Shown: positions 1-64,000 of the stretch, in pieces
Layout of the letters: the number at the start of each line of letters is the position of its first letter
Position numbering within the stretch: position 1 is the stretch's first letter
DNA from: Hyphomicrobiales bacterium
GTDB taxonomy: Bacteria; Pseudomonadota; Alphaproteobacteria; Rhizobiales; Xanthobacteraceae
Length of the DNA: 64,000 nt
Assembly: GCA_017305665.1 (NCBI GenBank)
Contig: JAFKKH010000031.1
Span: 1 to 64,000 of the forward strand
Reading direction: 5' to 3'
Position numbers and translations under genes: made by a program
The notes under the pieces: model-generated
What the model was told of the DNA's origin: nothing
Database searches by the model: none
What the model saw: only the letters and a program-made list of their open reading frames with translations

Positions 1-14
1 AAGACACGCGCAGA

Positions 15-899
15 CTAGCTCGCGGCCGGCCTGCTGCGATTGACCAACAGCACAGCGGCCGCGCATGCGGCCATGCCGAAGATCGACAGCGCGTCGAGCT
101 TCTCGCCGAACAGGATGAAAGCCATAACCGCCGTCACGGCCGGCACCAGGTAGAACAGGCTTGCAACCTGCGTCGCGCCGTGGTGGCGGATCAACCAATA
201 GAGCACGCTGATCGAGCCGATCGACAGCACCACCGCGAGCCAGGTCAACGCCAGGACGAACTCACTGCTCCAATGCACCGTGCCGGTCTCGAACAGGTAT
301 GAGCCGAGACCGAAGAACAGCGCCACCGTGACATACTGAACGAGATTGCCCGACCGCCAGTCGATGCTGCTGCAGAAGCGCTTCTGATAAAGCGCCCCGA
401 GCGTGATGCTGACCAGCGATACGCCGGACGCGAACCAGCCCCAGCCAACCTCACCTGTCATCGGACGGCCGTGCAGGATCAATACGACACCGGCCAGTCC
501 CAGAATCAGGCCGGCCCATTGCAGCCATGTGACGCGCTCGCCGAGCCAGCGATTGGCGATGGTCGACGTCAGGATCGGCTGCAGACCCGGGATCAGCGCC
601 GACAATCCGACCGGCACCGAATGCGCTATCGCGACCGCCGTGCCGCCGAGATAGAATCCATGAACGAGGATGGCCGCGACAGCGCTGTGCGCCATTCCGG
701 CCGGCGACGGCCATTTCGGCCGCCAGACCGCGACGATAACAGCCATCAGGATCACCACCAGCACCATGCGAATGGCAAGATAGGTCAGCGGCTCGGCGCC
801 GCTGAGCACGTACTTGGTGCCGATGAAGCCGGTGCTCCAGAGCAGAACAAATACTACCGGCGCTGCACGCGCAGCCAATTCGTCGAAATCACGATTCAT
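15..899 (-). CDS. DMT-family (EamA) transporter
   Basis: Predicted 294-residue inner-membrane permease with about ten hydrophobic segments arranged as two EamA repeats, the second beginning near the motif GEVGWGWFASG. The first segment carries LLWSTGFIGTKY, a typical start of the RhaT/EamA exporter family. Members export amino acids or other small metabolites; the substrate cannot be read from sequence. The frame extends upstream to 1007, but ATG 899 (MNRDFDEL) is preferred because family similarity starts there. The gene is divergent from the phzF-like gene, and half of a dispersed palindromic repeat lies between them. The stop is 15 bases inside the window, so the gene is complete. Confidence 0.85.
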   Translation of the reverse strand: MNRDFDELAARAAPVVFVLLWSTGFIGTKYVLSGAEPLTYLAIRMVLVVILMAVIVAVWRPKWPSPAGMAHSAVAAILVHGFYLGGTAVAIAHSVPVGLSALIPGLQPILTSTIANRWLGERVTWLQWAGLILGLAGVVLILHGRPMTGEVGWGWFASGVSLVSITLGALYQKRFCSSIDWRSGNLVQYVTVALFFGLGSYLFETGTVHWSSEFVLALTWLAVVLSIGSISVLYWLIRHHGATQVASLFYLVPAVTAVMAFILFGEKLDALSIFGMAACAAAVLLVNRSRPAAS

Positions 900-1029
900 T
901 TGCGGCTCTGAGTGCCCGATCGTATGTTGGGCGGCAAGAACCAATTGCGCAGGAACGCCTGTGCAAATCCACATACCGTCGCCGGAAGAATGACAGGACA
1001 TCGCCATGGACGTTCGTCCTCACAATACT

Positions 1030-1067
1030 GGATTCCCGACAACCGCTGACGCGGCTTCGGGAATGAC
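1030..1067. repeat. Single hairpin of dispersed palindromic repeat family
   Basis: GGATTCCCGA and TCGGGAATGAC form a stem around an inner CCGC/GCGG stem. It resembles half of the larger double-hairpin elements at 23335, 24341 and 36698, which share the ATTCCGGG/CCCGGAATGAC core. It lies in the divergent gap between two genes. Confidence 0.6.
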
Positions 1068-1103
1068 GGCGAGCGCTTCAAATCCACTCAGGTTCATGCT
1101 GCC

Positions 1104-2012
1104 ATGAAGCTCGATTTCGTCACCGTGGACGTTTTCACGGACAGGCAGTTCGCGGGCAATCCGCTCGGCGTCGTGCTCAACGCCGAGGGGCTGACGACGC
1201 AGCAGATGCAGGCGATCGCCGCCGAATTCAATCTGGCGGAGACCACGTTCGTGCTGCCGCCGAAAGACCCGGCGAACACGGCGGAGGTGCGGATCTTCAC
1301 GCCGCGTTACGAGATGCCGTTTGCCGGTCATCCCAATGTCGGCACCGCCTATGCCCTCGCCCGCGCCGGCACGAGCTATGGCCGGTCGGTCCCGCAAGAC
1401 CAGGTGCTGTTCGAGGAAAAAGCCGGCCTTGTTCCGGTCACGCTGCTTCACGATGGCGGATCGATTTCGGGCGCACGCCTGGCCTCTCCGCAACCGCTGT
1501 CGGTTGGCGGGGATATTCCCGTCGAGCTTGTTGCATCGGCTTGTTCGCTGTCGCCCGACAACATCGCCACCGCTCATCATCGGCCCTGCATCGCCTCGTG
1601 TGGCGCGGCCTTCATTCTGGCGGAGCTGAAAAGCCGCGACGTCCTCGCACGGGCCGCGGCCCGCACCGATGTGTTCCAGCACGAGGTCTCGAAGCTACCG
1701 GCGACCAGCATCCTGATCTACACACAGGTGAACGAGACAGAGATCGATATTCGCGCGCGGATGTTCGCGCCGCATCACGGCATCCCCGAAGACCCCGCCA
1801 CCGGCAGCGCCAATGTCGCCTTGATTGGACTATTGGTTCACCTGCGGTCCGAGCCCGATCTGCGATTGCGCAAGACCATCGCGCAGGGCGTCGAGATGGG
1901 CCGGCCGAGTCTCCTGAAGGCGGAAGCCGAAAAGACCAACGGTGTCGTGACCACCACATTCGTCGGCGGGCAATGCGTTCATGTCATGAGTGGATCGATC
2001 CAGACAACCTAA
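1104..2012 (+). CDS. PhzF-family isomerase
   Basis: 302 residues, the usual size of the PhzF (phenazine biosynthesis-like, diaminopimelate-epimerase fold) family. The N-terminus reads FVTVDVFTDRQFAGNPLGVV, followed by NLAETTFV with the family's catalytic glutamate (E46), then PFAGHPNVGTAYAL. The second half has EDPATGSANVA, the matching motif of the other domain. No phenazine genes surround it, so it is probably one of the many PhzF-like enzymes of unknown substrate that catalyse an isomerisation by proton shift. Cytoplasmic, no signal peptide. The gene appears to stand alone. Confidence 0.88.
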   Translation: MKLDFVTVDVFTDRQFAGNPLGVVLNAEGLTTQQMQAIAAEFNLAETTFVLPPKDPANTAEVRIFTPRYEMPFAGHPNVGTAYALARAGTSYGRSVPQDQVLFEEKAGLVPVTLLHDGGSISGARLASPQPLSVGGDIPVELVASACSLSPDNIATAHHRPCIASCGAAFILAELKSRDVLARAAARTDVFQHEVSKLPATSILIYTQVNETEIDIRARMFAPHHGIPEDPATGSANVALIGLLVHLRSEPDLRLRKTIAQGVEMGRPSLLKAEAEKTNGVVTTTFVGGQCVHVMSGSIQTT

Positions 2013-2081
2013 CGCCGGCGTGCTGTAACGCCCTCAGGCCGCCTTGGCGCAACGATCAAGATCGCGCCGCGGCGAATGCGG

Positions 2082-2522
2082 TCAAAAATCCTCCGGACAG
2101 GGATCGACGATCTTCCAGAGTTCCGGACCGTTCTTGATCTTCTTCATCTCGGTGGTGAGCCCGCCGTGACGGCGAATCCAGTCCTTCACCGAGGCCGGAT
2201 AATAGGACATCAGGTCCGAGGTCCCCGCGTAGCTCGTCACCTTGATCCCGAAGGTGAAGGCCTTGTCGTAATAGGCCTCATGGAAACCAAGGCTTGCGCG
2301 CGGCGTCACGCAAATCTTGTTCATCGGCACGATGCCAAACACCATGGTGCAGGCCGAATTGCAGATGCCGTCGATGATGACGCGCTCATGACGATCGCGG
2401 ATCCGCTCGTACTTCGCCTTGTAGGTCGTGACGTAGCCACCGTAATCGCGCGTAATGTGCAGATCGGCATGGGCCGGCGCCATACACAAGAGCAGCAGGG
2501 TTGAAACAATGGCTAATCGCAT
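2082..2522 (-). CDS. Small secreted protein of unknown function
   Basis: 146 residues if started at ATG 2522 (MRLAIVSTLLLL). A GTG-started form reaches 2582, and neither start has a clear ribosome binding site. The N-terminus is a signal peptide with likely cleavage after APAHA, so the product is periplasmic or exported. The centre holds DGICNSACTMVFG, a Gly/Ser-Ala-Cys-Thr pattern that recalls periplasmic ClpP/crotonase-fold proteins of rhizobia, but the similarity is too thin to assign an activity. The C-terminus has a second Cys close to the end (DPCPEDF) that could pair with one in the core. It is convergent with the phzF-like gene. Confidence 0.7.
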   Translation of the reverse strand: MRLAIVSTLLLLCMAPAHADLHITRDYGGYVTTYKAKYERIRDRHERVIIDGICNSACTMVFGIVPMNKICVTPRASLGFHEAYYDKAFTFGIKVTSYAGTSDLMSYYPASVKDWIRRHGGLTTEMKKIKNGPELWKIVDPCPEDF

Positions 2523-2671
2523 GGGGCGACGGGAGACCTGAGGCAGCCTGTATTCCGGAGCGTGAAGCAGCGCGGGCCGCACCGCGGACTTTGCGCCGAC
2601 ACCCTTGGTATTTCGTTAAGCACCCCACTCTGGCTGAAAAGCGGCAGCCGGCCGCTAAATCGCGACCGCTC

Positions 2672-4960
2672 TCATTGATGGGCGAGCTTGCCGGCCGGAA
2701 CGGGCTGTTGCGACGGGACCGTGTCGAGTGCGGCGACCTGGTCCGCGAAATGGTGGTAGAAATCCCGCATGTCCTCGCCTGCAAGGTCACGGCACGACGC
2801 CAGGACGGTTGAGGCCCTGCCCGCGTCGCCGGCCGCGATCGCGGCGAGCAGCGCACGGTGCAGGCCGCTCCATTCGCCGAATTCGGGTGACGCCGCCACC
2901 GTCTCGTCCCCCACGATGGCATAGACCTTCGTGGGCCGGGACTTGCCCTTCAAAGCGACTTCGCCGGCTTCGAGCAATGCAATGCCCTTCACCTGCTGCG
3001 CGACGTCCTCGGAGATCAGCAGGTCCGTGTTCAATCCCTTGCTGGCGGACTCGATCCTCGCCGCCACGTTCACGACATCGCCCATGGCCGAATAGTTGAA
3101 CCGCCGCTGCGATCCCATATTGCCAACGCAAGCCAGGCCGCCATTGATACCGACCCCGATCCTGACGCGCGGATCCTTGAATCCGCGTGCGGCAAATCCG
3201 AATGCATCGGAGGCGTTGAGCGCATTCACTGCTGCACGCATCTTCAGTGCGGCGCGGCAGGCGCGCGTCGCATGATCCGGCACGCTCACCGGCGCATTCC
3301 AGAACGCCATGATGGAATCGCCGATGTATTTGTCGATCGTTCCCAACTCGTCCTGGATGGCATCCGACAGCGGCGACAACAGCATATTGATGAAATCGAC
3401 CAGTTCCGTCGCCGTCAGCGCTTCGGAAATCGGCGTGAAGCCGCGCACATCCATGAACATCACGGAAATCTCGCGGGACTCGCCGCCGAGCCGCATCGCC
3501 TGCGGCGAGTTCTCGAGCTGGGCCAGCAGTTCCGGCGCGAGGTATTGGCCAAAGGCCTGACGCACGAATTTCTTTTCGTGATCGGAGGCAACATGAAGCA
3601 CGCGCTCGACGGCGATATAGGTCGCGAGCGCCGCCAGCGAGGGGAAGATCGGATCGATCAGCAGGCGGAAATGCGAGAACGCGATCCACGATCCCGCGAC
3701 CGCTGCCAGGAACACGACCCCGCCGGCATAGAACGAGAACCGCGCGCCGAAGGCCAGCACGAGACCCGCGACCAGCGCGCCGAGCAGCACGGTCAGCACG
3801 ATCTCGAGTCCATTGGTCCAGTCCGGACGCTCGATGAAATCCTGCGCGATGATCTGCTCGATCAGTTGCGCCTGAATCGCGACGCCAGGAACCAATTCGC
3901 CGAGCGGCGTTGCGCGCGCATCCATCAGCCCCGCAGCCGAGGCACCGATGAGAACGATCTGGCCTTCGATGCGCGGCTTGATCGCGGCTTCCTTGGCTGG
4001 GTCAAGAACATCCTTGACCGATATGTAGCGTTCGGGCCGGTTGTGGCTGAAATAGATCCAGGATTCGCCATTGCTGGTCAGCGGCAGCTTGAACGCGCCG
4101 ACCCGCATGTCGATCAAGGCGGCATGACCGGTATCGCTGTCACCGCTCGATCCCGTTCCGCGGACGATAATGCCTTTCTGGCCCTGCGCGACCCGCAGTG
4201 CTTCGATCGCAAGGCCGGGATAGATGCTGGTGCCGTCGGAAAACAGCATGGGCACGCGGCGGACGATGCCCGCGCGATCGCGCGAACTGAGATTGATGCC
4301 GCCGATCCCCGCCGCCGCCTCGTTGAGAACGGGGAGGCTCGACACCGTGCCCTGGAACGGCGCAAGCACCTTCGTCGGCTTGACCCCGACAAACGCCAGG
4401 CCGGCGCGGACCGGCGGACGCTTGTCGTTGGCGGCACTACTGGCCGCAAAGCCGAGCACCACCGATGCCTTGCCGATCGCGTCCGCAAATGCCCGGTCGT
4501 GATCCGGCAGGGTTGCGAGCAACTTCATGGTCTGATCGATATCGGGCGTGCCGGAATCCTTGAGATCGTTGGCGAGACGGCTCGGAGTCGTCCGGTCCGG
4601 CTCCGAAAAGATCACGTCGTAGGCGATGACCCCGGCACCGAGTTCGGCGAGCCGGCGGGTCAGCGCCGCGAGCCGCGTGCGTGGCCACGGCCATTGGCCG
4701 TATTCGGCGATAGAGGCCTCGTCGATGTCGACGATGCGCACCGGCAGATCCTGATCGGTCCGCGGCTTCAGCCGCTGATAGGCATCGAAGGTGCGCTCCT
4801 TGAGCTCGGTGATGACGCGGGGGTCATAGGCACGCAGCGACGTCAGCACGAACAAGGTCAGCATCGCGGCGCCGATAGCGCGGACGTTCTTGTTGTGCGT
4901 CAGCCGGCGCAGCCGCGCCCATGCCAACATGATCCGCACGCGCCTTACCGCGGCGTTCAT
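2672..4960 (-). CDS. CHASE2-domain adenylate cyclase
   Basis: 762 residues from ATG 4960 (a TTG at 4981 is an alternative). Order: an N-terminal membrane anchor; a periplasmic CHASE2 sensor of about 320 residues (VRIVDIDEASIAEYGQWPWPR, later GQIVLIGASAAGL); three membrane helices near residues 385-460; a class III nucleotide cyclase domain with the metal-binding aspartates in MFMDVRGF and KYIGDSIMAFW and the NYSAMGDVVNVAARIE motif; and a short helical tail. It should make cAMP at the inner face of the membrane in response to an extracytoplasmic signal. Its divergent neighbour is a TadG-like protein, and two outer-membrane proteins follow, suggesting a surface-related role by context. Confidence 0.93.
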   Translation of the reverse strand: MNAAVRRVRIMLAWARLRRLTHNKNVRAIGAAMLTLFVLTSLRAYDPRVITELKERTFDAYQRLKPRTDQDLPVRIVDIDEASIAEYGQWPWPRTRLAALTRRLAELGAGVIAYDVIFSEPDRTTPSRLANDLKDSGTPDIDQTMKLLATLPDHDRAFADAIGKASVVLGFAASSAANDKRPPVRAGLAFVGVKPTKVLAPFQGTVSSLPVLNEAAAGIGGINLSSRDRAGIVRRVPMLFSDGTSIYPGLAIEALRVAQGQKGIIVRGTGSSGDSDTGHAALIDMRVGAFKLPLTSNGESWIYFSHNRPERYISVKDVLDPAKEAAIKPRIEGQIVLIGASAAGLMDARATPLGELVPGVAIQAQLIEQIIAQDFIERPDWTNGLEIVLTVLLGALVAGLVLAFGARFSFYAGGVVFLAAVAGSWIAFSHFRLLIDPIFPSLAALATYIAVERVLHVASDHEKKFVRQAFGQYLAPELLAQLENSPQAMRLGGESREISVMFMDVRGFTPISEALTATELVDFINMLLSPLSDAIQDELGTIDKYIGDSIMAFWNAPVSVPDHATRACRAALKMRAAVNALNASDAFGFAARGFKDPRVRIGVGINGGLACVGNMGSQRRFNYSAMGDVVNVAARIESASKGLNTDLLISEDVAQQVKGIALLEAGEVALKGKSRPTKVYAIVGDETVAASPEFGEWSGLHRALLAAIAAGDAGRASTVLASCRDLAGEDMRDFYHHFADQVAALDTVPSQQPVPAGKLAHQ

Positions 4961-5231
4961 CGCGTGGTCCTGCTTGGGCAACGAAGGAAAATCGGGATCT
5001 CAATCGGTTCCATGATTTTACGAATGGGCGATCAAAATATCTGCGGAACAGCCGGACCGCGCAAATGTTACCCGAACACTAACGGAATCCGGTGAGTTTG
5101 ACGCAATCAAAATAGTCGATTTTTCAGCATCATCAGCGGTTTTCCGGCTCCATCGGGTGAGATTAACGGGAAATCCGGCGTCTGCCGTCATCCTCGACCC
5201 GACAAGCCGGCCTGGCAAGCAGAGAGGCGCG

Positions 5232-5654
5232 ATGACAATGGCCCAGATAGTGTTGAGCAAACGGCACGTGGCGATGATCGCCGCCCTGACGACCTCCGTC
5301 GCGATCACGGCCTCTTATGCAGCGTCGGTCCACGCCAGGACGAGCACGCACTTGCAGGAAATCGCCGACAACGCCGCACTGGCTGGCGTCAATGCGCTGG
5401 CGGCGAGCACCGGCCAGCCCGCGGAAGCGCGGTCGGCCGCGGCCGTCGCAGCCGCGCAGACTGCCGCCGCGGGTCAATCCGGTACGATCCGGACGCTGCA
5501 GCCATCGGTCGATGGTTTGACCATGTCGGTTGTCGTGGAAGATGCGGACAAGGGCACGCAGGTCTCCGCGACCGCAAGATACATTCCCGCAAAGGACAGC
5601 CGGCCGGCACGGCAGGCCGTCAATATGCCTGGCTCCGTCGCGACGACACTCTGA
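5232..5654 (+). CDS. Small TadG-like membrane-anchored protein
   Basis: 140 residues from ATG 5232, chosen because AGAGAGG lies just upstream; the frame is open from 5157. A single hydrophobic segment (about residues 14-34) is followed by LQEIADNAALAGVNALA, which resembles the region after the membrane helix of TadE/TadG-type pilus assembly proteins, where Ala-rich helices name an 'ADNAALAGA' class. The rest is Ala/Thr/Val-rich and probably extracytoplasmic. No other tad/flp gene is present, so a pilus role is only a suggestion. It starts divergently from the CHASE2 cyclase and converges on the TPR outer-membrane gene. Confidence 0.6.
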   Translation: MTMAQIVLSKRHVAMIAALTTSVAITASYAASVHARTSTHLQEIADNAALAGVNALAASTGQPAEARSAAAVAAAQTAAAGQSGTIRTLQPSVDGLTMSVVVEDADKGTQVSATARYIPAKDSRPARQAVNMPGSVATTL

Positions 5655-5685
5655 CGCACGAGTCCGTCAGGCAAACCGCCGCGAG

Positions 5686-7041
5686 TCAGAACCGCCCGGT
5701 CGGGCCGATCGAGATCGCAAAATTGTCGGTCGTGTAGTTCGGCAGCGTTGAATCGATCTTGGTGTACTGAAGCTGCGTGCGGACGCCGACGTTCTTGTAG
5801 ACCTGCGCGTCGAAGATCGCGCCGTAGCGCTGCTCCCGGTCGGTGCGGATCCGAAGAGGATCGACGATCGGATTGGGCGCGTAGTAGTTGGCCAGGCTGA
5901 ACCCGATCGTCGGCGCGATCACGAACTGATGCGGCGCGCCGAACACCGGCAAGCTGAACTCGTATGGGAAGGCCATGTCGACCGAGTATCGCTTGTAGGC
6001 GTTGTAGTCGAAAACCGCACGGTTCTGATCGTAGCCGGCGCGCGCCGTCCAGTGCAGTGCTCCGAACCGCAAATCCGACGTCACGGCTGCCGACAGCAAT
6101 TCACCGGTCTGCTGGCTGGCGGTGGGAAAATTGATCGAGTCGTGGAAGTCGCGGTGGCGCTGCTCGACGAAGGCTTCCAGCAATCCGAGATCGCCGACCG
6201 TGGTGCGCGCGGAAACGCCGCCGCCGCCGGCCGAGAAATAAGTGGCATCGCCAAGCCAGACCTGATCGCCGATGCCGTATAGCTTGAAGGACGAATTCTG
6301 GCCGACCGCAAAGCGCGGACCAACGACGAGCTCGACGAGGCCGAGATTATACTGGTCGAGCTTGAACTGGCGCGCATTGTAGCCGAGGAAGCTCGCCTCG
6401 ATGGCATCGCCCCGCGTATCGAGCTTGTAGGCATAGTTCGCCGTCAAGGTCTGGAAGAAACTCCAGTCGGGCTGCTTGCCGAAGGCACCGTTGAGAATCG
6501 CGTCCTGCCCCAGCGCGCGCACCAGCAAACTTGAGGGGCCGAGGTTGGCGTTGGTCTGGTAGCGGAAGCCGGCGGTCGTAAAGACGCTGAATTCGTAACG
6601 CGCCAGCCGCCGGTCGATCTCGGTCAGATAGGCACGGACTTGCGCCCGAATGTCATCGGGCGCATCAGGAGCCTTGATCGCTTCCTGAAAATAGCTGCGT
6701 GCAAGATCATACGAGCCGAGCTTGAAATACAGCACGCCGAGTTCGAGTTTCACGCGCGGCAAATTCGGATTGAAGAACAGCATACGCTCGAGCGCGCCGA
6801 TGGCGGCCTCGAAGTCGCCGCGCTTCACGGCCTGCTCGGCGAACTTGAAGCTTACGTCCAGGTTGGACGGGTTTTTGTACATTTGCTGGAACAGCGCGTC
6901 GTAATCCTGCTGGACCACGGTTGCCGCCGTCACAGCGGTCGCCGCCGGCTGCGCCGCGGCTCCGGACCAGCCGGCAATTGTCGCCAGCAACCAAATGGGT
7001 ACGGCTTTCGCCGTCTGAGCAAGTGTCACGCCGACATCCAA
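5686..7041 (-). CDS. TPR-repeat outer-membrane beta-barrel protein
   Basis: 451 residues. A signal-like N-terminus (AVPIWLLATIAGWSGAAAQ) is followed by two or three TPR units at about residues 45-140 (NLDVSFKFAEQAVKRGDFEAA, NLPRVKLELGVLYFKLGSYDLA). A region of alternating aromatic beta strands (SVFTTAGFRYQTNANLG) then ends in Phe (IGPTGRF), as outer-membrane barrels do. This architecture resembles the Slam/DUF560-type surface assembly proteins and their rhizobial relatives. The frame opens with TTG 7041; GTG 7029 is another possible start. It lies downstream of the large autotransporter on the same strand, and a role in surface protein assembly is inference. Confidence 0.75.
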   Translation of the reverse strand: MDVGVTLAQTAKAVPIWLLATIAGWSGAAAQPAATAVTAATVVQQDYDALFQQMYKNPSNLDVSFKFAEQAVKRGDFEAAIGALERMLFFNPNLPRVKLELGVLYFKLGSYDLARSYFQEAIKAPDAPDDIRAQVRAYLTEIDRRLARYEFSVFTTAGFRYQTNANLGPSSLLVRALGQDAILNGAFGKQPDWSFFQTLTANYAYKLDTRGDAIEASFLGYNARQFKLDQYNLGLVELVVGPRFAVGQNSSFKLYGIGDQVWLGDATYFSAGGGGVSARTTVGDLGLLEAFVEQRHRDFHDSINFPTASQQTGELLSAAVTSDLRFGALHWTARAGYDQNRAVFDYNAYKRYSVDMAFPYEFSLPVFGAPHQFVIAPTIGFSLANYYAPNPIVDPLRIRTDREQRYGAIFDAQVYKNVGVRTQLQYTKIDSTLPNYTTDNFAISIGPTGRF

Positions 7042-7276
7042 AAAATATCTTTGATGCGAAAGTCCCTTTCCATCTCCGTGGAATATCGAGGGAATTCGCT
7101 GAATGGACGCCAGATTAGCGGTCGATCGGCCAATTGGAACGCCTTCAGGCCGGCGAGCGACGTGATTTCAGCACGGCGTCACTTTTTTACCACACATTGA
7201 GTGAGTAAAATCAATGCCTTAGTTTTACGGTGGCGCAAAGTCCGCGGTCGGCTGCCGGCTAAATTGGAAGTGGCAT
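7042..7276. other. Intergenic gap between autotransporter and TPR barrel gene
   Basis: 235 bases, noticeably AT-richer than the flanks, without a supported gene. No convincing hairpin with a T tract was found, so it is unclear whether the two outer-membrane genes share a transcript. Confidence 0.5.
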
Positions 7277-10200
7277 CTACCACTGATATCGCACCGCTGC
7301 CTTGCCGGCGTAGCTCCGCGTCACATTCGAGAACGCCCCGTCGAAGGTGACCGCGGCTGACCAGCCATTCATCCACCTGACCTCGGCGGATGCGGTGGTG
7401 AGAGCGGAGTCGGACGCCTGCGCTGCACCGTTCACCGTGAAGCTCGTGCCGGGCAGAGCCTGGAAGGTTGCCGCGATCGAGCGATCCGGGTTGTAGTCGT
7501 GTGCCCAGGCAAAACGGCCACGGAGTGTGAGAACGCCATCCGAGAGAGCGAAGGATTTGTCGGAGCGGATGCCAAGCTCGCTTCGGACATCGGTGACGCT
7601 TCTCGAGCCATAGGCAAGCGCAAAGTCACGCGCGCCCGACAAGACCTGTTCGGTATAAGCCGGCAAATCAAAGGTGGTGAACTGACCGGCCGCATAGGGC
7701 GTGATGCCGAAGCCTCCCATGACAGGCGCGACAAGGCGATAGCCGCCTTCAACGCGTCCCGAATAGGCGTTGGCGTTGAACTCGGCTCGCAGATGGTCAA
7801 CGCTCGCGATGGTGACATAGCGATCGGTGACGATGTCCTGCCAGCCGTACGCGAGCGCCGCGGAAAGATAGGCCGGGCCATCCGCGTGGCGCAGATAGGC
7901 GCCCGCCTGGAACAGGTCGGAGCGGCCGGTACCGAGACCATTCACACTGAACCCTGTGCCGCCGCCGGCGAGCGCAAATCCTGCGAGCGTCCGCGGGGAG
8001 AGCAGATAGTCGGCCCCGACCGCCATACCAAAGAGATGGCTCGTGGTGTCGTTCGATCCGACCGTCGTATTCCCATCCGTCGATTGCGAGCCGCCAAAGC
8101 CGGCGCTCCATACGCTCCAGCGCGGCTCGAAAGCGCGCAGCGGCGCCTTGGCAAACATCGTAAACGCATCGGTGCGCTTGCTCGACGTATGGGCGCGGGC
8201 GCCCTCGCCTTCGTCAGCATAAGCGCTTGCGCCATTCGCCGATCCGGCTCCCCCACTGCGTTGCGCGAAGGGATCGGTGAGCAGCCCCATGAACTGGCTC
8301 ATCGCGTCGAATGTGCTCTGCTGCGACGCGGTGGCAAGTTCGCCTGACGCTTGCGTCAGTCCCGCTGCGTTCAGCATTCCGTAGGCCATCGGAATGCCGC
8401 CGTTGGTATTGAAGGCGTTCATCACGGCATTGCCGAGAGCCTGCTGGTTACCAGACATTCCACCGCCGGAATTGGACGATGACGAGCCCGGCATCAAATT
8501 CAGGGATACATTGAGGTAGGCGTGGGTCGCGTCGTAGCTGAGGCTGGTCTGGAAGCCTGCCGGCAGATTCGTATTGACGACGCTTGATGCGAAGGTGCCC
8601 GATACGCCGCCGTCGGCGGTGAGGATGCTGTAGAGCTTGTTGACGTAGTTGGTGTTGCTAAACACCGCATTGACCGTGGCGCCGCCAAGCGTCGCACTGC
8701 CCGTCACGTTGGCAAAGGACGCCGACGATGGATTGACGTTGATGCGATAGAAGGCCGCCGATTGGAAAGCGAGATTGCCGGTGATGGTCAGCATCCCGTC
8801 CGGGTTGCCCGGCGCCAGCGTACCGCCTGCCACAATCGTAGTTGCAGCCGGATCGACAACGCCGATGCCGCTCAACGTCCCACCGGAATTGACGGTGACA
8901 TTCGACGAAGCGGCGATCGAGCCGTCCACTTCCAGCGTGCCGGCATTGACGTTGGTCGCACCCGTGTAGCTGTTCGTGCCGGTGAGCGCGAGTGTTCCGG
9001 TGCCGATCTTGGTCAACGCGGTCGTCCCGCTCCCGTTCGCGATAACGCCGCTGAAGATCGTCGAACTGTTGTTGCCGTTGGTCGTCAGTGTTGCTGCATT
9101 CGCGCCGCCGTTGGAAACCGTGCCAGCTCCGGCCAGTCCACCGATCGCCTGATCGAACCCGTTCAGGTCCAAAATGCTGTTCGCCATCACTGTCGTTGTC
9201 GAATTGGCGCTCAATGCATTGGCACTGCTGCCCTTCAGGGTCGCAGCAGCGCCAACTGTTCCATCGCCGACAAAGGTAGCCGCGGCATAGGCGTTCGGGC
9301 CGTTCAACGTGAGCACATCGGCGGCGGCATTGCCGGACGTACCGAGGATATTGACGTCGCCGGTGCCGGCGATGCTGTTCAGTGAGTTCGCGCCGGTGAC
9401 AGCTATATTCGGATCACCCCAGATATTGACCGTGTTCGCGATCTGCACGCCCGCAAGATGCAACGTCGTGTTGGGATCGAGCATCACGGCGCCGGTGCCG
9501 AGCGCATCGTTATTCGTCAGACTCAATGTCCCCGCGGCAACGCGTGTGCCGCCCGTATAGGTGTTGGCGCCGGACAGCGTCAGGTCGCCGGTACCGGCCT
9601 TGATGAGCATGCCGCCGGTCGACCCGGAAATGGAACACAAGTTGCCGCCAGCACCGCAATCGCTGATCGTGCCGCTGACTGTCGTGCTTTGGTTGTTGCC
9701 GCCGACGGCCAATGCGTTGCTGCCGAGATAGAAGTTTCCGGCACCCGCGATCGAACCAGCGCTCAGCTTGTGGTCGCCGTTCGGCCCGCTGCTGGCGGAG
9801 AGGTCGATCACTCCACCCAGATTGTTGGTGATCGCCGCATTGCCGGCCGTACTGTTTCCGCTGAAGAAAAACAGACTGCTGTTGTTGGTGATCGTCGCGT
9901 TGCCGGCGCTGCTCGCATCCCCGAACGCCACGTAGTTACTGTTATTCAGGGTGATGTCACGGGCGTCGGTGCCATTTCTGAAAAACGAAAATCCCCCGTT
10001 GTCGATGGTGGTCACCGCACCCAAGTCGGTGTTGATCAGTTGAAGTATGCCGCCTGAACCGACCGTCACGCCGCCCACAACGCTGCCCTTGGCCGCGGCA
10101 TTGCCGAGCGCCAATAAGCCGGCATTGACCGTGGTGCCGCCGGTGTAGGTGTTGGCGCCGGTAAACGTCAGCGTGCCGCCCGCCGATTTCACCAGCGCGC

Positions 10201-11662
10201 CGCCGGTCGCGCCTGGCGTATTGCAAGCCGCTCCACCCGCGCCGCAATCGCTGATAACACCGCTGACCGTCGCGTTGAAGCCACCATGAAGCGTGAGGGT
10301 ATTGCTGCCGAGATAAAAATCACCAACTCCCGCGATCGCTCCGGCAGTGAGATGTCCATCGCCCGCGGGACCTGTACTGCCGGAAAAATCCACCACACCG
10401 CCCGCATAGTTGGTGATGAGGGCATTGATGGGATTCGTATTGTTGTGAAATTCCGTGACACCGGAATTATCGATACGCCCGACTGCGCTCAGGGTCCCGT
10501 TGACGGCGCTGAACCTCGCTCCGCTTCCGACAGTCACATCGCCGACGATACTTCCGGCCGTCGTCGCGTTACCGATTTGCAGCTTTCCCGCGCTGACCGT
10601 CGTGCCGCCGGTATAGGTGTTGGTGTTCGCGATCGTCAGCGTACCCGTGCCAACCTTGACCAGCGATCCACCGGTCGCACCGGCGTTCTGGCAATCGTTC
10701 CCGCTCGCGCCGCAATCGCTGAAGACACCGCTCAGCGTGCTATCCTGATTGGTGCCGCCGATAGAGAGTGCATTGCTTCCCAGATAGACGTTTCCGCCAC
10801 CGGTGATCGCACCAATGCTGAGCTTGTGATCGTTGCTCAGACCGCTGCTCCCGGAAAAATCGACCACGGCTCCGGCATTGTTCGCGATGACGGCATTGCC
10901 CCCCGTGCTGAAGTCTTCAAAATTGACCACACCTCCGCTGACATTCTGAATCGTGGCGTTACCGCCAGTGCTGGTGCTGTAAAATTGGACGATATGATTG
11001 TTGATGATTTTGGCGTTTTCGGCGCTGCTGCCCCCAATACCGAGAGTGCCGCTGTTGTTGATAAGTGCGGTTCCAAGCCCGCTGTTGTTATCGAAGCTGA
11101 CTATAGACGTGGATGTCAGGTTGTTGATCGTGGCCCGATCGGCCATCGCCCCCGACTCGAAAGAAACAGAACCGTTGCCGCTGTTGTTGATGATGGCATT
11201 CGCCGCCGACGCCCCCCTCGAAAAGGCCAGGAAATAATCGTTGCTGATGGTAACGATGTTGTTGCCGTTATTGACGATGCCGACACCGTCGAGGCGTAAT
11301 TGTGCAGGAAGGGTCACGTTGTAAGAGTAGTTCGGCGCGCCCGCGGCGAACGTCCAGCCTCGCATGATGAGGCTGCCACCGGGCAAGGATGACGACAGAG
11401 CCGTATTGCCCGATGCGCCGAAATAAGCCATTCCGATCGGGACGACTCCGCCCACCCAGTTGGCAGGATCGCTGACATCGCCGGATACGCCGCCGGTCCA
11501 CGTCGCGTCCTGCGCGTGCGCGGCGACGCACGGCAGCGCGAGAGTCCCTCCAAGTGCCAAGGCCGCAAGCCTTGCTACAAGCACGACACGTGAGCTCGTC
11601 GCCCGGAACGCTTTTTTTGACAGCCCGACACTCACCCGAAGAAGGATTTCTTCGTCCTGCAT
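7277..11662 (-). CDS. Large autotransporter (type Va) adhesin-like protein
   Basis: 1461 residues from ATG 11662, chosen because GAGAGGG lies about six bases upstream; the frame is open to GTG 11734. A long signal peptide has a basic n-region and ends AAHAQ. The passenger is a beta-helix rich in Asn/Gly with at least four autotransporter-associated repeats (for example GTGTLTIANTNTYTGGTTV). The last 280 residues or so form the autotransporter barrel (PLRAFEPRWSVWSAGFGG onwards), ending in YQW. Three repeats carry the motif SDCGxxGxxC, a paired cysteine loop of C-x6-C, which is unusual because passengers are usually cysteine-poor. Likely displayed on or released from the cell surface; ligand unknown. 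Confidence 0.93.
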   Translation of the reverse strand: MQDEEILLRVSVGLSKKAFRATSSRVVLVARLAALALGGTLALPCVAAHAQDATWTGGVSGDVSDPANWVGGVVPIGMAYFGASGNTALSSSLPGGSLIMRGWTFAAGAPNYSYNVTLPAQLRLDGVGIVNNGNNIVTISNDYFLAFSRGASAANAIINNSGNGSVSFESGAMADRATINNLTSTSIVSFDNNSGLGTALINNSGTLGIGGSSAENAKIINNHIVQFYSTSTGGNATIQNVSGGVVNFEDFSTGGNAVIANNAGAVVDFSGSSGLSNDHKLSIGAITGGGNVYLGSNALSIGGTNQDSTLSGVFSDCGASGNDCQNAGATGGSLVKVGTGTLTIANTNTYTGGTTVSAGKLQIGNATTAGSIVGDVTVGSGARFSAVNGTLSAVGRIDNSGVTEFHNNTNPINALITNYAGGVVDFSGSTGPAGDGHLTAGAIAGVGDFYLGSNTLTLHGGFNATVSGVISDCGAGGAACNTPGATGGALVKSAGGTLTFTGANTYTGGTTVNAGLLALGNAAAKGSVVGGVTVGSGGILQLINTDLGAVTTIDNGGFSFFRNGTDARDITLNNSNYVAFGDASSAGNATITNNSSLFFFSGNSTAGNAAITNNLGGVIDLSASSGPNGDHKLSAGSIAGAGNFYLGSNALAVGGNNQSTTVSGTISDCGAGGNLCSISGSTGGMLIKAGTGDLTLSGANTYTGGTRVAAGTLSLTNNDALGTGAVMLDPNTTLHLAGVQIANTVNIWGDPNIAVTGANSLNSIAGTGDVNILGTSGNAAADVLTLNGPNAYAAATFVGDGTVGAAATLKGSSANALSANSTTTVMANSILDLNGFDQAIGGLAGAGTVSNGGANAATLTTNGNNSSTIFSGVIANGSGTTALTKIGTGTLALTGTNSYTGATNVNAGTLEVDGSIAASSNVTVNSGGTLSGIGVVDPAATTIVAGGTLAPGNPDGMLTITGNLAFQSAAFYRINVNPSSASFANVTGSATLGGATVNAVFSNTNYVNKLYSILTADGGVSGTFASSVVNTNLPAGFQTSLSYDATHAYLNVSLNLMPGSSSSNSGGGMSGNQQALGNAVMNAFNTNGGIPMAYGMLNAAGLTQASGELATASQQSTFDAMSQFMGLLTDPFAQRSGGAGSANGASAYADEGEGARAHTSSKRTDAFTMFAKAPLRAFEPRWSVWSAGFGGSQSTDGNTTVGSNDTTSHLFGMAVGADYLLSPRTLAGFALAGGGTGFSVNGLGTGRSDLFQAGAYLRHADGPAYLSAALAYGWQDIVTDRYVTIASVDHLRAEFNANAYSGRVEGGYRLVAPVMGGFGITPYAAGQFTTFDLPAYTEQVLSGARDFALAYGSRSVTDVRSELGIRSDKSFALSDGVLTLRGRFAWAHDYNPDRSIAATFQALPGTSFTVNGAAQASDSALTTASAEVRWMNGWSAAVTFDGAFSNVTRSYAGKAAVRYQW
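9635..9658 (-). repeat. Passenger cysteine-loop repeat, copy 3
   Basis: Codes CGAGGNLC in the autotransporter passenger, at the same place in the repeat unit as the loops at 10223 and 10691, each just before the GGxLxKxGTG segment. Confidence 0.7.
10223..10246 (-). repeat. Passenger cysteine-loop repeat, copy 2
   Basis: Codes CGAGGAAC. The repeat unit around it runs from FYLGSN through the TYTGGTTV strand motif and is about 150-190 residues long. Confidence 0.7.
10691..10714 (-). repeat. Passenger cysteine-loop repeat, copy 1
   Basis: Codes CGASGNDC, the most N-terminal of the three paired-cysteine loops of the autotransporter passenger. Confidence 0.7.
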
Positions 11663-11840
11663 TTCATCCCTCTCGCGAGTCATGTTTGCGCGCATCGCGC
11701 TCGTCGACGCGCCCACGCCGTGGTGAAGGAGCACCCCCTCAAGGAATGGCCGCTGTCACCAATGCGCTGCTCGTCGAATCGAGGGCGATACGGTGTTGGG
11801 AAGATTGAGATTTTCTGTCAGGCTCGGACAGCTGCTGTTT

Positions 11841-11859
11841 GGCTAACGAGTCATTAGCC
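11841..11859. promoter_or_regulatory. Short dyad GGCTAA-N7-TTAGCC
   Basis: Perfect 6-base inverted repeat between the autotransporter start and the LysR gene stop. It could be an operator upstream of the autotransporter or a weak hairpin after the LysR gene; no T tract follows on either strand. Confidence 0.3.
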
Positions 11860-11899
11860 CTCGCGCAAAACCGTAGCTGAGGACACAAGGCTGGGCTGT

Positions 11900-12790
11900 C
11901 TAGCCAGCGGCTCCGCCCGGCCAACGATAGTGCTGCGCGGCCGCAACCGCCGCTGCCACAGCCGGACTGTGCGGCCGGCCGGCGACCGTCGTCAGGCTGA
12001 TCTGCCGAAACACTTCCGGATCGACCAGCGGGCGCATTTCGAGCCCCGGCAGCAATGGCAGGTTTTCAGGCATCACGGCGCAACCGAGGCCCGCCCGAAC
12101 CAGCGACTGGATCCAGTCCTCGCGCTCACCGACATAGCGGACATTGACCGCATCGTAGGGCTTGGGAATGCCGAGCCGTGCAAGGTTCGAAGGAAATTCG
12201 CAATGCAGGCGTTTAACGTAATTCTCGCCCTCGAGCTCGCACATAGGCACCGCATTCATCGCGCCGAAGCGGTGGCCCGGAGCAAAGGAAATGTAGAATG
12301 CCTCGCGAAACAAAGGCACCATACGGATTCGCTTGTCGACCTCAGGCGAGCTGGTCAGAGCAATGTCGATCTCGCCGCCAAGCAGCGCGTCTTCCAGCTC
12401 TTCGCAATTGGCCTCCCAGACGTGGAGTTCGAGCTCAGGCGCCTGATCGCGCAGGGCTACGAGGTAGCCGGTCAGCACGCTTGCTCCGATCGATGCGAAT
12501 ATACCTAGCTTGAGCCGAGAACCCGCGAGCCTCGTATAATCCCGAGCCTCGCGTTTGGCGGCTTCGGCCGCACGGCTCATGACGGAGAAATGTTCGAACA
12601 TCAGCCGGCCGAGGTCCGTCAGATGTGTCAGATGCCGCTCGCGCCGGAAAAGCTGTCCGCCCAGTTCTTCTTCCAGATGCCGGATCGCGCGGCTGAGCGA
12701 GGGCACGCTCACGCCGCACTGCTCCGCCGCCCGCGTGAAATTCAGCGTTTCCCCCGCTTTGAGGAAATAGCGTATCTGGTGCATTTCCAT
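11900..12790 (-). CDS. LysR-family transcriptional regulator
   Basis: 296 residues from ATG 12790 (MEMHQIRYFLKAGETLNFTR). The N-terminal winged helix-turn-helix is typical: NFTRAAEQCGVSVPSLSRAIRHLE, then LGGQLFRRERH. The substrate-binding half follows (LKLGIFASIGASVLTGYL, DIALTSSPEV). This type controls genes in response to a small molecule, often a divergent or neighbouring target. Here both neighbours are on the same strand or are RNA, so the target is not evident. The closest candidate is the autotransporter downstream. Confidence 0.92.
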   Translation of the reverse strand: MEMHQIRYFLKAGETLNFTRAAEQCGVSVPSLSRAIRHLEEELGGQLFRRERHLTHLTDLGRLMFEHFSVMSRAAEAAKREARDYTRLAGSRLKLGIFASIGASVLTGYLVALRDQAPELELHVWEANCEELEDALLGGEIDIALTSSPEVDKRIRMVPLFREAFYISFAPGHRFGAMNAVPMCELEGENYVKRLHCEFPSNLARLGIPKPYDAVNVRYVGEREDWIQSLVRAGLGCAVMPENLPLLPGLEMRPLVDPEVFRQISLTTVAGRPHSPAVAAAVAAAQHYRWPGGAAG

Positions 12791-12937
12791 GATTAGCGCC
12801 TGATCAGCCCCCAGGTCCGGCCGATTGTAACTGCATCGATGCGGGCATCGCCAGCACAACCGCAAGGCTGCCTGCGAGTTGATCGCGCTAGTGCGAACGG
12901 CGCATTGAACATCTTCGCGTGCAGTTTTAGTCTGAAT

Positions 12938-13014
12938 TGGCGCGCTCGGAGAGATTCGAACTCCCGACCCTCGGAATCGAAATCCGATGCTCTATCCAGC
13001 TGAGCTACGAGCGC
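12938..13014 (-). tRNA. tRNA-Arg (anticodon TCG)
   Basis: Complete cloverleaf of 77 bases. The acceptor GCGCTCG pairs with CGAGCGC, followed by discriminator G and an encoded CCA at 12938-12940. The D arm is AGCTCAGCTGGATAGAGC. The anticodon stem TCGGA/TCCGA encloses loop TTTCGAT with the anticodon at 12978-12980, and the T arm is GGGTTCGAATC-like (GGGAGTTCGAATCTC). Anticodon TCG reads CGA arginine codons. No integrase or duplicated 3' end is visible near it, so it does not look like an occupied attachment site. Confidence 0.95.
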
Positions 13015-13202
13015 ATGCCCTCGTCTTATAGAACCGCCGACCCCGATGTCACGCCTTTTGTTCCGAGTCTGTTCAAACACGCCGGGGCGTGAAAAGGCCT
13101 CGGCCGTCCAACCTCGGCCACTTGACGCGTTGACGCCCTTGCGCGCCGTTTGACATAATGGCCACGGGACAAGACAGACAATTGGGCTTCGCACGGATCG
13201 CC

Positions 13203-13553
13203 ATGAAAAACGGGCTGTATTCGATTCATGTCGTTTTGCTCGACGGGCGCGCAGGCAAGGGCAGCGGCGTCGTGGTGTTTCGCGACGGCAAAATCCTCGG
13301 CGGCGATGCGTACCTGTTCTACACCGGCAGCTATGCCGCGAAGCCCGACGGCACATTCAAGGGCGAGGTTCTGGTCCAGCGCCATACGCCGAGTCCCGAC
13401 GCGAGCCCGCTGTTTGGCGGCCCCGATCCGGTCGGCGTCGGCGTTACCGGCACCTATACCGACACCGGCGGCACCATGAACGGCACGGCACTGGTCGGAA
13501 AGGCCAGCCAGATCTTTCAGGCCACGCTGCGCAAGCTCGCTGACGCGGATTGA
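13203..13553 (+). CDS. GrlR-like regulatory protein
   Basis: 116 residues from ATG 13203 (MKNGLYSIHVVLLDG); the frame opens at 13158. The pattern GKGSGVVVFRDGKILGGDAY, then YTGSY and VGVTGTYTDTGGTMNGTA, matches the GrlR family of small beta-barrel proteins. Members are named after the negative regulator of type III secretion in attaching-effacing enterobacteria, but family members are scattered in rhizobia outside any secretion locus. No type III secretion gene is nearby. The last codon is six bases from the convergent sensor kinase stop. Function here is unknown. Confidence 0.75.
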   Translation: MKNGLYSIHVVLLDGRAGKGSGVVVFRDGKILGGDAYLFYTGSYAAKPDGTFKGEVLVQRHTPSPDASPLFGGPDPVGVGVTGTYTDTGGTMNGTALVGKASQIFQATLRKLADAD

Positions 13554-13559
13554 TATCCG

Positions 13560-16241
13560 CTATTCCGCGGCCAATTCCATCGGCGCGACGCGCGGCAGGA
13601 TGACTCGAATCCGCGTGCCCTCTCCCGGCCGTGTATCCAGGTCGAGATGTCCGCCGAGACGGCTGGTCACGATGTTGTAGACGATATGCAGGCCGAGCCC
13701 CGTGCCGCCCTGATCGCGCCGGGTCGTGAAGAACGGATCGAAAGCCTTGCGGCGAATGTCGGGACTCATGCCGCAGCCATTGTCCGAGAACAATATCTCG
13801 ACATTGTCGGGGCCGGATTCCCGCACCTTGATGTCGACGGTGCCGCCCTTCCCGTCCGGAAAGGCATGCGCCAGCGCGTTGAGAAACAGATTGGTCAGCA
13901 CCTGGCCGTAGGGTCCGGGGTAGCTGTCCATCATGAGGCTGGGCTCGCAATCGACCGTCAGCGTCACATTGTGTTTGCGCAGACCGGGGCGCAGACTCAT
14001 GACGACCTGCTCGGTGAGATCGCCGAGATCGAAGGTCCGCTTGTCCGAATAATTGCGGTCGGCAGCGACCTGCTTGAACGACTGGATCAGTTCGGCGGCC
14101 CGGTTGAGATTGGCGACCAGTTGTGACGCCGCATCGCGGTTGGTCGCGATGAAGTCGTTGAGGCTCGAACGGCGCAACTCTCCGCGCGCGACCTCTTCCG
14201 CGAACAACGCGATCTTGCGCTCCAGCGACGAGGCGACCGTCAGGCTGATGCCGACGGGATTGTTGACCTCGTGCGCAACGCCCGCCACGAGGCGCCCAAG
14301 CGCGGCGAGCTTTTCGGCCTCGATCAGCGAATTCTGCGTGGCGCGCAAGTTGCGCAATGCCCCTTCGGCGGCGTCCTTGGCCTGCCGCATCTCCTGCTCG
14401 CTGCGCTTGCGATCGCCGATATCGAGCGCAACGGTCACGATGTTCTCGATCCTGCCGTCGGCATCGCGGATCGGCATCTTGTTGACCAGCCATTGCCGCA
14501 TCCGGCCGGAGGAATCCTGATATTCCTCCTCGTAGAAACCAAGCTCCTTGCCGCCCGCCATGACCCGCTTGTCGTTCTCGTCGCTCTTGGCCGCGCCATA
14601 GCGCGACATCAGGCCGGTGGTGGTCTGCCCGATGGCCTCCGCCGGTTCGATCCCGAAAATGCCGGCCATGTAGCGATTCATCAGCACATAACGCAGGTTG
14701 GCATCCTTGACGTTGATGACGGCGGGCACCGTGTCGATCACCAGTTGCAGCAGGCGGCGTCCCTCGGCGATCGCCTCTTCCGCGCGCCGCTGATCGGTGA
14801 TGTCGCGGACCACACCTTCGTAGCGGACGACGCGGCCATCGTCGTCACGCACCGCAGTCGCGCTGTCGGACAGCCAAAGAATACGGCCGTCACGGTTGCG
14901 CACCTGATATTCGAACTCGCGAACGGTGCTGTCGCGCTCCATCCGCCGCTGATATTCGGTGCGGTCGTCCGGATTGACATAGATGTTATGGGCAACGTCG
15001 CCGATTCCCGTAATCAGATCGCCCGGCGAGCCATAGCCCATCATCCGGGCCAGCGAGGGATTGGCATCGAGCAATTCGCCGGCCGGCGTCGTCACGTAAA
15101 TTCCGTCGACCGACCCCTCGAACAGCTTTCGATAGCTTTCCTCTGCGAGCCGCTGCTCGGCCAGCGCACGAACCGCGGCCTCCCGCGCCGAGTCAGCCTC
15201 GGCCAACGTCCGGCGAAAGACTTCGGCGGCGCGCGCGATGTCGCCGATCTCGTTGTCGACGTCGGTTGCGGGAATCGATGTTTCCTTTTCGCCGCCGGCC
15301 ACCGTGCGGATGGCCCTGGCGATCGCCTTCAACGGCCGGACCGTCCGGCGCACCACGAACACCGCCGCGAGCAGGCCGATCAGAATGCCGGCACCGCCGA
15401 GAATGATGCTCTGCCATCGGGCTTCGGCCAGCGTGCGCGCGAAATCGTGCGACAGCACCCGTCCCCGGCGCGCGCTTAGCTCCCGCAACAGCTCCGTCAC
15501 CCGGCCGATCAGCCGGCCTTCGGTGCCCAGCACCTCGCGGTCGATGTCCGCGATCTGGCGTTCCCGCAACGATATCGCGATCACCGCATCGGCGTAGGCC
15601 TCGACGGCCGCGCGGACTGCGGGTTCATTGATCGGGATAGCGCGCATCTTCTCGGCCGACTGCTCCGCGGCGGAGGGATTGTGACCTAGCAATGCCGCGG
15701 CGACATCGCTCTGGGCGCGAAACAGCACCTTTGAAGCGGACTGGTCGTCGGCCTGCTCGATCGCCATCTCCAGCTTTTCGCGCAGCGGCGGCAGCGTTTC
15801 GATCAGCTTCGCTCGGCTCGCGATCAGATTGGTCGCGCGCTCGATGCCGCTGCGATAGGTTTCCAGCCGCGTCGTGACGCCGTCGATCATCTCCTGCTGT
15901 TCGGGCGCAAGTTCGATCCGCGTTTTTTTCAAAAGGATGTTCAAGGATGAGGCAGCACCCCACACCCGGCTGGATTGCGCCGTCGGATCGGTGACGTAGT
16001 CGCGCGCCGCCAGCCGCAATTCGTTCATGCGGCGGTCGATCTCCGCCGCGAGGTCACCGACGCTGTCCAACCGCTGCAGTTCGGCAAAGGTGTTGTCGAG
16101 GTGGCGCATCGCGACAACGTTGGCCACGCTGGTGATCACGATGATCGCCAGCACCAGCAGGAATCCGCCAAAGGTGATCTGGCCGATCGACAGCGAGGAC
16201 GACCGCATCCGCTGCAAAAACGCTCCGAACCCAGATGACAT
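13560..16241 (-). CDS. Double-PAS membrane sensor histidine kinase
   Basis: 893 residues from ATG 16241 (MSSGFGAFLQRMRSS). Order: membrane helix near residues 20-43; a helical periplasmic sensor of about 230 residues; second helix (ILGGAGILIGLLAAVFVV); HAMP; PAS (SYRKLFEGSVDGIYVTTPAG); a second PAS/PAC; a coiled linker; then a kinase core with phospho-acceptor His in VAHEVNNPVG and an ATPase domain with NLFLNALAHAF, DNGCGM and GGTGLGL. The H-box reads HEVNNPVG and not the common HELRTPL, placing it with the PAS-rich kinases of the NtrB/DctB type. No response regulator is adjacent, so it is an orphan kinase. Confidence 0.93.
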   Translation of the reverse strand: MSSGFGAFLQRMRSSSLSIGQITFGGFLLVLAIIVITSVANVVAMRHLDNTFAELQRLDSVGDLAAEIDRRMNELRLAARDYVTDPTAQSSRVWGAASSLNILLKKTRIELAPEQQEMIDGVTTRLETYRSGIERATNLIASRAKLIETLPPLREKLEMAIEQADDQSASKVLFRAQSDVAAALLGHNPSAAEQSAEKMRAIPINEPAVRAAVEAYADAVIAISLRERQIADIDREVLGTEGRLIGRVTELLRELSARRGRVLSHDFARTLAEARWQSIILGGAGILIGLLAAVFVVRRTVRPLKAIARAIRTVAGGEKETSIPATDVDNEIGDIARAAEVFRRTLAEADSAREAAVRALAEQRLAEESYRKLFEGSVDGIYVTTPAGELLDANPSLARMMGYGSPGDLITGIGDVAHNIYVNPDDRTEYQRRMERDSTVREFEYQVRNRDGRILWLSDSATAVRDDDGRVVRYEGVVRDITDQRRAEEAIAEGRRLLQLVIDTVPAVINVKDANLRYVLMNRYMAGIFGIEPAEAIGQTTTGLMSRYGAAKSDENDKRVMAGGKELGFYEEEYQDSSGRMRQWLVNKMPIRDADGRIENIVTVALDIGDRKRSEQEMRQAKDAAEGALRNLRATQNSLIEAEKLAALGRLVAGVAHEVNNPVGISLTVASSLERKIALFAEEVARGELRRSSLNDFIATNRDAASQLVANLNRAAELIQSFKQVAADRNYSDKRTFDLGDLTEQVVMSLRPGLRKHNVTLTVDCEPSLMMDSYPGPYGQVLTNLFLNALAHAFPDGKGGTVDIKVRESGPDNVEILFSDNGCGMSPDIRRKAFDPFFTTRRDQGGTGLGLHIVYNIVTSRLGGHLDLDTRPGEGTRIRVILPRVAPMELAAE

Positions 16242-16423
16242 GGCGATTGAGACCGGCTCCCGACGGCCCAATATACGCTGGATTGCAGTGTCGAGGGAAC
16301 CTGCGCGCCGCCCCCATTCAGGGCAAACGTCCCCGGCTTTGGTCCGGCATAGCGGCCACGTCACGCAACCACCGGCCGTATCCGGCGGGATCTGCCCCGC
16401 CGGATCAGTCTGCGATCAAACGC

Positions 16424-18598
16424 CTATTTCTTGGGCCGGATCGCGTCCGCCGTCCCCTGAATGAAGGCCGCGATCTTGGTCACGTCATCGTCGGAGAGCT
16501 TGCCGGTGAAGTCCGGCATGCCCTTGTCCATGAACGGCCCCTTGAACACGATGTCCTTCAAGTGGCCGATGGTCTCCGGACTCGAATAGCCGAGGTTCGG
16601 AATGTTGCCGCCTTTGTCGACGCCAGGCACGGCGTGGCAGAAGGCGCAGTTGGTGACATAGAGCAGCGTGCCGGGGCCGACGTCCTCCGGCTTGTACGCC
16701 ACGCCCTCCACCAGCTTCTGCGCCGGCATCTGGGCAAAGACCGGAGGCTTGGCAGTGCCGCCGATGGCAAAGGTGAACACGGTGCCCGGCAGTTGAACAT
16801 CGGTCGCGCGCGCGGCCTCGCCGTAGACGCCACCCCAGCCAGCCGCGATCGAAACATATTGCTTGCCGTCTACCATGTAGGTCGAGGCGGCCGCCACGAC
16901 GCCAGTTCCGGTCGGCGCCTCCCACAGCTTCTCGCCAGTTTTGGCATTGTAGGCCACGAAGCGGCCGTCGGCGGTGCCCTGGAACACGAGATTGCCAGCC
17001 GTCGTCAGCGTGCCGCCGTTCCATGGCGAGGCGAAATCATGCGCCCAGGCCACCTGCTGCTTCACGGGATCCCACGCAATGATGCGACCGAACGGCTTGC
17101 TCTTGGGTGGCACCGCGTTGACCGCGAAGCCGAGATTCCAGCCCGTACCGCTTTGCGCCTTGCCGGGCGCGACCTCGTTGAACTTGAACTCCTTTTCAGA
17201 CGTGAGATTGATCGGCACGTGCTGCGCCGGCAAATAGACGAGGCCTGTCTGCGGATTGTAGGACATCGGGTGCCAATTGTGGGCACCGTAGGGTCCCGGA
17301 ATCGCATCGTACGGCGCATCGCCGCGCGCGGCCGCGATTTCCATCGGCCGGCCGTCCTTGTCGTAACCGGTGGCCCAGTTCACTTCGACGAAGTTCTTCG
17401 CCGAGATGAACTTGCCGTTGGTACGATCGATCACGAAGAAGAAGCCGTTCTTCGGCGCGTGCAGGATCACCTTGCGCGGCTGGCCGTCGATGGTGATGTC
17501 AGCCAGGATCATCGGCTGGGTCGAGGTGTAGTCCCAGTTGTCGCCGGGCGTTTCCTGATAATGCCAGACGTACTTACCGGTATCGGCGTTCAACGCGACA
17601 ATCGACGCAAGATAGAGATTGTCGCCGCCGGCGGGGCTGCGGAATTTACGATTCCACGGCGAACCGTTGCCGGTCCCGATGTAGATGAGATTGAGATCGG
17701 GATCGTAGGTGATGGTGTCCCACGGCGTACCGCCGCCGCCGCCGACCCAGTATTTGCCCGCCGGATCCCATGTCTTGGCGGCCTTCTCCATCGACTCGTC
17801 TTCGTACGGTTTGGACGGATCGCCGGGTACGGTGAACCAGCGCCATGCCAGATCGCCTGTCTCGGCGTCATATGCGCTGATATAGCCCCGAACGCCGTAT
17901 TCGGCGCCGCCATTGCCGATCAGCACCCGCCCCTTCACGACGCGCGGCGCGCCGGTGATGGTGTAGGAATGCGAATGATCGATGACCGTGTCTTTTTCCC
18001 AGACCTTCTTGCCGGTGGCGGCATCGATCGCGACGAGACGTCCATCATAAGCGCCGACGAACACCTTGCCCTTGTAGACCGCGACGCCGCGATTGACGAC
18101 GTCACAGCAGCCCTTGAAGCCGATCGCGCGCGACACGCCGGGATCGTAGGTCCAGATATGCTTGCCGGTCCGTACGTCAATTGCGTGAACGACGCTCCAT
18201 GACGCCGTGACGAACATGATTCCGTCGACCACCACCGGCGTCGCCTCGATGCCGCGGATGGAATCGAGACTGGCGGACCAAACCAGGCCAAGCTGCTTCA
18301 CGTTGTCGGCGTTGATCTCGTTGAGTTTGCTGAAGCGCGTCTCGGCGTAATCGAGACCAATCGTCGGCCAGTCCTTCGACGTCGCCGCATTGGCCTTGAT
18401 CGATGCTTCATCGACGGCGGATGTCACCGCCTTGATGTGCTCGGGAGATGCCTTGGCGTCGTCGGCCCGCGTGGCACCGGCATGAACGACAACACCGAGC
18501 GCTGTCGCGGCAACGAAAGCAAGCAAAGTGCTAATTTTTGTGTGAGGAGAGAAATTTTTCGGGCGCGCTGAAACAACCTGGTCGGCAACTTCTGACAT
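16424..18598 (-). CDS. PQQ-dependent quinohemoprotein alcohol dehydrogenase
   Basis: 724 residues. A signal segment (about residues 20-45, ending ATRADD) precedes an eight-bladed propeller with repeated tryptophan-docking motifs. The adjacent cysteine pair GCCD (C164-C165) forms the disulphide ring that holds PQQ, and GDNLYLAS and GTGNGSPWNRK are cofactor and metal neighbourhood motifs. A C-terminal cytochrome c domain has CAFCH at residues 651-655 and a likely Met ligand in KGMPDF. This makes it a type II alcohol dehydrogenase oxidising alcohols in the periplasm and passing electrons to its own haem. No PQQ synthesis genes are in the window. It is divergent from an acyl-CoA ligase. Confidence 0.95.
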   Translation of the reverse strand: MSEVADQVVSARPKNFSPHTKISTLLAFVAATALGVVVHAGATRADDAKASPEHIKAVTSAVDEASIKANAATSKDWPTIGLDYAETRFSKLNEINADNVKQLGLVWSASLDSIRGIEATPVVVDGIMFVTASWSVVHAIDVRTGKHIWTYDPGVSRAIGFKGCCDVVNRGVAVYKGKVFVGAYDGRLVAIDAATGKKVWEKDTVIDHSHSYTITGAPRVVKGRVLIGNGGAEYGVRGYISAYDAETGDLAWRWFTVPGDPSKPYEDESMEKAAKTWDPAGKYWVGGGGGTPWDTITYDPDLNLIYIGTGNGSPWNRKFRSPAGGDNLYLASIVALNADTGKYVWHYQETPGDNWDYTSTQPMILADITIDGQPRKVILHAPKNGFFFVIDRTNGKFISAKNFVEVNWATGYDKDGRPMEIAAARGDAPYDAIPGPYGAHNWHPMSYNPQTGLVYLPAQHVPINLTSEKEFKFNEVAPGKAQSGTGWNLGFAVNAVPPKSKPFGRIIAWDPVKQQVAWAHDFASPWNGGTLTTAGNLVFQGTADGRFVAYNAKTGEKLWEAPTGTGVVAAASTYMVDGKQYVSIAAGWGGVYGEAARATDVQLPGTVFTFAIGGTAKPPVFAQMPAQKLVEGVAYKPEDVGPGTLLYVTNCAFCHAVPGVDKGGNIPNLGYSSPETIGHLKDIVFKGPFMDKGMPDFTGKLSDDDVTKIAAFIQGTADAIRPKK

Positions 18599-18885
18599 GC
18601 GTTCCTCCCAATGGTCTCTCGTGGACCAGCGCGGATGTTAGGCTTGCAAAAAGAAAAGCGTCAACACGCACGCGCGTTTCCGCTGCGCGGAATAGACATC
18701 GCTGCAATTTGCCGACGATTTTCAATTTTTCATCGGCACGCCGATACCAGTATCCGCATTATTGCGCCGCAACGGTCGTCGCATTTGGATACCTTCAAAT
18801 GCTTGCAGCGACGTTTCGCCGCGATATGATTGCGAGCAACAAAGAGCGCGTTCGGCGCCCATCATTGACACGAGGGAGATCGCCG
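18599..18885. promoter_or_regulatory. Divergent promoter region
   Basis: 287 bases between the start codons of the alcohol dehydrogenase and the acyl-CoA ligase. It must hold promoters for both directions, but no box could be assigned with confidence. No gene seen. Confidence 0.4.
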
Positions 18886-20451
18886 ATGAACGTGACACAG
18901 GGCCTGCGCAGGGTACTGCAAGTCAATCCTCTTGGCCTTGGGACCGTCGATGGCGACCGCCGCCGCACCTGGCACGCAGTCGGCGACCGCGTCGCGCGTC
19001 TTGCCGGCGCACTCCAAAAGCTCGGCATTCGGCGCGGCGATCGGGTCGCGGTGCTGATGCTCAACTCCGACCGCTATCTCGAGCTCTACCTCGGCATCGC
19101 CTGGGCAGGCGCCGTAATCGTGCCGACCAACATCCGCTGGAGCCATGCCGAGATCGAGGATTCCTTGCGCGACTGCCGCGCGGCGATGCTCGTGGTCGAC
19201 AAGGCCTTCGCGGTAATGGGTGAAGTTTTGGCGAAAGCCGTTGGCCTGCAACTGGTCTATGCCGACGATGATGCCGCGCCTTCCGGCGCCCTGCATTACG
19301 ACACCTTGATCGAACAGACCGATCCCATTCCTGATGCGATGGCCGACCGCGAAGACCTCACCGGCATCTTCTATACCGGCGGCACCACCGGCCGCTCCAA
19401 GGGAGTGATGCTGAGTCACGCCAATCTCGTCAGCAATGCGCTGCACATGCTGGCCGAAGGCCTGCTGCCCGAGGGTTCGGTCTATCTCAACGCGGCGCCG
19501 ATGTTCCACCTCGCCAACGGCGCCGGCATGTTCTGTTCGCTGATCGTCGGCGGCACCAACGTCGTGATCCGCTCCTTCACGCCCGAAGGTGTGATGAACG
19601 CGATCGCGCGCAACAAGGTGACGGTGACATTGCTGGTGCCGACCATGATCCAGATGTTCGTCGATCATCCCGGCATTGCCGACGCCGACATGTCCTCGCT
19701 CAAGCGCATCATGTACGGCGCTTCGCCGATCAGCGAGGCGCTGCTCAATCGGGCCATGACGGCGCTGCCCGACACCGAATTCAATCAGCTCTATGGCATG
19801 ACCGAGCTGGCGCCGTGCGCGACGCATCTGACTTGGGACCAGCACGTCAGCGAGGATGCGAAAAGGAAGAACAGGCAGCGCGCCTGCGGCCGCGCAACGG
19901 TCGGGTGCGAGGTCCGCATCGTCGATGCCGATCACAAGCCGGTACCATCAGGCACCGTCGGTGAGGTCGCGGTGCGCGGTCAGAACGTCATGATGGGTTA
20001 CTGGGAGCGGCCCGAGGAAACCGCGAAGGCCGTGATCGACGGCTGGATGCACACCGGTGACGGCGGCTACATGGACGAGGAAGGCTACGTCTATCTGGTC
20101 GACCGGGTGAAGGACATGATCATTTCCGGCGGCGAGAACGTCTATTCCATGGAAGTCGAAAACGTCATCAGCCAGCATCCGGCGGTGTCGCAGTGCGCGG
20201 TGATCGGCGTTCCCAGCGAGCAATGGGGCGAGACCGTCCACGCCTTCGTGATTCCGACACCGGGTGCAAAGGTCAACGGCGCCGAGATCATCGCCTTCTG
20301 CAAGGAGAAGATCGCGCACTACAAATGCCCACGCAGTGTCGAGATCCGCAGTGAGCCGTTTCCGCTATCGGGCGCCGGCAAGGTGCTGAAGCGCGAGTTG
20401 CGGCGACAATATGCCGAAGCGGCTGCGCCTGCAGCTGCCAAGGCGGGATAA
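18886..20451 (+). CDS. Acyl-CoA synthetase (AMP-forming)
   Basis: 521 residues from ATG 18886 with GAGGGAG eight bases upstream; the frame is open much further (18538) but without homology. Adenylate-forming signature: YTGGTTGRSKGVM (P-loop), then MYGASPIS, YGMTEL, and the hinge TGDGGYMDEEGYVYLVDRVKD. A C-terminal AMP-binding lysine lies in GAGKVLKREL. The enzyme activates a carboxylic acid to its CoA thioester, using ATP. It precedes the acyl-CoA oxidation genes found between 22 and 30 kb, although these are on the other strand, so it may feed that route. Chain-length specificity cannot be told. Confidence 0.93.
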   Translation: MNVTQGLRRVLQVNPLGLGTVDGDRRRTWHAVGDRVARLAGALQKLGIRRGDRVAVLMLNSDRYLELYLGIAWAGAVIVPTNIRWSHAEIEDSLRDCRAAMLVVDKAFAVMGEVLAKAVGLQLVYADDDAAPSGALHYDTLIEQTDPIPDAMADREDLTGIFYTGGTTGRSKGVMLSHANLVSNALHMLAEGLLPEGSVYLNAAPMFHLANGAGMFCSLIVGGTNVVIRSFTPEGVMNAIARNKVTVTLLVPTMIQMFVDHPGIADADMSSLKRIMYGASPISEALLNRAMTALPDTEFNQLYGMTELAPCATHLTWDQHVSEDAKRKNRQRACGRATVGCEVRIVDADHKPVPSGTVGEVAVRGQNVMMGYWERPEETAKAVIDGWMHTGDGGYMDEEGYVYLVDRVKDMIISGGENVYSMEVENVISQHPAVSQCAVIGVPSEQWGETVHAFVIPTPGAKVNGAEIIAFCKEKIAHYKCPRSVEIRSEPFPLSGAGKVLKRELRRQYAEAAAPAAAKAG

Positions 20452-20471
20452 CCCTTTTTCGATTCAGATAT

Positions 20472-21392
20472 TCATGCAGCAAGCCAGTCGGCGGTCGCGG
20501 CGAACAGCCCATCGCGGCCCCGTTCCAGATGCATCAGGTGGGTCGCGGCGGGGATGACGACGTTAGCCTTTTCCTGCGCGCCAAGCCGGCTCATCAGCCA
20601 GGCGGCGTCGGGATTCTGGCAAAGATTGTCCCACGCGCCGCGCACGACCAGCGTCGGTGCACTCACGCGGTTGGGGTCGTAGGCCAGTTGACCCGACAGC
20701 GCGGCGATGTTGTCGGCCAGTGGCCCATTCGGAACTTTGACGGCATGTGGTGAGCGCGTGCTCGCCTCGGCGTCGGTTGCGAGCCACGCCGGCCCCCACA
20801 GCGCGAGGTCAGGCTCGATCAGCACCGGCGGGTGATCCGGCGGCACGTCTTCGACAAAGCGCGCCAGCTGCTCTGCAACGGAAAGATGCCGCCATGCACC
20901 GATCGCGTCGGGCTTCGGCAGTCCAACCATCGAGCGCTGCACGATCGGACCGAACATCACGAGACGTGCAACGGATTCTGGAAAGGCCGCAGCATATGCG
21001 CCTGCGGCCATCGTGCCCCACGAATGCGCCACGAGATGAACGCGCTCGCCGCCGGTCTCGCGACGAATATGCTCTACCACGGCGGCGATCTGCGGGACCG
21101 CATCCGGCGTCCGCCCAAGCGGCTTGTTACCGGCGGCGGGTTCACTCATCTGGCGATAGGGTGGCGATCCGCCAAAGCCGACGAAGTCGAATCCCCAGAC
21201 ATCGAATCCCTGTGCATGGAGGTGGTCCGCCCACGAGCGTCCCTCGAAGCGGTAGCCGATCGACAGCGCCGACGGAAACGTCGCGCCGTGGATATACAGC
21301 ACCGGATCCCCTGCTCCGACCCAGCGCCGAACCAACAGCACATCGGCGCCATCGATGCCGTTCAGCTTCAGATCGATCGTGCTCGAGTTCAT
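20472..21392 (-). CDS. Alpha/beta hydrolase
   Basis: 306 residues from ATG 21392 (MNSSTIDLKL); the open frame upstream to 21629 lacks homology. The fold markers are PVLYIHGATFPS (oxyanion region), DFVGFGGS, and the nucleophile elbow VAHSWGTMAAG with Ser124. A likely acid is in RGAWDNLC and the His is in AATHLMHLE. Family members hydrolyse esters, amides or C-C bonds; the substrate is unknown. Its position between the acyl-CoA ligase and the NUDIX gene suggests, but does not show, a link with CoA-ester metabolism. Confidence 0.88.
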   Translation of the reverse strand: MNSSTIDLKLNGIDGADVLLVRRWVGAGDPVLYIHGATFPSALSIGYRFEGRSWADHLHAQGFDVWGFDFVGFGGSPPYRQMSEPAAGNKPLGRTPDAVPQIAAVVEHIRRETGGERVHLVAHSWGTMAAGAYAAAFPESVARLVMFGPIVQRSMVGLPKPDAIGAWRHLSVAEQLARFVEDVPPDHPPVLIEPDLALWGPAWLATDAEASTRSPHAVKVPNGPLADNIAALSGQLAYDPNRVSAPTLVVRGAWDNLCQNPDAAWLMSRLGAQEKANVVIPAATHLMHLERGRDGLFAATADWLAA

Positions 21393-21555
21393 CGTGTATC
21401 GTCCCGGCGGTTGCGCATTGCGCCGGAACGTAGTCCATCCTTCGCGCCGATGCTTCGTCACGCGTCGAACTATGCTTGGACTCGCTGTCTGCGGGAAATT
21501 CAGACTACGACGAAGATGATCAGGACGATCGTGCCGCGAACAATTCAGCCGACGG

Positions 21556-22350
21556 CTAGCTCGCCACCTCGAACTCTTCGCCGTCGTAATCCGCCTCGCG
21601 CGGAATCCGAAGGCGGCGCCTGTCTCCAAGCTTCGTCACTTCGGGCAGGACGGTGACGATGGTTCGGGCGCGAGCATCATCGAGCGCCGCGGCGACGCTC
21701 GATTGCTTGCCAAGGCGAATGAGGTTGCGCGTGGTCGGAAACGGCAACTTGAAGCGGCCGCTCACGCTCCCGTCAAGCGCCTCCTGCGGCGGCAGCCAGA
21801 TCGAATCCGTCGACTCCTTGCCGTCATGCCGGCCAAGCTGCTCCGGCGGCGCCGCGGCCAGGAAGAACCAGGTGTCGAACCGCTTCGGCGCGACCACCGG
21901 TGTGATCCAGTGCGCGTAAGGCACGAGCTGGTCGAGCGCGAGCACCAGTTCGTTGCGGCCGAGGATCTCGGCGAACGACACCTTGCCTTCGCACAGCGCC
22001 ACGCGATGTTCGGCTTCGACCTCGGCTGCGCGCGACGCGGAAATCAGATCATCCGATCCGCGCGGACGTGCCAGCAGAATGCCGCTCTCCTCGAAGGTCT
22101 CGCGCAGCGCGGCCACGCGAAAATCCAGCATGGTCGCGTCGTCGCCGGAGGCCGTATGCAGATCAGGCCGCTCGGCAATATCCCGGTCGCCGGGATCGAC
22201 GCTGCCGCCCGGAAACACCAATGCGCCGGACTGGAATTCAATCTGGATGTGGCGAACCATCATGAAGGTTTCGACGGCGCTACGCGCGGGCGCATCCCGC
22301 AGCAATAGGACGGTCGAGGCCGGCCGCGCCGGAGCCGCTTCTTTCGTCAT
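21556..22350 (-). CDS. NUDIX hydrolase
   Basis: 264 residues from ATG 22350 (MTKEAAPARP). The Nudix box is split by an insertion: FPGGSVDPGD then, about 30 residues later, AALRETFEESGILLA, the REUxEExGU helix with metal-binding glutamates. This layout resembles the NUDT19/NUDT8-like group, some of which hydrolyse CoA or acyl-CoA to release phosphopantetheine. The start is only four bases after the stop of the DHDPS-like gene, so the two are probably co-translated. A role in CoA turnover would suit the neighbouring acyl-CoA genes, but this is inference. Confidence 0.88.
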   Translation of the reverse strand: MTKEAAPARPASTVLLLRDAPARSAVETFMMVRHIQIEFQSGALVFPGGSVDPGDRDIAERPDLHTASGDDATMLDFRVAALRETFEESGILLARPRGSDDLISASRAAEVEAEHRVALCEGKVSFAEILGRNELVLALDQLVPYAHWITPVVAPKRFDTWFFLAAAPPEQLGRHDGKESTDSIWLPPQEALDGSVSGRFKLPFPTTRNLIRLGKQSSVAAALDDARARTIVTVLPEVTKLGDRRRLRIPREADYDGEEFEVAS

Positions 22351-22354
22351 CCGC

Positions 22355-23311
22355 TCAGCCCGCCGCGCTGGACTGCGGCTGGAATCTCGCGCGCTTGTCG
22401 ACACGTGCCACGCGGGACAGCAGATAATCCACTTCGGCCTTGGCGGTCGCGGTGATGCCGGCGCCGGGCTTGCGCTGCGCACTGGACGCAATAACGCCGC
22501 GCTTGTGCAGCACATATTTACGGACCGCGAGGCCGGCACCCGGCTGCTGCTCGTAGCGGATCAGCGGCAGGTGAGCGTCGAACAAGTCGTGAGCAGCATC
22601 GCGCTTTCCCGCCTTCGACAGTTTGACCACATCGATCAGCAATTCCGGGAAGGCGTAACCGGTCATCGCACCGTCGGCGCCGCGCTCCATCTCGAAATCG
22701 AGGAAGGTGCCGCCGTTGCCGCACAGGATCGACATCGGCCGCAGCGAGCCTTCTTTCTGGAAATTGCGCAGCGCTGAAATCTTCTCAAGCCCCGGCCAGT
22801 CCTCGTGCTTGAGCATGACGCAGGACTTGCTGTCCATGACGATCTTGCGGATCACGGCGGGGGTGAACACCACCGACAGGGTCAGCGGATAATCCTGTAG
22901 CACCCACGGAATATCGTCGCCGATCGCCTCTTCGGCCTGCTTGAAATAGTTGACGATCTGGTCGTCGGTGCGCAGCGACGGCGGCGGCGCGATCATGACA
23001 CCGGCCGCGCCTGCGTCCATCGACGCCCGCGCCAATGCGCGCATGGTCGCAAAGCCGGGTGCCGAGACACCAACAACGGTCTGCATGGTTTTGGCGCGCT
23101 TGATGAAGTGGGTCGCGACCTGCAGCGCCTCGGCGGCGTCCATCTTCGGCGCTTCGCCCAAAATGCCGAGCACCGTCACGCCCTCGCAACCGACTTCGGC
23201 ATAGAAATCGGTCAGGCGATCGATGGATTTCCCGTCGATCCGTCCGTCGTCATGGAACGGGGTCGGGGCGATCGCGAACGTGCCGGATGCCTGCGGGGTG
23301 AGTTTTGTCAT
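22355..23311 (-). CDS. DHDPS/N-acetylneuraminate-lyase family aldolase
   Basis: 318 residues, a class I aldolase barrel. Schiff-base lysine K168 is in VMLKHED and the conserved Tyr141 in LQDYPLT. The usual GTTGE phosphate/carboxylate motif reads GILGE (residues 49-53), so the paired threonines needed by true dihydrodipicolinate synthase are missing. The C-terminus is also extended. It therefore probably acts on another 2-oxo acid or aldehyde and not in lysine synthesis. It is followed at once by the NUDIX gene and preceded by the SDR, with a palindromic repeat in the gap. Confidence 0.88.
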   Translation of the reverse strand: MTKLTPQASGTFAIAPTPFHDDGRIDGKSIDRLTDFYAEVGCEGVTVLGILGEAPKMDAAEALQVATHFIKRAKTMQTVVGVSAPGFATMRALARASMDAGAAGVMIAPPPSLRTDDQIVNYFKQAEEAIGDDIPWVLQDYPLTLSVVFTPAVIRKIVMDSKSCVMLKHEDWPGLEKISALRNFQKEGSLRPMSILCGNGGTFLDFEMERGADGAMTGYAFPELLIDVVKLSKAGKRDAAHDLFDAHLPLIRYEQQPGAGLAVRKYVLHKRGVIASSAQRKPGAGITATAKAEVDYLLSRVARVDKRARFQPQSSAAG

Positions 23312-23334
23312 CGTAGCCTCTCAAATTTGGGTGC

Positions 23335-23427
23335 GTCATTCCGGGGCAGCCCGCAGGGCTGAACCCGGAATCCAGAAATTGGTATGAGATTCCGGGTTCG
23401 CTTGTTTCACGCGCGCCCCGGAATGAC
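23335..23427. repeat. BIME-like palindromic repeat (copy B)
   Basis: Outer GTCATTCCGGGGC at the left faces GCCCCGGAATGAC at the right; inner AACCCGGAATCC faces GATTCCGGGTT. Each half is a hairpin (ATTCCGGG/CCCGGAAT), and the halves are inverted copies of each other. It sits in the gap between the SDR and DHDPS-like genes. Confidence 0.8.
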
Positions 23428-23434
23428 CGTGTTA

Positions 23435-24313
23435 TCAAAACCTCCGCGCGCCCTTCTTGATATCCTCTTCGGAGAAGAAGATGTCCTTGGCGTGCGAGAC
23501 GATGTCCTGCGCCTTCCAGCCGGTGAACGGCGGTTTCCAGCCGTCCATTTCCATCATCCGCATTTCGCGGACGCCACGGGGGCCGGAGACACCGAGCACC
23601 TTGCCGGTCTGGTCGCCCGACAGGTCCGAGACCATGTATAGCACGGCCGGAGCGATCCCGTCCGGTCCGAGTGCCGCACCGGGATTTTCCTTGTAGCGCG
23701 GCAGATCGGCGGTCATGCGGGTCAGCGCGCCCGGCGCCAGCGTCCAGATGCGAATGTTGTATTTGCGGCCCTCGATCGCCAGCACATTGGAAAGGCCCCA
23801 GATGCCGCCCTTGGCCGCGCCGTAGTTGGTCTGGCCAAAATTGCCGATCAGGCCCGAGGTCGAGGACGTGTTGACGATGACGCCGCCGCCATTCTCGCGC
23901 ATCCACTTGAAGACCGGCTGGGTGACGCAGAAGGTTCCCTTGAGATGCACCTTGATGACCTTGTCCCAGTTGGCCTCCTTGGCCTTGGCAAAGGTCTCGT
24001 CGAGCAGGATGCCCGCGTTGTTGACGAGAATGTCGGCGCGGCCGAAATTCTTGATGGCGTCGTCGAACACCGCCTGCCCGCCCGCTATGGTCGAGATATC
24101 GGCGCCATTGGCAACCGCCTTGCCGCCCTCGGCCTTGATGGCGTCCACCACCTTCTGCGCCATGGACTTGTCGGAACCGGAACCGTCACGCGGACCGCCG
24201 AGATCGTTGACGACGACAGATGCGCCCTCGCGCGCGAACAGCTTTGCGTAGGCTTCGCCGAGCCCGCCGCCCGCGCCGGTGATGATCGCAACCTTGCCGT
24301 CAAGCAGTCCCAT
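23435..24313 (-). CDS. MFE-2-type short-chain dehydrogenase
   Basis: 292 residues. Rossmann motif TGAGGGLG (13-20), NNAG (98-101), then the catalytic Ser region NTSSTSG and Tyr164-x3-Lys168 in NYGAAKGG. The sequence VVVNDLGGPRDGSG after the first alpha helix is characteristic of (3R)-hydroxyacyl-CoA dehydrogenases of the peroxisomal MFE-2/HSD17B4 group. About 40 residues at the C-terminus follow the core. Reaction expected: NAD-dependent oxidation of a (3R)-hydroxyacyl-CoA. The next gene upstream encodes the matching hydratase, so the pair looks like a split MFE-2. Confidence 0.9.
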   Translation of the reverse strand: MGLLDGKVAIITGAGGGLGEAYAKLFAREGASVVVNDLGGPRDGSGSDKSMAQKVVDAIKAEGGKAVANGADISTIAGGQAVFDDAIKNFGRADILVNNAGILLDETFAKAKEANWDKVIKVHLKGTFCVTQPVFKWMRENGGGVIVNTSSTSGLIGNFGQTNYGAAKGGIWGLSNVLAIEGRKYNIRIWTLAPGALTRMTADLPRYKENPGAALGPDGIAPAVLYMVSDLSGDQTGKVLGVSGPRGVREMRMMEMDGWKPPFTGWKAQDIVSHAKDIFFSEEDIKKGARRF

Positions 24314-24340
24314 GATGAATATCCTTCCTGTTCTTAGATC

Positions 24341-24442
24341 GTCATTCCGGGGCGCGAGCTCTTGCGAGCGAGCCCGGAATCCATAACCACCACCGGGAGT
24401 ATGGATTCCGGGCCTGCGCCAAACGGCGCATCCCGGAATGAC
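24341..24442. repeat. BIME-like palindromic repeat (copy C)
   Basis: Best-preserved copy. The left hairpin starts GTCATTCCGGGGCGCG and closes with GAGCCCGGAATCCATA. The right hairpin TATGGATTCCGGGC closes with CATCCCGGAATGAC and has an inner TGCGCC/GGCGCA stem. It lies between the MaoC and SDR genes inside the gene run. Confidence 0.85.
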
Positions 24443-24461
24443 GGCCTCGTGGATTGCTGTT

Positions 24462-25322
24462 CTACCCCAGCACCGTCTTGCCGTTTTTGATCACCGTGAC
24501 ATCGCGCGATTTCACCTTCGCCTCGAACGAGATCACGTTGCCATCCTTCCAGAGGTCCATAGTCACGGTCTCACCGGGATAGACCGGCGAGGAGAACCGC
24601 GCGACATGCTGCCTGAACGCCTTGGCGTCATAGTCGGCATAGGTCTGCAGCACACCGCGGCAGGTGATGCCGTAGGTGCACATGCCGTGCAGGATCGGTC
24701 GCGGAAATTTTGCGCGCTGTGCGAATTCGGGATCGCTGTGCAGCGGATTGCGGTCGCCGCACAGGCGATAGATCAGCGCCTGATCCGACCGCGTCGAGAT
24801 GTCCACCGAGCGATCCGGCGCGCGCTTCGGCACGGTGTGCGGCTCGGGCTGTCCCTCTGACGGGCCACCGATGCCGCCATCGCCACGCGCGAACCGCGAG
24901 GCCACCAGCGTCGCAAGCTTGTCGCCCTTCTGGTCCTTCAACACGGTCTGGTGCCGGACCACGAGGCCCTTGTCCTTGCCCTTGTCGAATACGCCGAGCA
25001 CGCTGGAGTCCGCGGTGATATTGGCGGCCACCGGCAGCGGTTTGTGAAAGGTGATGTCGCGCTCACCATCGACGACCAGCAGGCGGTTGAGTTTCATGTC
25101 GCCCGGCCCCGAACCCCAGGCCGCGACCGATGCGAAGGTCGGCACCACCTTGAGATCGCGCAGCGTGTAGGTCGCCTCGTTGACGAAGGCCAGTTCCTTC
25201 TCGTCCATGGGATCGGCGCCGAGCCCGATGCCGTAGGCGTAGAGCATCACATCGCGGTCGGTGTAGGCGTATGTCTGGCCGAGGTTCTTCATGGCCATCA
25301 GTTCGTCATAGCGCGCGGACAT
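24462..25322 (-). CDS. MaoC-like (R)-enoyl-CoA hydratase
   Basis: 286 residues, a double hot-dog protein. The N-terminal half has TYAYTDRDVMLYAYGIGLG; the C-terminal half carries the hydratase 2 motif YRLCGDRNPLHSDPEFA with catalytic Asp and His, followed by HGMCTYG. It should hydrate trans-2-enoyl-CoA to the (3R)-hydroxyacyl-CoA, the substrate of the SDR encoded next. The start is supported by GGAGGAAG upstream. A stable hairpin lies in the 61-base gap to the preceding DUF35 gene. Confidence 0.92.
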   Translation of the reverse strand: MSARYDELMAMKNLGQTYAYTDRDVMLYAYGIGLGADPMDEKELAFVNEATYTLRDLKVVPTFASVAAWGSGPGDMKLNRLLVVDGERDITFHKPLPVAANITADSSVLGVFDKGKDKGLVVRHQTVLKDQKGDKLATLVASRFARGDGGIGGPSEGQPEPHTVPKRAPDRSVDISTRSDQALIYRLCGDRNPLHSDPEFAQRAKFPRPILHGMCTYGITCRGVLQTYADYDAKAFRQHVARFSSPVYPGETVTMDLWKDGNVISFEAKVKSRDVTVIKNGKTVLG

Positions 25323-25353
25323 CTGGGACTTCCTCCAGTCAATTTCCTCTTCC

Positions 25354-25373
25354 TCTCCCCGTCTGCGGGGAGA
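25354..25373. repeat. Intercistronic hairpin
   Basis: TCTCCCCG and CGGGGAGA form a perfect 8-base stem around loop TCTG. There is no T tract, so it is not a normal intrinsic terminator. It may protect the mRNA between the DUF35 and MaoC genes, or be a small dispersed repeat. Confidence 0.55.
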
Positions 25374-25383
25374 AGCAAAATCG

Positions 25384-25773
25384 CTACACCGGTGTGAAGA
25401 ACGGCAGCGGCGCGCCGTCGGTCGGTTTCCACACCACCTTGACCTTCTGGCCGATCTTCAGCTTGTCCATGTCGCAGTCGACAAAGTTGGTCTGCAGCGC
25501 CGGACCCTCTTTCAGCTTCACATAACCGATGGCGTAAGGCCCTGTGGCAGACTTGCGCATCAGGCTGAAGGTGTAGATCTCACCCTCGCCTGAGCTTTCC
25601 TCCCACACCGTCTTGTCGGAGAAGCAGAACGGACAGATCGAGCGCGGGAAATAATGCGGCTCGCCGCAAGCGGTGCAGCGCTTGATCATGAACTTGCCCT
25701 GCTTAGCGGCGTCCCAGAACGGCTGCGTTTCCGGGTTGCCCTGCGGCGTCGGATACTTCTTGGCTTCGGTCAT
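25384..25773 (-). CDS. DUF35 Zn-ribbon/OB-fold acyl-CoA-associated protein
   Basis: 129 residues from ATG 25773. Zinc ribbon Cys33, Cys36, Cys47 and Cys50 (RCTACGE, SICPFC) followed by an OB fold. Proteins of this family bind SCP2-type thiolases or hydratases and are thought to hold or channel acyl-CoA. It overlaps the thiolase stop by one base (TGATG), which implies translational coupling and fits a thiolase-DUF35 complex. A GTG at 25776 is an alternative start. Confidence 0.9.
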   Translation of the reverse strand: MTEAKKYPTPQGNPETQPFWDAAKQGKFMIKRCTACGEPHYFPRSICPFCFSDKTVWEESSGEGEIYTFSLMRKSATGPYAIGYVKLKEGPALQTNFVDCDMDKLKIGQKVKVVWKPTDGAPLPFFTPV

Positions 25774-26921
25774 CACACGCGCTCCAGAATGGCGGTCGAG
25801 GCGGCATGACGGACGCCCAAAAGTCCGCCGGTGCCATGGGCAATCGCGAGATCGCAGTTCTTCACCTGCACCTTGGGATGCGCCTCGCCGCGCAACTGCC
25901 GCACAGCCTCGATGATCTTGGTCATGCCGCCGCGGTTGACGGGATGGTTGCTGCAGAGACCGCCGCCGTCGGTGTTGAATGGCAGCTTGCCGACGCCGGA
26001 AATCAGGTTGCCGTCGGCGACGAACTTGCCGCCCTTGCCCTTTTCGCAGAATCCGATGTCCTCAAGCTGCATCAGCACCGTGATGGTGAAGCTGTCGTAG
26101 ATCGAGGCGTATTTGATGTCTGAAGGCCGCACGCCTGCTTCTTCAAACGCGCGTGGACCGGACCACACGCCCGCCGAGTATGTGAGATCGAGATCCTTTC
26201 CGCCACGCGGGCCCTTCATTGCCTCGCCGTGACCGATCAGTCGCACCAGCGGCTTCTTCAGGCTCTTGGCAATCTCGGGCGTGGTGACGATCAGCGCACC
26301 ACCGCCATCGGTGACGACGCAGCAATCCATGCGATGCAGCGGATCGGAGATCATCGGCGAGTTGAGAACGTCCTCGACCGTGACGACATCCTTCAGCATC
26401 GCATGCGGATTGTATTGCGCGTGATGGGACGCCGCCACCTTGATCCAGGCGAGTTGCTCGGAGGTGGTGCCGTAATCGTGCATGTGGCGCATCGCGCACA
26501 TGCCGTAGGCGTTATGGGTGGTAGCGCCGTAAGCTGCCTCGAAATCGGCTTCCGCGCCGGCCGCGCGTGGCGGCATCGGGCCGGTGCGCGGTTTGCCCGC
26601 AAGCGTCACCAGCGCGATCGAGCACTTGCCCGCGGCGATCGCTTCCGCCGCATGACCGAGATGAATGATGTAGGAGCAGCCGCCGGTTTCGGTGGAGTCG
26701 ACATGGCGCGGCTTGAGGCCGAGATAGTCGACCATCGGCCACAGCCCGCCCGGCGCATCGCCGGCGCAGAAATAGCCATCCACGTCCTTGCTGGTGAGAC
26801 CTGCGTCTTCCAGCGCGCCCTTGGCGACTTCGGCATGGAGCTGCGCGGTCGATTTGTCCGGCGCATGCCGGGTCGGATGTTCGTAGATGCCGGCGATGTA
26901 CGCCTTGCCTTTGATGGTCAA
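25773..26921 (-). CDS. SCP2-type thiolase
   Basis: 382 residues from TTG 26921, preferred because the family starts at TIKGKAYIAG and GCGGAG lies seven bases upstream; the frame extends to GTG 27008 without homology. Nucleophile Cys82 in TETGGCSYI, and C-terminal SNHPVNRGGM and AHGTGGLLG contain the histidine region. The sequence belongs to the thiolase-like SCP-x group that acts with DUF35 partners. It would cleave 3-oxoacyl-CoA, possibly branched or aromatic, or condense acyl units. The stop is coupled to the DUF35 start. The upstream gene, ending at 27024, is the fused IOR. Confidence 0.9.
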   Translation of the reverse strand: MTIKGKAYIAGIYEHPTRHAPDKSTAQLHAEVAKGALEDAGLTSKDVDGYFCAGDAPGGLWPMVDYLGLKPRHVDSTETGGCSYIIHLGHAAEAIAAGKCSIALVTLAGKPRTGPMPPRAAGAEADFEAAYGATTHNAYGMCAMRHMHDYGTTSEQLAWIKVAASHHAQYNPHAMLKDVVTVEDVLNSPMISDPLHRMDCCVVTDGGGALIVTTPEIAKSLKKPLVRLIGHGEAMKGPRGGKDLDLTYSAGVWSGPRAFEEAGVRPSDIKYASIYDSFTITVLMQLEDIGFCEKGKGGKFVADGNLISGVGKLPFNTDGGGLCSNHPVNRGGMTKIIEAVRQLRGEAHPKVQVKNCDLAIAHGTGGLLGVRHAASTAILERV

Positions 26922-27023
26922 ACCAAGTCTCCGCTGGTGCTTCGTCCCAGCGGTTTTGTGACCCCTCGCGGCGGGCTTGGCAAGCGGGACTCGCTCAGCG
27001 AGCCCCACCCTGAGCGCAACGCC

Positions 27024-30000
27024 CTATTCCGCTGCGATCTGACGCGGCGCCGGCGGAGGATCGACCAGATCGCGCGCTAATTCCGCATAGCGGACTTTGG
27101 CGTCGGCGACGGCCTTCTCCTTGACCGGACCGTAGCCGCGGATGCGATCCGGCAGCGACAAGATCTCGGTCGCGATCTCGACATTGGCCGATGACAGCTT
27201 GTCGAGCACGAACGCCACGTCCTTCTCGTAACCCGCGATCAGATCGCGCTCCATCTTGCGATCGGCGCTGTAGCCGAACACGTCGAAGGCCGTGCCGCGC
27301 AGCCCCTTCATCGCCGCCAGCAACCGGAACGCCGTCATCATGCGTGGCCCATAGGTCTTCTTGGCCGGGCGACCGAGCGCATCCGTCTCGTTGGCGAGCA
27401 ACGGCGGCGCCAGATGGAAGCTGATCTTGTAGTCGCCCTGGAACTGGTCGCGGAGCTGCTTCTCGAAGCGGCCGTCGGTGTAGAGCCGCGCCACCTCGTA
27501 CTCATCCTTGTAGGCGAGCAGCTTCGCATAGTTGATGGCCACCGCACGCGGCAACGCCTCATCATAGCCGCCTTTGGTCGCCGCGTCCTTCACGCGAGTC
27601 ACCATGGCGCGGTATTTGTCCGCGAGCGCCGCGTTCTGGTAATCGGTCAGCAGGGCCGAGCGATGCGTAATGATCTCGTCGAGCGTCATCTCGTCGAGCG
27701 TCTTGACCGGCTTGGCTTCGTCCTTGCCCTTCATCATGACCGCGAGACGCGCGGGATCGATTGCCGCAAGGCGCCCGAGCCGGAATGCCTCGGTATTCAT
27801 CTTGACCGCGACACCGTTCACGCCGATCGCCTGCTCGATGGCTTCCGCCGTCAGCGGTAGCAGACCCTTCTGATAGGCATAGCCCATCATCATCATGTTG
27901 GTGGCGATGGCATCGCCGAGCAGCGTCTCGGCCGGCGTTGTGAAATCGAAGAAGGTCGAGTCCTTGCGCAACGCTGTCTCAAGGACGTGATTGACCTTGC
28001 CGCTCTGGAAATTGAAATCGCGGTTGAGGATGAAGTCCGCGATCGGAATCAGGTGGGTGTTGATGACGCCATGGGTGCGGCTCGACTCGCACAGCGTCAT
28101 GGTCTCCTTGGCAGCCGCGACCACTTCATCGGCAGCGATGACAAGATCGGCTGTGCCGGTGACAATCCGTGACGACGTCACGTCGGCCGGGTTTTCCGAC
28201 AGGCGCACGTGGCTCAGCACCGCGCCGCCCTTCTGCGCGAGGCCGGACATGTCCAAAATCATGCTGGCCTTGCCCTCGATATGAGCGGCCATGCCGAGCA
28301 GCGCACCGATCGTGAGAACGCCGGTGCCGCCGACGCCGCCTACCGCGATGTTGTAGGGCTTGTCGAGCGACGGCCGCGAGGCCGGCTCGGGCAAAACGCC
28401 GAGATCGCTGAGCTTGGAAGGCGCGCGCTTGCGCAAGGCACCGCCATCGACGGTGACGAACGACGGGCAGAACCCCTTCACGCAGGAATAGTCCTTGTTG
28501 CAGGACGACTGGTTGATGGTGCGCTTGCGCCCCATCTCGGTTTCCAGCGGCTCGACCGAAATGCAGTTCGACTGCACCGAGCAGTCGCCGCAGCCCTCGC
28601 AGACCGCCGGATTGATCAGCACACGGCGCTGCGGATCCTCCATGGTGCCGCGCTTGCGGCGGCGGCGCTTCTCGGCGGCACAGGTCTGCACGAATACGAT
28701 CGCGGATGCGCCCTTGGTCTCGCGCAAGGTCTTCATCACCTCGTCGAGCTGGTCACGATGGGCGGTCTTGGTCCCCGGCGCGATCATCCCGGCGGGATAG
28801 GCGTCCGGATTTTCCGACACTAGATAGATGTCGCGAATGCCTTCAGCGTGGAGCTGGAAGGTGATCTGCTGCGGCGACAATTCGCCGTCGACATGCTGGC
28901 CGCCGGTCATGGCGGTCGCGTCGTTGTAGAGAATTTTGTAGGTGATGTTGGCACCGGATGCGACCGCCTGACGGATCGCAAGGCTGCCGGAATGGAAATA
29001 GGTGCCGTCGCCAAGGTTTGCGAAGACGTGCTTCTCCTTGGTGAACGGCGCAACGCCGACCCACGGCACGCCCTCGCCGCCCATGTGGGTGAAGGTTTCC
29101 GTGTTGCGGTCCATCCACAGCGACATGAAGTGACAGCCGATGCCGGCGAAAGCGCGACTTCCCTCCGGCACCTTGGTCGAGGTGTTGTGCGGACATCCCG
29201 AACAGAAATACGGCGTGCGGCTGATCGGCGCCACAGCCTGCATCTGGGTGGCCTCGCGACCGTTGAACCAGTCGGCCTTGGCGCGCAGCATCTCCGCGAC
29301 TTCGGGATTGAGGTTGAGCCGCAACAGCCGCTCGGTCAGCGAGCTCGCCAGCGACGCGACGCTCAATTCCTGCGCGAACGGCAGGAACGGCTTGTCGTGG
29401 TCGTCCATCTTGCCGATGATGCGCGGACGCACATCGTCACGCCAATTGAACAGCTCCTGCTTGACCTGGTTCTCGACGATCTCGCGGCGCTCTTCGATAA
29501 TGAAGATCTCTTCGAGCCCGACGGCGAATTCACGCACGCCCTGCGGCTCCAGCGGCCACGGCATACCGATCTTGTAGAGGCGCAAGCCGATTTTTGCGGC
29601 AACCTGCTCGGTGATCCCCAACTCGCGCAGCGCCTGCCGAATATCCTCATAGCTTTTGCCCGACGCCATGATGCCGAACCGCGCGTTCGGCGAATCCATT
29701 GTGATGCGGTTGACCTTGTTGGCGCGCGCGAAGGCGAGCGCCGCAAAGCCCTTATAGTCCTGCAAACGCCGGTCCTGATCGTAGCGGTCGTCGGGCCAGC
29801 GCAGATTGAGCCCGCCCTTCGGCATCTCAAAATCGGTCGGAATGACGAACGGCGTCAGTTCATCGGCCAAATCGATCTCGGCCGTGGTCTCGACCGTTTC
29901 GGTGATGACCTTCATGCCGACCCAGCAGCCGGAATAGCGCGACATCGCAATGCCGAGCAGACCCATCTGGATCATTTCGTGAATCGAGGATGGATAGAGA

Positions 30001-30515
30001 TAAGGCATCAGCGCCGAGACGAAGGCATGGTCCGACTGGTGCGGCACGGTGGATGATTTCGCGCCGTGATCGTCGCCGGCGAGACAAAGGACGCCGCCAT
30101 TTTTAGCCGAGCCTGCCGCGTTGCCGTGGCGGAAGACGTCGCCGCAGCGGTCGACGCCGGGGCCCTTGCCGTACCAGATGCCGACGACACCGTCGTAGTT
30201 GGCGCCGGGCGAGAGGTTGAGCTGCTGCGAGCCCCAGATCGCCGTGGCCGCAAGGTCCTCGTTCACGCCGGGCTGGAATTTGACGTTGTATTGTTCGAGA
30301 TGCTTGCGGGCGGCGAAGAGCTGCTGGTCGTAACCGCCAAGCGGCGAACCGCGATAGCCCGATACGAAGCCTGCGGTGTTGAGGCCGGCGGCGCGGTCAC
30401 GCCGGATTTGCGCCATCGGCAGCCGGACCAGCGCCTGGATGCCCGTCATGAAGACGTGGCCGGAGCCTTGCGTGTACTTCTGATCGAGACTGATCGGCCC
30501 TTGGTTGATTCCCAT
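27024..30515 (-). CDS. Fused indolepyruvate:ferredoxin oxidoreductase-family protein
   Basis: 1163 residues from ATG 30515 with AAGAGGGCGGA just upstream. Order: pyrimidine-binding region (HVFMTGIQALVRLP), TPP-binding region with FCSGCPHNTSTKVPEG and GGEGVPWVG, an iron-sulphur segment (CEGCGDC and a second cysteine group CNKDYSCVKGFC), then the gamma domain starting GGVGGTGVLTIGALLG. IorA and IorB are thus joined in one chain. Enzymes of this group oxidise aryl- or branched 2-oxo acids to acyl-CoA with ferredoxin. Its product could enter the downstream thiolase/hydratase genes. The gap to the thiolase is 102 bases. Confidence 0.93.
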   Translation of the reverse strand: MGINQGPISLDQKYTQGSGHVFMTGIQALVRLPMAQIRRDRAAGLNTAGFVSGYRGSPLGGYDQQLFAARKHLEQYNVKFQPGVNEDLAATAIWGSQQLNLSPGANYDGVVGIWYGKGPGVDRCGDVFRHGNAAGSAKNGGVLCLAGDDHGAKSSTVPHQSDHAFVSALMPYLYPSSIHEMIQMGLLGIAMSRYSGCWVGMKVITETVETTAEIDLADELTPFVIPTDFEMPKGGLNLRWPDDRYDQDRRLQDYKGFAALAFARANKVNRITMDSPNARFGIMASGKSYEDIRQALRELGITEQVAAKIGLRLYKIGMPWPLEPQGVREFAVGLEEIFIIEERREIVENQVKQELFNWRDDVRPRIIGKMDDHDKPFLPFAQELSVASLASSLTERLLRLNLNPEVAEMLRAKADWFNGREATQMQAVAPISRTPYFCSGCPHNTSTKVPEGSRAFAGIGCHFMSLWMDRNTETFTHMGGEGVPWVGVAPFTKEKHVFANLGDGTYFHSGSLAIRQAVASGANITYKILYNDATAMTGGQHVDGELSPQQITFQLHAEGIRDIYLVSENPDAYPAGMIAPGTKTAHRDQLDEVMKTLRETKGASAIVFVQTCAAEKRRRRKRGTMEDPQRRVLINPAVCEGCGDCSVQSNCISVEPLETEMGRKRTINQSSCNKDYSCVKGFCPSFVTVDGGALRKRAPSKLSDLGVLPEPASRPSLDKPYNIAVGGVGGTGVLTIGALLGMAAHIEGKASMILDMSGLAQKGGAVLSHVRLSENPADVTSSRIVTGTADLVIAADEVVAAAKETMTLCESSRTHGVINTHLIPIADFILNRDFNFQSGKVNHVLETALRKDSTFFDFTTPAETLLGDAIATNMMMMGYAYQKGLLPLTAEAIEQAIGVNGVAVKMNTEAFRLGRLAAIDPARLAVMMKGKDEAKPVKTLDEMTLDEIITHRSALLTDYQNAALADKYRAMVTRVKDAATKGGYDEALPRAVAINYAKLLAYKDEYEVARLYTDGRFEKQLRDQFQGDYKISFHLAPPLLANETDALGRPAKKTYGPRMMTAFRLLAAMKGLRGTAFDVFGYSADRKMERDLIAGYEKDVAFVLDKLSSANVEIATEILSLPDRIRGYGPVKEKAVADAKVRYAELARDLVDPPPAPRQIAAE

Positions 30516-30825
30516 TCCGCCCTCTTGAATCGTGGCTGCACCAGCTTCCATTTAGCTAGTGATTGATTGCTCTTAGAACCAGTCTATGTCGCTTTTCGAC
30601 GCCCGCGCACCATAAATTTGGACATCGGAGCCGCGCAAATCGAGAACGCAATATCGTTCCCGGACGGCCTGCGGCGATTTGCGCGTTATGTCGCAGCAAG
30701 CCACGGCCGCGAAAGGACGTGACCTGCGCCACTTTGCGCCGAATAGGGAATAGCGCCGGCTCTCGGGTTGTTTGGTTGCAGGTAACCCGAATCCGCGATG
30801 TGCTGTGCTTTTACGAAGCCTCGAC
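30516..30825. other. Divergent intergenic region (310 bases), no gene
   Basis: No supported reading frame. It must contain the promoter for the IOR gene to the left and the tri-haem cytochrome gene to the right. The only clear structure is the palindromic element at 30632-30685. Confidence 0.6.
30632..30685. repeat. Cloverleaf-like palindrome
   Basis: Perfect 11-base outer inverted repeat CGCGCAAATCG / CGATTTGCGCG encloses a second hairpin GAACG-CAATAT-CGTTC and a short CCG/CGG arm, so the transcript of either strand could fold into a three-way junction. It lies about 120 bases before the IOR start codon and 140 before the cytochrome start codon. Confidence 0.6.
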
Positions 30826-32040
30826 ATGACTCGACCAGCACTCGCGATCCTTTTGTGCGCTGCCGCATTGGTGGTGGGAGCCGCACGTGCCGAATCCCCC
30901 TCGCCCGAGATCATCGCGCGCGGCCATTCACTGACCGATGCCGCCGATTGCGCCAGTTGCCACACGTCGGATCCCGCGCAGCCGTTCGCGGGCGGCAAGC
31001 GAATCGATACGCCGTTCGGGGCGGTCTACACGCCGAACCTCACGCCGGATCGCGAGACGGGTATCGGCAGCTGGAGCGACGACGATTTCTATCGCGCGCT
31101 CCACGAAGGCATCTCTCCCTCCGGCGCGCGCTATTATCCGGCTTTCCCCTATCCCTACTTCACCAAGCTCACGCGCGACGATGTCCTGGCCATCCGGGCC
31201 TATCTCGCAACCTTGAAGCCTGTCAGACACGCGACTCCACCGCCCGATCTGACCTGGCCGCTCAATCATCGCGTCCTGATGCGCGGCTGGAACTGGCTCT
31301 ATTTCACCTCCGGCACCTACCAACCGAATCCTGCGAAAAGCGATCAATGGAATCGCGGTGCCTATCTGGTCGAAGGCCCCGGCCATTGCGGTGCATGCCA
31401 CACCCCGAAGACGTTTTTCGGTGCCGACAGAACCGATCAGATGTTCGGCGGCAGTGAGATCGGCGGCTGGTTCGCGCCGCGTCTCGACAGCGCCCCGCGC
31501 AGCGGCCTCGCATCATGGAGCGCCGCCGGCATCGCCGAATATCTGCAGAGCGGCCGTAACGGCAAAAGCCACGCCGGCGGTCCGATGGCCGAGGTCGTCG
31601 TCAATTCGACATCGAAATTGAGCGACGCGGACGCACAGGCGATCGCCGCCTATCTCAAGGATTTGCCCGCGGGCGCCGCGGAGCCGTCCGTCACTCCGCC
31701 TTCGCCGGAGCAGATGGCGAACGGCGCCAAAATCTACAAAGGCGCCTGCATCGCCTGCCACGAAACCGACGGTAGCGGATCGCCGCACGTTTATCCGCCG
31801 CTGCCCGGCAACGCGAACCTGCAATCCGCCGATCCCCTCAGCACCATCCGCATCATCCTCGACGGTGCACACACCGTGACGACGCCGCGCGCACCGAACA
31901 CCGGCTCGATGCCGGCCTACAAGAACGAGTTGAGCGATCAGGCGATCGCGGATGTCGCAACATACATCCGCAATTCCTGGGGCAACGCCGCGCCGGCGGT
32001 CCTCGCGCGGAAGGTGACCAGGGCACGCACGCAGCATTGA
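30826..32040 (+). CDS. Tri-haem cytochrome c (alcohol/gluconate dehydrogenase subunit type)
   Basis: 404 residues from ATG 30826 with a signal peptide ending ARAES. Three CxxCH haem sites: CASCH (42-46), CGACH (188-192), CIACH (308-312). This three-domain layout is that of the cytochrome subunits of membrane-bound alcohol, gluconate or aldehyde dehydrogenases, which pass electrons to ubiquinone or an oxidase from the periplasm. No flavin or PQQ dehydrogenase subunit is adjacent; the PQQ alcohol dehydrogenase at 16-18 kb has its own haem domain, so a partnership is unproven. The C-terminus is Ala-rich without an obvious anchor. Confidence 0.92.
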   Translation: MTRPALAILLCAAALVVGAARAESPSPEIIARGHSLTDAADCASCHTSDPAQPFAGGKRIDTPFGAVYTPNLTPDRETGIGSWSDDDFYRALHEGISPSGARYYPAFPYPYFTKLTRDDVLAIRAYLATLKPVRHATPPPDLTWPLNHRVLMRGWNWLYFTSGTYQPNPAKSDQWNRGAYLVEGPGHCGACHTPKTFFGADRTDQMFGGSEIGGWFAPRLDSAPRSGLASWSAAGIAEYLQSGRNGKSHAGGPMAEVVVNSTSKLSDADAQAIAAYLKDLPAGAAEPSVTPPSPEQMANGAKIYKGACIACHETDGSGSPHVYPPLPGNANLQSADPLSTIRIILDGAHTVTTPRAPNTGSMPAYKNELSDQAIADVATYIRNSWGNAAPAVLARKVTRARTQH

Positions 32041-32166
32041 TGCTGCGTCATGCCAGCGTCACGTCCATGCGGTTTTGTTCCGTCACATTTTGGTGCTTGA
32101 TCGGGAACCCGACGGCGGCCTGCGCCGTTAACCTTCCATCAAATAACAAGATCGCGGAGGGATGCC

Positions 32167-32403
32167 ATGTTCCAGAACCTTGGAAGCGACTGGAGTACCC
32201 GTCTGGATAAAATGGAGGGGGCCCCGATGCCGCGCTACGGCGGCTTCGGCGAGCGCAACGCCAACAAATCGACCAAGGCCGTGATCGGTGTCGCGATCCT
32301 CATCATCCTCAGCCTCGTGCTGTATGAATTGCGGGCCAACAAGATCACGCACGTCTCGTCGGCATCGCCGGCGATCACGCAACTGGTGCCGTTAACGACA
32401 TAG
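32167..32403 (+). CDS. Small single-pass membrane protein, unknown
   Basis: 78 residues from ATG 32167 (GGAGG six bases upstream). ATG 32227 is also possible, with another strong GGAGG eight bases before it. A polar N-terminus is followed by one membrane helix (AVIGVAILIILSLVLYEL, about residues 38-55) and a short periplasmic tail. Not recognised. The next gene also encodes a single-pass small protein with a similar plan, so the two may act together. Confidence 0.65.
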   Translation: MFQNLGSDWSTRLDKMEGAPMPRYGGFGERNANKSTKAVIGVAILIILSLVLYELRANKITHVSSASPAITQLVPLTT

Positions 32404-32544
32404 CGGGAGTTCGCGCCGACCCGAACAAGGCGAGACAGTGAATTCGGAACCACGAATTCGCATATCAGCCGGGAGCGATGGCAGCCGACGGAACTCCTCT
32501 TCCGCCAGATGATTGTCCTTCACGGGATAACGGAGGACCTATCC

Positions 32545-32961
32545 ATGGCTTACGAACGCAATCCGAACGATCCGTATCAGCGCGATCTCGCCGATAACGA
32601 AGCGCGGCGGGCCGGTCGCCTGGACAATGAACTGCAGCCCGACGTGGAACTGGCCCAAGGCCCCGCAAGTGGCGGGCGCATCGCGCTGTTCGCCGTCGCG
32701 ATCGCCATCGTCCTCGGCGCGGTGTTCTACGGTCTGAACACGTCATCGACCAATGTAGCCGAAAAGGGCGCGTCTACGCCGGCCACCCAGAGCACGGCGC
32801 AGAACAACGCCTCGAAGCCGCCGGTGGCGCCGGGCGTTCGTGACGTAACGCCGAACAACAATCAGCCGGGCGTGACGACGGGCGCGGCGCCGACCAAACC
32901 GGCGCAACCCGCTCCGGCTCCGGCCACACCGGCACCGGCCAACCCGGCTCCGGCGAAGTAA
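32545..32961 (+). CDS. Membrane protein with Pro/Ala-rich tail, unknown
   Basis: 138 residues from ATG 32545, with GGAGGA upstream. An acidic/Arg-rich cytoplasmic head (YERNPNDPYQRDLADNEARR) is followed by a single helix (IALFAVAIAIVLGAVFYGL) and a periplasmic tail that becomes a Pro-Ala repeat (PAPATPAPANPAPAK). The tail may span peptidoglycan, in the manner of TonB-like linkers, but no domain follows. Function unknown. A terminator lies 36 bases after the stop. Confidence 0.7.
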   Translation: MAYERNPNDPYQRDLADNEARRAGRLDNELQPDVELAQGPASGGRIALFAVAIAIVLGAVFYGLNTSSTNVAEKGASTPATQSTAQNNASKPPVAPGVRDVTPNNNQPGVTTGAAPTKPAQPAPAPATPAPANPAPAK

Positions 32962-32996
32962 CCGGCGCGGCATTGGCCGCGATGAAAATGCAAATA

Positions 32997-33025
32997 GCGG
33001 GTCTCGCAGCGAGGCCCGCCGTTTT
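32997..33025 (+). terminator. Intrinsic terminator
   Basis: Stem GCGGGTCTCG / CGAGGCCCGC (10 pairs, one G-U) with loop CAG, followed by CGTTTT. It ends the two small membrane protein genes and faces the convergent lyase gene. Confidence 0.75.
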
Positions 33026-33052
33026 CGTCTGTCCGCGTCGGGATGCGCTGCT

Positions 33053-33868
33053 TCAGGAAAACATCTTGTTCAATTCGCCGCCGGGATGGCCGGTGCCGAG
33101 TCCCGCGAACGATCCCTGCTCGGCGATCTCCTTCGCCGCGCACAAAAACCCTGCCCACGCGGTGCGCGCCAAGGCACCGCCGACGCTGATACGGCGTACG
33201 CCGAGATCAGCGGCCTCCGCGACCGACAGGCCGGGCGAGCCGATCAGCAGATTGAACGGCTTTGGCGCGACCGCCTTCACCACCGCCGCGATATCCTCCT
33301 TCGACTTCAGTCCGGGCGCATAGAGGCAATCCGAGCCCGCGTCGGAATAGGCTTGCAGCCGCTCGATGACGAAGCCGAGATCGGGTTTACCCCACAGGAA
33401 CGCTTCACAGCGACCGACCAGCAGCACGTTGCTCTTGTCGGTGTCGATCGCCTTGCGCGCCGCCCGGATGCGCTCGACCGCCAACGTCTTGTCGTAGATC
33501 GGGTTGGCCTTGTCGCCGGTGGAATCCTCGATCGATAGGCCCGCGACGCCCGTCGTCGCCGCGCGCGACACGTTGGCCGCGACGCCTTCCGGCTCGACGG
33601 CAAAACCGCCTTCGAAGTCGGCATTGACCGGTAGATCGGTCGCCGCGCACAGCGTGGTCAGGTGCTCGCAGACATCATCGAGCGTGATGTGGTTGTCGGC
33701 CTTGCCGATCGACCAGGCGAAGCCGGCGCTGGTCGAGGCCAGCGCCTTGAAGCCCATGCCCTGCAATGCCCTCGCGCTGCCGACATCCCAGGGGTTGGGG
33801 ATCACGAAGCAGCCGCTCTCGTGCAGCTTGCGGAAGGCTGCGCGTTTCTCCGCAGTTGATGCCGTCAT
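33053..33868 (-). CDS. Isocitrate lyase/PEP mutase family protein
   Basis: 271 residues, the size of the PEP mutase/2-methylisocitrate lyase superfamily. Motifs: FVIPNPWDVGSARAL, KALASTSAGFAWSIG, DFEGGFA (metal-binding region), LSIEDSTG and LLVGRCEAF. The KKCGH loop of isocitrate lyases is absent: here GRCEAFLWG, so it is a short oxaloacetate hydrolase or carboxyphosphonoenolpyruvate-like enzyme of unknown substrate. The 128-base region upstream contains two inverted repeats. Confidence 0.9.
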   Translation of the reverse strand: MTASTAEKRAAFRKLHESGCFVIPNPWDVGSARALQGMGFKALASTSAGFAWSIGKADNHITLDDVCEHLTTLCAATDLPVNADFEGGFAVEPEGVAANVSRAATTGVAGLSIEDSTGDKANPIYDKTLAVERIRAARKAIDTDKSNVLLVGRCEAFLWGKPDLGFVIERLQAYSDAGSDCLYAPGLKSKEDIAAVVKAVAPKPFNLLIGSPGLSVAEAADLGVRRISVGGALARTAWAGFLCAAKEIAEQGSFAGLGTGHPGGELNKMFS

Positions 33869-33913
33869 GGCTTTGTCCTTTGAATTTTCGGAATTCGGAT
33901 CATCCGCCAGCCG

Positions 33914-33932
33914 GCTGCCAGAATTTGGCAGC
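33914..33932. promoter_or_regulatory. Dyad GCTGCCA-N5-TGGCAGC
   Basis: Perfect 7-base inverted repeat, 46-64 bases upstream of the lyase start codon, at a place suited to an operator. It could also be a small hairpin in the leader. Confidence 0.4.
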
Positions 33933-33950
33933 TAGCGTGGTTTAGGTTCA

Positions 33951-33993
33951 GAAGTCCGCTCCACTGACTCGCTGCGACAACGCAGCGGACTTC
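33951..33993. repeat. Long hairpin downstream of monooxygenase gene
   Basis: GAAGTCCGCT and AGCGGACTTC (10 bases, perfect) enclose GCTGCG-ACAA-CGCAGC, which overlaps the outer stem. The two stems compete in part. It lies three bases after the monooxygenase stop on the minus strand, without a T tract. Confidence 0.55.
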
Positions 33994-33996
33994 ACA

Positions 33997-34344
33997 CTAG
34001 GCGTGATGCCGCGCGCGGCTGTCCTTTGGCGCTTCCTCGCGCTCGGTCAGGCCGTAATCGCGGATCACGCTGGCGACGCGCAGCCGGTAGTTGGCGAAAA
34101 TCTGCGCCCTGCCCTTGCCCTGCGCAATGCGGTGTTGCTGCGTGTTGCGCCACGCCTCCACCGCCGCCTCGTCGCGAAAGATCGACAACGACAGAAACTT
34201 GCCCTTCTCGGTCAAGCTCTCGAACCGTTCGACCGAAACGAAACCATCGATCTGTTCCAGCACCGGCTTCAACTCGGCAGCGATGTCAAAATAATCCTTG
34301 CGGTGCTCAGCCTTCGGCCAGACTTCGAAGATGACGGCGATCAT
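33997..34344 (-). CDS. Antibiotic-biosynthesis-monooxygenase-like protein
   Basis: 115 residues from ATG 34344 (MIAVIFEVWPKAE); the longer open frame to 34584 has no homology. Ferredoxin-like alpha+beta barrel of the ABM family: FVSVERFESLTEKGKFLSLSIF then EAAVEAWRNTQQHR. Such proteins are usually homodimers that oxidise quinols or break down haem, or have no known activity. It lies 26 bases after a NIPSNAP-like gene of a similar fold, so the two are probably co-transcribed under the ArsR-family regulator. Confidence 0.85.
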   Translation of the reverse strand: MIAVIFEVWPKAEHRKDYFDIAAELKPVLEQIDGFVSVERFESLTEKGKFLSLSIFRDEAAVEAWRNTQQHRIAQGKGRAQIFANYRLRVASVIRDYGLTEREEAPKDSRARHHA

Positions 34345-34370
34345 GAGAAACTCCTGTGGTGACGCATCAT

Positions 34371-34679
34371 CTATAGCGCAACCTGACGCAGAAATGTCCG
34401 CTCTTCGGCGAGGATCAGCCGGTTTTCTTCCGCGAAGCCGAAGTTCGCCATCCCCTCGGCGTCGCCGCGCAATTTTGCGCGATAGGCCTCGTAAGCCGCG
34501 AGACTCTCGAACGAGATCAGCCCGAACGCGATGTTGTTGGTGCCCTCGTGCGGCATCCAGTAGCCGAGGCAATCGCCGCCGCATTTGGGAATGATGGAGA
34601 GCCAGCGCCGCGCATATTCCTCGAACTGCGCGCGCTTGAATGGATCAATCTGGTATCGGATGAAAACGGTCACGGTCAT
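34371..34679 (-). CDS. NIPSNAP-family protein
   Basis: 102 residues from ATG 34679, preceded by GGAG at good spacing. The sequence [22 protein letters not shown], then [18 protein letters not shown], matches the NIPSNAP dimeric alpha+beta barrel family. No catalytic residues are known for most bacterial members. Divergent from an ArsR-family regulator with an 84-base gap containing two dyads, so it is a likely target of that regulator. Confidence 0.87.
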
Positions 34680-34723
34680 GGGGGGCTCCAGGACAAGCGG
34701 ATGTGTTCCTGCGATCAACTATA

Positions 34724-34740
34724 GGTGCTTGCCTGACACC
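34724..34740. promoter_or_regulatory. Inverted repeat GGTG-N9-CACC
   Basis: Short dyad in the 84-base divergent gap between the NIPSNAP and ArsR genes, a plausible operator half of the ArsR-family repressor. Confidence 0.3.
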
Positions 34741-34741
34741 A

Positions 34742-34765
34742 ATGCTTCGGCTAACATCGAAGTAT
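34742..34765. promoter_or_regulatory. Dyad overlapping the arsR-like start codon
   Basis: AT-g-CTTCG, then 8 bases, then CGAAG-t-AT, whose right arm runs into the ATG at 34764. Binding here would block translation start or transcription of the regulator itself, as in autorepression. Confidence 0.4.
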
Positions 34766-35471
34766 GAAAGCAGGCCCCGACATCGCCATGGTCGCCTCGC
34801 TGGTCGGCGATCCCGCACGCGCCAACATCCTCACCGCGCTGATGACCGGCCGCGCGCTGACCGCGAGCGAGCTCGCGCAGGAAGCCGGCATCACGCCGCA
34901 GACCGCGAGCTCCCATCTCGGCAAGCTCGAGGCCGGCGGCCTGATCGAGCCCGAGAAACAGGGCCGGCACCGCTATTACCGTCTCACCGGGCCTGACGTC
35001 GCCGCCGTTCTGGAAGGGCTCGAGGGCCTCGCCGCCCGTGCCGGCCATCTGCGGGTGCGGACCGGGCCGAAGGAGCCGGCGCTCCGGCGCGCACGCGTCT
35101 GCTACGATCACCTCGCGGGCGATCTCGGCGTGCAGATGCTGGACGCCATGACCAAGAAGAAGCTGGTCCGTCACCACAAGAGCGACATCGCCCTCACCCC
35201 GGAAGGCGAACGTTTCATCGCAAGCAAGCTGCAGATCGACGTCGCCGACATCACCCATGCGCGGCGGCCGCTGTGCAAGGCCTGTCTCGACTGGAGCGAG
35301 CGGCGGCATCATCTCGCCGGCACGCTGGGCGCGGCCATCATGACCCGCTTCACCGAATTGAAGTGGGCTGCGCGCGACACCACCGCCGGCAGCCGCGTCG
35401 TCAACTTCACCCGCAATGGCGAAAAGCAGTTTGCCAACCTGTTCGGTCCCGTCGTCGAATCGAGGTTCTGA
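34764..35471 (+). CDS. ArsR-family transcriptional regulator
   Basis: 235 residues, longer than simple ArsR proteins. Winged helix-turn-helix at residues 33-62 (LTASELAQEAGITPQTASSH), wing at EKQGRHRYYRLT. The C-terminal half is a separate domain with KKLVRHHKSDIALTPEGERF and a Cys motif RRPLCKACLDWSERRHHLAG (two Cys and adjacent His), which could bind a metal or sense thiol oxidation. It is divergent from the NIPSNAP/ABM pair and is their probable repressor. Confidence 0.9.
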   Translation: MKAGPDIAMVASLVGDPARANILTALMTGRALTASELAQEAGITPQTASSHLGKLEAGGLIEPEKQGRHRYYRLTGPDVAAVLEGLEGLAARAGHLRVRTGPKEPALRRARVCYDHLAGDLGVQMLDAMTKKKLVRHHKSDIALTPEGERFIASKLQIDVADITHARRPLCKACLDWSERRHHLAGTLGAAIMTRFTELKWAARDTTAGSRVVNFTRNGEKQFANLFGPVVESRF

Positions 35472-35666
35472 ATTTTCGGGAACCAATAATCCGAACAGAC
35501 GTTGAATGCGCGGCTGACCGTCCGAGGATGACGGCGCCAAGACCGTTTGATGACTGCGTTGCAACGCGAACGCACATCAGGTTTTCGCCAGTATCGTTGC
35601 CGAATCTCTTGACCCGATGCACTAGAATCCCCGCCGCGCTGTCGCGGCCGAACGAGAGGACAATCC

Positions 35667-35930
35667 ATGAAAGCACTTTTTGCAGCAGCACTTCTCGCTG
35701 GATCCGTTGCGACCTTCGGTTACGCCAACGCCATGCCGCTGACGGGCGCGCCTGCGCCGGGCGTGAATGCCGACATCATTCAAGTGGCCGGCGGCTGCGG
35801 CCGAGGCTTCCATCGCGGGCCGCGTGGCGGATGCCGCGTGAACCGGGGCGCTCCAGTCTTCGTGGGCCGGCCCCATCGCCGCTGCCGCTTCTGGGGTCCG
35901 GGCCGCCGCGTCTGCCGCACCTGGTGGTGA
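35667..35930 (+). CDS. GCG_CRPN-type small secreted protein
   Basis: 87 residues with a signal peptide (MKALFAAALLAGSVATFGYA). The mature region has GGCGRGFHRGPRGGCRVN, the GCGxxxHxGPxGGCR signature, and then a Gly/Arg-rich tail with further cysteines, ending RRVCRTWW. Rhizobia carry many such small Cys/Gly/Arg-rich exported peptides of unknown function. A good terminator follows. The upstream 195 bases (35472-35666) hold no gene. Confidence 0.82.
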   Translation: MKALFAAALLAGSVATFGYANAMPLTGAPAPGVNADIIQVAGGCGRGFHRGPRGGCRVNRGAPVFVGRPHRRCRFWGPGRRVCRTWW

Positions 35931-35953
35931 GAAACCTCGTAGTACGATATACG

Positions 35954-35979
35954 AAACCCCGCCTTACGGCGGGGTTTTT
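35954..35979 (+). terminator. Intrinsic terminator
   Basis: Stem AAACCCCGCC / GGCGGGGTTT with loop TTAC, followed by TT. It ends the small secreted protein gene on the plus strand and faces the convergent TRIC gene. Confidence 0.85.
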
Positions 35980-35991
35980 GTTTGCGCTTGC

Positions 35992-36624
35992 TCAGTGCAG
36001 ATCGCGGTCGTAAACGAACTTCGGCATTTCCCATTTGAAGCGAATGGCCAGCAGACGGAACGTCAGGCCGACCGCGAAGGCCACCAGCGTAACGACGGCA
36101 TGCGCGATGCCGAGTGCATGTCCGCCGACATAGAGCACACTGGTGACGACGGAAACGCTCGCATAGAGCTCGCTCCGAAACAGCAGCGGCACGTCGTTGC
36201 AGAGCACGTCGCGCAGCACGCCGCCGGCGCATCCGGTGATCATGCCGGCCACCACCACGATGACCACCGGCTCGCCAAGGGCGGTCGCGACATTGCAGCC
36301 GAGGATGGAGAACACCACGAGGCCGATGGCATCGAGCACGAGAAACATCAGCCGGAAGTGATGCACCACCCGCGCCAGCGCGATGGTGAGCAACGCCGCG
36401 CCACCGGTCAGCCCGAGCAGATAGGGCCGCTCAACCCAGGACAACGGATAGTGCCCGAGCAGCACATCGCGCAGCGAGCCGCCGCCAAGTGCGGTGACGC
36501 CTCCCAGCAGCGCGACACCGACCCAGTCCATGGTGCGGCGGCCGGCCGCCAGCGCCGCCGTCATCGCTTCGGCAACGTAAGCCACAAACGCGAGAATGTG
36601 CAGGACGGCGTCGGCGTTAATCAT
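35992..36624 (-). CDS. TRIC-family (UPF0126) membrane channel
   Basis: 210 residues from ATG 36624 (MINADAVLHIL), with seven hydrophobic segments in two inverted repeats. Motifs GGVTALGGGSLRDVLLG and GMITGCAGGVLRDVL are the paired glycine-rich GGxxRD motifs of prokaryotic TRIC/YicG channels, which conduct monovalent cations. The protein was drawn from a longer frame whose first 26 residues lack homology. Located between a secreted peptide gene and a palindromic repeat. Confidence 0.9.
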   Translation of the reverse strand: MINADAVLHILAFVAYVAEAMTAALAAGRRTMDWVGVALLGGVTALGGGSLRDVLLGHYPLSWVERPYLLGLTGGAALLTIALARVVHHFRLMFLVLDAIGLVVFSILGCNVATALGEPVVIVVVAGMITGCAGGVLRDVLCNDVPLLFRSELYASVSVVTSVLYVGGHALGIAHAVVTLVAFAVGLTFRLLAIRFKWEMPKFVYDRDLH

Positions 36625-36697
36625 GGAGATACAGGTAACACAACGGTTCTGCGAGACAACTTGGGGGCGGCGGATGCACGTCGACCAGATACTTGCC

Positions 36698-36846
36698 GTC
36701 ATTCCGGAAGCCGCGAAGCGGCTGTCCGGAATCCATAACCCCGGCAGCGTTTATGAATCACGAGCAATCCGATAGCGCCCCGGTGTCACAACGAGTACAG
36801 GGCTTATGGATTCCGGGCTCGATGCTTCGCATCGCCCCGGAATGAC
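36698..36846. repeat. BIME-like palindromic repeat (copy D)
   Basis: Left hairpin CATTCCGGAAG...CTGTCCGGAATCCATA, right hairpin TATGGATTCCGGGC...GCCCCGGAATGAC, with an unrelated spacer between. Same family as copies at 23335 and 24341. It lies between two minus-strand genes. Confidence 0.8.
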
Positions 36847-36850
36847 AAAG

Positions 36851-37570
36851 TCAGTGAAATCCTCCCGCCATCCCGACGATCTGCCCGTCGAGGCCGTTGA
36901 AGCCGTGATAGGCACGGGCTTCGCAAGCCGGGCCCGTGCTGGTCCCGCCGCTGACCCACCGCACGCGCGCGCGCCCGGCCGACCATTTGATGAAGGGATC
37001 GACGCCGGCCGGCAGCGTCACGTTGCATGAATCCTGACGGTGATGGATCACCAGCGTGCGCGGCAGCGCCGACGGCGAGCCGAGGATCGACATGACATTC
37101 TGCCCACTGCCTGACGCAGGGCTGAGCAATCCCGATGTCAGCACCAGCGCGTCCGGTCGTGCGCCACCAGCGATCCCTTGCGCCGCGCGGATCGTGCCGC
37201 GGCTGGTGGCAATCACCGTGACCGGACGCTTGATCGCCGCCATGTATTTCACCGCACTGCCGAGATCGGTCCCGGCATCGACGACCAGTACCGCGAGCCC
37301 GCGCGCCGCGTAGGCATGCCGCGTGCGGACGAGTTGGTTGCCATTGAGGCCATGGATATCGCCATGGTCACCGGCCTGGATCGCGCCGCTGCCGCCCGGC
37401 ATCAGGATCACGCTGGCATGCGCCGCCTTCGGCTTGATCAAAACCACCTGCGAGCCGCCGACGCAGACGGTCTCGTCGGCGAAGGCCATGGTGCCGGCAA
37501 ACAGGGACAGGGCGATAGTGAGGCCGAGACAAACCGCCCGGCTCCTAGAGATCGGCAAACGCGCAGCCAT
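36851..37570 (-). CDS. Secreted alpha/beta hydrolase-like protein
   Basis: 239 residues from ATG 37570, placed by GGAG eight bases before it. Signal peptide ending TMAFADE, then a possible hydrolase fold: VILMPGGSGAIQ (oxyanion), VVDAGTDLGS, nucleophile-elbow-like IATSRGTIRAAQ, and TLVIHHRQDSCN as possible acid/His strand. The elbow is T-S-R-G-T and not the common G-x-S-x-G. Two cysteines in the mature part (DETVCVGG and SCN) could be a disulphide. Probably periplasmic; substrate unknown. Confidence 0.75.
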   Translation of the reverse strand: MAARLPISRSRAVCLGLTIALSLFAGTMAFADETVCVGGSQVVLIKPKAAHASVILMPGGSGAIQAGDHGDIHGLNGNQLVRTRHAYAARGLAVLVVDAGTDLGSAVKYMAAIKRPVTVIATSRGTIRAAQGIAGGARPDALVLTSGLLSPASGSGQNVMSILGSPSALPRTLVIHHRQDSCNVTLPAGVDPFIKWSAGRARVRWVSGGTSTGPACEARAYHGFNGLDGQIVGMAGGFH

Positions 37571-37711
37571 TGGACACACTCCTCATGAAGTCGCCCGGCC
37601 TGCTCGGCCGCGACGCATCATATCGCGGCGGCCAATGGTCCCGCCAGCGTGAGAATATTCGCAGAACCCGCTTGACGACGAACGGATAAGGCTCGAAGCG
37701 CCGGCGCCCCC

Positions 37712-38158
37712 TCACCTCCGGATCAGCAGCACGCCCGCGACCAGCAGCAGCACGCCGATGACGCGCGACAGATCGATCGACCGCTGCGCGAGCCCGAGCC
37801 AGCCGAAGTGATCGAACACCACCGAGCCGATCATCTGGCCCGCGATCAAGAGCGCGATGAAGGTCGCCGCACCGAGTTTTGGCACAAGCACAATGCCAAG
37901 CCCGATGAAGATCGCGCCGAACACGCCGCCGGTCCATGCCCACCACGGAATGCGCGCCATGGCGCCGAGCGGCGGCAGCGGATCGCGCAACGCGATCACG
38001 AGCAGCGCCATGCAGGCGAGCCCGGCCGCATAGCTGACGAAGCCGGACCAGGCGGCCGAGTTCAGCTCGGTGCGCAGATTGGAATTCAGGGCCTGCTGGA
38101 TGACGATGCTGACGCCCGCGCCGAACGCCAGCAGGATGGAGAAGATCAGGTTGGACAT
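37712..38158 (-). CDS. DMT transporter, YdcZ (DUF606) family
   Basis: 148 residues with five hydrophobic segments, half the size of an EamA protein. It begins LIFSILLAFGAGVSIVIQQALNSNLR, with the family feature GAxxxxQxxxNxxL, and later WAWTGGVFGAIFIGLG and VFDHFGWLG. YdcZ proteins are half-transporters that probably dimerise, with no defined substrate. Preceded closely by the small ferredoxin-fold protein gene on the same strand. Confidence 0.88.
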   Translation of the reverse strand: MSNLIFSILLAFGAGVSIVIQQALNSNLRTELNSAAWSGFVSYAAGLACMALLVIALRDPLPPLGAMARIPWWAWTGGVFGAIFIGLGIVLVPKLGAATFIALLIAGQMIGSVVFDHFGWLGLAQRSIDLSRVIGVLLLVAGVLLIRR

Positions 38159-38182
38159 GGCACAGCCCCATTGTTTTGTTCG

Positions 38183-38500
38183 TTATCGAGCGTGCCAATC
38201 CTCCGCCAGCACGAGGATTTCGCGCGTCCGCTTCACGTCCGGCCAGTCGCGGTCGAAATCCTTCACCAGCCGCTTGATCTCCTCGCCCTCGTTGGCGGCA
38301 TCGAGCGATGCGCGATCGGGAAACTCGTACATCGCAAGATGCATCGCGGGATCGTTGGCGAGCCAGTAGCGCCACGCGTGCAGCGCGCCGAACGATTTTA
38401 CGGCATCCGGCAGATGCTCGCGCGAATACCACGCGTCGAACGCAGCGCGCTTGGATTCATCGAGGACGGTGGAGCGAACGCAGAGGATATGGAGGGGCAT
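38183..38500 (-). CDS. Small ferredoxin-fold protein, unknown
   Basis: 105 residues from ATG 38500 (MPLHILCVRSTV); a TTG at 38524 would give 8 more residues. The pattern of DAWYSREHLPDAVKSFGALHAWRY, then HLAMYEFPDRASLDAA, is that of dimeric alpha+beta barrel proteins in the EthD/ABM superfamily. No catalytic residues known. It is 24 bases upstream of the YdcZ gene, in the same direction. Confidence 0.65.
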   Translation of the reverse strand: MPLHILCVRSTVLDESKRAAFDAWYSREHLPDAVKSFGALHAWRYWLANDPAMHLAMYEFPDRASLDAANEGEEIKRLVKDFDRDWPDVKRTREILVLAEDWHAR

Positions 38501-38618
38501 GACGATATCCAAATGCTGGAACAAGAATCTGAGGGTGTCTTTGCGCTGGTTCGGTGCCTTCGTTCGAATAGGAGAACGCTCGATACGGCCCCCAATGCAG
38601 AACCACCGGCATGTCCCC

Positions 38619-40151
38619 TCACAACGGAATGTTGTCGTGCTTCTTCATGGGCGCGTCGACGTGCTTGTCTTTCAGCATCGCCAGCGCGCGGGCGATGCGC
38701 TTGCGGGTCGAGTGCGGCATGATCACGTCGTCGATATAACCGCGCTCGGCGGCGATGAACGGCGACAGGAAGCGGTCCTCGTATTCCTTGGTGCGCGCCG
38801 CGATCTTGTCGGCATCGCCGATGTCCGAGCGGAAGATGATCTCCACCGCCCCCTTGGCGCCCATGACAGCGATCTGCGCCGTCGGCCAGGCGTAGTTCAT
38901 GTCGGCGCCGATTTCCTTCGACGCCATCACGTCGAACGCGCCGCCATAGGCCTTGCGCGTGATGACGGTGACGAGCGGCACCGTGCATTGCGAATAGGCG
39001 AACAACAGCTTCGCGCCGTGCTTGATCAGCCCGCCGTATTCCTGCGCGGTGCCCGGCAGGAAGCCCGGCACGTCCACGAACGTCACGATCGGGATGTTGA
39101 AGGCATCACAGAAGCGCACGAAGCGCGCCGCCTTGCGTGAGGCATCGCTGTCCAGCACGCCCGCCAGCACCATCGGCTGGTTGGCGACGAAGCCGACCGT
39201 GCGGCCGGCGATGCGGCCGAAGCCGGTAACGATGTTCTTCGCAAAAGTGTCCGCGAGCTCGAAGAAGTCACCCTCGTCGACGACCTTCAGGATCAGCTCC
39301 TTGATGTCGTAGGGCTTGTTCGGATTGTCGGGGATCAGCGTATCTAGCGACTCGTCGGTGCGCTCGATGTCGTCAAAACTCGGCCACTCCGGCACGCCCT
39401 CGGTATTGTTCGAAGGGAGGAAGTCGATCAGGCGGCGCATCTGCAGCAGGGTTTCGACGTCGTTGTCGAACGCGCCGTCGGCAATGGATGACTTGGTCGC
39501 ATGCACGCTGGCGCCGCCGAGTTCTTCCGCCGTGACGACCTCGTTGGTGACGGTCTTCACCACGTCCGGGCCGGTGACGAACATGTAGCTCGTGTTCTTC
39601 ACCATGAAGATGAAGTCGGTCATCGCCGGCGAATAAACGTCGCCGCCCGCGCACGGCCCCATGATGACCGAGATCTGCGGGATCACGCCGGAGGCCACGA
39701 CGTTGCGGCGGAACACATAAGAGTAGCCCGCGAGCGCGGCGACGCCTTCCTGGATGCGCGCACCGCCGGCATCATAGAGGCCGATGATCGGCGCCCGCGC
39801 CTTCAGCGCCATGTCCTGGATTTTCGTGATCTTCAGCGCGTGGGTTTCCGACAGCGAGCCGCCGAACACGGTGAAGTCTTTCGCGAACACGAAGGTCTTG
39901 CGGCCGTTGACGGTGCCCCACCCGGTCACCACGCCGTCGCCCGGCACCTTCGACTTCTCCATGCCGAATTCGGTGGAGCGGTGCTCGACGAACATGTCGA
40001 ACTCCTCGAACGAGCCCTTGTCGAGCAGCAACTCGATGCGCTCGCGCGCCGTCAGCTTGCCGCGCTTGTGCTGCGCCTCGATGCGCTTCTCGCCGCCACC
40101 GAGTTTTGCGCCCGCGCGCCGCTCTTCGAGGGTGTCCAGGATGTCTTTCAT
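38619..40151 (-). CDS. pccB: Acyl-CoA carboxylase carboxyltransferase (propionyl-CoA type)
   Basis: 510 residues, the usual length for PccB. The open frame runs upstream to 40727 but family similarity starts at [11 protein letters not shown] (ATG 40151). Motifs: [46 protein letters not shown] in the N-terminal crotonase half; [24 protein letters not shown] and the Asp of the acyl-CoA pocket region in the C-terminal half. It transfers carboxyl from biotin to propionyl-CoA. No biotin carboxylase (pccA) is adjacent, and it is divergent from a DUF4260 gene. It could link to the acyl-CoA metabolism to the left. Confidence 0.94.
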
Positions 40152-40346
40152 GAGATTGAAGCCTGCGTTTCCACGTGTCTGATTGCGGCGAAAAGGCGGT
40201 TTTGGCTGCCTTGGGTTTGCCGCATGGTTTCGGCCGGTTCTAGCACGGCCTTTTCCGGTCGGGAAACCGGCTTTGAACTGCGGGCGGCTCACCACATGGC
40301 AGGGTTTCGAAGGTAAAAGGAGTCCGTCCGAATCCAGGAGCAGCCC
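40152..40346. promoter_or_regulatory. Divergent gap between pccB and DUF4260 gene
   Basis: 195 bases without a gene; it must hold promoters for both, not identified. Confidence 0.35.
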
Positions 40347-40766
40347 ATGACCGACGCCATCACTGTTCCAACCCCCACCGGCGCCGTCAGCGGCGGCCCG
40401 CGCCTCCTGCTGCGGCTCGAGGGCCTGACGCTCTTTCTTGGAATGGCCGTGCTGTATGCGGTCTGGGGCGGCTCGTGGTGGATTTTCGCAGCGCTGTTTC
40501 TGGTGCCGGACCTGAGTTTTCTCGGCTATCTGGCCGGGCCGCGCACCGGCGCCGTCGTCTACAATACCGCGCACAGCTATATGGCGCCGATGGTGCTGAA
40601 TGTCCTCGGCTTCGGGTTTGCCTCGCCGCTGCTGCTCTCGATCGCGATGATCTGGCTTGCCCATATCGGCGTCGACCGCGCGCTCGGCTATGGTCTGAAA
40701 TACAGCGCAGGCTTCGGCTTCACCCATCTTGGCCGCATCGGCCGCAGCGCCGCGGCGGGATCGTGA
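40347..40766 (+). CDS. DUF4260-family membrane protein
   Basis: 139 residues with four hydrophobic segments. [19 protein letters not shown], then [14 protein letters not shown] and [16 protein letters not shown], identify the DUF4260 family of small inner-membrane proteins. The conserved His, Asp and Arg between the helices (HSYMAP, HIGVDR) may bind a ligand, but no function is known. Convergent with the carboxymuconolactone decarboxylase-like gene. Confidence 0.88.
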
Positions 40767-40799
40767 AAAGCAGATGCGGGAAAAGCCGATAAAACGGGC

Positions 40800-41378
40800 T
40801 TATCTTTCATTGGCCTTGAACGGCTCCTCCTTTCCCAGCGGCAAGGTCTGCTCCGCCATCGCCAGCATCATCGCCACCATCACGTAGTTGCCCGCCACCG
40901 CCGTGAGGTCGACGATCTGCTGCTCGCTGAACACTTTTCGCGCGCGGACGAACGTCTCATCCGCGACCTTGCGGGTGGTCGTGAGTTCAGTGACGAAGTC
41001 GTACACCACCGCCTCCTCCTCCGGCATGTTGGCCGGGCGACGGTTGGCCTTGAGGTCGGCAATAATCGCAGGCGCGAGGCCCGCCTTCTCCGCGATCGGC
41101 GCATGCGCAAACCACTCGACCTGCGAGCGCCACTGCCGCGCGATGATGATGATCGCGAATTCGTTGAGCCGCATCGGCACCGAGGTTTCCCAGCGCAGAT
41201 AGTGGAAGAGATCGTACAGCCGCTGACCCAGCACCGGGCTGCGCAGCATCGGGTTATACGGCCCGCCGAGCCCGATGCTCGAGACCTTGACGATCTGCTC
41301 GCCGAGCGGCTTCTGCGTGGCGTCGAGCTGATCCATGGTCAGTTGCGGAAAACGGGGCAGCTTGTCTACTGATGTCAT
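40800..41378 (-). CDS. Carboxymuconolactone decarboxylase-family protein
   Basis: 192 residues, all alpha-helical, with the CMD core RLNEFAIIIIARQWRSQVEWFAHAPIAEK followed by GLAPAIIADLKA. The family's AhpD-type Cys-x-x-Cys pair is absent: the place reads VEWFAH, so it is not a peroxidase. Members act on lactones or are unassigned. The gene is 62 bases from the flagellar FlhB-C gene but functionally unrelated. Confidence 0.85.
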   Translation of the reverse strand: MTSVDKLPRFPQLTMDQLDATQKPLGEQIVKVSSIGLGGPYNPMLRSPVLGQRLYDLFHYLRWETSVPMRLNEFAIIIIARQWRSQVEWFAHAPIAEKAGLAPAIIADLKANRRPANMPEEEAVVYDFVTELTTTRKVADETFVRARKVFSEQQIVDLTAVAGNYVMVAMMLAMAEQTLPLGKEEPFKANER

Positions 41379-41440
41379 CGCATGTCCTTCAGGTAAGGAA
41401 GAGACCTCAGCCGAACAGCCAAGAGCGATCGAGGCCCAAG

Positions 41441-41710
41441 CTAGCGCGCCCGCCCCGACAGTTGCAGCACGAACACCAGCACCTCGGCCACGGCCTTGTA
41501 GAGTTCCTCGGGGATTTCATCGCCGAGCTCGATATGCGACAGCGCGCCGGCCAACACTTCGTTTTCCTCGATCGGAATGTCGTGCTCTTTCGCGACCTCG
41601 ATGATCTTGGCGCCGAGCGAGCCCCTGCCCTTGGCCACCACGCGCGGCGCGCCGCTGCCCTTGTCGTAATGAAGAGCGACCGCGATCTGGTCCTTGGTCT
41701 GCACACTCAT
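41441..41710 (-). CDS. FlhB C-terminal-domain protein (FhlB-like)
   Basis: 89 residues matching only the cytoplasmic C-terminal domain of FlhB/Ysc[22 protein letters not shown], then [30 protein letters not shown]. The NPTH autocleavage motif and the four membrane helices of full FlhB are missing, so it may be an export-gate partner or FlhB-like substitute. The start overlaps the FliK stop (ATGA), so they are translationally coupled. A similar FliK-like/FlhB-C pair exists in Bacillus (ylqG/ylqH). Confidence 0.9.
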
Positions 41711-43407
41711 AGGGCGCGATCCAGGAAATGGCCGGCCGGCGCAGGCTTCGTTTGCGGCGGTGTGCCCTCGCGGATCACGATGTCGCCTAGCTGCAGTTCG
41801 GCGCGGCTCAGCGCCTGACTCAACTGTGAAGCGTTGGCGCGCAACTGGCTCGCGGTCGCCGGACGCTCGGCCCAGATCCGTACCGAGGTCTTGTCACCGG
41901 TCAGCGACACCAGCGCGTGAACCGGCCCGGTAGGTTCGACATCGAGCGAAAACCGCGCGCGCCACACCCGCTTCACCGCCTCGACCTCGTGCCCAGCGGC
42001 ATCGCGCGCGATTTCGAACTGTGCGATCGCGGTGCCAAAGGGCGTTGCAAACGGAATCTCGAAATTCCAGCGCGGCGCAATCTGGTCGGGTCGCGGCCCG
42101 GCCATATCGACGCGATCGGGCAGCGACGCGACCTGTAGCAGCGTCTGACGCGAGAGCGCCGCATCGGTGTCGTCGAGCAGATGCCGCGCGACGTCGCTTG
42201 CCGGCGCGGTCCCTGACAGCACTGGCAGGGTCACGGGCTGTGCCGCCGGCAATGCACCGCGGAACGGCGGTGCCGGCGTGCTAGTGCGTACGATGAAGAC
42301 GTTGTTCTCGGTCGCTCCGTTGGCCGACGCGGCTCTCGGCGACGAGGATGCGCCGCCCATGATGTTGCCATCGAGGTCAGGCTCCGCGCCAAGGCCCGCG
42401 CCGCGCCCTCCGCTCTGAAGCACCTCCTGCAGCAGGTTCAGCGCGGCGCCGGTCGCGGCAGCGCGCACGCCGGCATCGGACACACGGGTAAACAACGTCT
42501 GGTTTCCACTCGCCGGATCGTCGAGATCGTCGGTCACCGGCAATCGCGCCTGCGGCAGGTAGACTTCCTGCGGTTCGAAATCCGGCGACAACGGCGGGGC
42601 GCCCGTTGTCGGTGCTGGCGCGGCGGCAGCCTGCGGCGACGTCGACGCGCGTTGCGTCTCCGCCGATCCGACCGTGACCGACAGCATCTGTCGAAGTACG
42701 AGCAGCGCAGCCTTGAGATCGGGAATTTGTGCAGGAGCAGATGACGACGCAGGTTGTGCCATCTTCAGTTCCGACGCCAGCGACGCCTCGAGAAAGAGAC
42801 CGGAGGTCCGGAATGCAGTCTTGATGTCGTCGCCGGTCAGGTTCGGACCGAGATCAGGCCGCAGCGCCAGCAAGCGATCAACGACCTGTTGCGCTTGCGG
42901 AGGCAAGGTTCCGGAGCCCGCCGCGACCAGTAGATTCGCGTAGAGCGGTGACAGGCTGCCCTGGCGCGTTGCAGCAGCCTGAGCGGCCGCCGACACCACA
43001 AGAGCTTCCAGCGCCGACAGCACTGGTTTTGCCGCTGAGGTCGCGGCATCCGCCTTGGCGGCAGCAACGGTTGCCGCAACATCAGGCGTGAGCGTCACAG
43101 TGTCCACCGGACCTGAAGCAGTCCCTGTGCTGGAAGTCGTTTGACCGGGCGTTGCCCCCTGTCCGACCACCGCCAGCTTGAGTCCTTGCGCAGTCTGTGA
43201 CACCGAAAGCTGTAAGGTCTGACCGACCTCGAGCGGGATCTCTGACAAAACTTCGATGGTCAGGTTCGCGATCGCAATGCGGACGAGATCATTGGCGAGG
43301 ATCTTCTGGACCTGCGCATCGATCACGGTGCCAGGCTGAAGCGCAGCCTCGGGCGCAGCGCCCTGCGCCGCGATGACCGGAAAGATCGGATTGATCGAAA
43401 TCGCCAT
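41707..43407 (-). CDS. fliK: Flagellar hook-length control protein FliK-like
   Basis: 566 residues. An Ala/Thr/Pro-rich, low-complexity N-terminal two-thirds is followed by the Flg_hook domain near residues 430-535 ([20 protein letters not shown], then [21 protein letters not shown]). The exported FliK ruler switches FlhB from rod/hook to filament secretion. The C-terminal part and its coupling to an FlhB-C gene support the call; whether it controls the main flagellum or a second one cannot be told, since no other flagellar gene is nearby. Confidence 0.87.
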
Positions 43408-43445
43408 GACCGCCTCGTTCAGCCTGCGAAGCTAAACGCGGGTCG

Positions 43446-43460
43446 TAAACCTCTCGTTAA
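43446..43460 (-). promoter_or_regulatory. CtrA-like box upstream of fliK
   Basis: TTAA-CGAGAGG-TTTA on the minus strand, one mismatch from the CtrA consensus TTAA-N7-TTAA, 39-53 bases before the fliK start. CtrA controls flagellar genes in many alphaproteobacteria. It also overlaps the stop codon of the ATP12 gene, so it could be chance. Confidence 0.3.
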
Positions 43461-44242
43461 CCCAAGCGCGACCGCTTGGCCTCAAGAACCACCGCAGCAG
43501 CCTTGAAATCGACCAGACGAGCGGCCCGCCGGGCGGCCACTTCCTCATCCAGCCCCCACTGCGCGACGTTCCAGTCCTCGTCCACATGAGCCGCGGCCCA
43601 GACTTCGTCCGGCGTCAACCTGCCCAGCATCAGGGCCAGCGCCAGCAACGCCGATCCGGTCAACGTGGTGACGACATGCAACGCTGCAATCGCCCATGGA
43701 TCGGACGGCAAAGCCGCGCGCGCCGCGGCAATCGCCTGATCCGGCTGGCGGACGTGCACGATGCCCTCGGCCAGGATGAAATGTGCACCAAGGGTTTCAG
43801 CGGTCCAGAGCAGCACGGGATCCCAATGTGCGGCTTCCCGCGCGACAAGTCCTTCAGGATGACCGGCGCGGTAGAACAGCAGATCCGACCCAAAGTATTT
43901 TGCGATGTCGTCGGCCACCGCGTCGACGCGTCCGACCACCCCGTCGATGACACTGTTGGCCAGCCGCGTCATCGGCATCGTCAGAGGATCGATCACATCC
44001 TGCTGCGCGTTCCATTCGGCGGCGATTGCCGCCGCAATCTCCTGGATCGGCGCCGCCAGCGTGTTGCGTGACGGCGTGCGCACCGGCTTGTCGTCGAGCA
44101 CGATGGCAAAGCCATCCTCGACCGGTTTTGCCGCCGCGCGTTCATAGAAACGCTTGCGCTGGGGCGCGCGCGCCGATTGGCGCGCCGACTCGTTGGGATC
44201 GAGCGGCGACAAGCCAAGGCCTTCCTCGAACAATTCACGCAT
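43457..44242 (-). CDS. ATP12-family F1-ATPase assembly protein
   Basis: 261 residues. Signature: RKRFYERAAAKPVEDGFAIVLDDKPVRTPSRNTL, then LAAPIQEIAAAIAAEWNAQ and MPMTRLANSVIDGV; SDLLFYRAGHPEGLVARE in the second half. Alphaproteobacteria share this chaperone with mitochondria, where Atp12 binds the alpha subunit of F1 during assembly. It lies 42 bases after the stop of the pseudouridine synthase gene on the same strand, so it may end the deg-rarA-rluA transcript. Confidence 0.92.
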   Translation of the reverse strand: MRELFEEGLGLSPLDPNESARQSARAPQRKRFYERAAAKPVEDGFAIVLDDKPVRTPSRNTLAAPIQEIAAAIAAEWNAQQDVIDPLTMPMTRLANSVIDGVVGRVDAVADDIAKYFGSDLLFYRAGHPEGLVAREAAHWDPVLLWTAETLGAHFILAEGIVHVRQPDQAIAAARAALPSDPWAIAALHVVTTLTGSALLALALMLGRLTPDEVWAAAHVDEDWNVAQWGLDEEVAARRAARLVDFKAAAVVLEAKRSRLG

Positions 44243-44284
44243 GGCTTACTTTCATCACGCCGGATATTCGCTAGAGGCAGTGGA

Positions 44285-45535
44285 TCATTCTTCAGGCGCA
44301 TGCTCGATCGGGTCGAAACGATCGGCTTCGAGACCCAACAGATTCCAGGATTGCAGCATGTGCGGCGGCAGCGGCGCGGTAACATCGATGACGCCGCCGC
44401 GCGGATGCGGGATCACGATGCGGCGGGCCAGCAGATGAAGCCGTTTTTGCAGGCCTCCCGGCAACTGCCAGTTCTCCTTATTGAAATACTTGGGATCGCC
44501 GATGATGGCGTGATTGATATGCGCCATATGCGCGCGGAGTTGGTGGGTGCGCCCAGTGACAGGCTTCAGCGAGACCCAGGCAAGTTTCTGCGCCGATGTT
44601 TCCACCACCGCGTAATACGTTACGGCATGGCTGGCGCCTTCGTCGCCATGCGCGGCGACCCGCATGATCGAATCTTCCTCGTTCTCTTCCTTGGCCAGAT
44701 AGGTCGAGATACGCCCCTGTTTCGGCTTCGGCACGCCCGCAACCAGCGCCCAGTAAATCTTGCGCGCGGAACGATGCCGGAACGAGCCAGTCAAGGTCGA
44801 TGCGGCAAAGCGCGTCTTGGCGATCAGCAGGCAACCCGCCGTTTCGCGATCGAGCCGATGCACGAGGCGGGGCCGCTGGCCCTTGGCGTCGCGCATCACT
44901 TCCAGCATGCCGTCCACGTGACGCGACAGGCCGGAGCCGCCTTGCACCGCAAGGCCTGCCGGCTTGTTGAGAACCATGACGTCGGCATCCTCGAACAGCA
45001 CCATCTTCTGCAGTTCGTCGCGGATCTTCGTCTCGGCATCGGACAGATGCGTCGCCGTCTTGGGCGTGTCGAGCTTGAGCGGCGGAATGCGGACGTTGTC
45101 ACCCTCGTTCAGACGATCCTTACTGTCGGCGCGCTTGCCGTTCACGCGCAACTCGCCTTTTCGCACGATGCGCTGGATGTGGGAGAACGACAGGCCGGGA
45201 AACCGTGCCTCGAGAAAGCGATCCACGCGCATGTTCGCTTCATCGGCGGTCACGACGACGGTCTGCACCTTCGTCGGTAACGGCACGTCCTTGGGCGCAC
45301 TGGCGTCGTCCCGAGGTGCACGCGGCTTACGCTCCTCGAAAGACGGCGCCGCCGCTCTTCGAGGCTCGGGGTAACGGCTTCTCTCCTTGAAGCCGCCTGA
45401 CTTATTGAGCGAACGTTCAGCGGGGCCGCGCTTGCTCAACGTCTTAACAGCAGATGGCTTGCCGCCTGACTTCGCACCACGCTTGGCCTCGCGCACGGAT
45501 TTCTTCTCGAGGGGTTTCCGGAAACGGCGGCTCAT
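44285..45535 (-). CDS. rluC: RluA-family 23S rRNA pseudouridine synthase
   Basis: 416 residues. A basic, disordered N-terminus of about 90 residues precedes an S4 domain (RVDRFLEARFPGLSFSHIQR), then the catalytic motif RLVHRLDRETAGCLLIAKT with the aspartate that attacks uridine. Length and S4 domain favour RluC (U955, U2504, U2580) over RluA; this is inference, with RluD a weaker option. Its start overlaps the rarA stop (ATGA), so the two are co-translated. Confidence 0.88.
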   Translation of the reverse strand: MSRRFRKPLEKKSVREAKRGAKSGGKPSAVKTLSKRGPAERSLNKSGGFKERSRYPEPRRAAAPSFEERKPRAPRDDASAPKDVPLPTKVQTVVVTADEANMRVDRFLEARFPGLSFSHIQRIVRKGELRVNGKRADSKDRLNEGDNVRIPPLKLDTPKTATHLSDAETKIRDELQKMVLFEDADVMVLNKPAGLAVQGGSGLSRHVDGMLEVMRDAKGQRPRLVHRLDRETAGCLLIAKTRFAASTLTGSFRHRSARKIYWALVAGVPKPKQGRISTYLAKEENEEDSIMRVAAHGDEGASHAVTYYAVVETSAQKLAWVSLKPVTGRTHQLRAHMAHINHAIIGDPKYFNKENWQLPGGLQKRLHLLARRIVIPHPRGGVIDVTAPLPPHMLQSWNLLGLEADRFDPIEHAPEE

Positions 45536-46863
45536 GATGATTTGTCTCGTCGCAATTTGGCCCAGTAGTCGAGCCGTTTCCTGATTTCGCGCTCGAAGCC
45601 GCGATCGGGCGGATTGTAGAACGTCTGCCGGCCCAGCGCTTCCGGAAAGTAATCCTGCCCTGAAAAGCCCTCGGCCGTATCGTGATCGTACTGATAGCCC
45701 TCGCCGTAACCTTCCGCCTGCATCAGTTTGGTCGGCGAGTTCAGGATATGCTTCGGCGGCAGCAGCGAGCCGCCTTCCTTCGCAACCCGCTTTGCTGCAC
45801 CGAATGCCTTGTAGGCGGCATTGGATTTCGGCGCAGTCGCGACATAGATCACGGCTTGCGCGATCGCAAGTTCACCCTCCGGCGAACCGAGGAAGTCATA
45901 GGCGTCCTTGGCAGCGTTGGCGACGACCAGCGCCTGCGGATCGGCAAGGCCGATATCCTCCACCGCCATGCGCACCACGCGCCGCGCGAGGAACAGCGGA
46001 TCCTCGCCGGCATCCAGCATCCGCGCCAGATAATACAAGGAGGCATCGGGATCGGAGCCGCGCACCGCCTTGTGCAGGGCCGAGATCAGATTGTAGTGGC
46101 CATCGGCAGACTTGTCGTAGATCGGCGCGCGGCGCTGCAGTACGCCCTGCAACTGCTCGGCATTGAAGACCTCGCCTTCTCGCGCCGAGCGCCAGACTTC
46201 CTCGACGAGCGTCAGCGCCGCGCGACCGTCGCCATCGGCCATGCGCACCAGTGCGGCCCTCGCCTCGGCATCGAGCGGTAGCGGCTTGCCCTCGACCTGC
46301 TCGGCATGGGCAAACAGCTTTTCGATCGCCGCCGCATCGAGCGAATGAAACACCAGCACGCGCGCGCGTGAGAGCAGCGCCGCGTTGAGCTCGAACGATG
46401 GGTTTTCGGTTGTCGCGCCGACGAGCACGACGGTGCCGTCCTCCATGACCGGGAGAAACGAATCCTGCTGCGCCTTGTTGAAGCGATGCACCTCGTCGAC
46501 GAACAGCAGCGTCCCCGTTCCCATTTCACGGCGGGCCCGCGCGGCATCGAACGCCTTCTTCAGATCGGCCACACCGGAGAACACCGCCGAGAGTTGCTCG
46601 AAGTGCAATTCGGTCGCATCGGCCAACAATCGCGCGACGGTGGTTTTGCCCGTGCCGGGCGGCCCCCAGAACACCAGCGACCCCAGCGTCCGCGTCTCCA
46701 GCATCCGCGTCAGTGCACCGTCCGGCCCGAGGATGTGGTCCTGCCCGACCACGTCGGACAGCGTCTGCGGTCTCAGACGGTCCGGCAGCGGACGCGGCGC
46801 ATCGTTCTCCAGGCCCGCGGCGGCGAACAGGCTGGCTGCGTCACGCTGGCGCTTGGCGCTCAT
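45532..46863 (-). CDS. rarA: Replication-associated recombination AAA+ ATPase
   Basis: 443 residues. RPQTLSDVVGQDHILGPDG, Walker A GPPGTGKTT (67-75), Walker B LLFVDEVHRFN, sensor region VLVGATTENPSF, and the C-terminal SDPDASLYYLARMLDAGEDPLFLARR and LPPKHILNSPTKLM are hallmarks of RarA/MgsA, the bacterial Mgs1/WRNIP1 relative at stalled replication forks. Overlaps the stop of the Deg protease upstream and the start of the pseudouridine synthase downstream, each by four bases. Confidence 0.96.
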   Translation of the reverse strand: MSAKRQRDAASLFAAAGLENDAPRPLPDRLRPQTLSDVVGQDHILGPDGALTRMLETRTLGSLVFWGPPGTGKTTVARLLADATELHFEQLSAVFSGVADLKKAFDAARARREMGTGTLLFVDEVHRFNKAQQDSFLPVMEDGTVVLVGATTENPSFELNAALLSRARVLVFHSLDAAAIEKLFAHAEQVEGKPLPLDAEARAALVRMADGDGRAALTLVEEVWRSAREGEVFNAEQLQGVLQRRAPIYDKSADGHYNLISALHKAVRGSDPDASLYYLARMLDAGEDPLFLARRVVRMAVEDIGLADPQALVVANAAKDAYDFLGSPEGELAIAQAVIYVATAPKSNAAYKAFGAAKRVAKEGGSLLPPKHILNSPTKLMQAEGYGEGYQYDHDTAEGFSGQDYFPEALGRQTFYNPPDRGFEREIRKRLDYWAKLRRDKSS

Positions 46864-48263
46864 CCGCCGAGCGTGACCTGGATCTGCTGGCCGTTACGCA
46901 CCAGCGTGATACGCCAGAGCCGCCGGGATTCGGTGACGGCTTGCTCGAGGTCGGCCGTCTTGCCGATCTTCTTGTTGTTGACCGACAGGATGATGTCACC
47001 CTTCTTGAATCCGACATTGGCGGCCATGCCGTCATCCGCAAGTGCTGTGACCACGACGCCCTCGACGCTGGAATCGAGATGCAGTTCGTCGGCGAGCGCC
47101 GGCGAAATGTTTGCGACCTTCGCGCCCTGGAACGGTGAGCGCGCGGTGATCACGATTTCGTCGCGACCGGTGTCCGGTGCGGTTTCCAGCGGCACCGTAA
47201 GCTTGATCAGCTTGCCGTTGCGCTGAACCTCCAGTTGCGACGTGCCGCCGAGCGGACGGGTGGCAAAACGATAGTCGAATGCGTTGGGATCCTCGACCGG
47301 TTGTCCGTCGATCGACACAATCAGGTCCGACAGCTTGAGGCCCGCCCGCGCCGCCGGACTTCCCGCGGTAACGCTTGCAACCAGCGCGCCGGTCGGCGCC
47401 TTGAGGCCGATGGTCTCGGCAATATCGGGCGTCACAGCCTGTAGCCGCGCGCCGAGCCAGGGCCGCTTCACGGCCTTGCCGCCGTTCCTGGCCGACGCCA
47501 CCACAACGCGCACCATATTGGCCGGAATGGCAAAGCCAATGCCCTGCGAGCCGCCGGAACGCGAGAAGATCGCGGTGTTGATACCGGCGAGACGGCCGGT
47601 CATGTCGACCAGCGCGCCGCCGGAGTTGCCGGGATTGATCGCCGCATCGGTCTGGATGAAGAACTGATAGTCGGAGATGCCGACCTGGGTTCGTGCCAGC
47701 GCCGAGATGATGCCGTGCGTTACCGTCTGGCCGACGCCGAACGGGTTGCCAATGGCGATCACCACGTCACCGACCTGCAACTCGTCCGAGTTGCTGAAAT
47801 CCAGCGTCGGAAATTTCTCGTGCACGCCCTTGAGCCGCAGTACGGCAAGATCGGTGCGGCTGTCCTTCAGCACGATCTCCGCCTCGAACTCGCGCTTGTC
47901 CGCGAGCGCGACCTTCACCTGATCGGCTCCCTCGATCACGTGATTGTTAGTTACCACCAGTCCGGATGGATCGACCATCACGCCAGAGCCAAGCGAGCGC
48001 TGCATCTGCTCCGGCTGCTGCCCGGGCATACCGAAGAAGCGACGAAAGATTGGATCATCGAGCAGTGGATTGCGGTTCTGCACCACCTTGGCCGCGTAGA
48101 CGTTGACGACCGCCGGTGCGACCCGCTGCACGATCGGAGCATAGGACAGCCGGATATCGGCCTGCGACGCCGGAACACGCCGCTCCTGGGCGGTTGCCGG
48201 ATTGAGGGTGGATACGGTAACGGCGCACAGAGTTGCCGCAAGGAAAGCGCTGATTCGGAACAT
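46860..48263 (-). CDS. degP: Do/Deg-family periplasmic serine protease
   Basis: 467 residues from ATG 48263 (MFRISAFLAATLCAV), with signal peptide ending PATAQE. Catalytic triad His108 (NNHVIEGA), Asp138 (DSRTDLAVLRL), Ser214 (PGNSGGAL). Two PDZ domains follow (KLSDLIVSIDGQPVEDPNAF and GFKKGDIILSVNNKKIGK). It is a periplasmic protease/chaperone, by length closer to the short DegQ-like type common in rhizobia (DegP-like Q linker absent); the subtype is not certain. It leads a tight operon with rarA and rluC. Confidence 0.94.
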   Translation of the reverse strand: MFRISAFLAATLCAVTVSTLNPATAQERRVPASQADIRLSYAPIVQRVAPAVVNVYAAKVVQNRNPLLDDPIFRRFFGMPGQQPEQMQRSLGSGVMVDPSGLVVTNNHVIEGADQVKVALADKREFEAEIVLKDSRTDLAVLRLKGVHEKFPTLDFSNSDELQVGDVVIAIGNPFGVGQTVTHGIISALARTQVGISDYQFFIQTDAAINPGNSGGALVDMTGRLAGINTAIFSRSGGSQGIGFAIPANMVRVVVASARNGGKAVKRPWLGARLQAVTPDIAETIGLKAPTGALVASVTAGSPAARAGLKLSDLIVSIDGQPVEDPNAFDYRFATRPLGGTSQLEVQRNGKLIKLTVPLETAPDTGRDEIVITARSPFQGAKVANISPALADELHLDSSVEGVVVTALADDGMAANVGFKKGDIILSVNNKKIGKTADLEQAVTESRRLWRITLVRNGQQIQVTLGG

Positions 48264-48382
48264 CGAGCCCTCTTGAAAAACTGCCGGAATATAGGCGCTC
48301 CGGAATGCCAATAGAAGCTAGCTTTGGCCTATTTCGGGCAATGAAGCGATGTGGCTGCGGATCACCCGATAACACACTCCGG

Positions 48383-48781
48383 CTACCCGGCCGGGGCAGC
48401 CTTGGCTGTTCCGGCTTTCGATACGCCTCGTCTGAGGGGACGTTTCACACTTGCCTGGCGCGCACGATAATCCTCGCCCCAACGCTTCAGGACATCGATG
48501 ACAGGCCGGAGACGCTCGCCGGTATCCGATAGCTTGTATTCCACACGCGGCGGCACCTCCGCATAGACCTTGCGAACGATCAGATCATCGCCTTCGAGCG
48601 CGCGAAGCTGCTTGGTCAGCATACGCTGGGTAATGCCCGGCATGCGCCGGCGCAACTCGCCGAAACGCTGCGTCCCCTCCTGCAGATGATAGAGGATCAC
48701 GCCCTTCCACTTGCCGTCGATCAGATCGAGCGTGACCTCGACCGGACAGCCAGGACCACACCCAAAATCCTTGCGTTTCAT
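48383..48781 (-). CDS. HxlR-family transcriptional regulator
   Basis: 132 residues. The HxlR core begins GPGCPVEVTLDLIDGKWKGVILYHL, then RFGELRRRMPGITQRMLTKQLRAL and VYAEVPPRVEYKLSDTGE. It has two Cys near the start (GCGPGCPV), which in QorR/YodB relatives sense thiol stress or quinones. It is divergent from a zinc-less MDR quinone-reductase-like gene and is probably its repressor. The 117-base gap includes a direct repeat (TTAGT-N6-TTAGT at about 48794-48809) near the regulator start. Confidence 0.9.
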   Translation of the reverse strand: MKRKDFGCGPGCPVEVTLDLIDGKWKGVILYHLQEGTQRFGELRRRMPGITQRMLTKQLRALEGDDLIVRKVYAEVPPRVEYKLSDTGERLRPVIDVLKRWGEDYRARQASVKRPLRRGVSKAGTAKAAPAG

Positions 48782-48898
48782 GCGGGTAATTCCATTAGTA
48801 TCATTTTAGTGTGTATATCCCTCATTGCACCGTACTTGCAAATATGCCGCTACGGGCGCAGGTAACCGCAGTCGTTGCACAAGAGGAGAACCGGCCAG

Positions 48899-49912
48899 AT
48901 GAAAGCCGTCGGATACCGACAATCGCTGCCCATCGACGACGCCAACGCGCTGATCGATTTCGATGCGACGAAGCCCGAACCAAAGGGCCGCGATATCAGC
49001 GTCGCCGTGAAGGCGATCTCGGTCAACCCCGTGGACACCAAGGTGCGCAAGCGCGCCGCGCCACCGGCCGGCGAGATCAAGATCCTCGGCTATGACGCTG
49101 CCGGCGTGGTCGATGCCGTGGGGCCGGACGTGACGCTCTTCAAGCCCGGTGACGAGGTTTATTACGCAGGCTCGATCCAGCGCCAGGGCACCAATGCCGA
49201 GTATCATCTCGTCGATGAGCGCATCGTCGGCCGCAAACCGAAAATCCTGTCGTTTGCGCAAGCCGCCGCGTTGCCACTGACGACAATCACCGCGTGGGAA
49301 CTGCTGTTCGACCGGCTCGGCGTACCTCCCGGCAAGAGCTTCTATCCGCGATCGCTGCTGATCGTCGGCGGCGCCGGTGGCGTCGGCTCGATCCTGATTC
49401 AGATCGCCCGTCGCCTGACGGCGCTCTCCGTGATAGCCACGGCATCGCGGCCGGAATCGCAAGCGTGGTGCCGGAATCTCGGCGCCCATGCCGTAATCGA
49501 TCACAGCAAGCCGATGAAGGAGCAGATCGACGCACTGAAGCTGCCGCCGGTATCACTGATCGCGAGCCTGACCCAGACCGATCAGCACATGAAGGCGCTC
49601 GCTGATGTCATCGCGCCGCAGGGCCGCTTCGGATTGATCGATGACCCGCCGGGCTTCGATGTCAGCCTGTTCAAGGGCAAGGCCGTTTCGATCCATTGGG
49701 AGTCGATGTTCACGCGCTCCTCATTCAAGACGCCGGACATGATCATGCAGCACCATCTCCTCGACGACGTGGCTGACCTCGTCGACAACGGCGTGATCCG
49801 CACGACACTCGACCAGACCTTCGGCACGATCAACGCCGCCAACCTGAAGCGCGCGCATGCGCTGATCGAGTCCGGCAAGTCGCGCGGCAAGATCGTGCTG
49901 GAGGGCTGGTAA
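48899..49912 (+). CDS. MDR-family quinone reductase-like oxidoreductase
   Basis: 337 residues from ATG 48899 with AAGAGGAG upstream. Begins MKAVGYRQSLPIDDANALID; ISVNPVDTKVRKR and KILGYDAAGVVDAVG are typical of zinc-independent MDR oxidoreductases of the ZADH/YogA type. NAD(P)H motif VGGAGGVGSILIQIA at about 158-172. It reduces quinones or enones, which fits control by the divergent HxlR repressor as in qorA/qorR pairs. The stop is followed by a long hairpin without a T tract. Confidence 0.9.
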   Translation: MKAVGYRQSLPIDDANALIDFDATKPEPKGRDISVAVKAISVNPVDTKVRKRAAPPAGEIKILGYDAAGVVDAVGPDVTLFKPGDEVYYAGSIQRQGTNAEYHLVDERIVGRKPKILSFAQAAALPLTTITAWELLFDRLGVPPGKSFYPRSLLIVGGAGGVGSILIQIARRLTALSVIATASRPESQAWCRNLGAHAVIDHSKPMKEQIDALKLPPVSLIASLTQTDQHMKALADVIAPQGRFGLIDDPPGFDVSLFKGKAVSIHWESMFTRSSFKTPDMIMQHHLLDDVADLVDNGVIRTTLDQTFGTINAANLKRAHALIESGKSRGKIVLEGW

Positions 49913-49931
49913 TCTAGATCAATGGCCGTGG

Positions 49932-49960
49932 CGGCAGGCGATGGCTTCAGCCGCCTGCCG
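49932..49960. other. Hairpin downstream of MDR gene
   Basis: CGGCAGGC / GCCTGCCG with a three-base bulge and an inner GGC-TTCA-GCC stem, 20 bases after the stop. No T tract, so perhaps an mRNA-stabilising or factor-dependent end. Confidence 0.5.
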
Positions 49961-49974
49961 TACCCAGTTGCGTA

Positions 49975-50108
49975 TCAGGCGATGATTGGAACCAGGCCAC
50001 CTTCGGCCCGCAGGGTAGCGCCATTGGTCGCGGACGACTGCTTCGATGCTCGCCTTGAACCTGCCGTACGATTTCCCCGCCTTTTGAAATGCCATCGGCT
50101 GTCTTATC
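49975..50108 (-). pseudogene. Decayed C-terminal remnant of an SDR gene
   Basis: On the minus strand three fragments in three frames reassemble the usual end of a short-chain dehydrogenase: ADGISKGGEIVR (about 50099-50064), FKAS (about 50059-50048) and SSATNGATLRAEGGLVPIIA with a stop at 49975. The last piece closely matches the SSATNGATLRVDGG terminus of many SDRs. At least two frameshifts separate the pieces, and the rest of the gene is absent, with the LuxR-type gene in its place. Confidence 0.55.
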
Positions 50109-50116
50109 GCGACGCG

Positions 50117-51208
50117 CTATTGCTCGGATAGCAGCGCGGCGAGCAGTGCCGTCAATTCGGACTGTCTTCGGACGCCCGTTTTCGAAAAGATCGACCTCAA
50201 ATGCTTCCGCATCGTTTCAGGCGAGACGCAGAGTCTCTTTGCCTCGGTCTTCAGGTCGCTTCCTGAACTTAACGCGATGGCGAGCCGCGCCTCTGCCTGC
50301 GTCAGGTCGAACCCTGTTTGAAGCGTTCTCGCTGTCGGAAGCATCCGCTGTTCGGGATCGACGATCACGACCAAGGCATGAAACGAGGACAGTGCCGATT
50401 CAGAGAGGCCAGGGCAGCGGATTGCGTGAACAAGAAGCGGCAGCCCCTCCCGTCTTGGAAAAATCATCGATGGCGACGAGGATATGCTCTGCAGCCAAAG
50501 CAGGTTTTTGATCGCTGCATTCAATTCGGCGGTCGCCGCCTGGCTTCGCGACGACAGCCGCCTGTGACTGATGAACACATCGTCTCCCAGCAGCGCCTCG
50601 GCGGCCTGATTGACCCGTACCACTTCGCCACGCCGATCGAGCAGGAACGCCGCCTTGTGCGCGATGTCGAAGGCAGCAAGAGCTCCCTCTCCGCGCGCGA
50701 ATGCAAGCGCACTGGCCGTCTCGGCAATGCTGTCCAGGCTCCGCGCCAGTTGTGCGAGCGAGCGCAGTTCCGATCGACTAAAATCACCCTGCTCGGCGGT
50801 CCGCTGGATCGAGAGGCACCATACGTTCTCGCCATTTCCGACCCGAACGCCGGCAAAGTCATAAAGCCCGCAACGCGTGATGAAATCCTGGAAGTATGGA
50901 TGATGGCGTTTATGCTCCCGCGACGTGAAATCGAGATCGGTCACCACACCTCGTTCGAGCATTGTGGGCAAGCCACGATGTCGCTCATCCCGCTCGATCC
51001 AGCCATCGCGAATGTAAACCTCGAAGGATTCCGCCATCGACTCACAGACGGGAATGTAAGGGAGCGCGCCCTTGTTCGGAAACATCAGCGCGCCGAGCGA
51101 ACCCGTTTCGGCGCTGGCTAATTCCATCGCGGAATTCCAGCGGGTGGAATCGAGCACTGCGGCGGCAAAGGCTTCCGTTATTCTTGCGATATCAAAATCG
51201 AACTTCAT
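50117..51208 (-). CDS. LuxR-type HTH regulator with sensor-like N-terminus
   Basis: 363 residues. The N-terminal 270 residues are not a typical AHL-binding domain but contain PAS/GAF-like patterns (DIAHKAAFLLDRRGEVVRVNQAAEALLGDD). The C-terminus is a LuxR helix-turn-helix (QAEARLAIALSSG, KRLCVSPETMRKHLRSIFSKTGVRRQSEL). Such regulators in rhizobia often respond to small molecules of unknown kind. It is divergent from the Omp-like gene 225 bases away, and may regulate it. Confidence 0.87.
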   Translation of the reverse strand: MKFDFDIARITEAFAAAVLDSTRWNSAMELASAETGSLGALMFPNKGALPYIPVCESMAESFEVYIRDGWIERDERHRGLPTMLERGVVTDLDFTSREHKRHHPYFQDFITRCGLYDFAGVRVGNGENVWCLSIQRTAEQGDFSRSELRSLAQLARSLDSIAETASALAFARGEGALAAFDIAHKAAFLLDRRGEVVRVNQAAEALLGDDVFISHRRLSSRSQAATAELNAAIKNLLWLQSISSSPSMIFPRREGLPLLVHAIRCPGLSESALSSFHALVVIVDPEQRMLPTARTLQTGFDLTQAEARLAIALSSGSDLKTEAKRLCVSPETMRKHLRSIFSKTGVRRQSELTALLAALLSEQ

Positions 51209-51433
51209 CGGAATCTACGTCTGAATCTAAGTTGGCTGAAAAACCAGAAAATATGCGCAACGTGTATCGACGCATGTTACGCAATCGCCCCCTCCAGGGA
51301 ATGTGACATTTTAGCCACATGGCATGGTGCGCGTGGCCATATACCCCGTTTGGGGCGGGCTCTTTTTTCCACTCCCCGATCAAGTACCGCCCCATGGGGT
51401 CACCTTCGGTGATCCCGATTCGATTGGGATGAG
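51209..51433. promoter_or_regulatory. Divergent gap before outer-membrane gene
   Basis: 225 AT-richer bases between the LuxR-type gene and the Omp-like gene. It should hold both promoters; no operator could be defined. Confidence 0.4.
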
Positions 51434-52165
51434 ATGAAAAAGCTGATTGGAATAGCGGTTGCAGCCACCCTCGGTGTCGCATCCGCAAATGCTGCGGATC
51501 TCGCTTCGCGGCCTTATACGAAGGCTCCAGCAGACGTCGCCACGGTCCACGATTGGAGTGGGTTTTATGTCGGCGCGCACGTCGGCTATGGCTGGGCTCA
51601 CGACGACGTCACAGCCTATATCCGTACGACCGGCGCGCTCTTTACGACCTTCGATTTTAATCAATCCGGAATTCTTGGCGGCGCACAACTCGGCTACAAT
51701 TTGCAGGTCGCGCCGAACTGGTTGCTGGGAATCGAGGGCGATTTTTCAGGTGCTGATATCGCTGGAACGATAGACGTTTCCAGAGCACCAGGCGTTGCCC
51801 GTCTGGATGGAAAGCTCAATCAGTTCGCGACCATTCGCGCTCGCGTTGGCTACACGATTAACAACTGGCTCCTTTACGGGACCGGCGGCTTCGCCTGGGG
51901 GCACGTCAAAGCGCGCAACGAGCAGGTTCAATGTTTCGTCGTGACATGCACGCTGGGCGCGACAGACTTGATCTCGCAGGACCGCACAGGATGGACGGCT
52001 GGCGTCGGCGTCGAGTATGCGCTCACGCGAAACTGGAGCGTAAAGCTCGAATATATCCACGTCGATTTCGGCACCTATCGCACCACACTCAGTGCGGTAA
52101 ATCGGTTTGATGACGACACGCTGTTGATGGACGCGGTTCGAATTGGAGCCAACTACCGCTTTTGA
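51434..52165 (+). CDS. Omp25/Omp31-like outer-membrane beta-barrel protein
   Basis: 243 residues. Signal peptide MKKLIGIAVAATLGVASANA ends before ADLASRPYTKAP. The mature start VHDWSGFYVGAHVGYGWA is the common first strand of the Omp25/Omp31 rhizobial family, followed by eight alternating beta strands ending in VRIGANYRF with C-terminal Phe. Such porin-like proteins are abundant in the outer membrane. It converges on the ribosomal operon terminator. Confidence 0.93.
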   Translation: MKKLIGIAVAATLGVASANAADLASRPYTKAPADVATVHDWSGFYVGAHVGYGWAHDDVTAYIRTTGALFTTFDFNQSGILGGAQLGYNLQVAPNWLLGIEGDFSGADIAGTIDVSRAPGVARLDGKLNQFATIRARVGYTINNWLLYGTGGFAWGHVKARNEQVQCFVVTCTLGATDLISQDRTGWTAGVGVEYALTRNWSVKLEYIHVDFGTYRTTLSAVNRFDDDTLLMDAVRIGANYRF

Positions 52166-52243
52166 TTCCTGAACGTCTACTTCAGGGGTTGCGCTGACAA
52201 GATCAACACGGCCTGACAATCCCGGCGACGCGAACCATCGCAC

Positions 52244-52277
52244 AAACAAAAAAAGGCGGTGCCTCAGGCACCGCCTT
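52244..52277 (-). terminator. Terminator of the ribosomal operon
   Basis: Minus strand: AAGGCGGTGCC / GGCACCGCCTT, an 11-base perfect stem with loop TGA, followed by a run of T. It lies 22 bases after the rplQ stop and is the end of the S10-spc-alpha transcript. Confidence 0.93.
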
Positions 52278-52298
52278 CAATGTCAGTATCGAAACGGA

Positions 52299-52715
52299 TC
52301 AAGCCGCTTCGGAAGCTTTTTCCTGCACCGGGCCGGAATCCTGACCCTTGGCATCGACGTCGCGATCGACGAACTCGATCACAGCCATCGGCGCGTTGTC
52401 GCCGTAACGGAAGCCGGCCTTGATGATGCGCGTGTAGCCGCCCTGACGATCCTTGTAGCGGGGCGCCAGCACATCGAACAGCTTCTTGACCTGATCGACG
52501 TCGCGCATCTCGCTGATCGCCTGACGGCGCTTGTCGAGGCCACCCTTCTTGCCGAGCGTAACCAGCTTCTCGACGATCGGGCGAAGCTCCTTCGCCTTCG
52601 GCAGCGTGGTGACGATCTGCTCGTGCTTGATAAGCGAGGCACACATGTTGGCGAACATCGCCTTGCGATGCTCCGCGGTGCGGTTGAGCTTGCGGTGAAC
52701 TTTTCCGTGACGCAT
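52299..52715 (-). CDS. rplQ: 50S ribosomal protein L17
   Basis: 138 residues. [20 protein letters not shown], then [26 protein letters not shown] and [20 protein letters not shown] are L17 hallmarks. The C-terminus has a slightly longer acidic-to-polar tail than in Escherichia. It is the last gene of the operon. Confidence 0.98.
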
Positions 52716-52822
52716 TTTCTATCCTCAATCTCTGTCGCGACCGCGGGTCGGACACATTGTGCAGGTGGGCTTCCTGCGTTCGCCCTGCTCTTGTCCCCTT
52801 CCCTCCGGGAAGAGGTAAAAGC

Positions 52823-53854
52823 TCAGTAATGATCCTCGAAGCGCTTGGCGAGCTCGTCGATATTCTCCGGCGGCCAGCCCGGCACTTCCATACCGAGATG
52901 CAGACCCATCTGGGCCAGCACTTCCTTGATCTCGTTCAGCGACTTGCGGCCGAAGTTCGGGGTGCGCAGCATTTCCGCTTCCGACTTCTGCACGAGGTCG
53001 CCGATATAGACGATGTTGTCGTTCTTCAGGCAGTTGGCCGAACGCACCGACAGCTCGAGCTCGTCGACCTTCTTGAGGAACGCCGGGTTGAAGGCGAGAT
53101 CCGGAATGATCTCCTGAGCGACTTCCTTGCGCGGCTCTTCGAAGTTCACGAAGACGTTGAGCTGATCCTGCAGGATGCGCGCGGCATAGGCCACCGCGTC
53201 ATCCGGCGTGATCGCGCCGTTGGTCTCGATGGTCATGGTCAGCTTGTCGTAGTCGAGGATCTGACCCTCGCGGGTGTTCTCGACCTTGTAGGAGACCTTG
53301 CGGACCGGCGAGAACAGACTGTCGACCGGGATCAGCCCGATCGGCGCATCCTCAGGACGGTTGCGCTCGGCAGCGACATAACCCTTCCCGGTGTTGACGG
53401 TGAATTCCATGCGGATTTCGGCGCCGTCGTCGAGCGTGCAGAGCTGCAGCTCGGGATTGAGCACGGTGACGTCGCCGACGGTCTGGATGTCGCCGGCGGT
53501 GACGGTGCCCGGACCCTGCTTCTTCACGACCATGCGCTTCGGGCCTTCGCCCTGCATCTTGATCGAGATGTCCTTGATGTTCAGCACGATGTCGGTGACA
53601 TCCTCGCGAACGCCAGCGATCGAGGAGAACTCGTGCAGCACGCCGTCGATGTGCACCGACTGCACCGCCGCGCCTTGCAGCGAGGACAGCAGGATACGGC
53701 GCAGCGCGTTGCCGAGCGTCTGGCCGAAGCCGCGCTCGAGCGGCTCGGCGACCAGGGTCGCAAAGCGCGAAGGATCGCTGCCGGGAATGACCTGCAGCTT
53801 GTTCGGCCGAATGAGTTCTTGCCAGTTTTTCTGAATTGTCACTGTGTCACCCAT
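52823..53854 (-). CDS. rpoA: RNA polymerase alpha subunit
   Basis: 343 residues. Alpha N-terminal domain ([29 protein letters not shown]) for dimerisation and beta/beta' binding; linker; alpha-CTD ([37 protein letters not shown]) for UP element and activator contacts. Usual place between rpsK and rplQ; 107 bases separate it from rplQ. Confidence 0.99.
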
Positions 53855-53947
53855 GCCATCATAAACGTTGGCGTTGGAGTACGCGGCTCAGTCCGCGCGA
53901 CAAACATCTCGAAGCAACGCGGGCACAAGCGGCCCGCGGTCAAAGTA

Positions 53948-54340
53948 TCAAACGCGCCGGCGCTTGCGCGGGCGGCAGCCGTTGTGCGGGATCGTGGTCA
54001 CGTCGCGAATCGAGGTGACGGTGAAGCCCGCGGCCTGCAACGCGCGCAGTGCCGATTCACGACCCGAACCCGGACCTGCGACCTCGACCTCGAGCGTGCG
54101 CATGCCGTGTTCCTGCGCCTTCTTGGAAACGTCCTCCGCGGCCACCTGCGCCGCATACGGGGTCGACTTGCGCGATCCCTTGAAACCCATCGTGCCGGCC
54201 GACGACCAGGCAATGGTGTTGCCCTGCGCGTCGGTGATGGTGATGGTCGTGTTGTTGAACGACGAATTCACATGCGCGATGCCGGACGCGATGTTCTTGC
54301 GCTCACGACGGCGGACACGTGCCGCAGCTTCCTTACCCAT
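53948..54340 (-). CDS. rpsK: 30S ribosomal protein S11
   Basis: 130 residues. [18 protein letters not shown], then [20 protein letters not shown] and the C-terminal [22 protein letters not shown] identify S11, which lies in the platform of the small subunit. Confidence 0.99.
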
Positions 54341-54456
54341 TAATCAGCCTTCCCTGTGATCTCAACGCCGCCGTAGTGCCAGCGGCTCCACCTAAAAAAA
54401 TTACAATCGGCCGGGCGCGAATGATCGATTCGCCGCCCCGTCCGATCTTCGCTTGC

Positions 54457-54825
54457 TTACTTCTTCTTGCCGGCGATCGCCTTGGCCGGCCCCTTGCGGG
54501 TGCGCGCATTGGTATGCGTGCGCTGACCACGAACCGGAAGGCCGCGGCGATGGCGCAGGCCGCGATAGCAGCCGAGATCCATCAGGCGCTTGATGTTGAC
54601 GCCGACCTCGCGGCGAAGGTCACCCTCGACGAGATAATCGCGATCGATGACTTCGCGGATCTGGAGCACTTCCTGATCCGTCAATTGATTGACGCGACGA
54701 TCCAGCGGGATCTTCACCTTCTCCACGATGTCGGCCGCATTTTTCTGGCCGATGCCATGGATGTATTGAAGCGCAATGAGAACGCGCTTGTTGGTCGGGA
54801 TATTCACGCCGGCAATACGGGCCAC
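54457..54825 (-). CDS. rpsM: 30S ribosomal protein S13
   Basis: 122 residues from GTG 54825, placed by family similarity ([14 protein letters not shown]) and AGGAGAG eight bases upstream; an ATG further up (54852) would add nine residues without homology. The head-protein sequence [15 protein letters not shown] and [15 protein letters not shown] are typical. Confidence 0.96.
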
Positions 54826-54986
54826 AGACTTCTCTCCTGTCACCGGACCCATCAGCGGGCCGGGAATTTCCTTCGTTATTTCAGGCGGGTATCCGCAAAC
54901 GCGAACACGACGCCCGACCCTCTGTCCGCTTGGGGCCCGGCATCGTTTGAAAACTATCCGACTGGATACGGCACTTATTAAAGGAT

Positions 54987-55883
54987 TCAGCGGCGTTTCG
55001 TCAACCGCTTGGCGGCCTTAGCTCGCTTTTTCGTGACCTTTTTCGCTGTCTTGCGGGGCGCCTTCGACGTCCGGGCAGCGGAGGTTCCACGACCCTTGGG
55101 GAGCCCTCTTTTGACCGTCTTTTTGGCCTTGCGGGCAGCCTTTTTGGCCGATTTTTTCGTGGTTTTTGCGACCTTTTTGGTCACGGCCGCCTTCTTGGCC
55201 AACTTTTTGGCCTTAGGAGGCTTTTTGGCCGCTCCAACCGCCTTTTTAGCGGATGCCTTTCTGGCTGCCGCCTTCTTCTCGGCCTTAGCGTCCGAGGCGC
55301 CAATGGCGGCCAGAACCCGGTAGATGTCCCGTGTGACGTGCTCGATCGCCATCATGCCATCGACCGTCAGCAGTTTCCGGCGCTCGGAATAGTAGTGAAT
55401 CAACGGCTCGGTCATCGACCTGTAGCTGGCCAGCCGCTTCGACAATACCTCGGGTGTATCGTCAGCCCGCACTGCCTCGCCCCGTGCGGTCATTTCCGCG
55501 ACCCGGCTCTCGACGCGCTGCAATAGTGCACTTTCGTTGACGCGGAGCTCGACCACGGCATCGAGTTTCAGGTGCTTGGAGCGGAGCAGATGGTCCAGCG
55601 CCTCGGCCTGCGGCACGGTGCGGGGAAACCCGTCCAGGATGAAGCCATTCTTTGCATCCGGCTGGTCGAGTCGGTCGGAGATGATCCCGATCACTACATC
55701 GTCCGGAACCAGCCCGCCGCTCGCCATGATGTCCTTGGCCTTGAGGCCGACGGGGGTGCCGGCGGCCACGGCCGCGCGAAGCATTTCACCGGTGGAGAGC
55801 TGAACGATTCCGTAGTGATGAACCAGCCGTTGCGCCTGCGTTCCCTTGCCCGCCCCCGGCGGTCCGAGAAGAATCAATCTCAT
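54987..55883 (-). CDS. adk: Adenylate kinase with histone-H1-like Lys/Ala tail
   Basis: 298 residues from ATG 55883, against about 190-215 for the family. The kinase core is complete: P-loop GPPGAGKGT (7-15), [23 protein letters not shown] and [18 protein letters not shown], with the short LID. From about residue 196 a 103-residue tail follows with some 33 Lys and 10 Arg but only two acidic residues, built from KKAAxKK-type repeats like histone H1/AlgP proteins. Underlying DNA repeats GGCCAAAAAG. It may bind nucleic acid or ribosomes. The start is 14 bases after the secY2 stop. Confidence 0.93.
55119..55265 (-). repeat. Imperfect GGCCAAAAAG-type DNA repeats in adk tail
   Basis: The minus strand carries several near-copies of GGCCAAAAAG separated by short variable pieces, coding AKK units. 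It is the DNA basis of the Lys/Ala-rich tail and could expand or contract by slippage. Confidence 0.6.
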
Positions 55884-55897
55884 GAAGAATTGCCCCC

Positions 55898-57097
55898 TCA
55901 CCCGGTGAGCGAGCGGCCGCGCACCTGTGCTTCGATGTCGAGAACGGTGCAGACGATGATCAGTACCGAACCTCCAGCAAAGTAATACGGCACCTTGGCA
56001 TAGGCGATCAATGCCTCCGGAATAAGAAGTACGGCGACAAGGTAGGCGGCGCCGGCGAATGTCATCCGCGAGATGATATGATCGAGCTGACTGGCAGTCG
56101 CCTCGCCCGGTTCGACTCCCGGCATCGTTGCTCCGCCTCGCTGCAGGGACGCAGCCGCATGCTCAGGATCGAGAACGAACGCCGTATACACCAGCGACAG
56201 GATAGCCACGGCGACGACCATATAGATCATGTGGCCGGGCTGTCCCGCTTGCATGAACTTGAGAGCAGCACCAGCCCAGCCGTCCTGCCCGCCTCCGACG
56301 AGGCCGGCGACAGTCAGCGGCAGATAGAAAAACCAGGGCGCGATGATCGCGGGGAAATAGCCGGCGTTGTTGAGCTTGAGCCCAAGCTGCGACTGTTGCG
56401 GCGGCAAGACACGACCGCCAACCTGTTTGCCTGCGAACTCAAGCGGGATACGTCGCCGCCCACGCTCGACGAAAACGATACACGCCACAAAGCAGACGGT
56501 CAGAACAGCCAGTCCGAAAAGGCTTCCATCCGACAACGCCCCCGACCGATGCAGTTCGACCGTCGCGACCGTCTCGGCCGCAAAATCCATCACGATGCCA
56601 ACGCACAGGATCAAGGCGAGACCGTTGCCGATGCCGCGCTGCGTGATCTGCTCGCTAAGCCAGATCACGAACATGGTGCCACCGGTCATCGTGACGGTCA
56701 CAGACGTAACGAAGAGCAAACCACCCTCGCCCGCGAGACTCGGTATCCCGGACAACGCGCGTGCGATTCCCACGGCCTGAAACACGGCCAGCGTCATCGC
56801 GAGGATGAATGTGTAGCGTGAGATCGCGCGCCGCCCGGCGTCGCCTCGCCGTGCGATCGCGTTGAAACGGGACGAGACCAGCGACAGCAGTTGGATCAGG
56901 ATCGCGGCGAAGAGATAGGGCTTTAGCCCAAGAGACAACAGCGAGAGACGCCTGAGCGTCGCGCCACCGTGAGGTTCATGGAGGATTTGTGCTAACGCCT
57001 GAGGATCGATGCCGGGAACGGGAACGTAGCTGCCGAGCCGGTAGACGAGGAGCGCGCCGAGCGTGAAAGCGATACGCCTGGCGAGCTCCGGGGTCAC
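55898..57097 (-). CDS. Divergent second SecY (SecY2-like) translocon paralogue
   Basis: 399 residues from GTG 57097, overlapping the secY stop by GTGA. Ten membrane segments align with SecY ([41 protein letters not shown]). Differences: about ten residues missing in the plug region ([18 protein letters not shown] against 28 positions in SecY); MPGVEPG, with Glu329 where SecY has Arg357 (PGIRPG), the SecA-contact residue; no amphipathic N-terminus and no C-terminal tail. All membrane helices are intact, so it is not a decaying copy by sequence. Substrate, and dependence on SecA or SecE, unknown. Confidence 0.9.
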
Positions 57098-58425
57098 CGA
57101 CGGCGGCCCCTCAGCTTCGATTTCCTTATGAGGCCTTCATACTGGTGAGCCAGCAGATAGCCTTGCACCTGCGCCACCGTATCCATCGTCACGCTGACGA
57201 CGATCAGCAGCGACGTGCCGCCGAAATAGAATGGCACCGCCGCGTAGGAAATCAGGATCTCCGGGATCAAACAGACCACCGCAAGATAGATCGCGCCGGG
57301 CACCGTGATGCGCGAGAGGACGTAATCGATGTATTCCGCGGTGCGCTCGCCCGGCCTAATGCCCGGGATGAAGCCGCCATGCTTCTTCAGGTTGTCCGCG
57401 GTCTCGGTCGGGTTGAACACGATCGCAGTATAGAAGAACGCGAAGAACACGATCAGCGCGAGGTAGAGAATCAGAAACAGCGGACGGCCGTGGCCGAGTT
57501 GGGTCGTCAGCCACTGGAACCATTCCGGCCCCTTGCCCGCGTTGAACTGTGCGATGGTGGTCGGCAGCAGCAGCAGCGACGAGGCGAAAATCGGCGGAAT
57601 CACGCCCGAGGTGTTGAGCTTCAGCGGCAGATGCGAGGACTGACCCTCGAACATCTTGTTGCCGACCTGGCGCTTCGGATACTGGATCAGCAGCCGGCGC
57701 TGGGCACGCTCCATGAACACGATGAATGCGATCACCGCGACCACCATGATCAGAACGATCAGGATCAATCCGGTCGACAGCGCGCCCTGACGTCCGAGTT
57801 CGAGCATATTGGCGAGCGCGGACGGCAGTTCCGCGACGATGCCGGCCATGATGATCAGCGAAATGCCGTTGCCGATGCCGCGCGAGGTGATCTGCTCGCC
57901 AAGCCACATCAGGAACATAGTGCCGCCGGTCAGCGTGATCGCGGTCGACACCAGGAAGAACATGCCGGGATTGCTGACGACGTTGCCGGCGCCCTGCAGG
58001 CCGACGGCAATGCCGTAGGACTGAAAGAATGCCAGCACGACGGTGAGATAGCGGGTGTACTGATTGATCAGCTTGCGGCCGGCTTCACCCTCTTTCTTGA
58101 GAGCCTCGAGCTGCGGCGACACCGTTGTCAAAAGCTGCAGGATGATCGATGCCGAGATGTACGGCATGATGTTCAACGCAAAAATTGCCATACGGTGGAT
58201 GCCACCGCCGGAGAACATGTTGAACATGCCGAGGATGCCGCCGGACTGGGAGTTGAAGACCTTTTCCCAGATGCCGGGATCGATGCCGGGCAGCGGAATG
58301 TAGGTGCCGAGGCGGTAGACCAGCAGCGCACCCAAGGTGAACCAGATGCGCTTCTTCAACTCGTCAGCTTTTGCGAAAGCCGAGAAGTTGAGGTTGGCCG
58401 CCAGTTGTTCCGCTGCTGAGACCAT
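57094..58425 (-). CDS. secY: Protein translocase subunit SecY
   Basis: 443 residues, the standard length. Ten membrane segments; [40 protein letters not shown], a full plug region (GMFNMFSGGGIHRMA), pore sequence MPYISASIILQLL, loop GFIPGIRPGERT with Arg357, and C-terminal [12 protein letters not shown]. It forms the SecYEG channel in the inner membrane. The 150-base gap to rplO is usual; the stop overlaps the secY2 start. Confidence 0.99.
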   Translation of the reverse strand: MVSAAEQLAANLNFSAFAKADELKKRIWFTLGALLVYRLGTYIPLPGIDPGIWEKVFNSQSGGILGMFNMFSGGGIHRMAIFALNIMPYISASIILQLLTTVSPQLEALKKEGEAGRKLINQYTRYLTVVLAFFQSYGIAVGLQGAGNVVSNPGMFFLVSTAITLTGGTMFLMWLGEQITSRGIGNGISLIIMAGIVAELPSALANMLELGRQGALSTGLILIVLIMVVAVIAFIVFMERAQRRLLIQYPKRQVGNKMFEGQSSHLPLKLNTSGVIPPIFASSLLLLPTTIAQFNAGKGPEWFQWLTTQLGHGRPLFLILYLALIVFFAFFYTAIVFNPTETADNLKKHGGFIPGIRPGERTAEYIDYVLSRITVPGAIYLAVVCLIPEILISYAAVPFYFGGTSLLIVVSVTMDTVAQVQGYLLAHQYEGLIRKSKLRGRRR

Positions 58426-58575
58426 TGTCGGCTTTCTCCCGCGCCCCTCTTGCTGTCATGCCCCGCGATAGCGGAGCATGAGGCAGACGCCGGACCCCAT
58501 GTGGTACTCGGCTTTCGATAAATCTACCATCTGCATGTCCACTGTCGCCCGCCAATGCGGACGATGACGCAGATG

Positions 58576-59061
58576 TTACGCCGCCTCGCCTTCGTCCTTC
58601 TTCGGAGCAAGGATTTTCACCGTGCCGCCCGCCTTTTCAACCGCCGCGATGGCGGATTTCGACGCGCCGTGGACTTCGACGGTCAGCTTCGCCTTGAGTT
58701 CGCCACGGCCGAGCAAACGCACGCCGTCCTTGGCACGCCGCACCAGGCCGGACTTCACCAGCGATTCGGCATTCACCGTGTCCTTCGCATCGAAGGTCTT
58801 GGCATCGATCGCAGCCTGGATCCGGTCGAGATTGATCTCGGCGAACTCCAGACGGAAGATGTTATTGAAGCCGCGCTTCGGCAGACGCCGATGCAGCGGC
58901 ATCTGGCCGCCTTCAAAGCCCTTGATGCGCACGCCCGAGCGCGCGGTCTGGCCCTTGCCGCCACGGCCACCGGTCTTGCCCTTGCCGGAGCCGATGCCCC
59001 GGCCGATGCGCATCCGCTTCTTGCGAGAGCCTGCGTTGTCGGCGATATCGCTGAGCTTCAT
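58576..59061 (-). CDS. rplO: 50S ribosomal protein L15
   Basis: 161 residues. Gly-rich N-terminus ([38 protein letters not shown]) and C-terminal [22 protein letters not shown] are typical of L15. A ten-residue acidic C-terminal extension ([11 protein letters not shown]) is minor. Confidence 0.99.
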
Positions 59062-59072
59062 CGCACGTCTCC

Positions 59073-59267
59073 TTACTTCTCGTCGACAATGCGAACGATG
59101 TGTTGAACCTTCGCGATCATGCCGCGAACTTCAGGCGTATCCTGCAGTTCGGCGACCCGACCGATCTTGTTGAGCTTGAGCCCGATCAGCGTCGAACGCT
59201 GCGAGTGATGGCGGCGGATTGCGCTGCCGGTCTGCTCGACCTTGATCGTCTTTGCGGCCTTGGCCAT
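59073..59267 (-). CDS. rpmD: 50S ribosomal protein L30
   Basis: 64 residues from ATG 59267; the ATG at 59273 is too close to the GGAG site. [18 protein letters not shown] then [22 protein letters not shown] is the L30 pattern. Confidence 0.97.
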
Positions 59268-59293
59268 CGTCATAAACTCCAGAGGTCGTAAAA

Positions 59294-59869
59294 TTAGTCC
59301 GCAGCCGCCTCGGCGTCGCCGCCGATACGGCGCGACTGCAGCGTGGACACCTTGATGTTGCGGCGCGCGGCAACCGAGCGCGGCGAATCCTGATGCTTCA
59401 GCGCATTGAAGGTGGCGCGAACCATGTTGTACGGATTCGACGAGCCGATCGACTTCGCGACCACGTCCTGGATGCCGAGCGTCTCGAACACGGCGCGCAT
59501 CGGGCCGCCGGCGATGATGCCGGTACCGGCCGGTGCGGCGCGCAGATAGACGCGGCCCGCTCCGTGACGGCCAGCGATGTCGTGATGCAGCGTGCGACCT
59601 TCGCGCAGCGCCACGCGCGTCAGATTGCGCTTGGCCGACTCGGTCGCCTTGCGGATCGCTTCCGGCACTTCGCGCGCCTTGCCATGGCCGAAACCGACCC
59701 GGCCCTTCTGATCGCCGATCACAACCAGCGCCGCAAAGCCGAACCGCTTGCCGCCCTTCACGACCTTCGCCACACGGTTGATGTGGACGAGCTTGTCGAC
59801 GAACTCGCTGTCGCGCTCCTCGCGATCCCTGCTCCGTTCGCGTCCGCCGCGTTCGCGTTCACCTGCCAT
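59294..59869 (-). CDS. rpsE: 30S ribosomal protein S5
   Basis: 191 residues. A charged N-terminal stretch ([17 protein letters not shown]) precedes the core: [58 protein letters not shown]5 contributes to decoding fidelity. Confidence 0.99.
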
Positions 59870-59938
59870 GGTGTTTTCCGATCCTAAAAAGTCTTGCCTG
59901 GTGAGGCTCTCGCCCCGGTCCGTATCCGTTCAAATCCG

Positions 59939-60301
59939 TTAGAAGCTCAACCCGCTCTCGCGGGCCGCATCGGCCAGCGCCTTGACGCGGCCGTGATAGA
60001 GATAGCTGCCGCGATCGAAGACGACTTCCTTGACGCCATTCTTCACTGCCCGCTCCGCAAGCAGCTTGCCGACGGCCTTGGCCGCATCGATGTTGGCACC
60101 CGTGTTGCCGCCGTCGCGCATCGTCTTCTCGAGCGACGAGGCAGATGCCAGCGTCTCGCCCTTCTGGTCGTCGATGACCTGGGCGTAGATGTGCTTCGAC
60201 GAGCGGAACACCGACAGCCGCGGACGACCGTTGGCAGTGCGGCGCAGCGCGAGCCTCACGCGTTGCTTGCGCCGGGCATTCGTGACCTTGAGTTTCGACA
60301 T
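59939..60301 (-). CDS. rplR: 50S ribosomal protein L18
   Basis: 120 residues. [26 protein letters not shown] and [21 protein letters not shown] are family motifs; L18 binds 5S rRNA. Confidence 0.99.
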
Positions 60302-60312
60302 GACCGGCTCCG

Positions 60313-60846
60313 TTACTTCTTCTTGCCTTCCTTGCGGAAGATGAATTCGTTGGCGTACTTCACGCCCTTGCCCTTGTAGGGCTCCGGCGGACGATAGCCG
60401 CGGATCTCCGCGGCGACCTGACCGACGCGCTGGCTATCGATACCGGCCACGTTGATTTCCGTCGGCTTCGGCACCGTAATCGTGATGCCCTCCGGGATCG
60501 GGTAGTTGACGTCGTGGCTGTAGCCGAGCGCGAGCTGAAGGGTCTTGCCCTGCAGCGCGGCGCGGTAACCGACGCCGGTGATCTCGAGCTTCTTCTCGAA
60601 GCCCTTGGTAACGCCTTCAACGAGGTTCGCGACGCGTGCGCGCGCGGTGCCGTACAGCGCCTGAGCGCGATTGGTCTCGAAGCGCGGCGCGACCTTCACG
60701 GCGCCGTTCTCGAACTTCACCTCGACGTCGTCATGAACGACAAACTGAAGCTGGCCCTTCGGCCCCTTCATCTTGACGGTCTGCCCTTCAACGGTCGCGG
60801 TCACGCCCGAAGGCACGGTGACCGGTCGTTTGCCAACACGTGACAT
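60313..60846 (-). CDS. rplF: 50S ribosomal protein L6
   Basis: 177 residues. [37 protein letters not shown] and the C-terminal [18 protein letters not shown] identify L6. Confidence 0.99.
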
Positions 60847-60860
60847 GGCTCAATCCTTCC

Positions 60861-61259
60861 TCAGAACACCGTGAAGAGAACTTCGCCGCCCACGTTCGCG
60901 TCGCGCGCGTCGTGGTCAGCCATGATTCCCTTCGGCGTCGACAGCACCGAAATTCCGAGTCCGTTGTTGACGCGCGGCAGGTTCTTCACCGACGCGTAAA
61001 CGCGACGCCCCGGCTTGGAGACGCGCTCGATCTCGCGGATCACGGGTTCACCGTCGAAATACTTCAGTTCGATCTCGAGCTCGCTGCGGCCGGACGAATG
61101 CTCGACGCTGGCGTAGCCGCGGATATATCCCTCGGTCTTCAGCACTTCGAGCACGTTGGCACGCATCTTCGAGCCCGGGGTCGAAACCTTGGGCTTGCTG
61201 CGCATCTGCGCGTTGCGGATGCGGGTGATGAGATCGCTGATCGGATCGTGCGTGGACAT
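60861..61259 (-). CDS. rpsH: 30S ribosomal protein S8
   Basis: 132 residues. [21 protein letters not shown] and the C-terminal [29 protein letters not shown] are typical; S8 binds helix 21 of 16S rRNA and is the translational repressor of the spc operon in Escherichia. Confidence 0.99.
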
Positions 61260-61271
61260 TTGCGACCCTCC

Positions 61272-61577
61272 TTACCAGCTTGACTTCACGAGGCCCGGAA
61301 CCAGGCCCTTGGAGCCAAGCTCGCGCAGCGCGATGCGGCTCAGCTTGTTCTTGCGGTAGTTCGAGCGCGGGCGCCCGGTCAGTTCGCAACGGTTGCGAAT
61401 GCGGGTTGCCGACGAATTACGCGGCATCTCGGCAAGCTTCAGGGTGGCGGCGAACCGCTCCTCCATCGGCTTGGTCTTGTCGGCGATGACGGCCTTGAGA
61501 CGCGCGCGCTTCGCAGCCGCGTTCTTGGTCATCTTCCTGCGCCGGTTGTTCTTCTCGACTGAACTCTTCTTTGCCAT
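61272..61577 (-). CDS. rpsN: 30S ribosomal protein S14
   Basis: 101 residues, the zinc-free (C-minus) form: [26 protein letters not shown] retains one Cys only, and the N-terminus is the long form with [13 protein letters not shown]. Confidence 0.99.
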
Positions 61578-61620
61578 GCGTGGCTCCTTGCCTTTCCGCG
61601 TCTGAGCGCTTCTCAGCGTC

Positions 61621-62178
61621 TCACTGCCGGAACGGGAAATTGAATGCGTTCAACAATGCCCGGGCTTCGTCATCGGTCCGCGCCGTCGTGCAGACCGTGA
61701 TGTCCATGCCCCAGCTTTCCCCGGCCTTATCGAAATCGATTTCGGGGAAAATGATGTGTTCCTTGATGCCGAGCGAGTAGTTGCCGCGGCCATCGAAGCT
61801 CTTCGGGTTAAGGCCGCGGAAGTCGCGCACGCGCGGCAGCGCGACGTTCACCAGGCGGTCGATGAACTCGTACATCTTCGCCTTGCGCAGCGTCACCTTG
61901 CAGCCGATCGGCTGGTTCTCACGCAGCTTGTAGGTCGCGATAGCGATACGCGAATAGGTCACGATCGCCTTCTGGCCCGCGATCAGCGACAGGTCGCCGG
62001 CGGCGGTTTCGGCCTTCTTGCGGTCGTTGACGGCCTCGCCGATTCCCATGTTGAGAACCACCTTGTCGAGGCGCGGCACCTGCATGACGTTGTCATAGCC
62101 GAACTGCTCGGTGAGCTTGGTCCGGATGCTCTTGTCATACTCCGCGCGCAGACGCGGCGTGTAAGCAGTCTCAGCCAT
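61621..62178 (-). CDS. rplE: 50S ribosomal protein L5
   Basis: 185 residues from ATG 62178 ([10 protein letters not shown]), which overlaps the end of rplX by eight bases. [20 protein letters not shown] and [20 protein letters not shown] are L5 motifs. Confidence 0.98.
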
Positions 62179-62485
62179 CGATCTCTGCTCCCGAACGCTT
62201 GGCGACACGCACCTTGGTGCCGTCAGCCTGAATCTTGAAACCGACGCGGGTCGGCTTGCCGTCCTTGCCGGCGATCGCGATGTTGGACAGGTGGATCGGC
62301 GACTCCTTGGAGATGATGCCGCCTTCCTGCGCCTGGGTCTGCTTCTGATGGCGCTTCACCATGTTGATGCCGCGCACCAGGGCCCGCCCCTCATCGGGAC
62401 GCACCTCGAACACCTCGCCGGTGCGACCCTTATCGCGGCCCGACAACACGACGACCTTGTCGCCCTTCCGGATCTTGGCAGCCAT
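62171..62485 (-). CDS. rplX: 50S ribosomal protein L24
   Basis: 104 residues from ATG 62485. [25 protein letters not shown] (KOW motif) and [11 protein letters not shown]. The start overlaps the rplN stop (TGATG). Confidence 0.98.
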
Positions 62486-62853
62486 CACAGCACCTCCGGC
62501 GCAAGCGAAATGATCTTCATGTGGTTCTTGGCGCGCAGCTCGCGCGGCACCGGCCCGAAGATACGGGTGCCGACAGGCTCGGACTGATTGTTGATCAGCA
62601 CAGCGGCGTTGCGGTCGAAACGGATGACGGAGCCGTCGGCGCGGCGGATGTCCTTGCGGACCCGCACCACGACCGCCTTCATGACGTCGCCCTTCTTCAC
62701 CTTACCGCGCGGAATGGCTTCCTTGATCGACACGACGATGATGTCGCCCACCGTGGCATAGCGGCGCTTGGAGCCTCCAAGCACCTTGATGCACATGACA
62801 CGGCGTGCGCCTGAATTATCGGCCACGTCGAGGTTGGTCTGCATCTGAATCAT
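62485..62853 (-). CDS. rplN: 50S ribosomal protein L14
   Basis: 122 residues. [40 protein letters not shown] and [13 protein letters not shown] identify L14. Confidence 0.99.
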
Positions 62854-62892
62854 TGATGCACCTCGTCCTCTTTCTGATGCGCTAAATCGCGC

Positions 62893-63141
62893 TTAAGCAG
62901 TTTTCTTCTGTTCGCCCCGGACCACGGTCCAGCGCTTCAACTTCGAGATCGGTTTGCTTTCCTCGATCCACACCGTATCGCCCGGCTTGAACTCGTTGTT
63001 CTCGTCGTGGGCGTGGTAGTTCTTGGAACGGCGGATCGTCTTCTTGTAGATCGGGTGGGTGAAGCGGCGATCGACGCGCACCACAATCGTCTTGGCTTGC
63101 TTGTCGCTAACGACCACGCCCTGCAGCGTACGTTTCGGCAT
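62893..63141 (-). CDS. rpsQ: 30S ribosomal protein S17
   Basis: 82 residues. [37 protein letters not shown] is the S17 OB-fold; [12 protein letters not shown] at the end. Confidence 0.98.
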
Positions 63142-63152
63142 CGTTCGGCCTC

Positions 63153-63359
63153 TTACTTCTTCTCAGCGCGCTTTTGCGCGGCGATGGTCTTGATGCGGGC
63201 GATATCGCGGCGGGCTTCACGCAGCCGCGAGGTGTTTTCGAGCTGCCCGGTGGCACGCTGGAAGCGCAGGTTGAAGCGCTCCTTCTTCAGATTGGCGACC
63301 GCGTCGTCCATCTGATCGGCGCTCATCGCGCGGATGTCAGTGGTTTTCATCTCGGCCAT
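63153..63359 (-). CDS. rpmC: 50S ribosomal protein L29
   Basis: 68 residues. [35 protein letters not shown] is the L29 helix pair. Confidence 0.98.
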
Positions 63360-63364
63360 AACGG

Positions 63365-63778
63365 TTACTCCGCGATGCGCGCGACGAAGCGCGTCTTGAT
63401 CGGCAGCTTGGCGGCCGCCAGCGTCAGCGCCTCACGCGCGGTCTGCTGGTTGACGCCGTCGATCTCGAACATGATGCGGCCCGGCTTGACGCGCGCGACC
63501 CACAATTCCGGCGAACCCTTACCGGAGCCCATGCGCACTTCGGCGGGCTTCTTCGACACCGGCACGTCCGGGAACACGCGGATCCAGACGCGGCCGGCGC
63601 GCTTCATGTGACGGGTCAGCGCGCGGCGCGCGGCTTCGATCTGGCGCGCGGTGACACGCTCGGGCGCCATCGCCTTGAGGCCGAACTGGCCGAACGCCAA
63701 CGTCGCACCGGAGGACGCGACGCCGTGGATGCGGCCCTTATGCGCCTTTCGGAACTTCGTTTTCTTTGGTTGCATCAT
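63365..63778 (-). CDS. rplP: 50S ribosomal protein L16
   Basis: 137 residues. [40 protein letters not shown] and [20 protein letters not shown] identify L16, at the A-site of the large subunit. Confidence 0.99.
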
Positions 63779-63808
63779 GGCTTACGCCCTCAAACCTTCT
63801 CTAGTCGC

Positions 63809-64000
63809 TCAAGCCGCGTCGCGGCGCGGACGGTTGTCGTCGCCGGCCATGCGCTTGTCCTGGGCCATCGGATCGTGCTCGAGGATTTCACCCTTGAAGA
63901 TCCAGACCTTGACGCCGCAGGTGCCGAACGTCGTGAAAGCAGTCGCAACGCCGTAGTCGACATCGGCGCGCAGCGTGTGCAGCGGCACGCGACCTTCGCG
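63809..64000 (-). CDS. rpsC: 30S ribosomal protein S3 (C-terminal part)
   Basis: Partial gene: the last 63 codons with stop at 63809; the start lies outside the window to the right. [39 protein letters not shown] and the tail ending RPRRDAA match the S3 C-terminal domain. Confidence 0.95.

Follow-up and report, generated by a model that had tools for sequence, protein, structure and literature searches.

The window, the whole 64,000-nt stretch of DNA analyzed here, carries two secY genes in tandem on the minus strand. The upstream gene (57094..58425, minus strand) encodes SecY, the housekeeping translocon subunit of 443 aa, with its PGIRPG motif and full plug kept. Directly behind it lies a GTG-started gene for a SecY paralogue of 399 aa (55898..57097, minus strand), recognized from its open reading frame, its family matches and its intact orthologues. 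The stop codon of secY and the start codon of the paralogue share the four bases GTGA (57094..57097, minus strand); this arrangement had been noticed in the original prediction and is borne out at these coordinates. The gene for adenylate kinase, adk (54987..55883, minus strand), which was named from its sequence, starts 14 nt past the paralogue stop, giving the spc operon order secY, paralogue, adk, all on the minus strand. Open reading frame translations identified the genes around the pair as members of the spc and alpha operons, encoding ribosomal proteins and RpoA, and the neighbours at about 52.3-63.8 kb as ribosomal protein, adk and rpoA genes. The window's adk has a long Lys/Ala-rich C-terminal extension that we do not know from other adenylate kinases. 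No sigma-70-like promoter site was found in a promoter scan of 55800-58500, and the GTGA overlap suggests translational coupling of the paralogue to secY. For comparison we assembled 55 loci, made up of 52 from Bradyrhizobium, the window and one from each of two further genomes (G018 and G034). With starts assigned by a start-codon rule, 37 of the 55 loci have a 4-nt ATGA or GTGA overlap with the secY stop, and in the remaining 18 the paralogue starts 2-21 nt past it. The window's genome (5.03 Mb, 47 contigs) gave just two SecY matches, secY and the paralogue.

The paralogue belongs to the SecY superfamily, scoring 234.2 bits with Pfam PF00344 (gathering score 32.2). It barely passed the NCBIfam model TIGR00967 (258.1 bits, cut-off 253.6), with which the true SecY scored 439.8 bits. 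Structure prediction used 29 sequences: that of the window protein and those from 28 of the 41 loci titled Bradyrhizobium. The AlphaFold2 model contains the ten helices that had been claimed from the sequence, all of them long; it is of middling quality (mean pLDDT 70.5, pTM 0.66), the remaining four models having a mean pLDDT of 57.4 to 46.5, and it is weakest at the end of C4 and start of TM7 and in C5 (pLDDT below 50 in residues 238-254 and 307-333). In a Foldseek search with this model, E. coli and Thermus SecY chains were the top PDB matches, with a TM-score of 0.76.

With the housekeeping SecY of the same operon (TIGR00967, PF00344) the paralogue has in common its fold, the ten helices, the operon position and several core residues of C3, C4 and TM7. 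It differs in having lost the RPG arginine, in its plug, in a Trp at position 282, in short tails, in an acidic C5 loop and in an omega value 5.6 times higher. The PGIRPG motif of the window's SecY aligns with PGVEPG of the paralogue, as predicted, so that Glu329 (codon 56111..56113, minus strand) occupies the position of E. coli R357 in the C5 loop and the paralogue lacks the RPG arginine that marks a housekeeping SecY. This position is Arg in all 55 partner SecYs and in none of the 55 paralogues, where it is Ala (47), Glu (3), Met (2), Pro (1), Thr (1) or Val (1). The loss of the arginine is thus general, whereas the Glu on which the original prediction had dwelt is not: it occurs only in the window, G018 and G499, the latter two being early branches, and Ala is the usual residue. 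The R357E substitution is presumably that of the secY39 allele. TM7 of the window's paralogue reads APWFFYLP, the aromatic segment that had been pointed out. Also in TM7, Trp255 (codon 56333..56335, minus strand) lies at the lateral-gate position S282 of E. coli, which is replaced in every paralogue (Trp in 54, Arg in one). The S188 position is Ala in 54 and Ser in one, and the T404 position is Gly in 52 of 55. Within the pore ring, position 278 is Thr in 50 of 55, and positions 82, 86, 191 and 408 are still hydrophobic apart from one Pro at 82.

The plug-bearing segment between the first transmembrane helix and TM2b (56930..56989, minus strand) is shortened as predicted. Counted between E. 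coli positions 38 and 81, it comprises 42 residues in the window's SecY and 32 in its paralogue, a deletion of 10 residues by which the paralogue also departs from the full plug (TM2a) of a housekeeping SecY. Across the set this segment is 42 residues long in 55 of 55 SecYs and 25-32 in 52 of 55 paralogues; in the paralogues of G018, G034 and G499 it is near full length (41-42). The terminal extensions described as missing are present as short tails, with 5 residues at the N-terminus (23 in SecY) and 6 at the C-terminus (22 in SecY); the two tails are likewise short across the 55 loci. The C5 loop has a net charge of 0 in SecY and of -1 to -5 in the paralogues, in which C4 is still basic. All 55 paralogues keep Asn185, Arg242, Lys268, Asn270, Pro276 and Gly359, as well as a small residue at E. 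coli G240. At 54 positions SecY is fixed (at least 54 of 55) and the paralogues are mostly fixed to another residue (at least 47 of 55). With region borders that we assigned, the C3 loop, TM9, TM1 and TM3 rank as the best kept and the plug and two periplasmic loops as the least. Most of the changes in the window's paralogue are common to a clade and extend beyond the single genome in which they had been seen.

A profile search found an intact tandem paralogue in 52 of 265 Bradyrhizobium genomes. These copies score 562-700 bits, and ordinary SecY scores at most 459 with the same profile. Tandem copies were also found in two more genera (G018 and G034), so the gene is conserved well outside the strain in which it was noticed. 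Among the 9 genomes of the window's genus only the window's own has an intact paralogue; G003 and G008 carry remnants directly after secY, and six of the 9 have no paralogue match at E 0.001. In the family-level search of 391 genomes the carriers are those among the matches listed, and more may exist. In the order-level searches just a small number of candidates from each genome is scored; the one covering 397 genomes revealed no further member of this type among the matches listed, and no such paralogue was present in 13 of the 14 out-of-family genomes with a second match (all but G737) when these were re-examined. A scan of a named collection with profile A2, for the best 80 of 294 relatives, gave 79 loci, 41 of them titled Bradyrhizobium, and a contig scan with a single paralogue protein as query gave no match. 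A literature search, in which subscription papers lay mostly outside, found nothing on a Bradyrhizobium SecY paralogue.

In a tree with 32 of the 55 paralogues, these form one clade with 100/100 support beside the SecYs of their own family; the tree has one outgroup row, four of ten intended outside SecY rows being missing. On it, the plug was shortened at least twice. The paralogues of G018, the window and G499 combine Glu at 357 with Trp at 282, and since those of G018 and G499 have a full-length plug segment, the changes at the switch (R357) and in TM7 are, on this sequence evidence, older than the shortening of the plug. A divergence filter left 1303 of 1485 pairs, over which omega for the paralogue has a median of 0.35 (5-95% range 0.24-0.46) and a maximum of 0.55; for SecY the median is 0.062. 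Similarly, third codon positions hold 53% of the differences between paralogues and 81% of those between SecYs (27 disjoint pairs). No internal stop occurs in the 55 paralogues, all of which were picked as intact. The paralogue is therefore under purifying selection, though much relaxed relative to SecY. A recent duplicate peculiar to this strain, decaying and without conservation elsewhere, was raised at the outset as what might undo the original prediction; it is ruled out by the spread over 52 genomes, the omega values and the single clade. Together, these data demonstrate an old tandem secY duplicate whose reading frame purifying selection has preserved in 52 genomes of Bradyrhizobium, the window's genome and two further genera.

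The gene is dispensable: it is accessory, often lost and fast evolving. At least 16 further genomes of Bradyrhizobium carry remnants or broken copies behind secY; among these matches some are weak (to E 8e-4). On a secY tree of 99 rows, built by a quick method from loci at hand with remnant-bearing genomes deliberately included, the label intact or lost changes at least 18 times, 14 of these changes being forced by starred branches. Such fast evolution and turnover, together with the remnants in G003 and G008, are what a slowly decaying duplicate with little function left, caught before its loss, would also produce. We consider this very unlikely in view of the single old origin, an omega that does not exceed 0.55 in any of the 1303 pairs, and derived residues that are nearly fixed over 55 loci. 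Furthermore, twelve of the scars left behind have one motif in common, from which we conclude that the independent losses are probably fewer than 18.

Partner proteins were surveyed in 24 genomes, 12 carriers and 12 non-carriers. SecE and SecG are single copy in 24 of 24, as is SecA of the main type. YidC is single copy in 23; the exception, G018, has a further match that is partial. A second SecE, SecG, YidC or SecA was rejected as a candidate partner, as none tracks the gene in the 24 genomes. SecA2-like second SecA genes were observed in one carrier (G115:C22:42200-43363) and in three non-carriers (G164:C1:1519892-1521046, G003:C1:2701110-2702240 and G002:C97:7664-8794). A dedicated export gate with partners of its own, one of the roles first suggested, is therefore unlikely: apart from the SecA2-like gene in G115, the 12 carriers have no second SecE, SecG or full-length SecA. 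The search for a second secA or secE that had been proposed thus turned up no second secE in the 24 genomes, and SecA2-like extras that exist but do not follow the paralogue. On these profiles, the partners of the paralogue must be the housekeeping ones, or else lie outside what the search models find. According to PMC8082313, FtsH degrades E. coli SecY when SecE is absent; by analogy, the retention of a second SecY suggests that it binds SecE, and its conserved residues are likewise what would point to SecE binding.

The accessory SecA2/SecY2 system of streptococci and staphylococci likewise includes a second, diverged SecY in a bacterium. An assignment to SecY2 was ruled out by scores far below the cut-offs (114.6 of 249.6 bits with TIGR02920 and 127.7 of 353 bits with PRK12417) and by absent partners. 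The window's genome has no SecA2, containing one full SecA and one other match that is short and weak (25.8 bits). It gave one SecE and one SecG match with no Asp4/Asp5 (SecE-/SecG-like) extras, of which very diverged forms could escape such a search, and no serine-rich repeat adhesin or glycosyltransferase genes are among the neighbours at about 52.3-63.8 kb. Unlike SecY2, the paralogue lies inside the spc operon and groups with the SecY of its own family. The contrast with the Gram-positive systems drawn in the original prediction is thus upheld by scores, partners and locus.

What the altered residues might mean is suggested by work on E. coli SecY. According to PMC4826270, an RPG-motif variant (EDP) dramatically loses SecA activation and translocation, prlA4 (TM7/TM10) partly restores both to RPG-defective SecY, and the RPG region is proposed to work as a switch in coupling to SecA or to the ribosome. 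PMC4737761 describes R357 stacking on rRNA A1392 in SecYEG bound to a translating ribosome. The view of R357 as a SecA contact, with which the original prediction began, therefore stands with respect to SecA activation and does not stand as a contact of SecA only. Since this residue also touches rRNA, the suggested insertase that works without SecA cannot simply be assumed to dock on the ribosome in the ordinary way. According to PMC8256087, S282R is a prlA suppressor in which the lateral gate is shifted to open, and TM7 mutations unlock SecY. The laboratory RPG and prlA alleles of E. coli likewise comprise an RPG change and changes in TM7 and the plug region, with opposing effects on activity (PMC4826270 and PMC8256087). 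Unlike in these mutants, the combination in the paralogue is natural, clade-wide and found beside an intact SecY.

The resemblance of the plug loss and the S282 change to prl alleles could indicate a signal-tolerant export gate. The paralogue would then be a Prl-like channel, its plug reduced, that exports proteins whose signal sequences are weak or missing, and the housekeeping SecA would drive it in spite of the missing arginine; in E. coli, an RPG defect is partly offset by prlA4 (PMC4826270). We regard this reading as improbable. The C5 loop is acidic and without R357, no second SecA tracks the gene, omega suggests a light task, and an exporter that is always unlocked would presumably risk leakage.

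We tentatively favour a different reading, which we hold to be possible while stopping short of calling it probable: the paralogue may be a pre-unlocked SecY that serves a narrow task, of the insertion type, with the housekeeping SecE and without the usual SecA/ribosome switch. It would fold as SecY and pair with the single housekeeping SecE, and with SecG. The arginine that couples SecY to SecA and the ribosome would be dispensed with, and the resting lock formed by plug and TM7 would be removed or replaced by the bulky Trp. The protein would in this way pair a silenced switch with changes at positions where, in E. coli, mutations unlock the channel. Beside SecY or in a mixed complex with it, such a protein would most likely be no SecA-driven exporter but an accessory lateral gate through which certain membrane segments are inserted or assembled. 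Insertion is the most likely task to be suggested by the contacts lost, rather than by a positive insertion signature. Among the observations that speak against a pre-unlocked channel are these: with Thr at pore-ring position 278 in 50 of 55 paralogues, sealing may be poor, and the omega 5.6 times that of SecY and the frequent absence of the gene also fit a light or regulatory task.

The main rival reading is that of a partner that passes no proteins, in which the paralogue would bind SecE, or form mixed dimers with SecY, and so tune the number or activity of working SecYEG complexes. The R357 contacts to SecA function and the ribosome are gone, as this reading would have it, and the polar residue at 278, the coupled position behind secY (the four-base overlap of 37 loci), a single SecE and SecG to share and the patchy retention all agree with it. 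However, the other pore-ring positions (82, 86, 191 and 408) remain hydrophobic with their one Pro exception, and the specific, nearly fixed changes of TM7 would be needless for a pure titrator of SecE; we consider it plausible but rather unlikely. A SecY family in which 55 of 55 members lack R357 and 52 have a shortened plug has been kept by selection beside the normal SecY. It is a natural experiment on the purpose of the RPG switch and the plug, available in culturable soil bacteria, in which one may ask if a SecY deprived of them can still work, or regulate.

PMC4826270 describes R357 as completely conserved across the three domains of life. We read six of the 38 loci of the A2 scan with other titles than Bradyrhizobium. 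One of them, L222, gave no frame under our filter; the other five are ordinary SecYs from different bacteria, in which this position is Arg in three (L221, L223 and L224, with GIRPG) and Lys in two. The latter, L227 and L240, are ordinary SecYs of Erysipelotrichaceae/Bacillales with GIKPG and GLKPG, contrary to the published complete conservation. The position thus tolerates another basic residue in ordinary SecYs; no acidic or neutral residue was found there in those read. One further second SecY (L169, G193:C1:3476113-3477330) has an intact GIRPG and lies far from the main copy in a single-contig genome. It has an odd C-terminal extension, and a gene read as a LysR-type regulator is nearby.

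Orphan SecY-like proteins of about 350-400 aa were observed away from secY in 19 of 377 Hyphomicrobiales genomes and in G021 (examples are L160, 1166-2212 on the minus strand, and L259-L266). By eye, their neighbours include purB in two genomes and hisB in another. The orphans resemble the paralogue in the N-terminal half and in length; unlike it, they do not lie beside secY and, in the alignment of nine proteins, are without the RPG motif and nearly all of C4/C5. All nine, having been found with the paralogue profile, score higher with it than with TIGR00967; against Pfam, one has no hit and one falls below the SecY cut-off. A tree was made with 18 of the 55 paralogues, 9 orphans and 16 SecYs, excluding the long paralogue of G034, and drew a long-branch warning. 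In it the paralogues do not fall neatly into a single clade but need two changes (one change in 26% of bootstrap trees), and the orphan G703 is placed among them. Support for a common origin of orphans and paralogue is 100/98, in a part of the tree where, by the tool's warning, long branches meet, and a common origin read from these sequences is unsafe. A wider speculation, which we think unlikely, is that there is a natural class of pre-unlocked translocons, sharing the housekeeping SecE, in which loss of the RPG arginine came before loss of much of the plug, and that with the orphans it would amount to an order-wide Hyphomicrobiales lineage of non-canonical SecY channels without the SecA/ribosome switch.

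Finally, we compared the sites from which the paralogue is missing. The secY stop and the adk motif LGPPG lie 11 nt apart in 14 of the 15 non-carriers compared from outside the window's genus, and 172-484 nt apart in seven of the eight relatives within it, the eighth being unmeasurable. The motif TTGGCG-18-TATGATA lies ahead of adk in 12 of 12 scars with a spacer of 282-414 nt, and in none of four short scars or three intact genes; this survey excluded the longer-spacer remnants (G460, G540, G191, G468, G512 and the window's genus). The scars with the motif (L161-L166, L170-L173, L124 and L128) have a well-conserved stretch that aligns with the 3′ end of the paralogue. By this likeness in sequence, the decayed 3′ end of the paralogue may have turned into an adk promoter and spread, and the scar allele may have done so by recombination. 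The positions of the scar carriers on the secY tree are scattered, a pattern suggestive of exchange of this allele.
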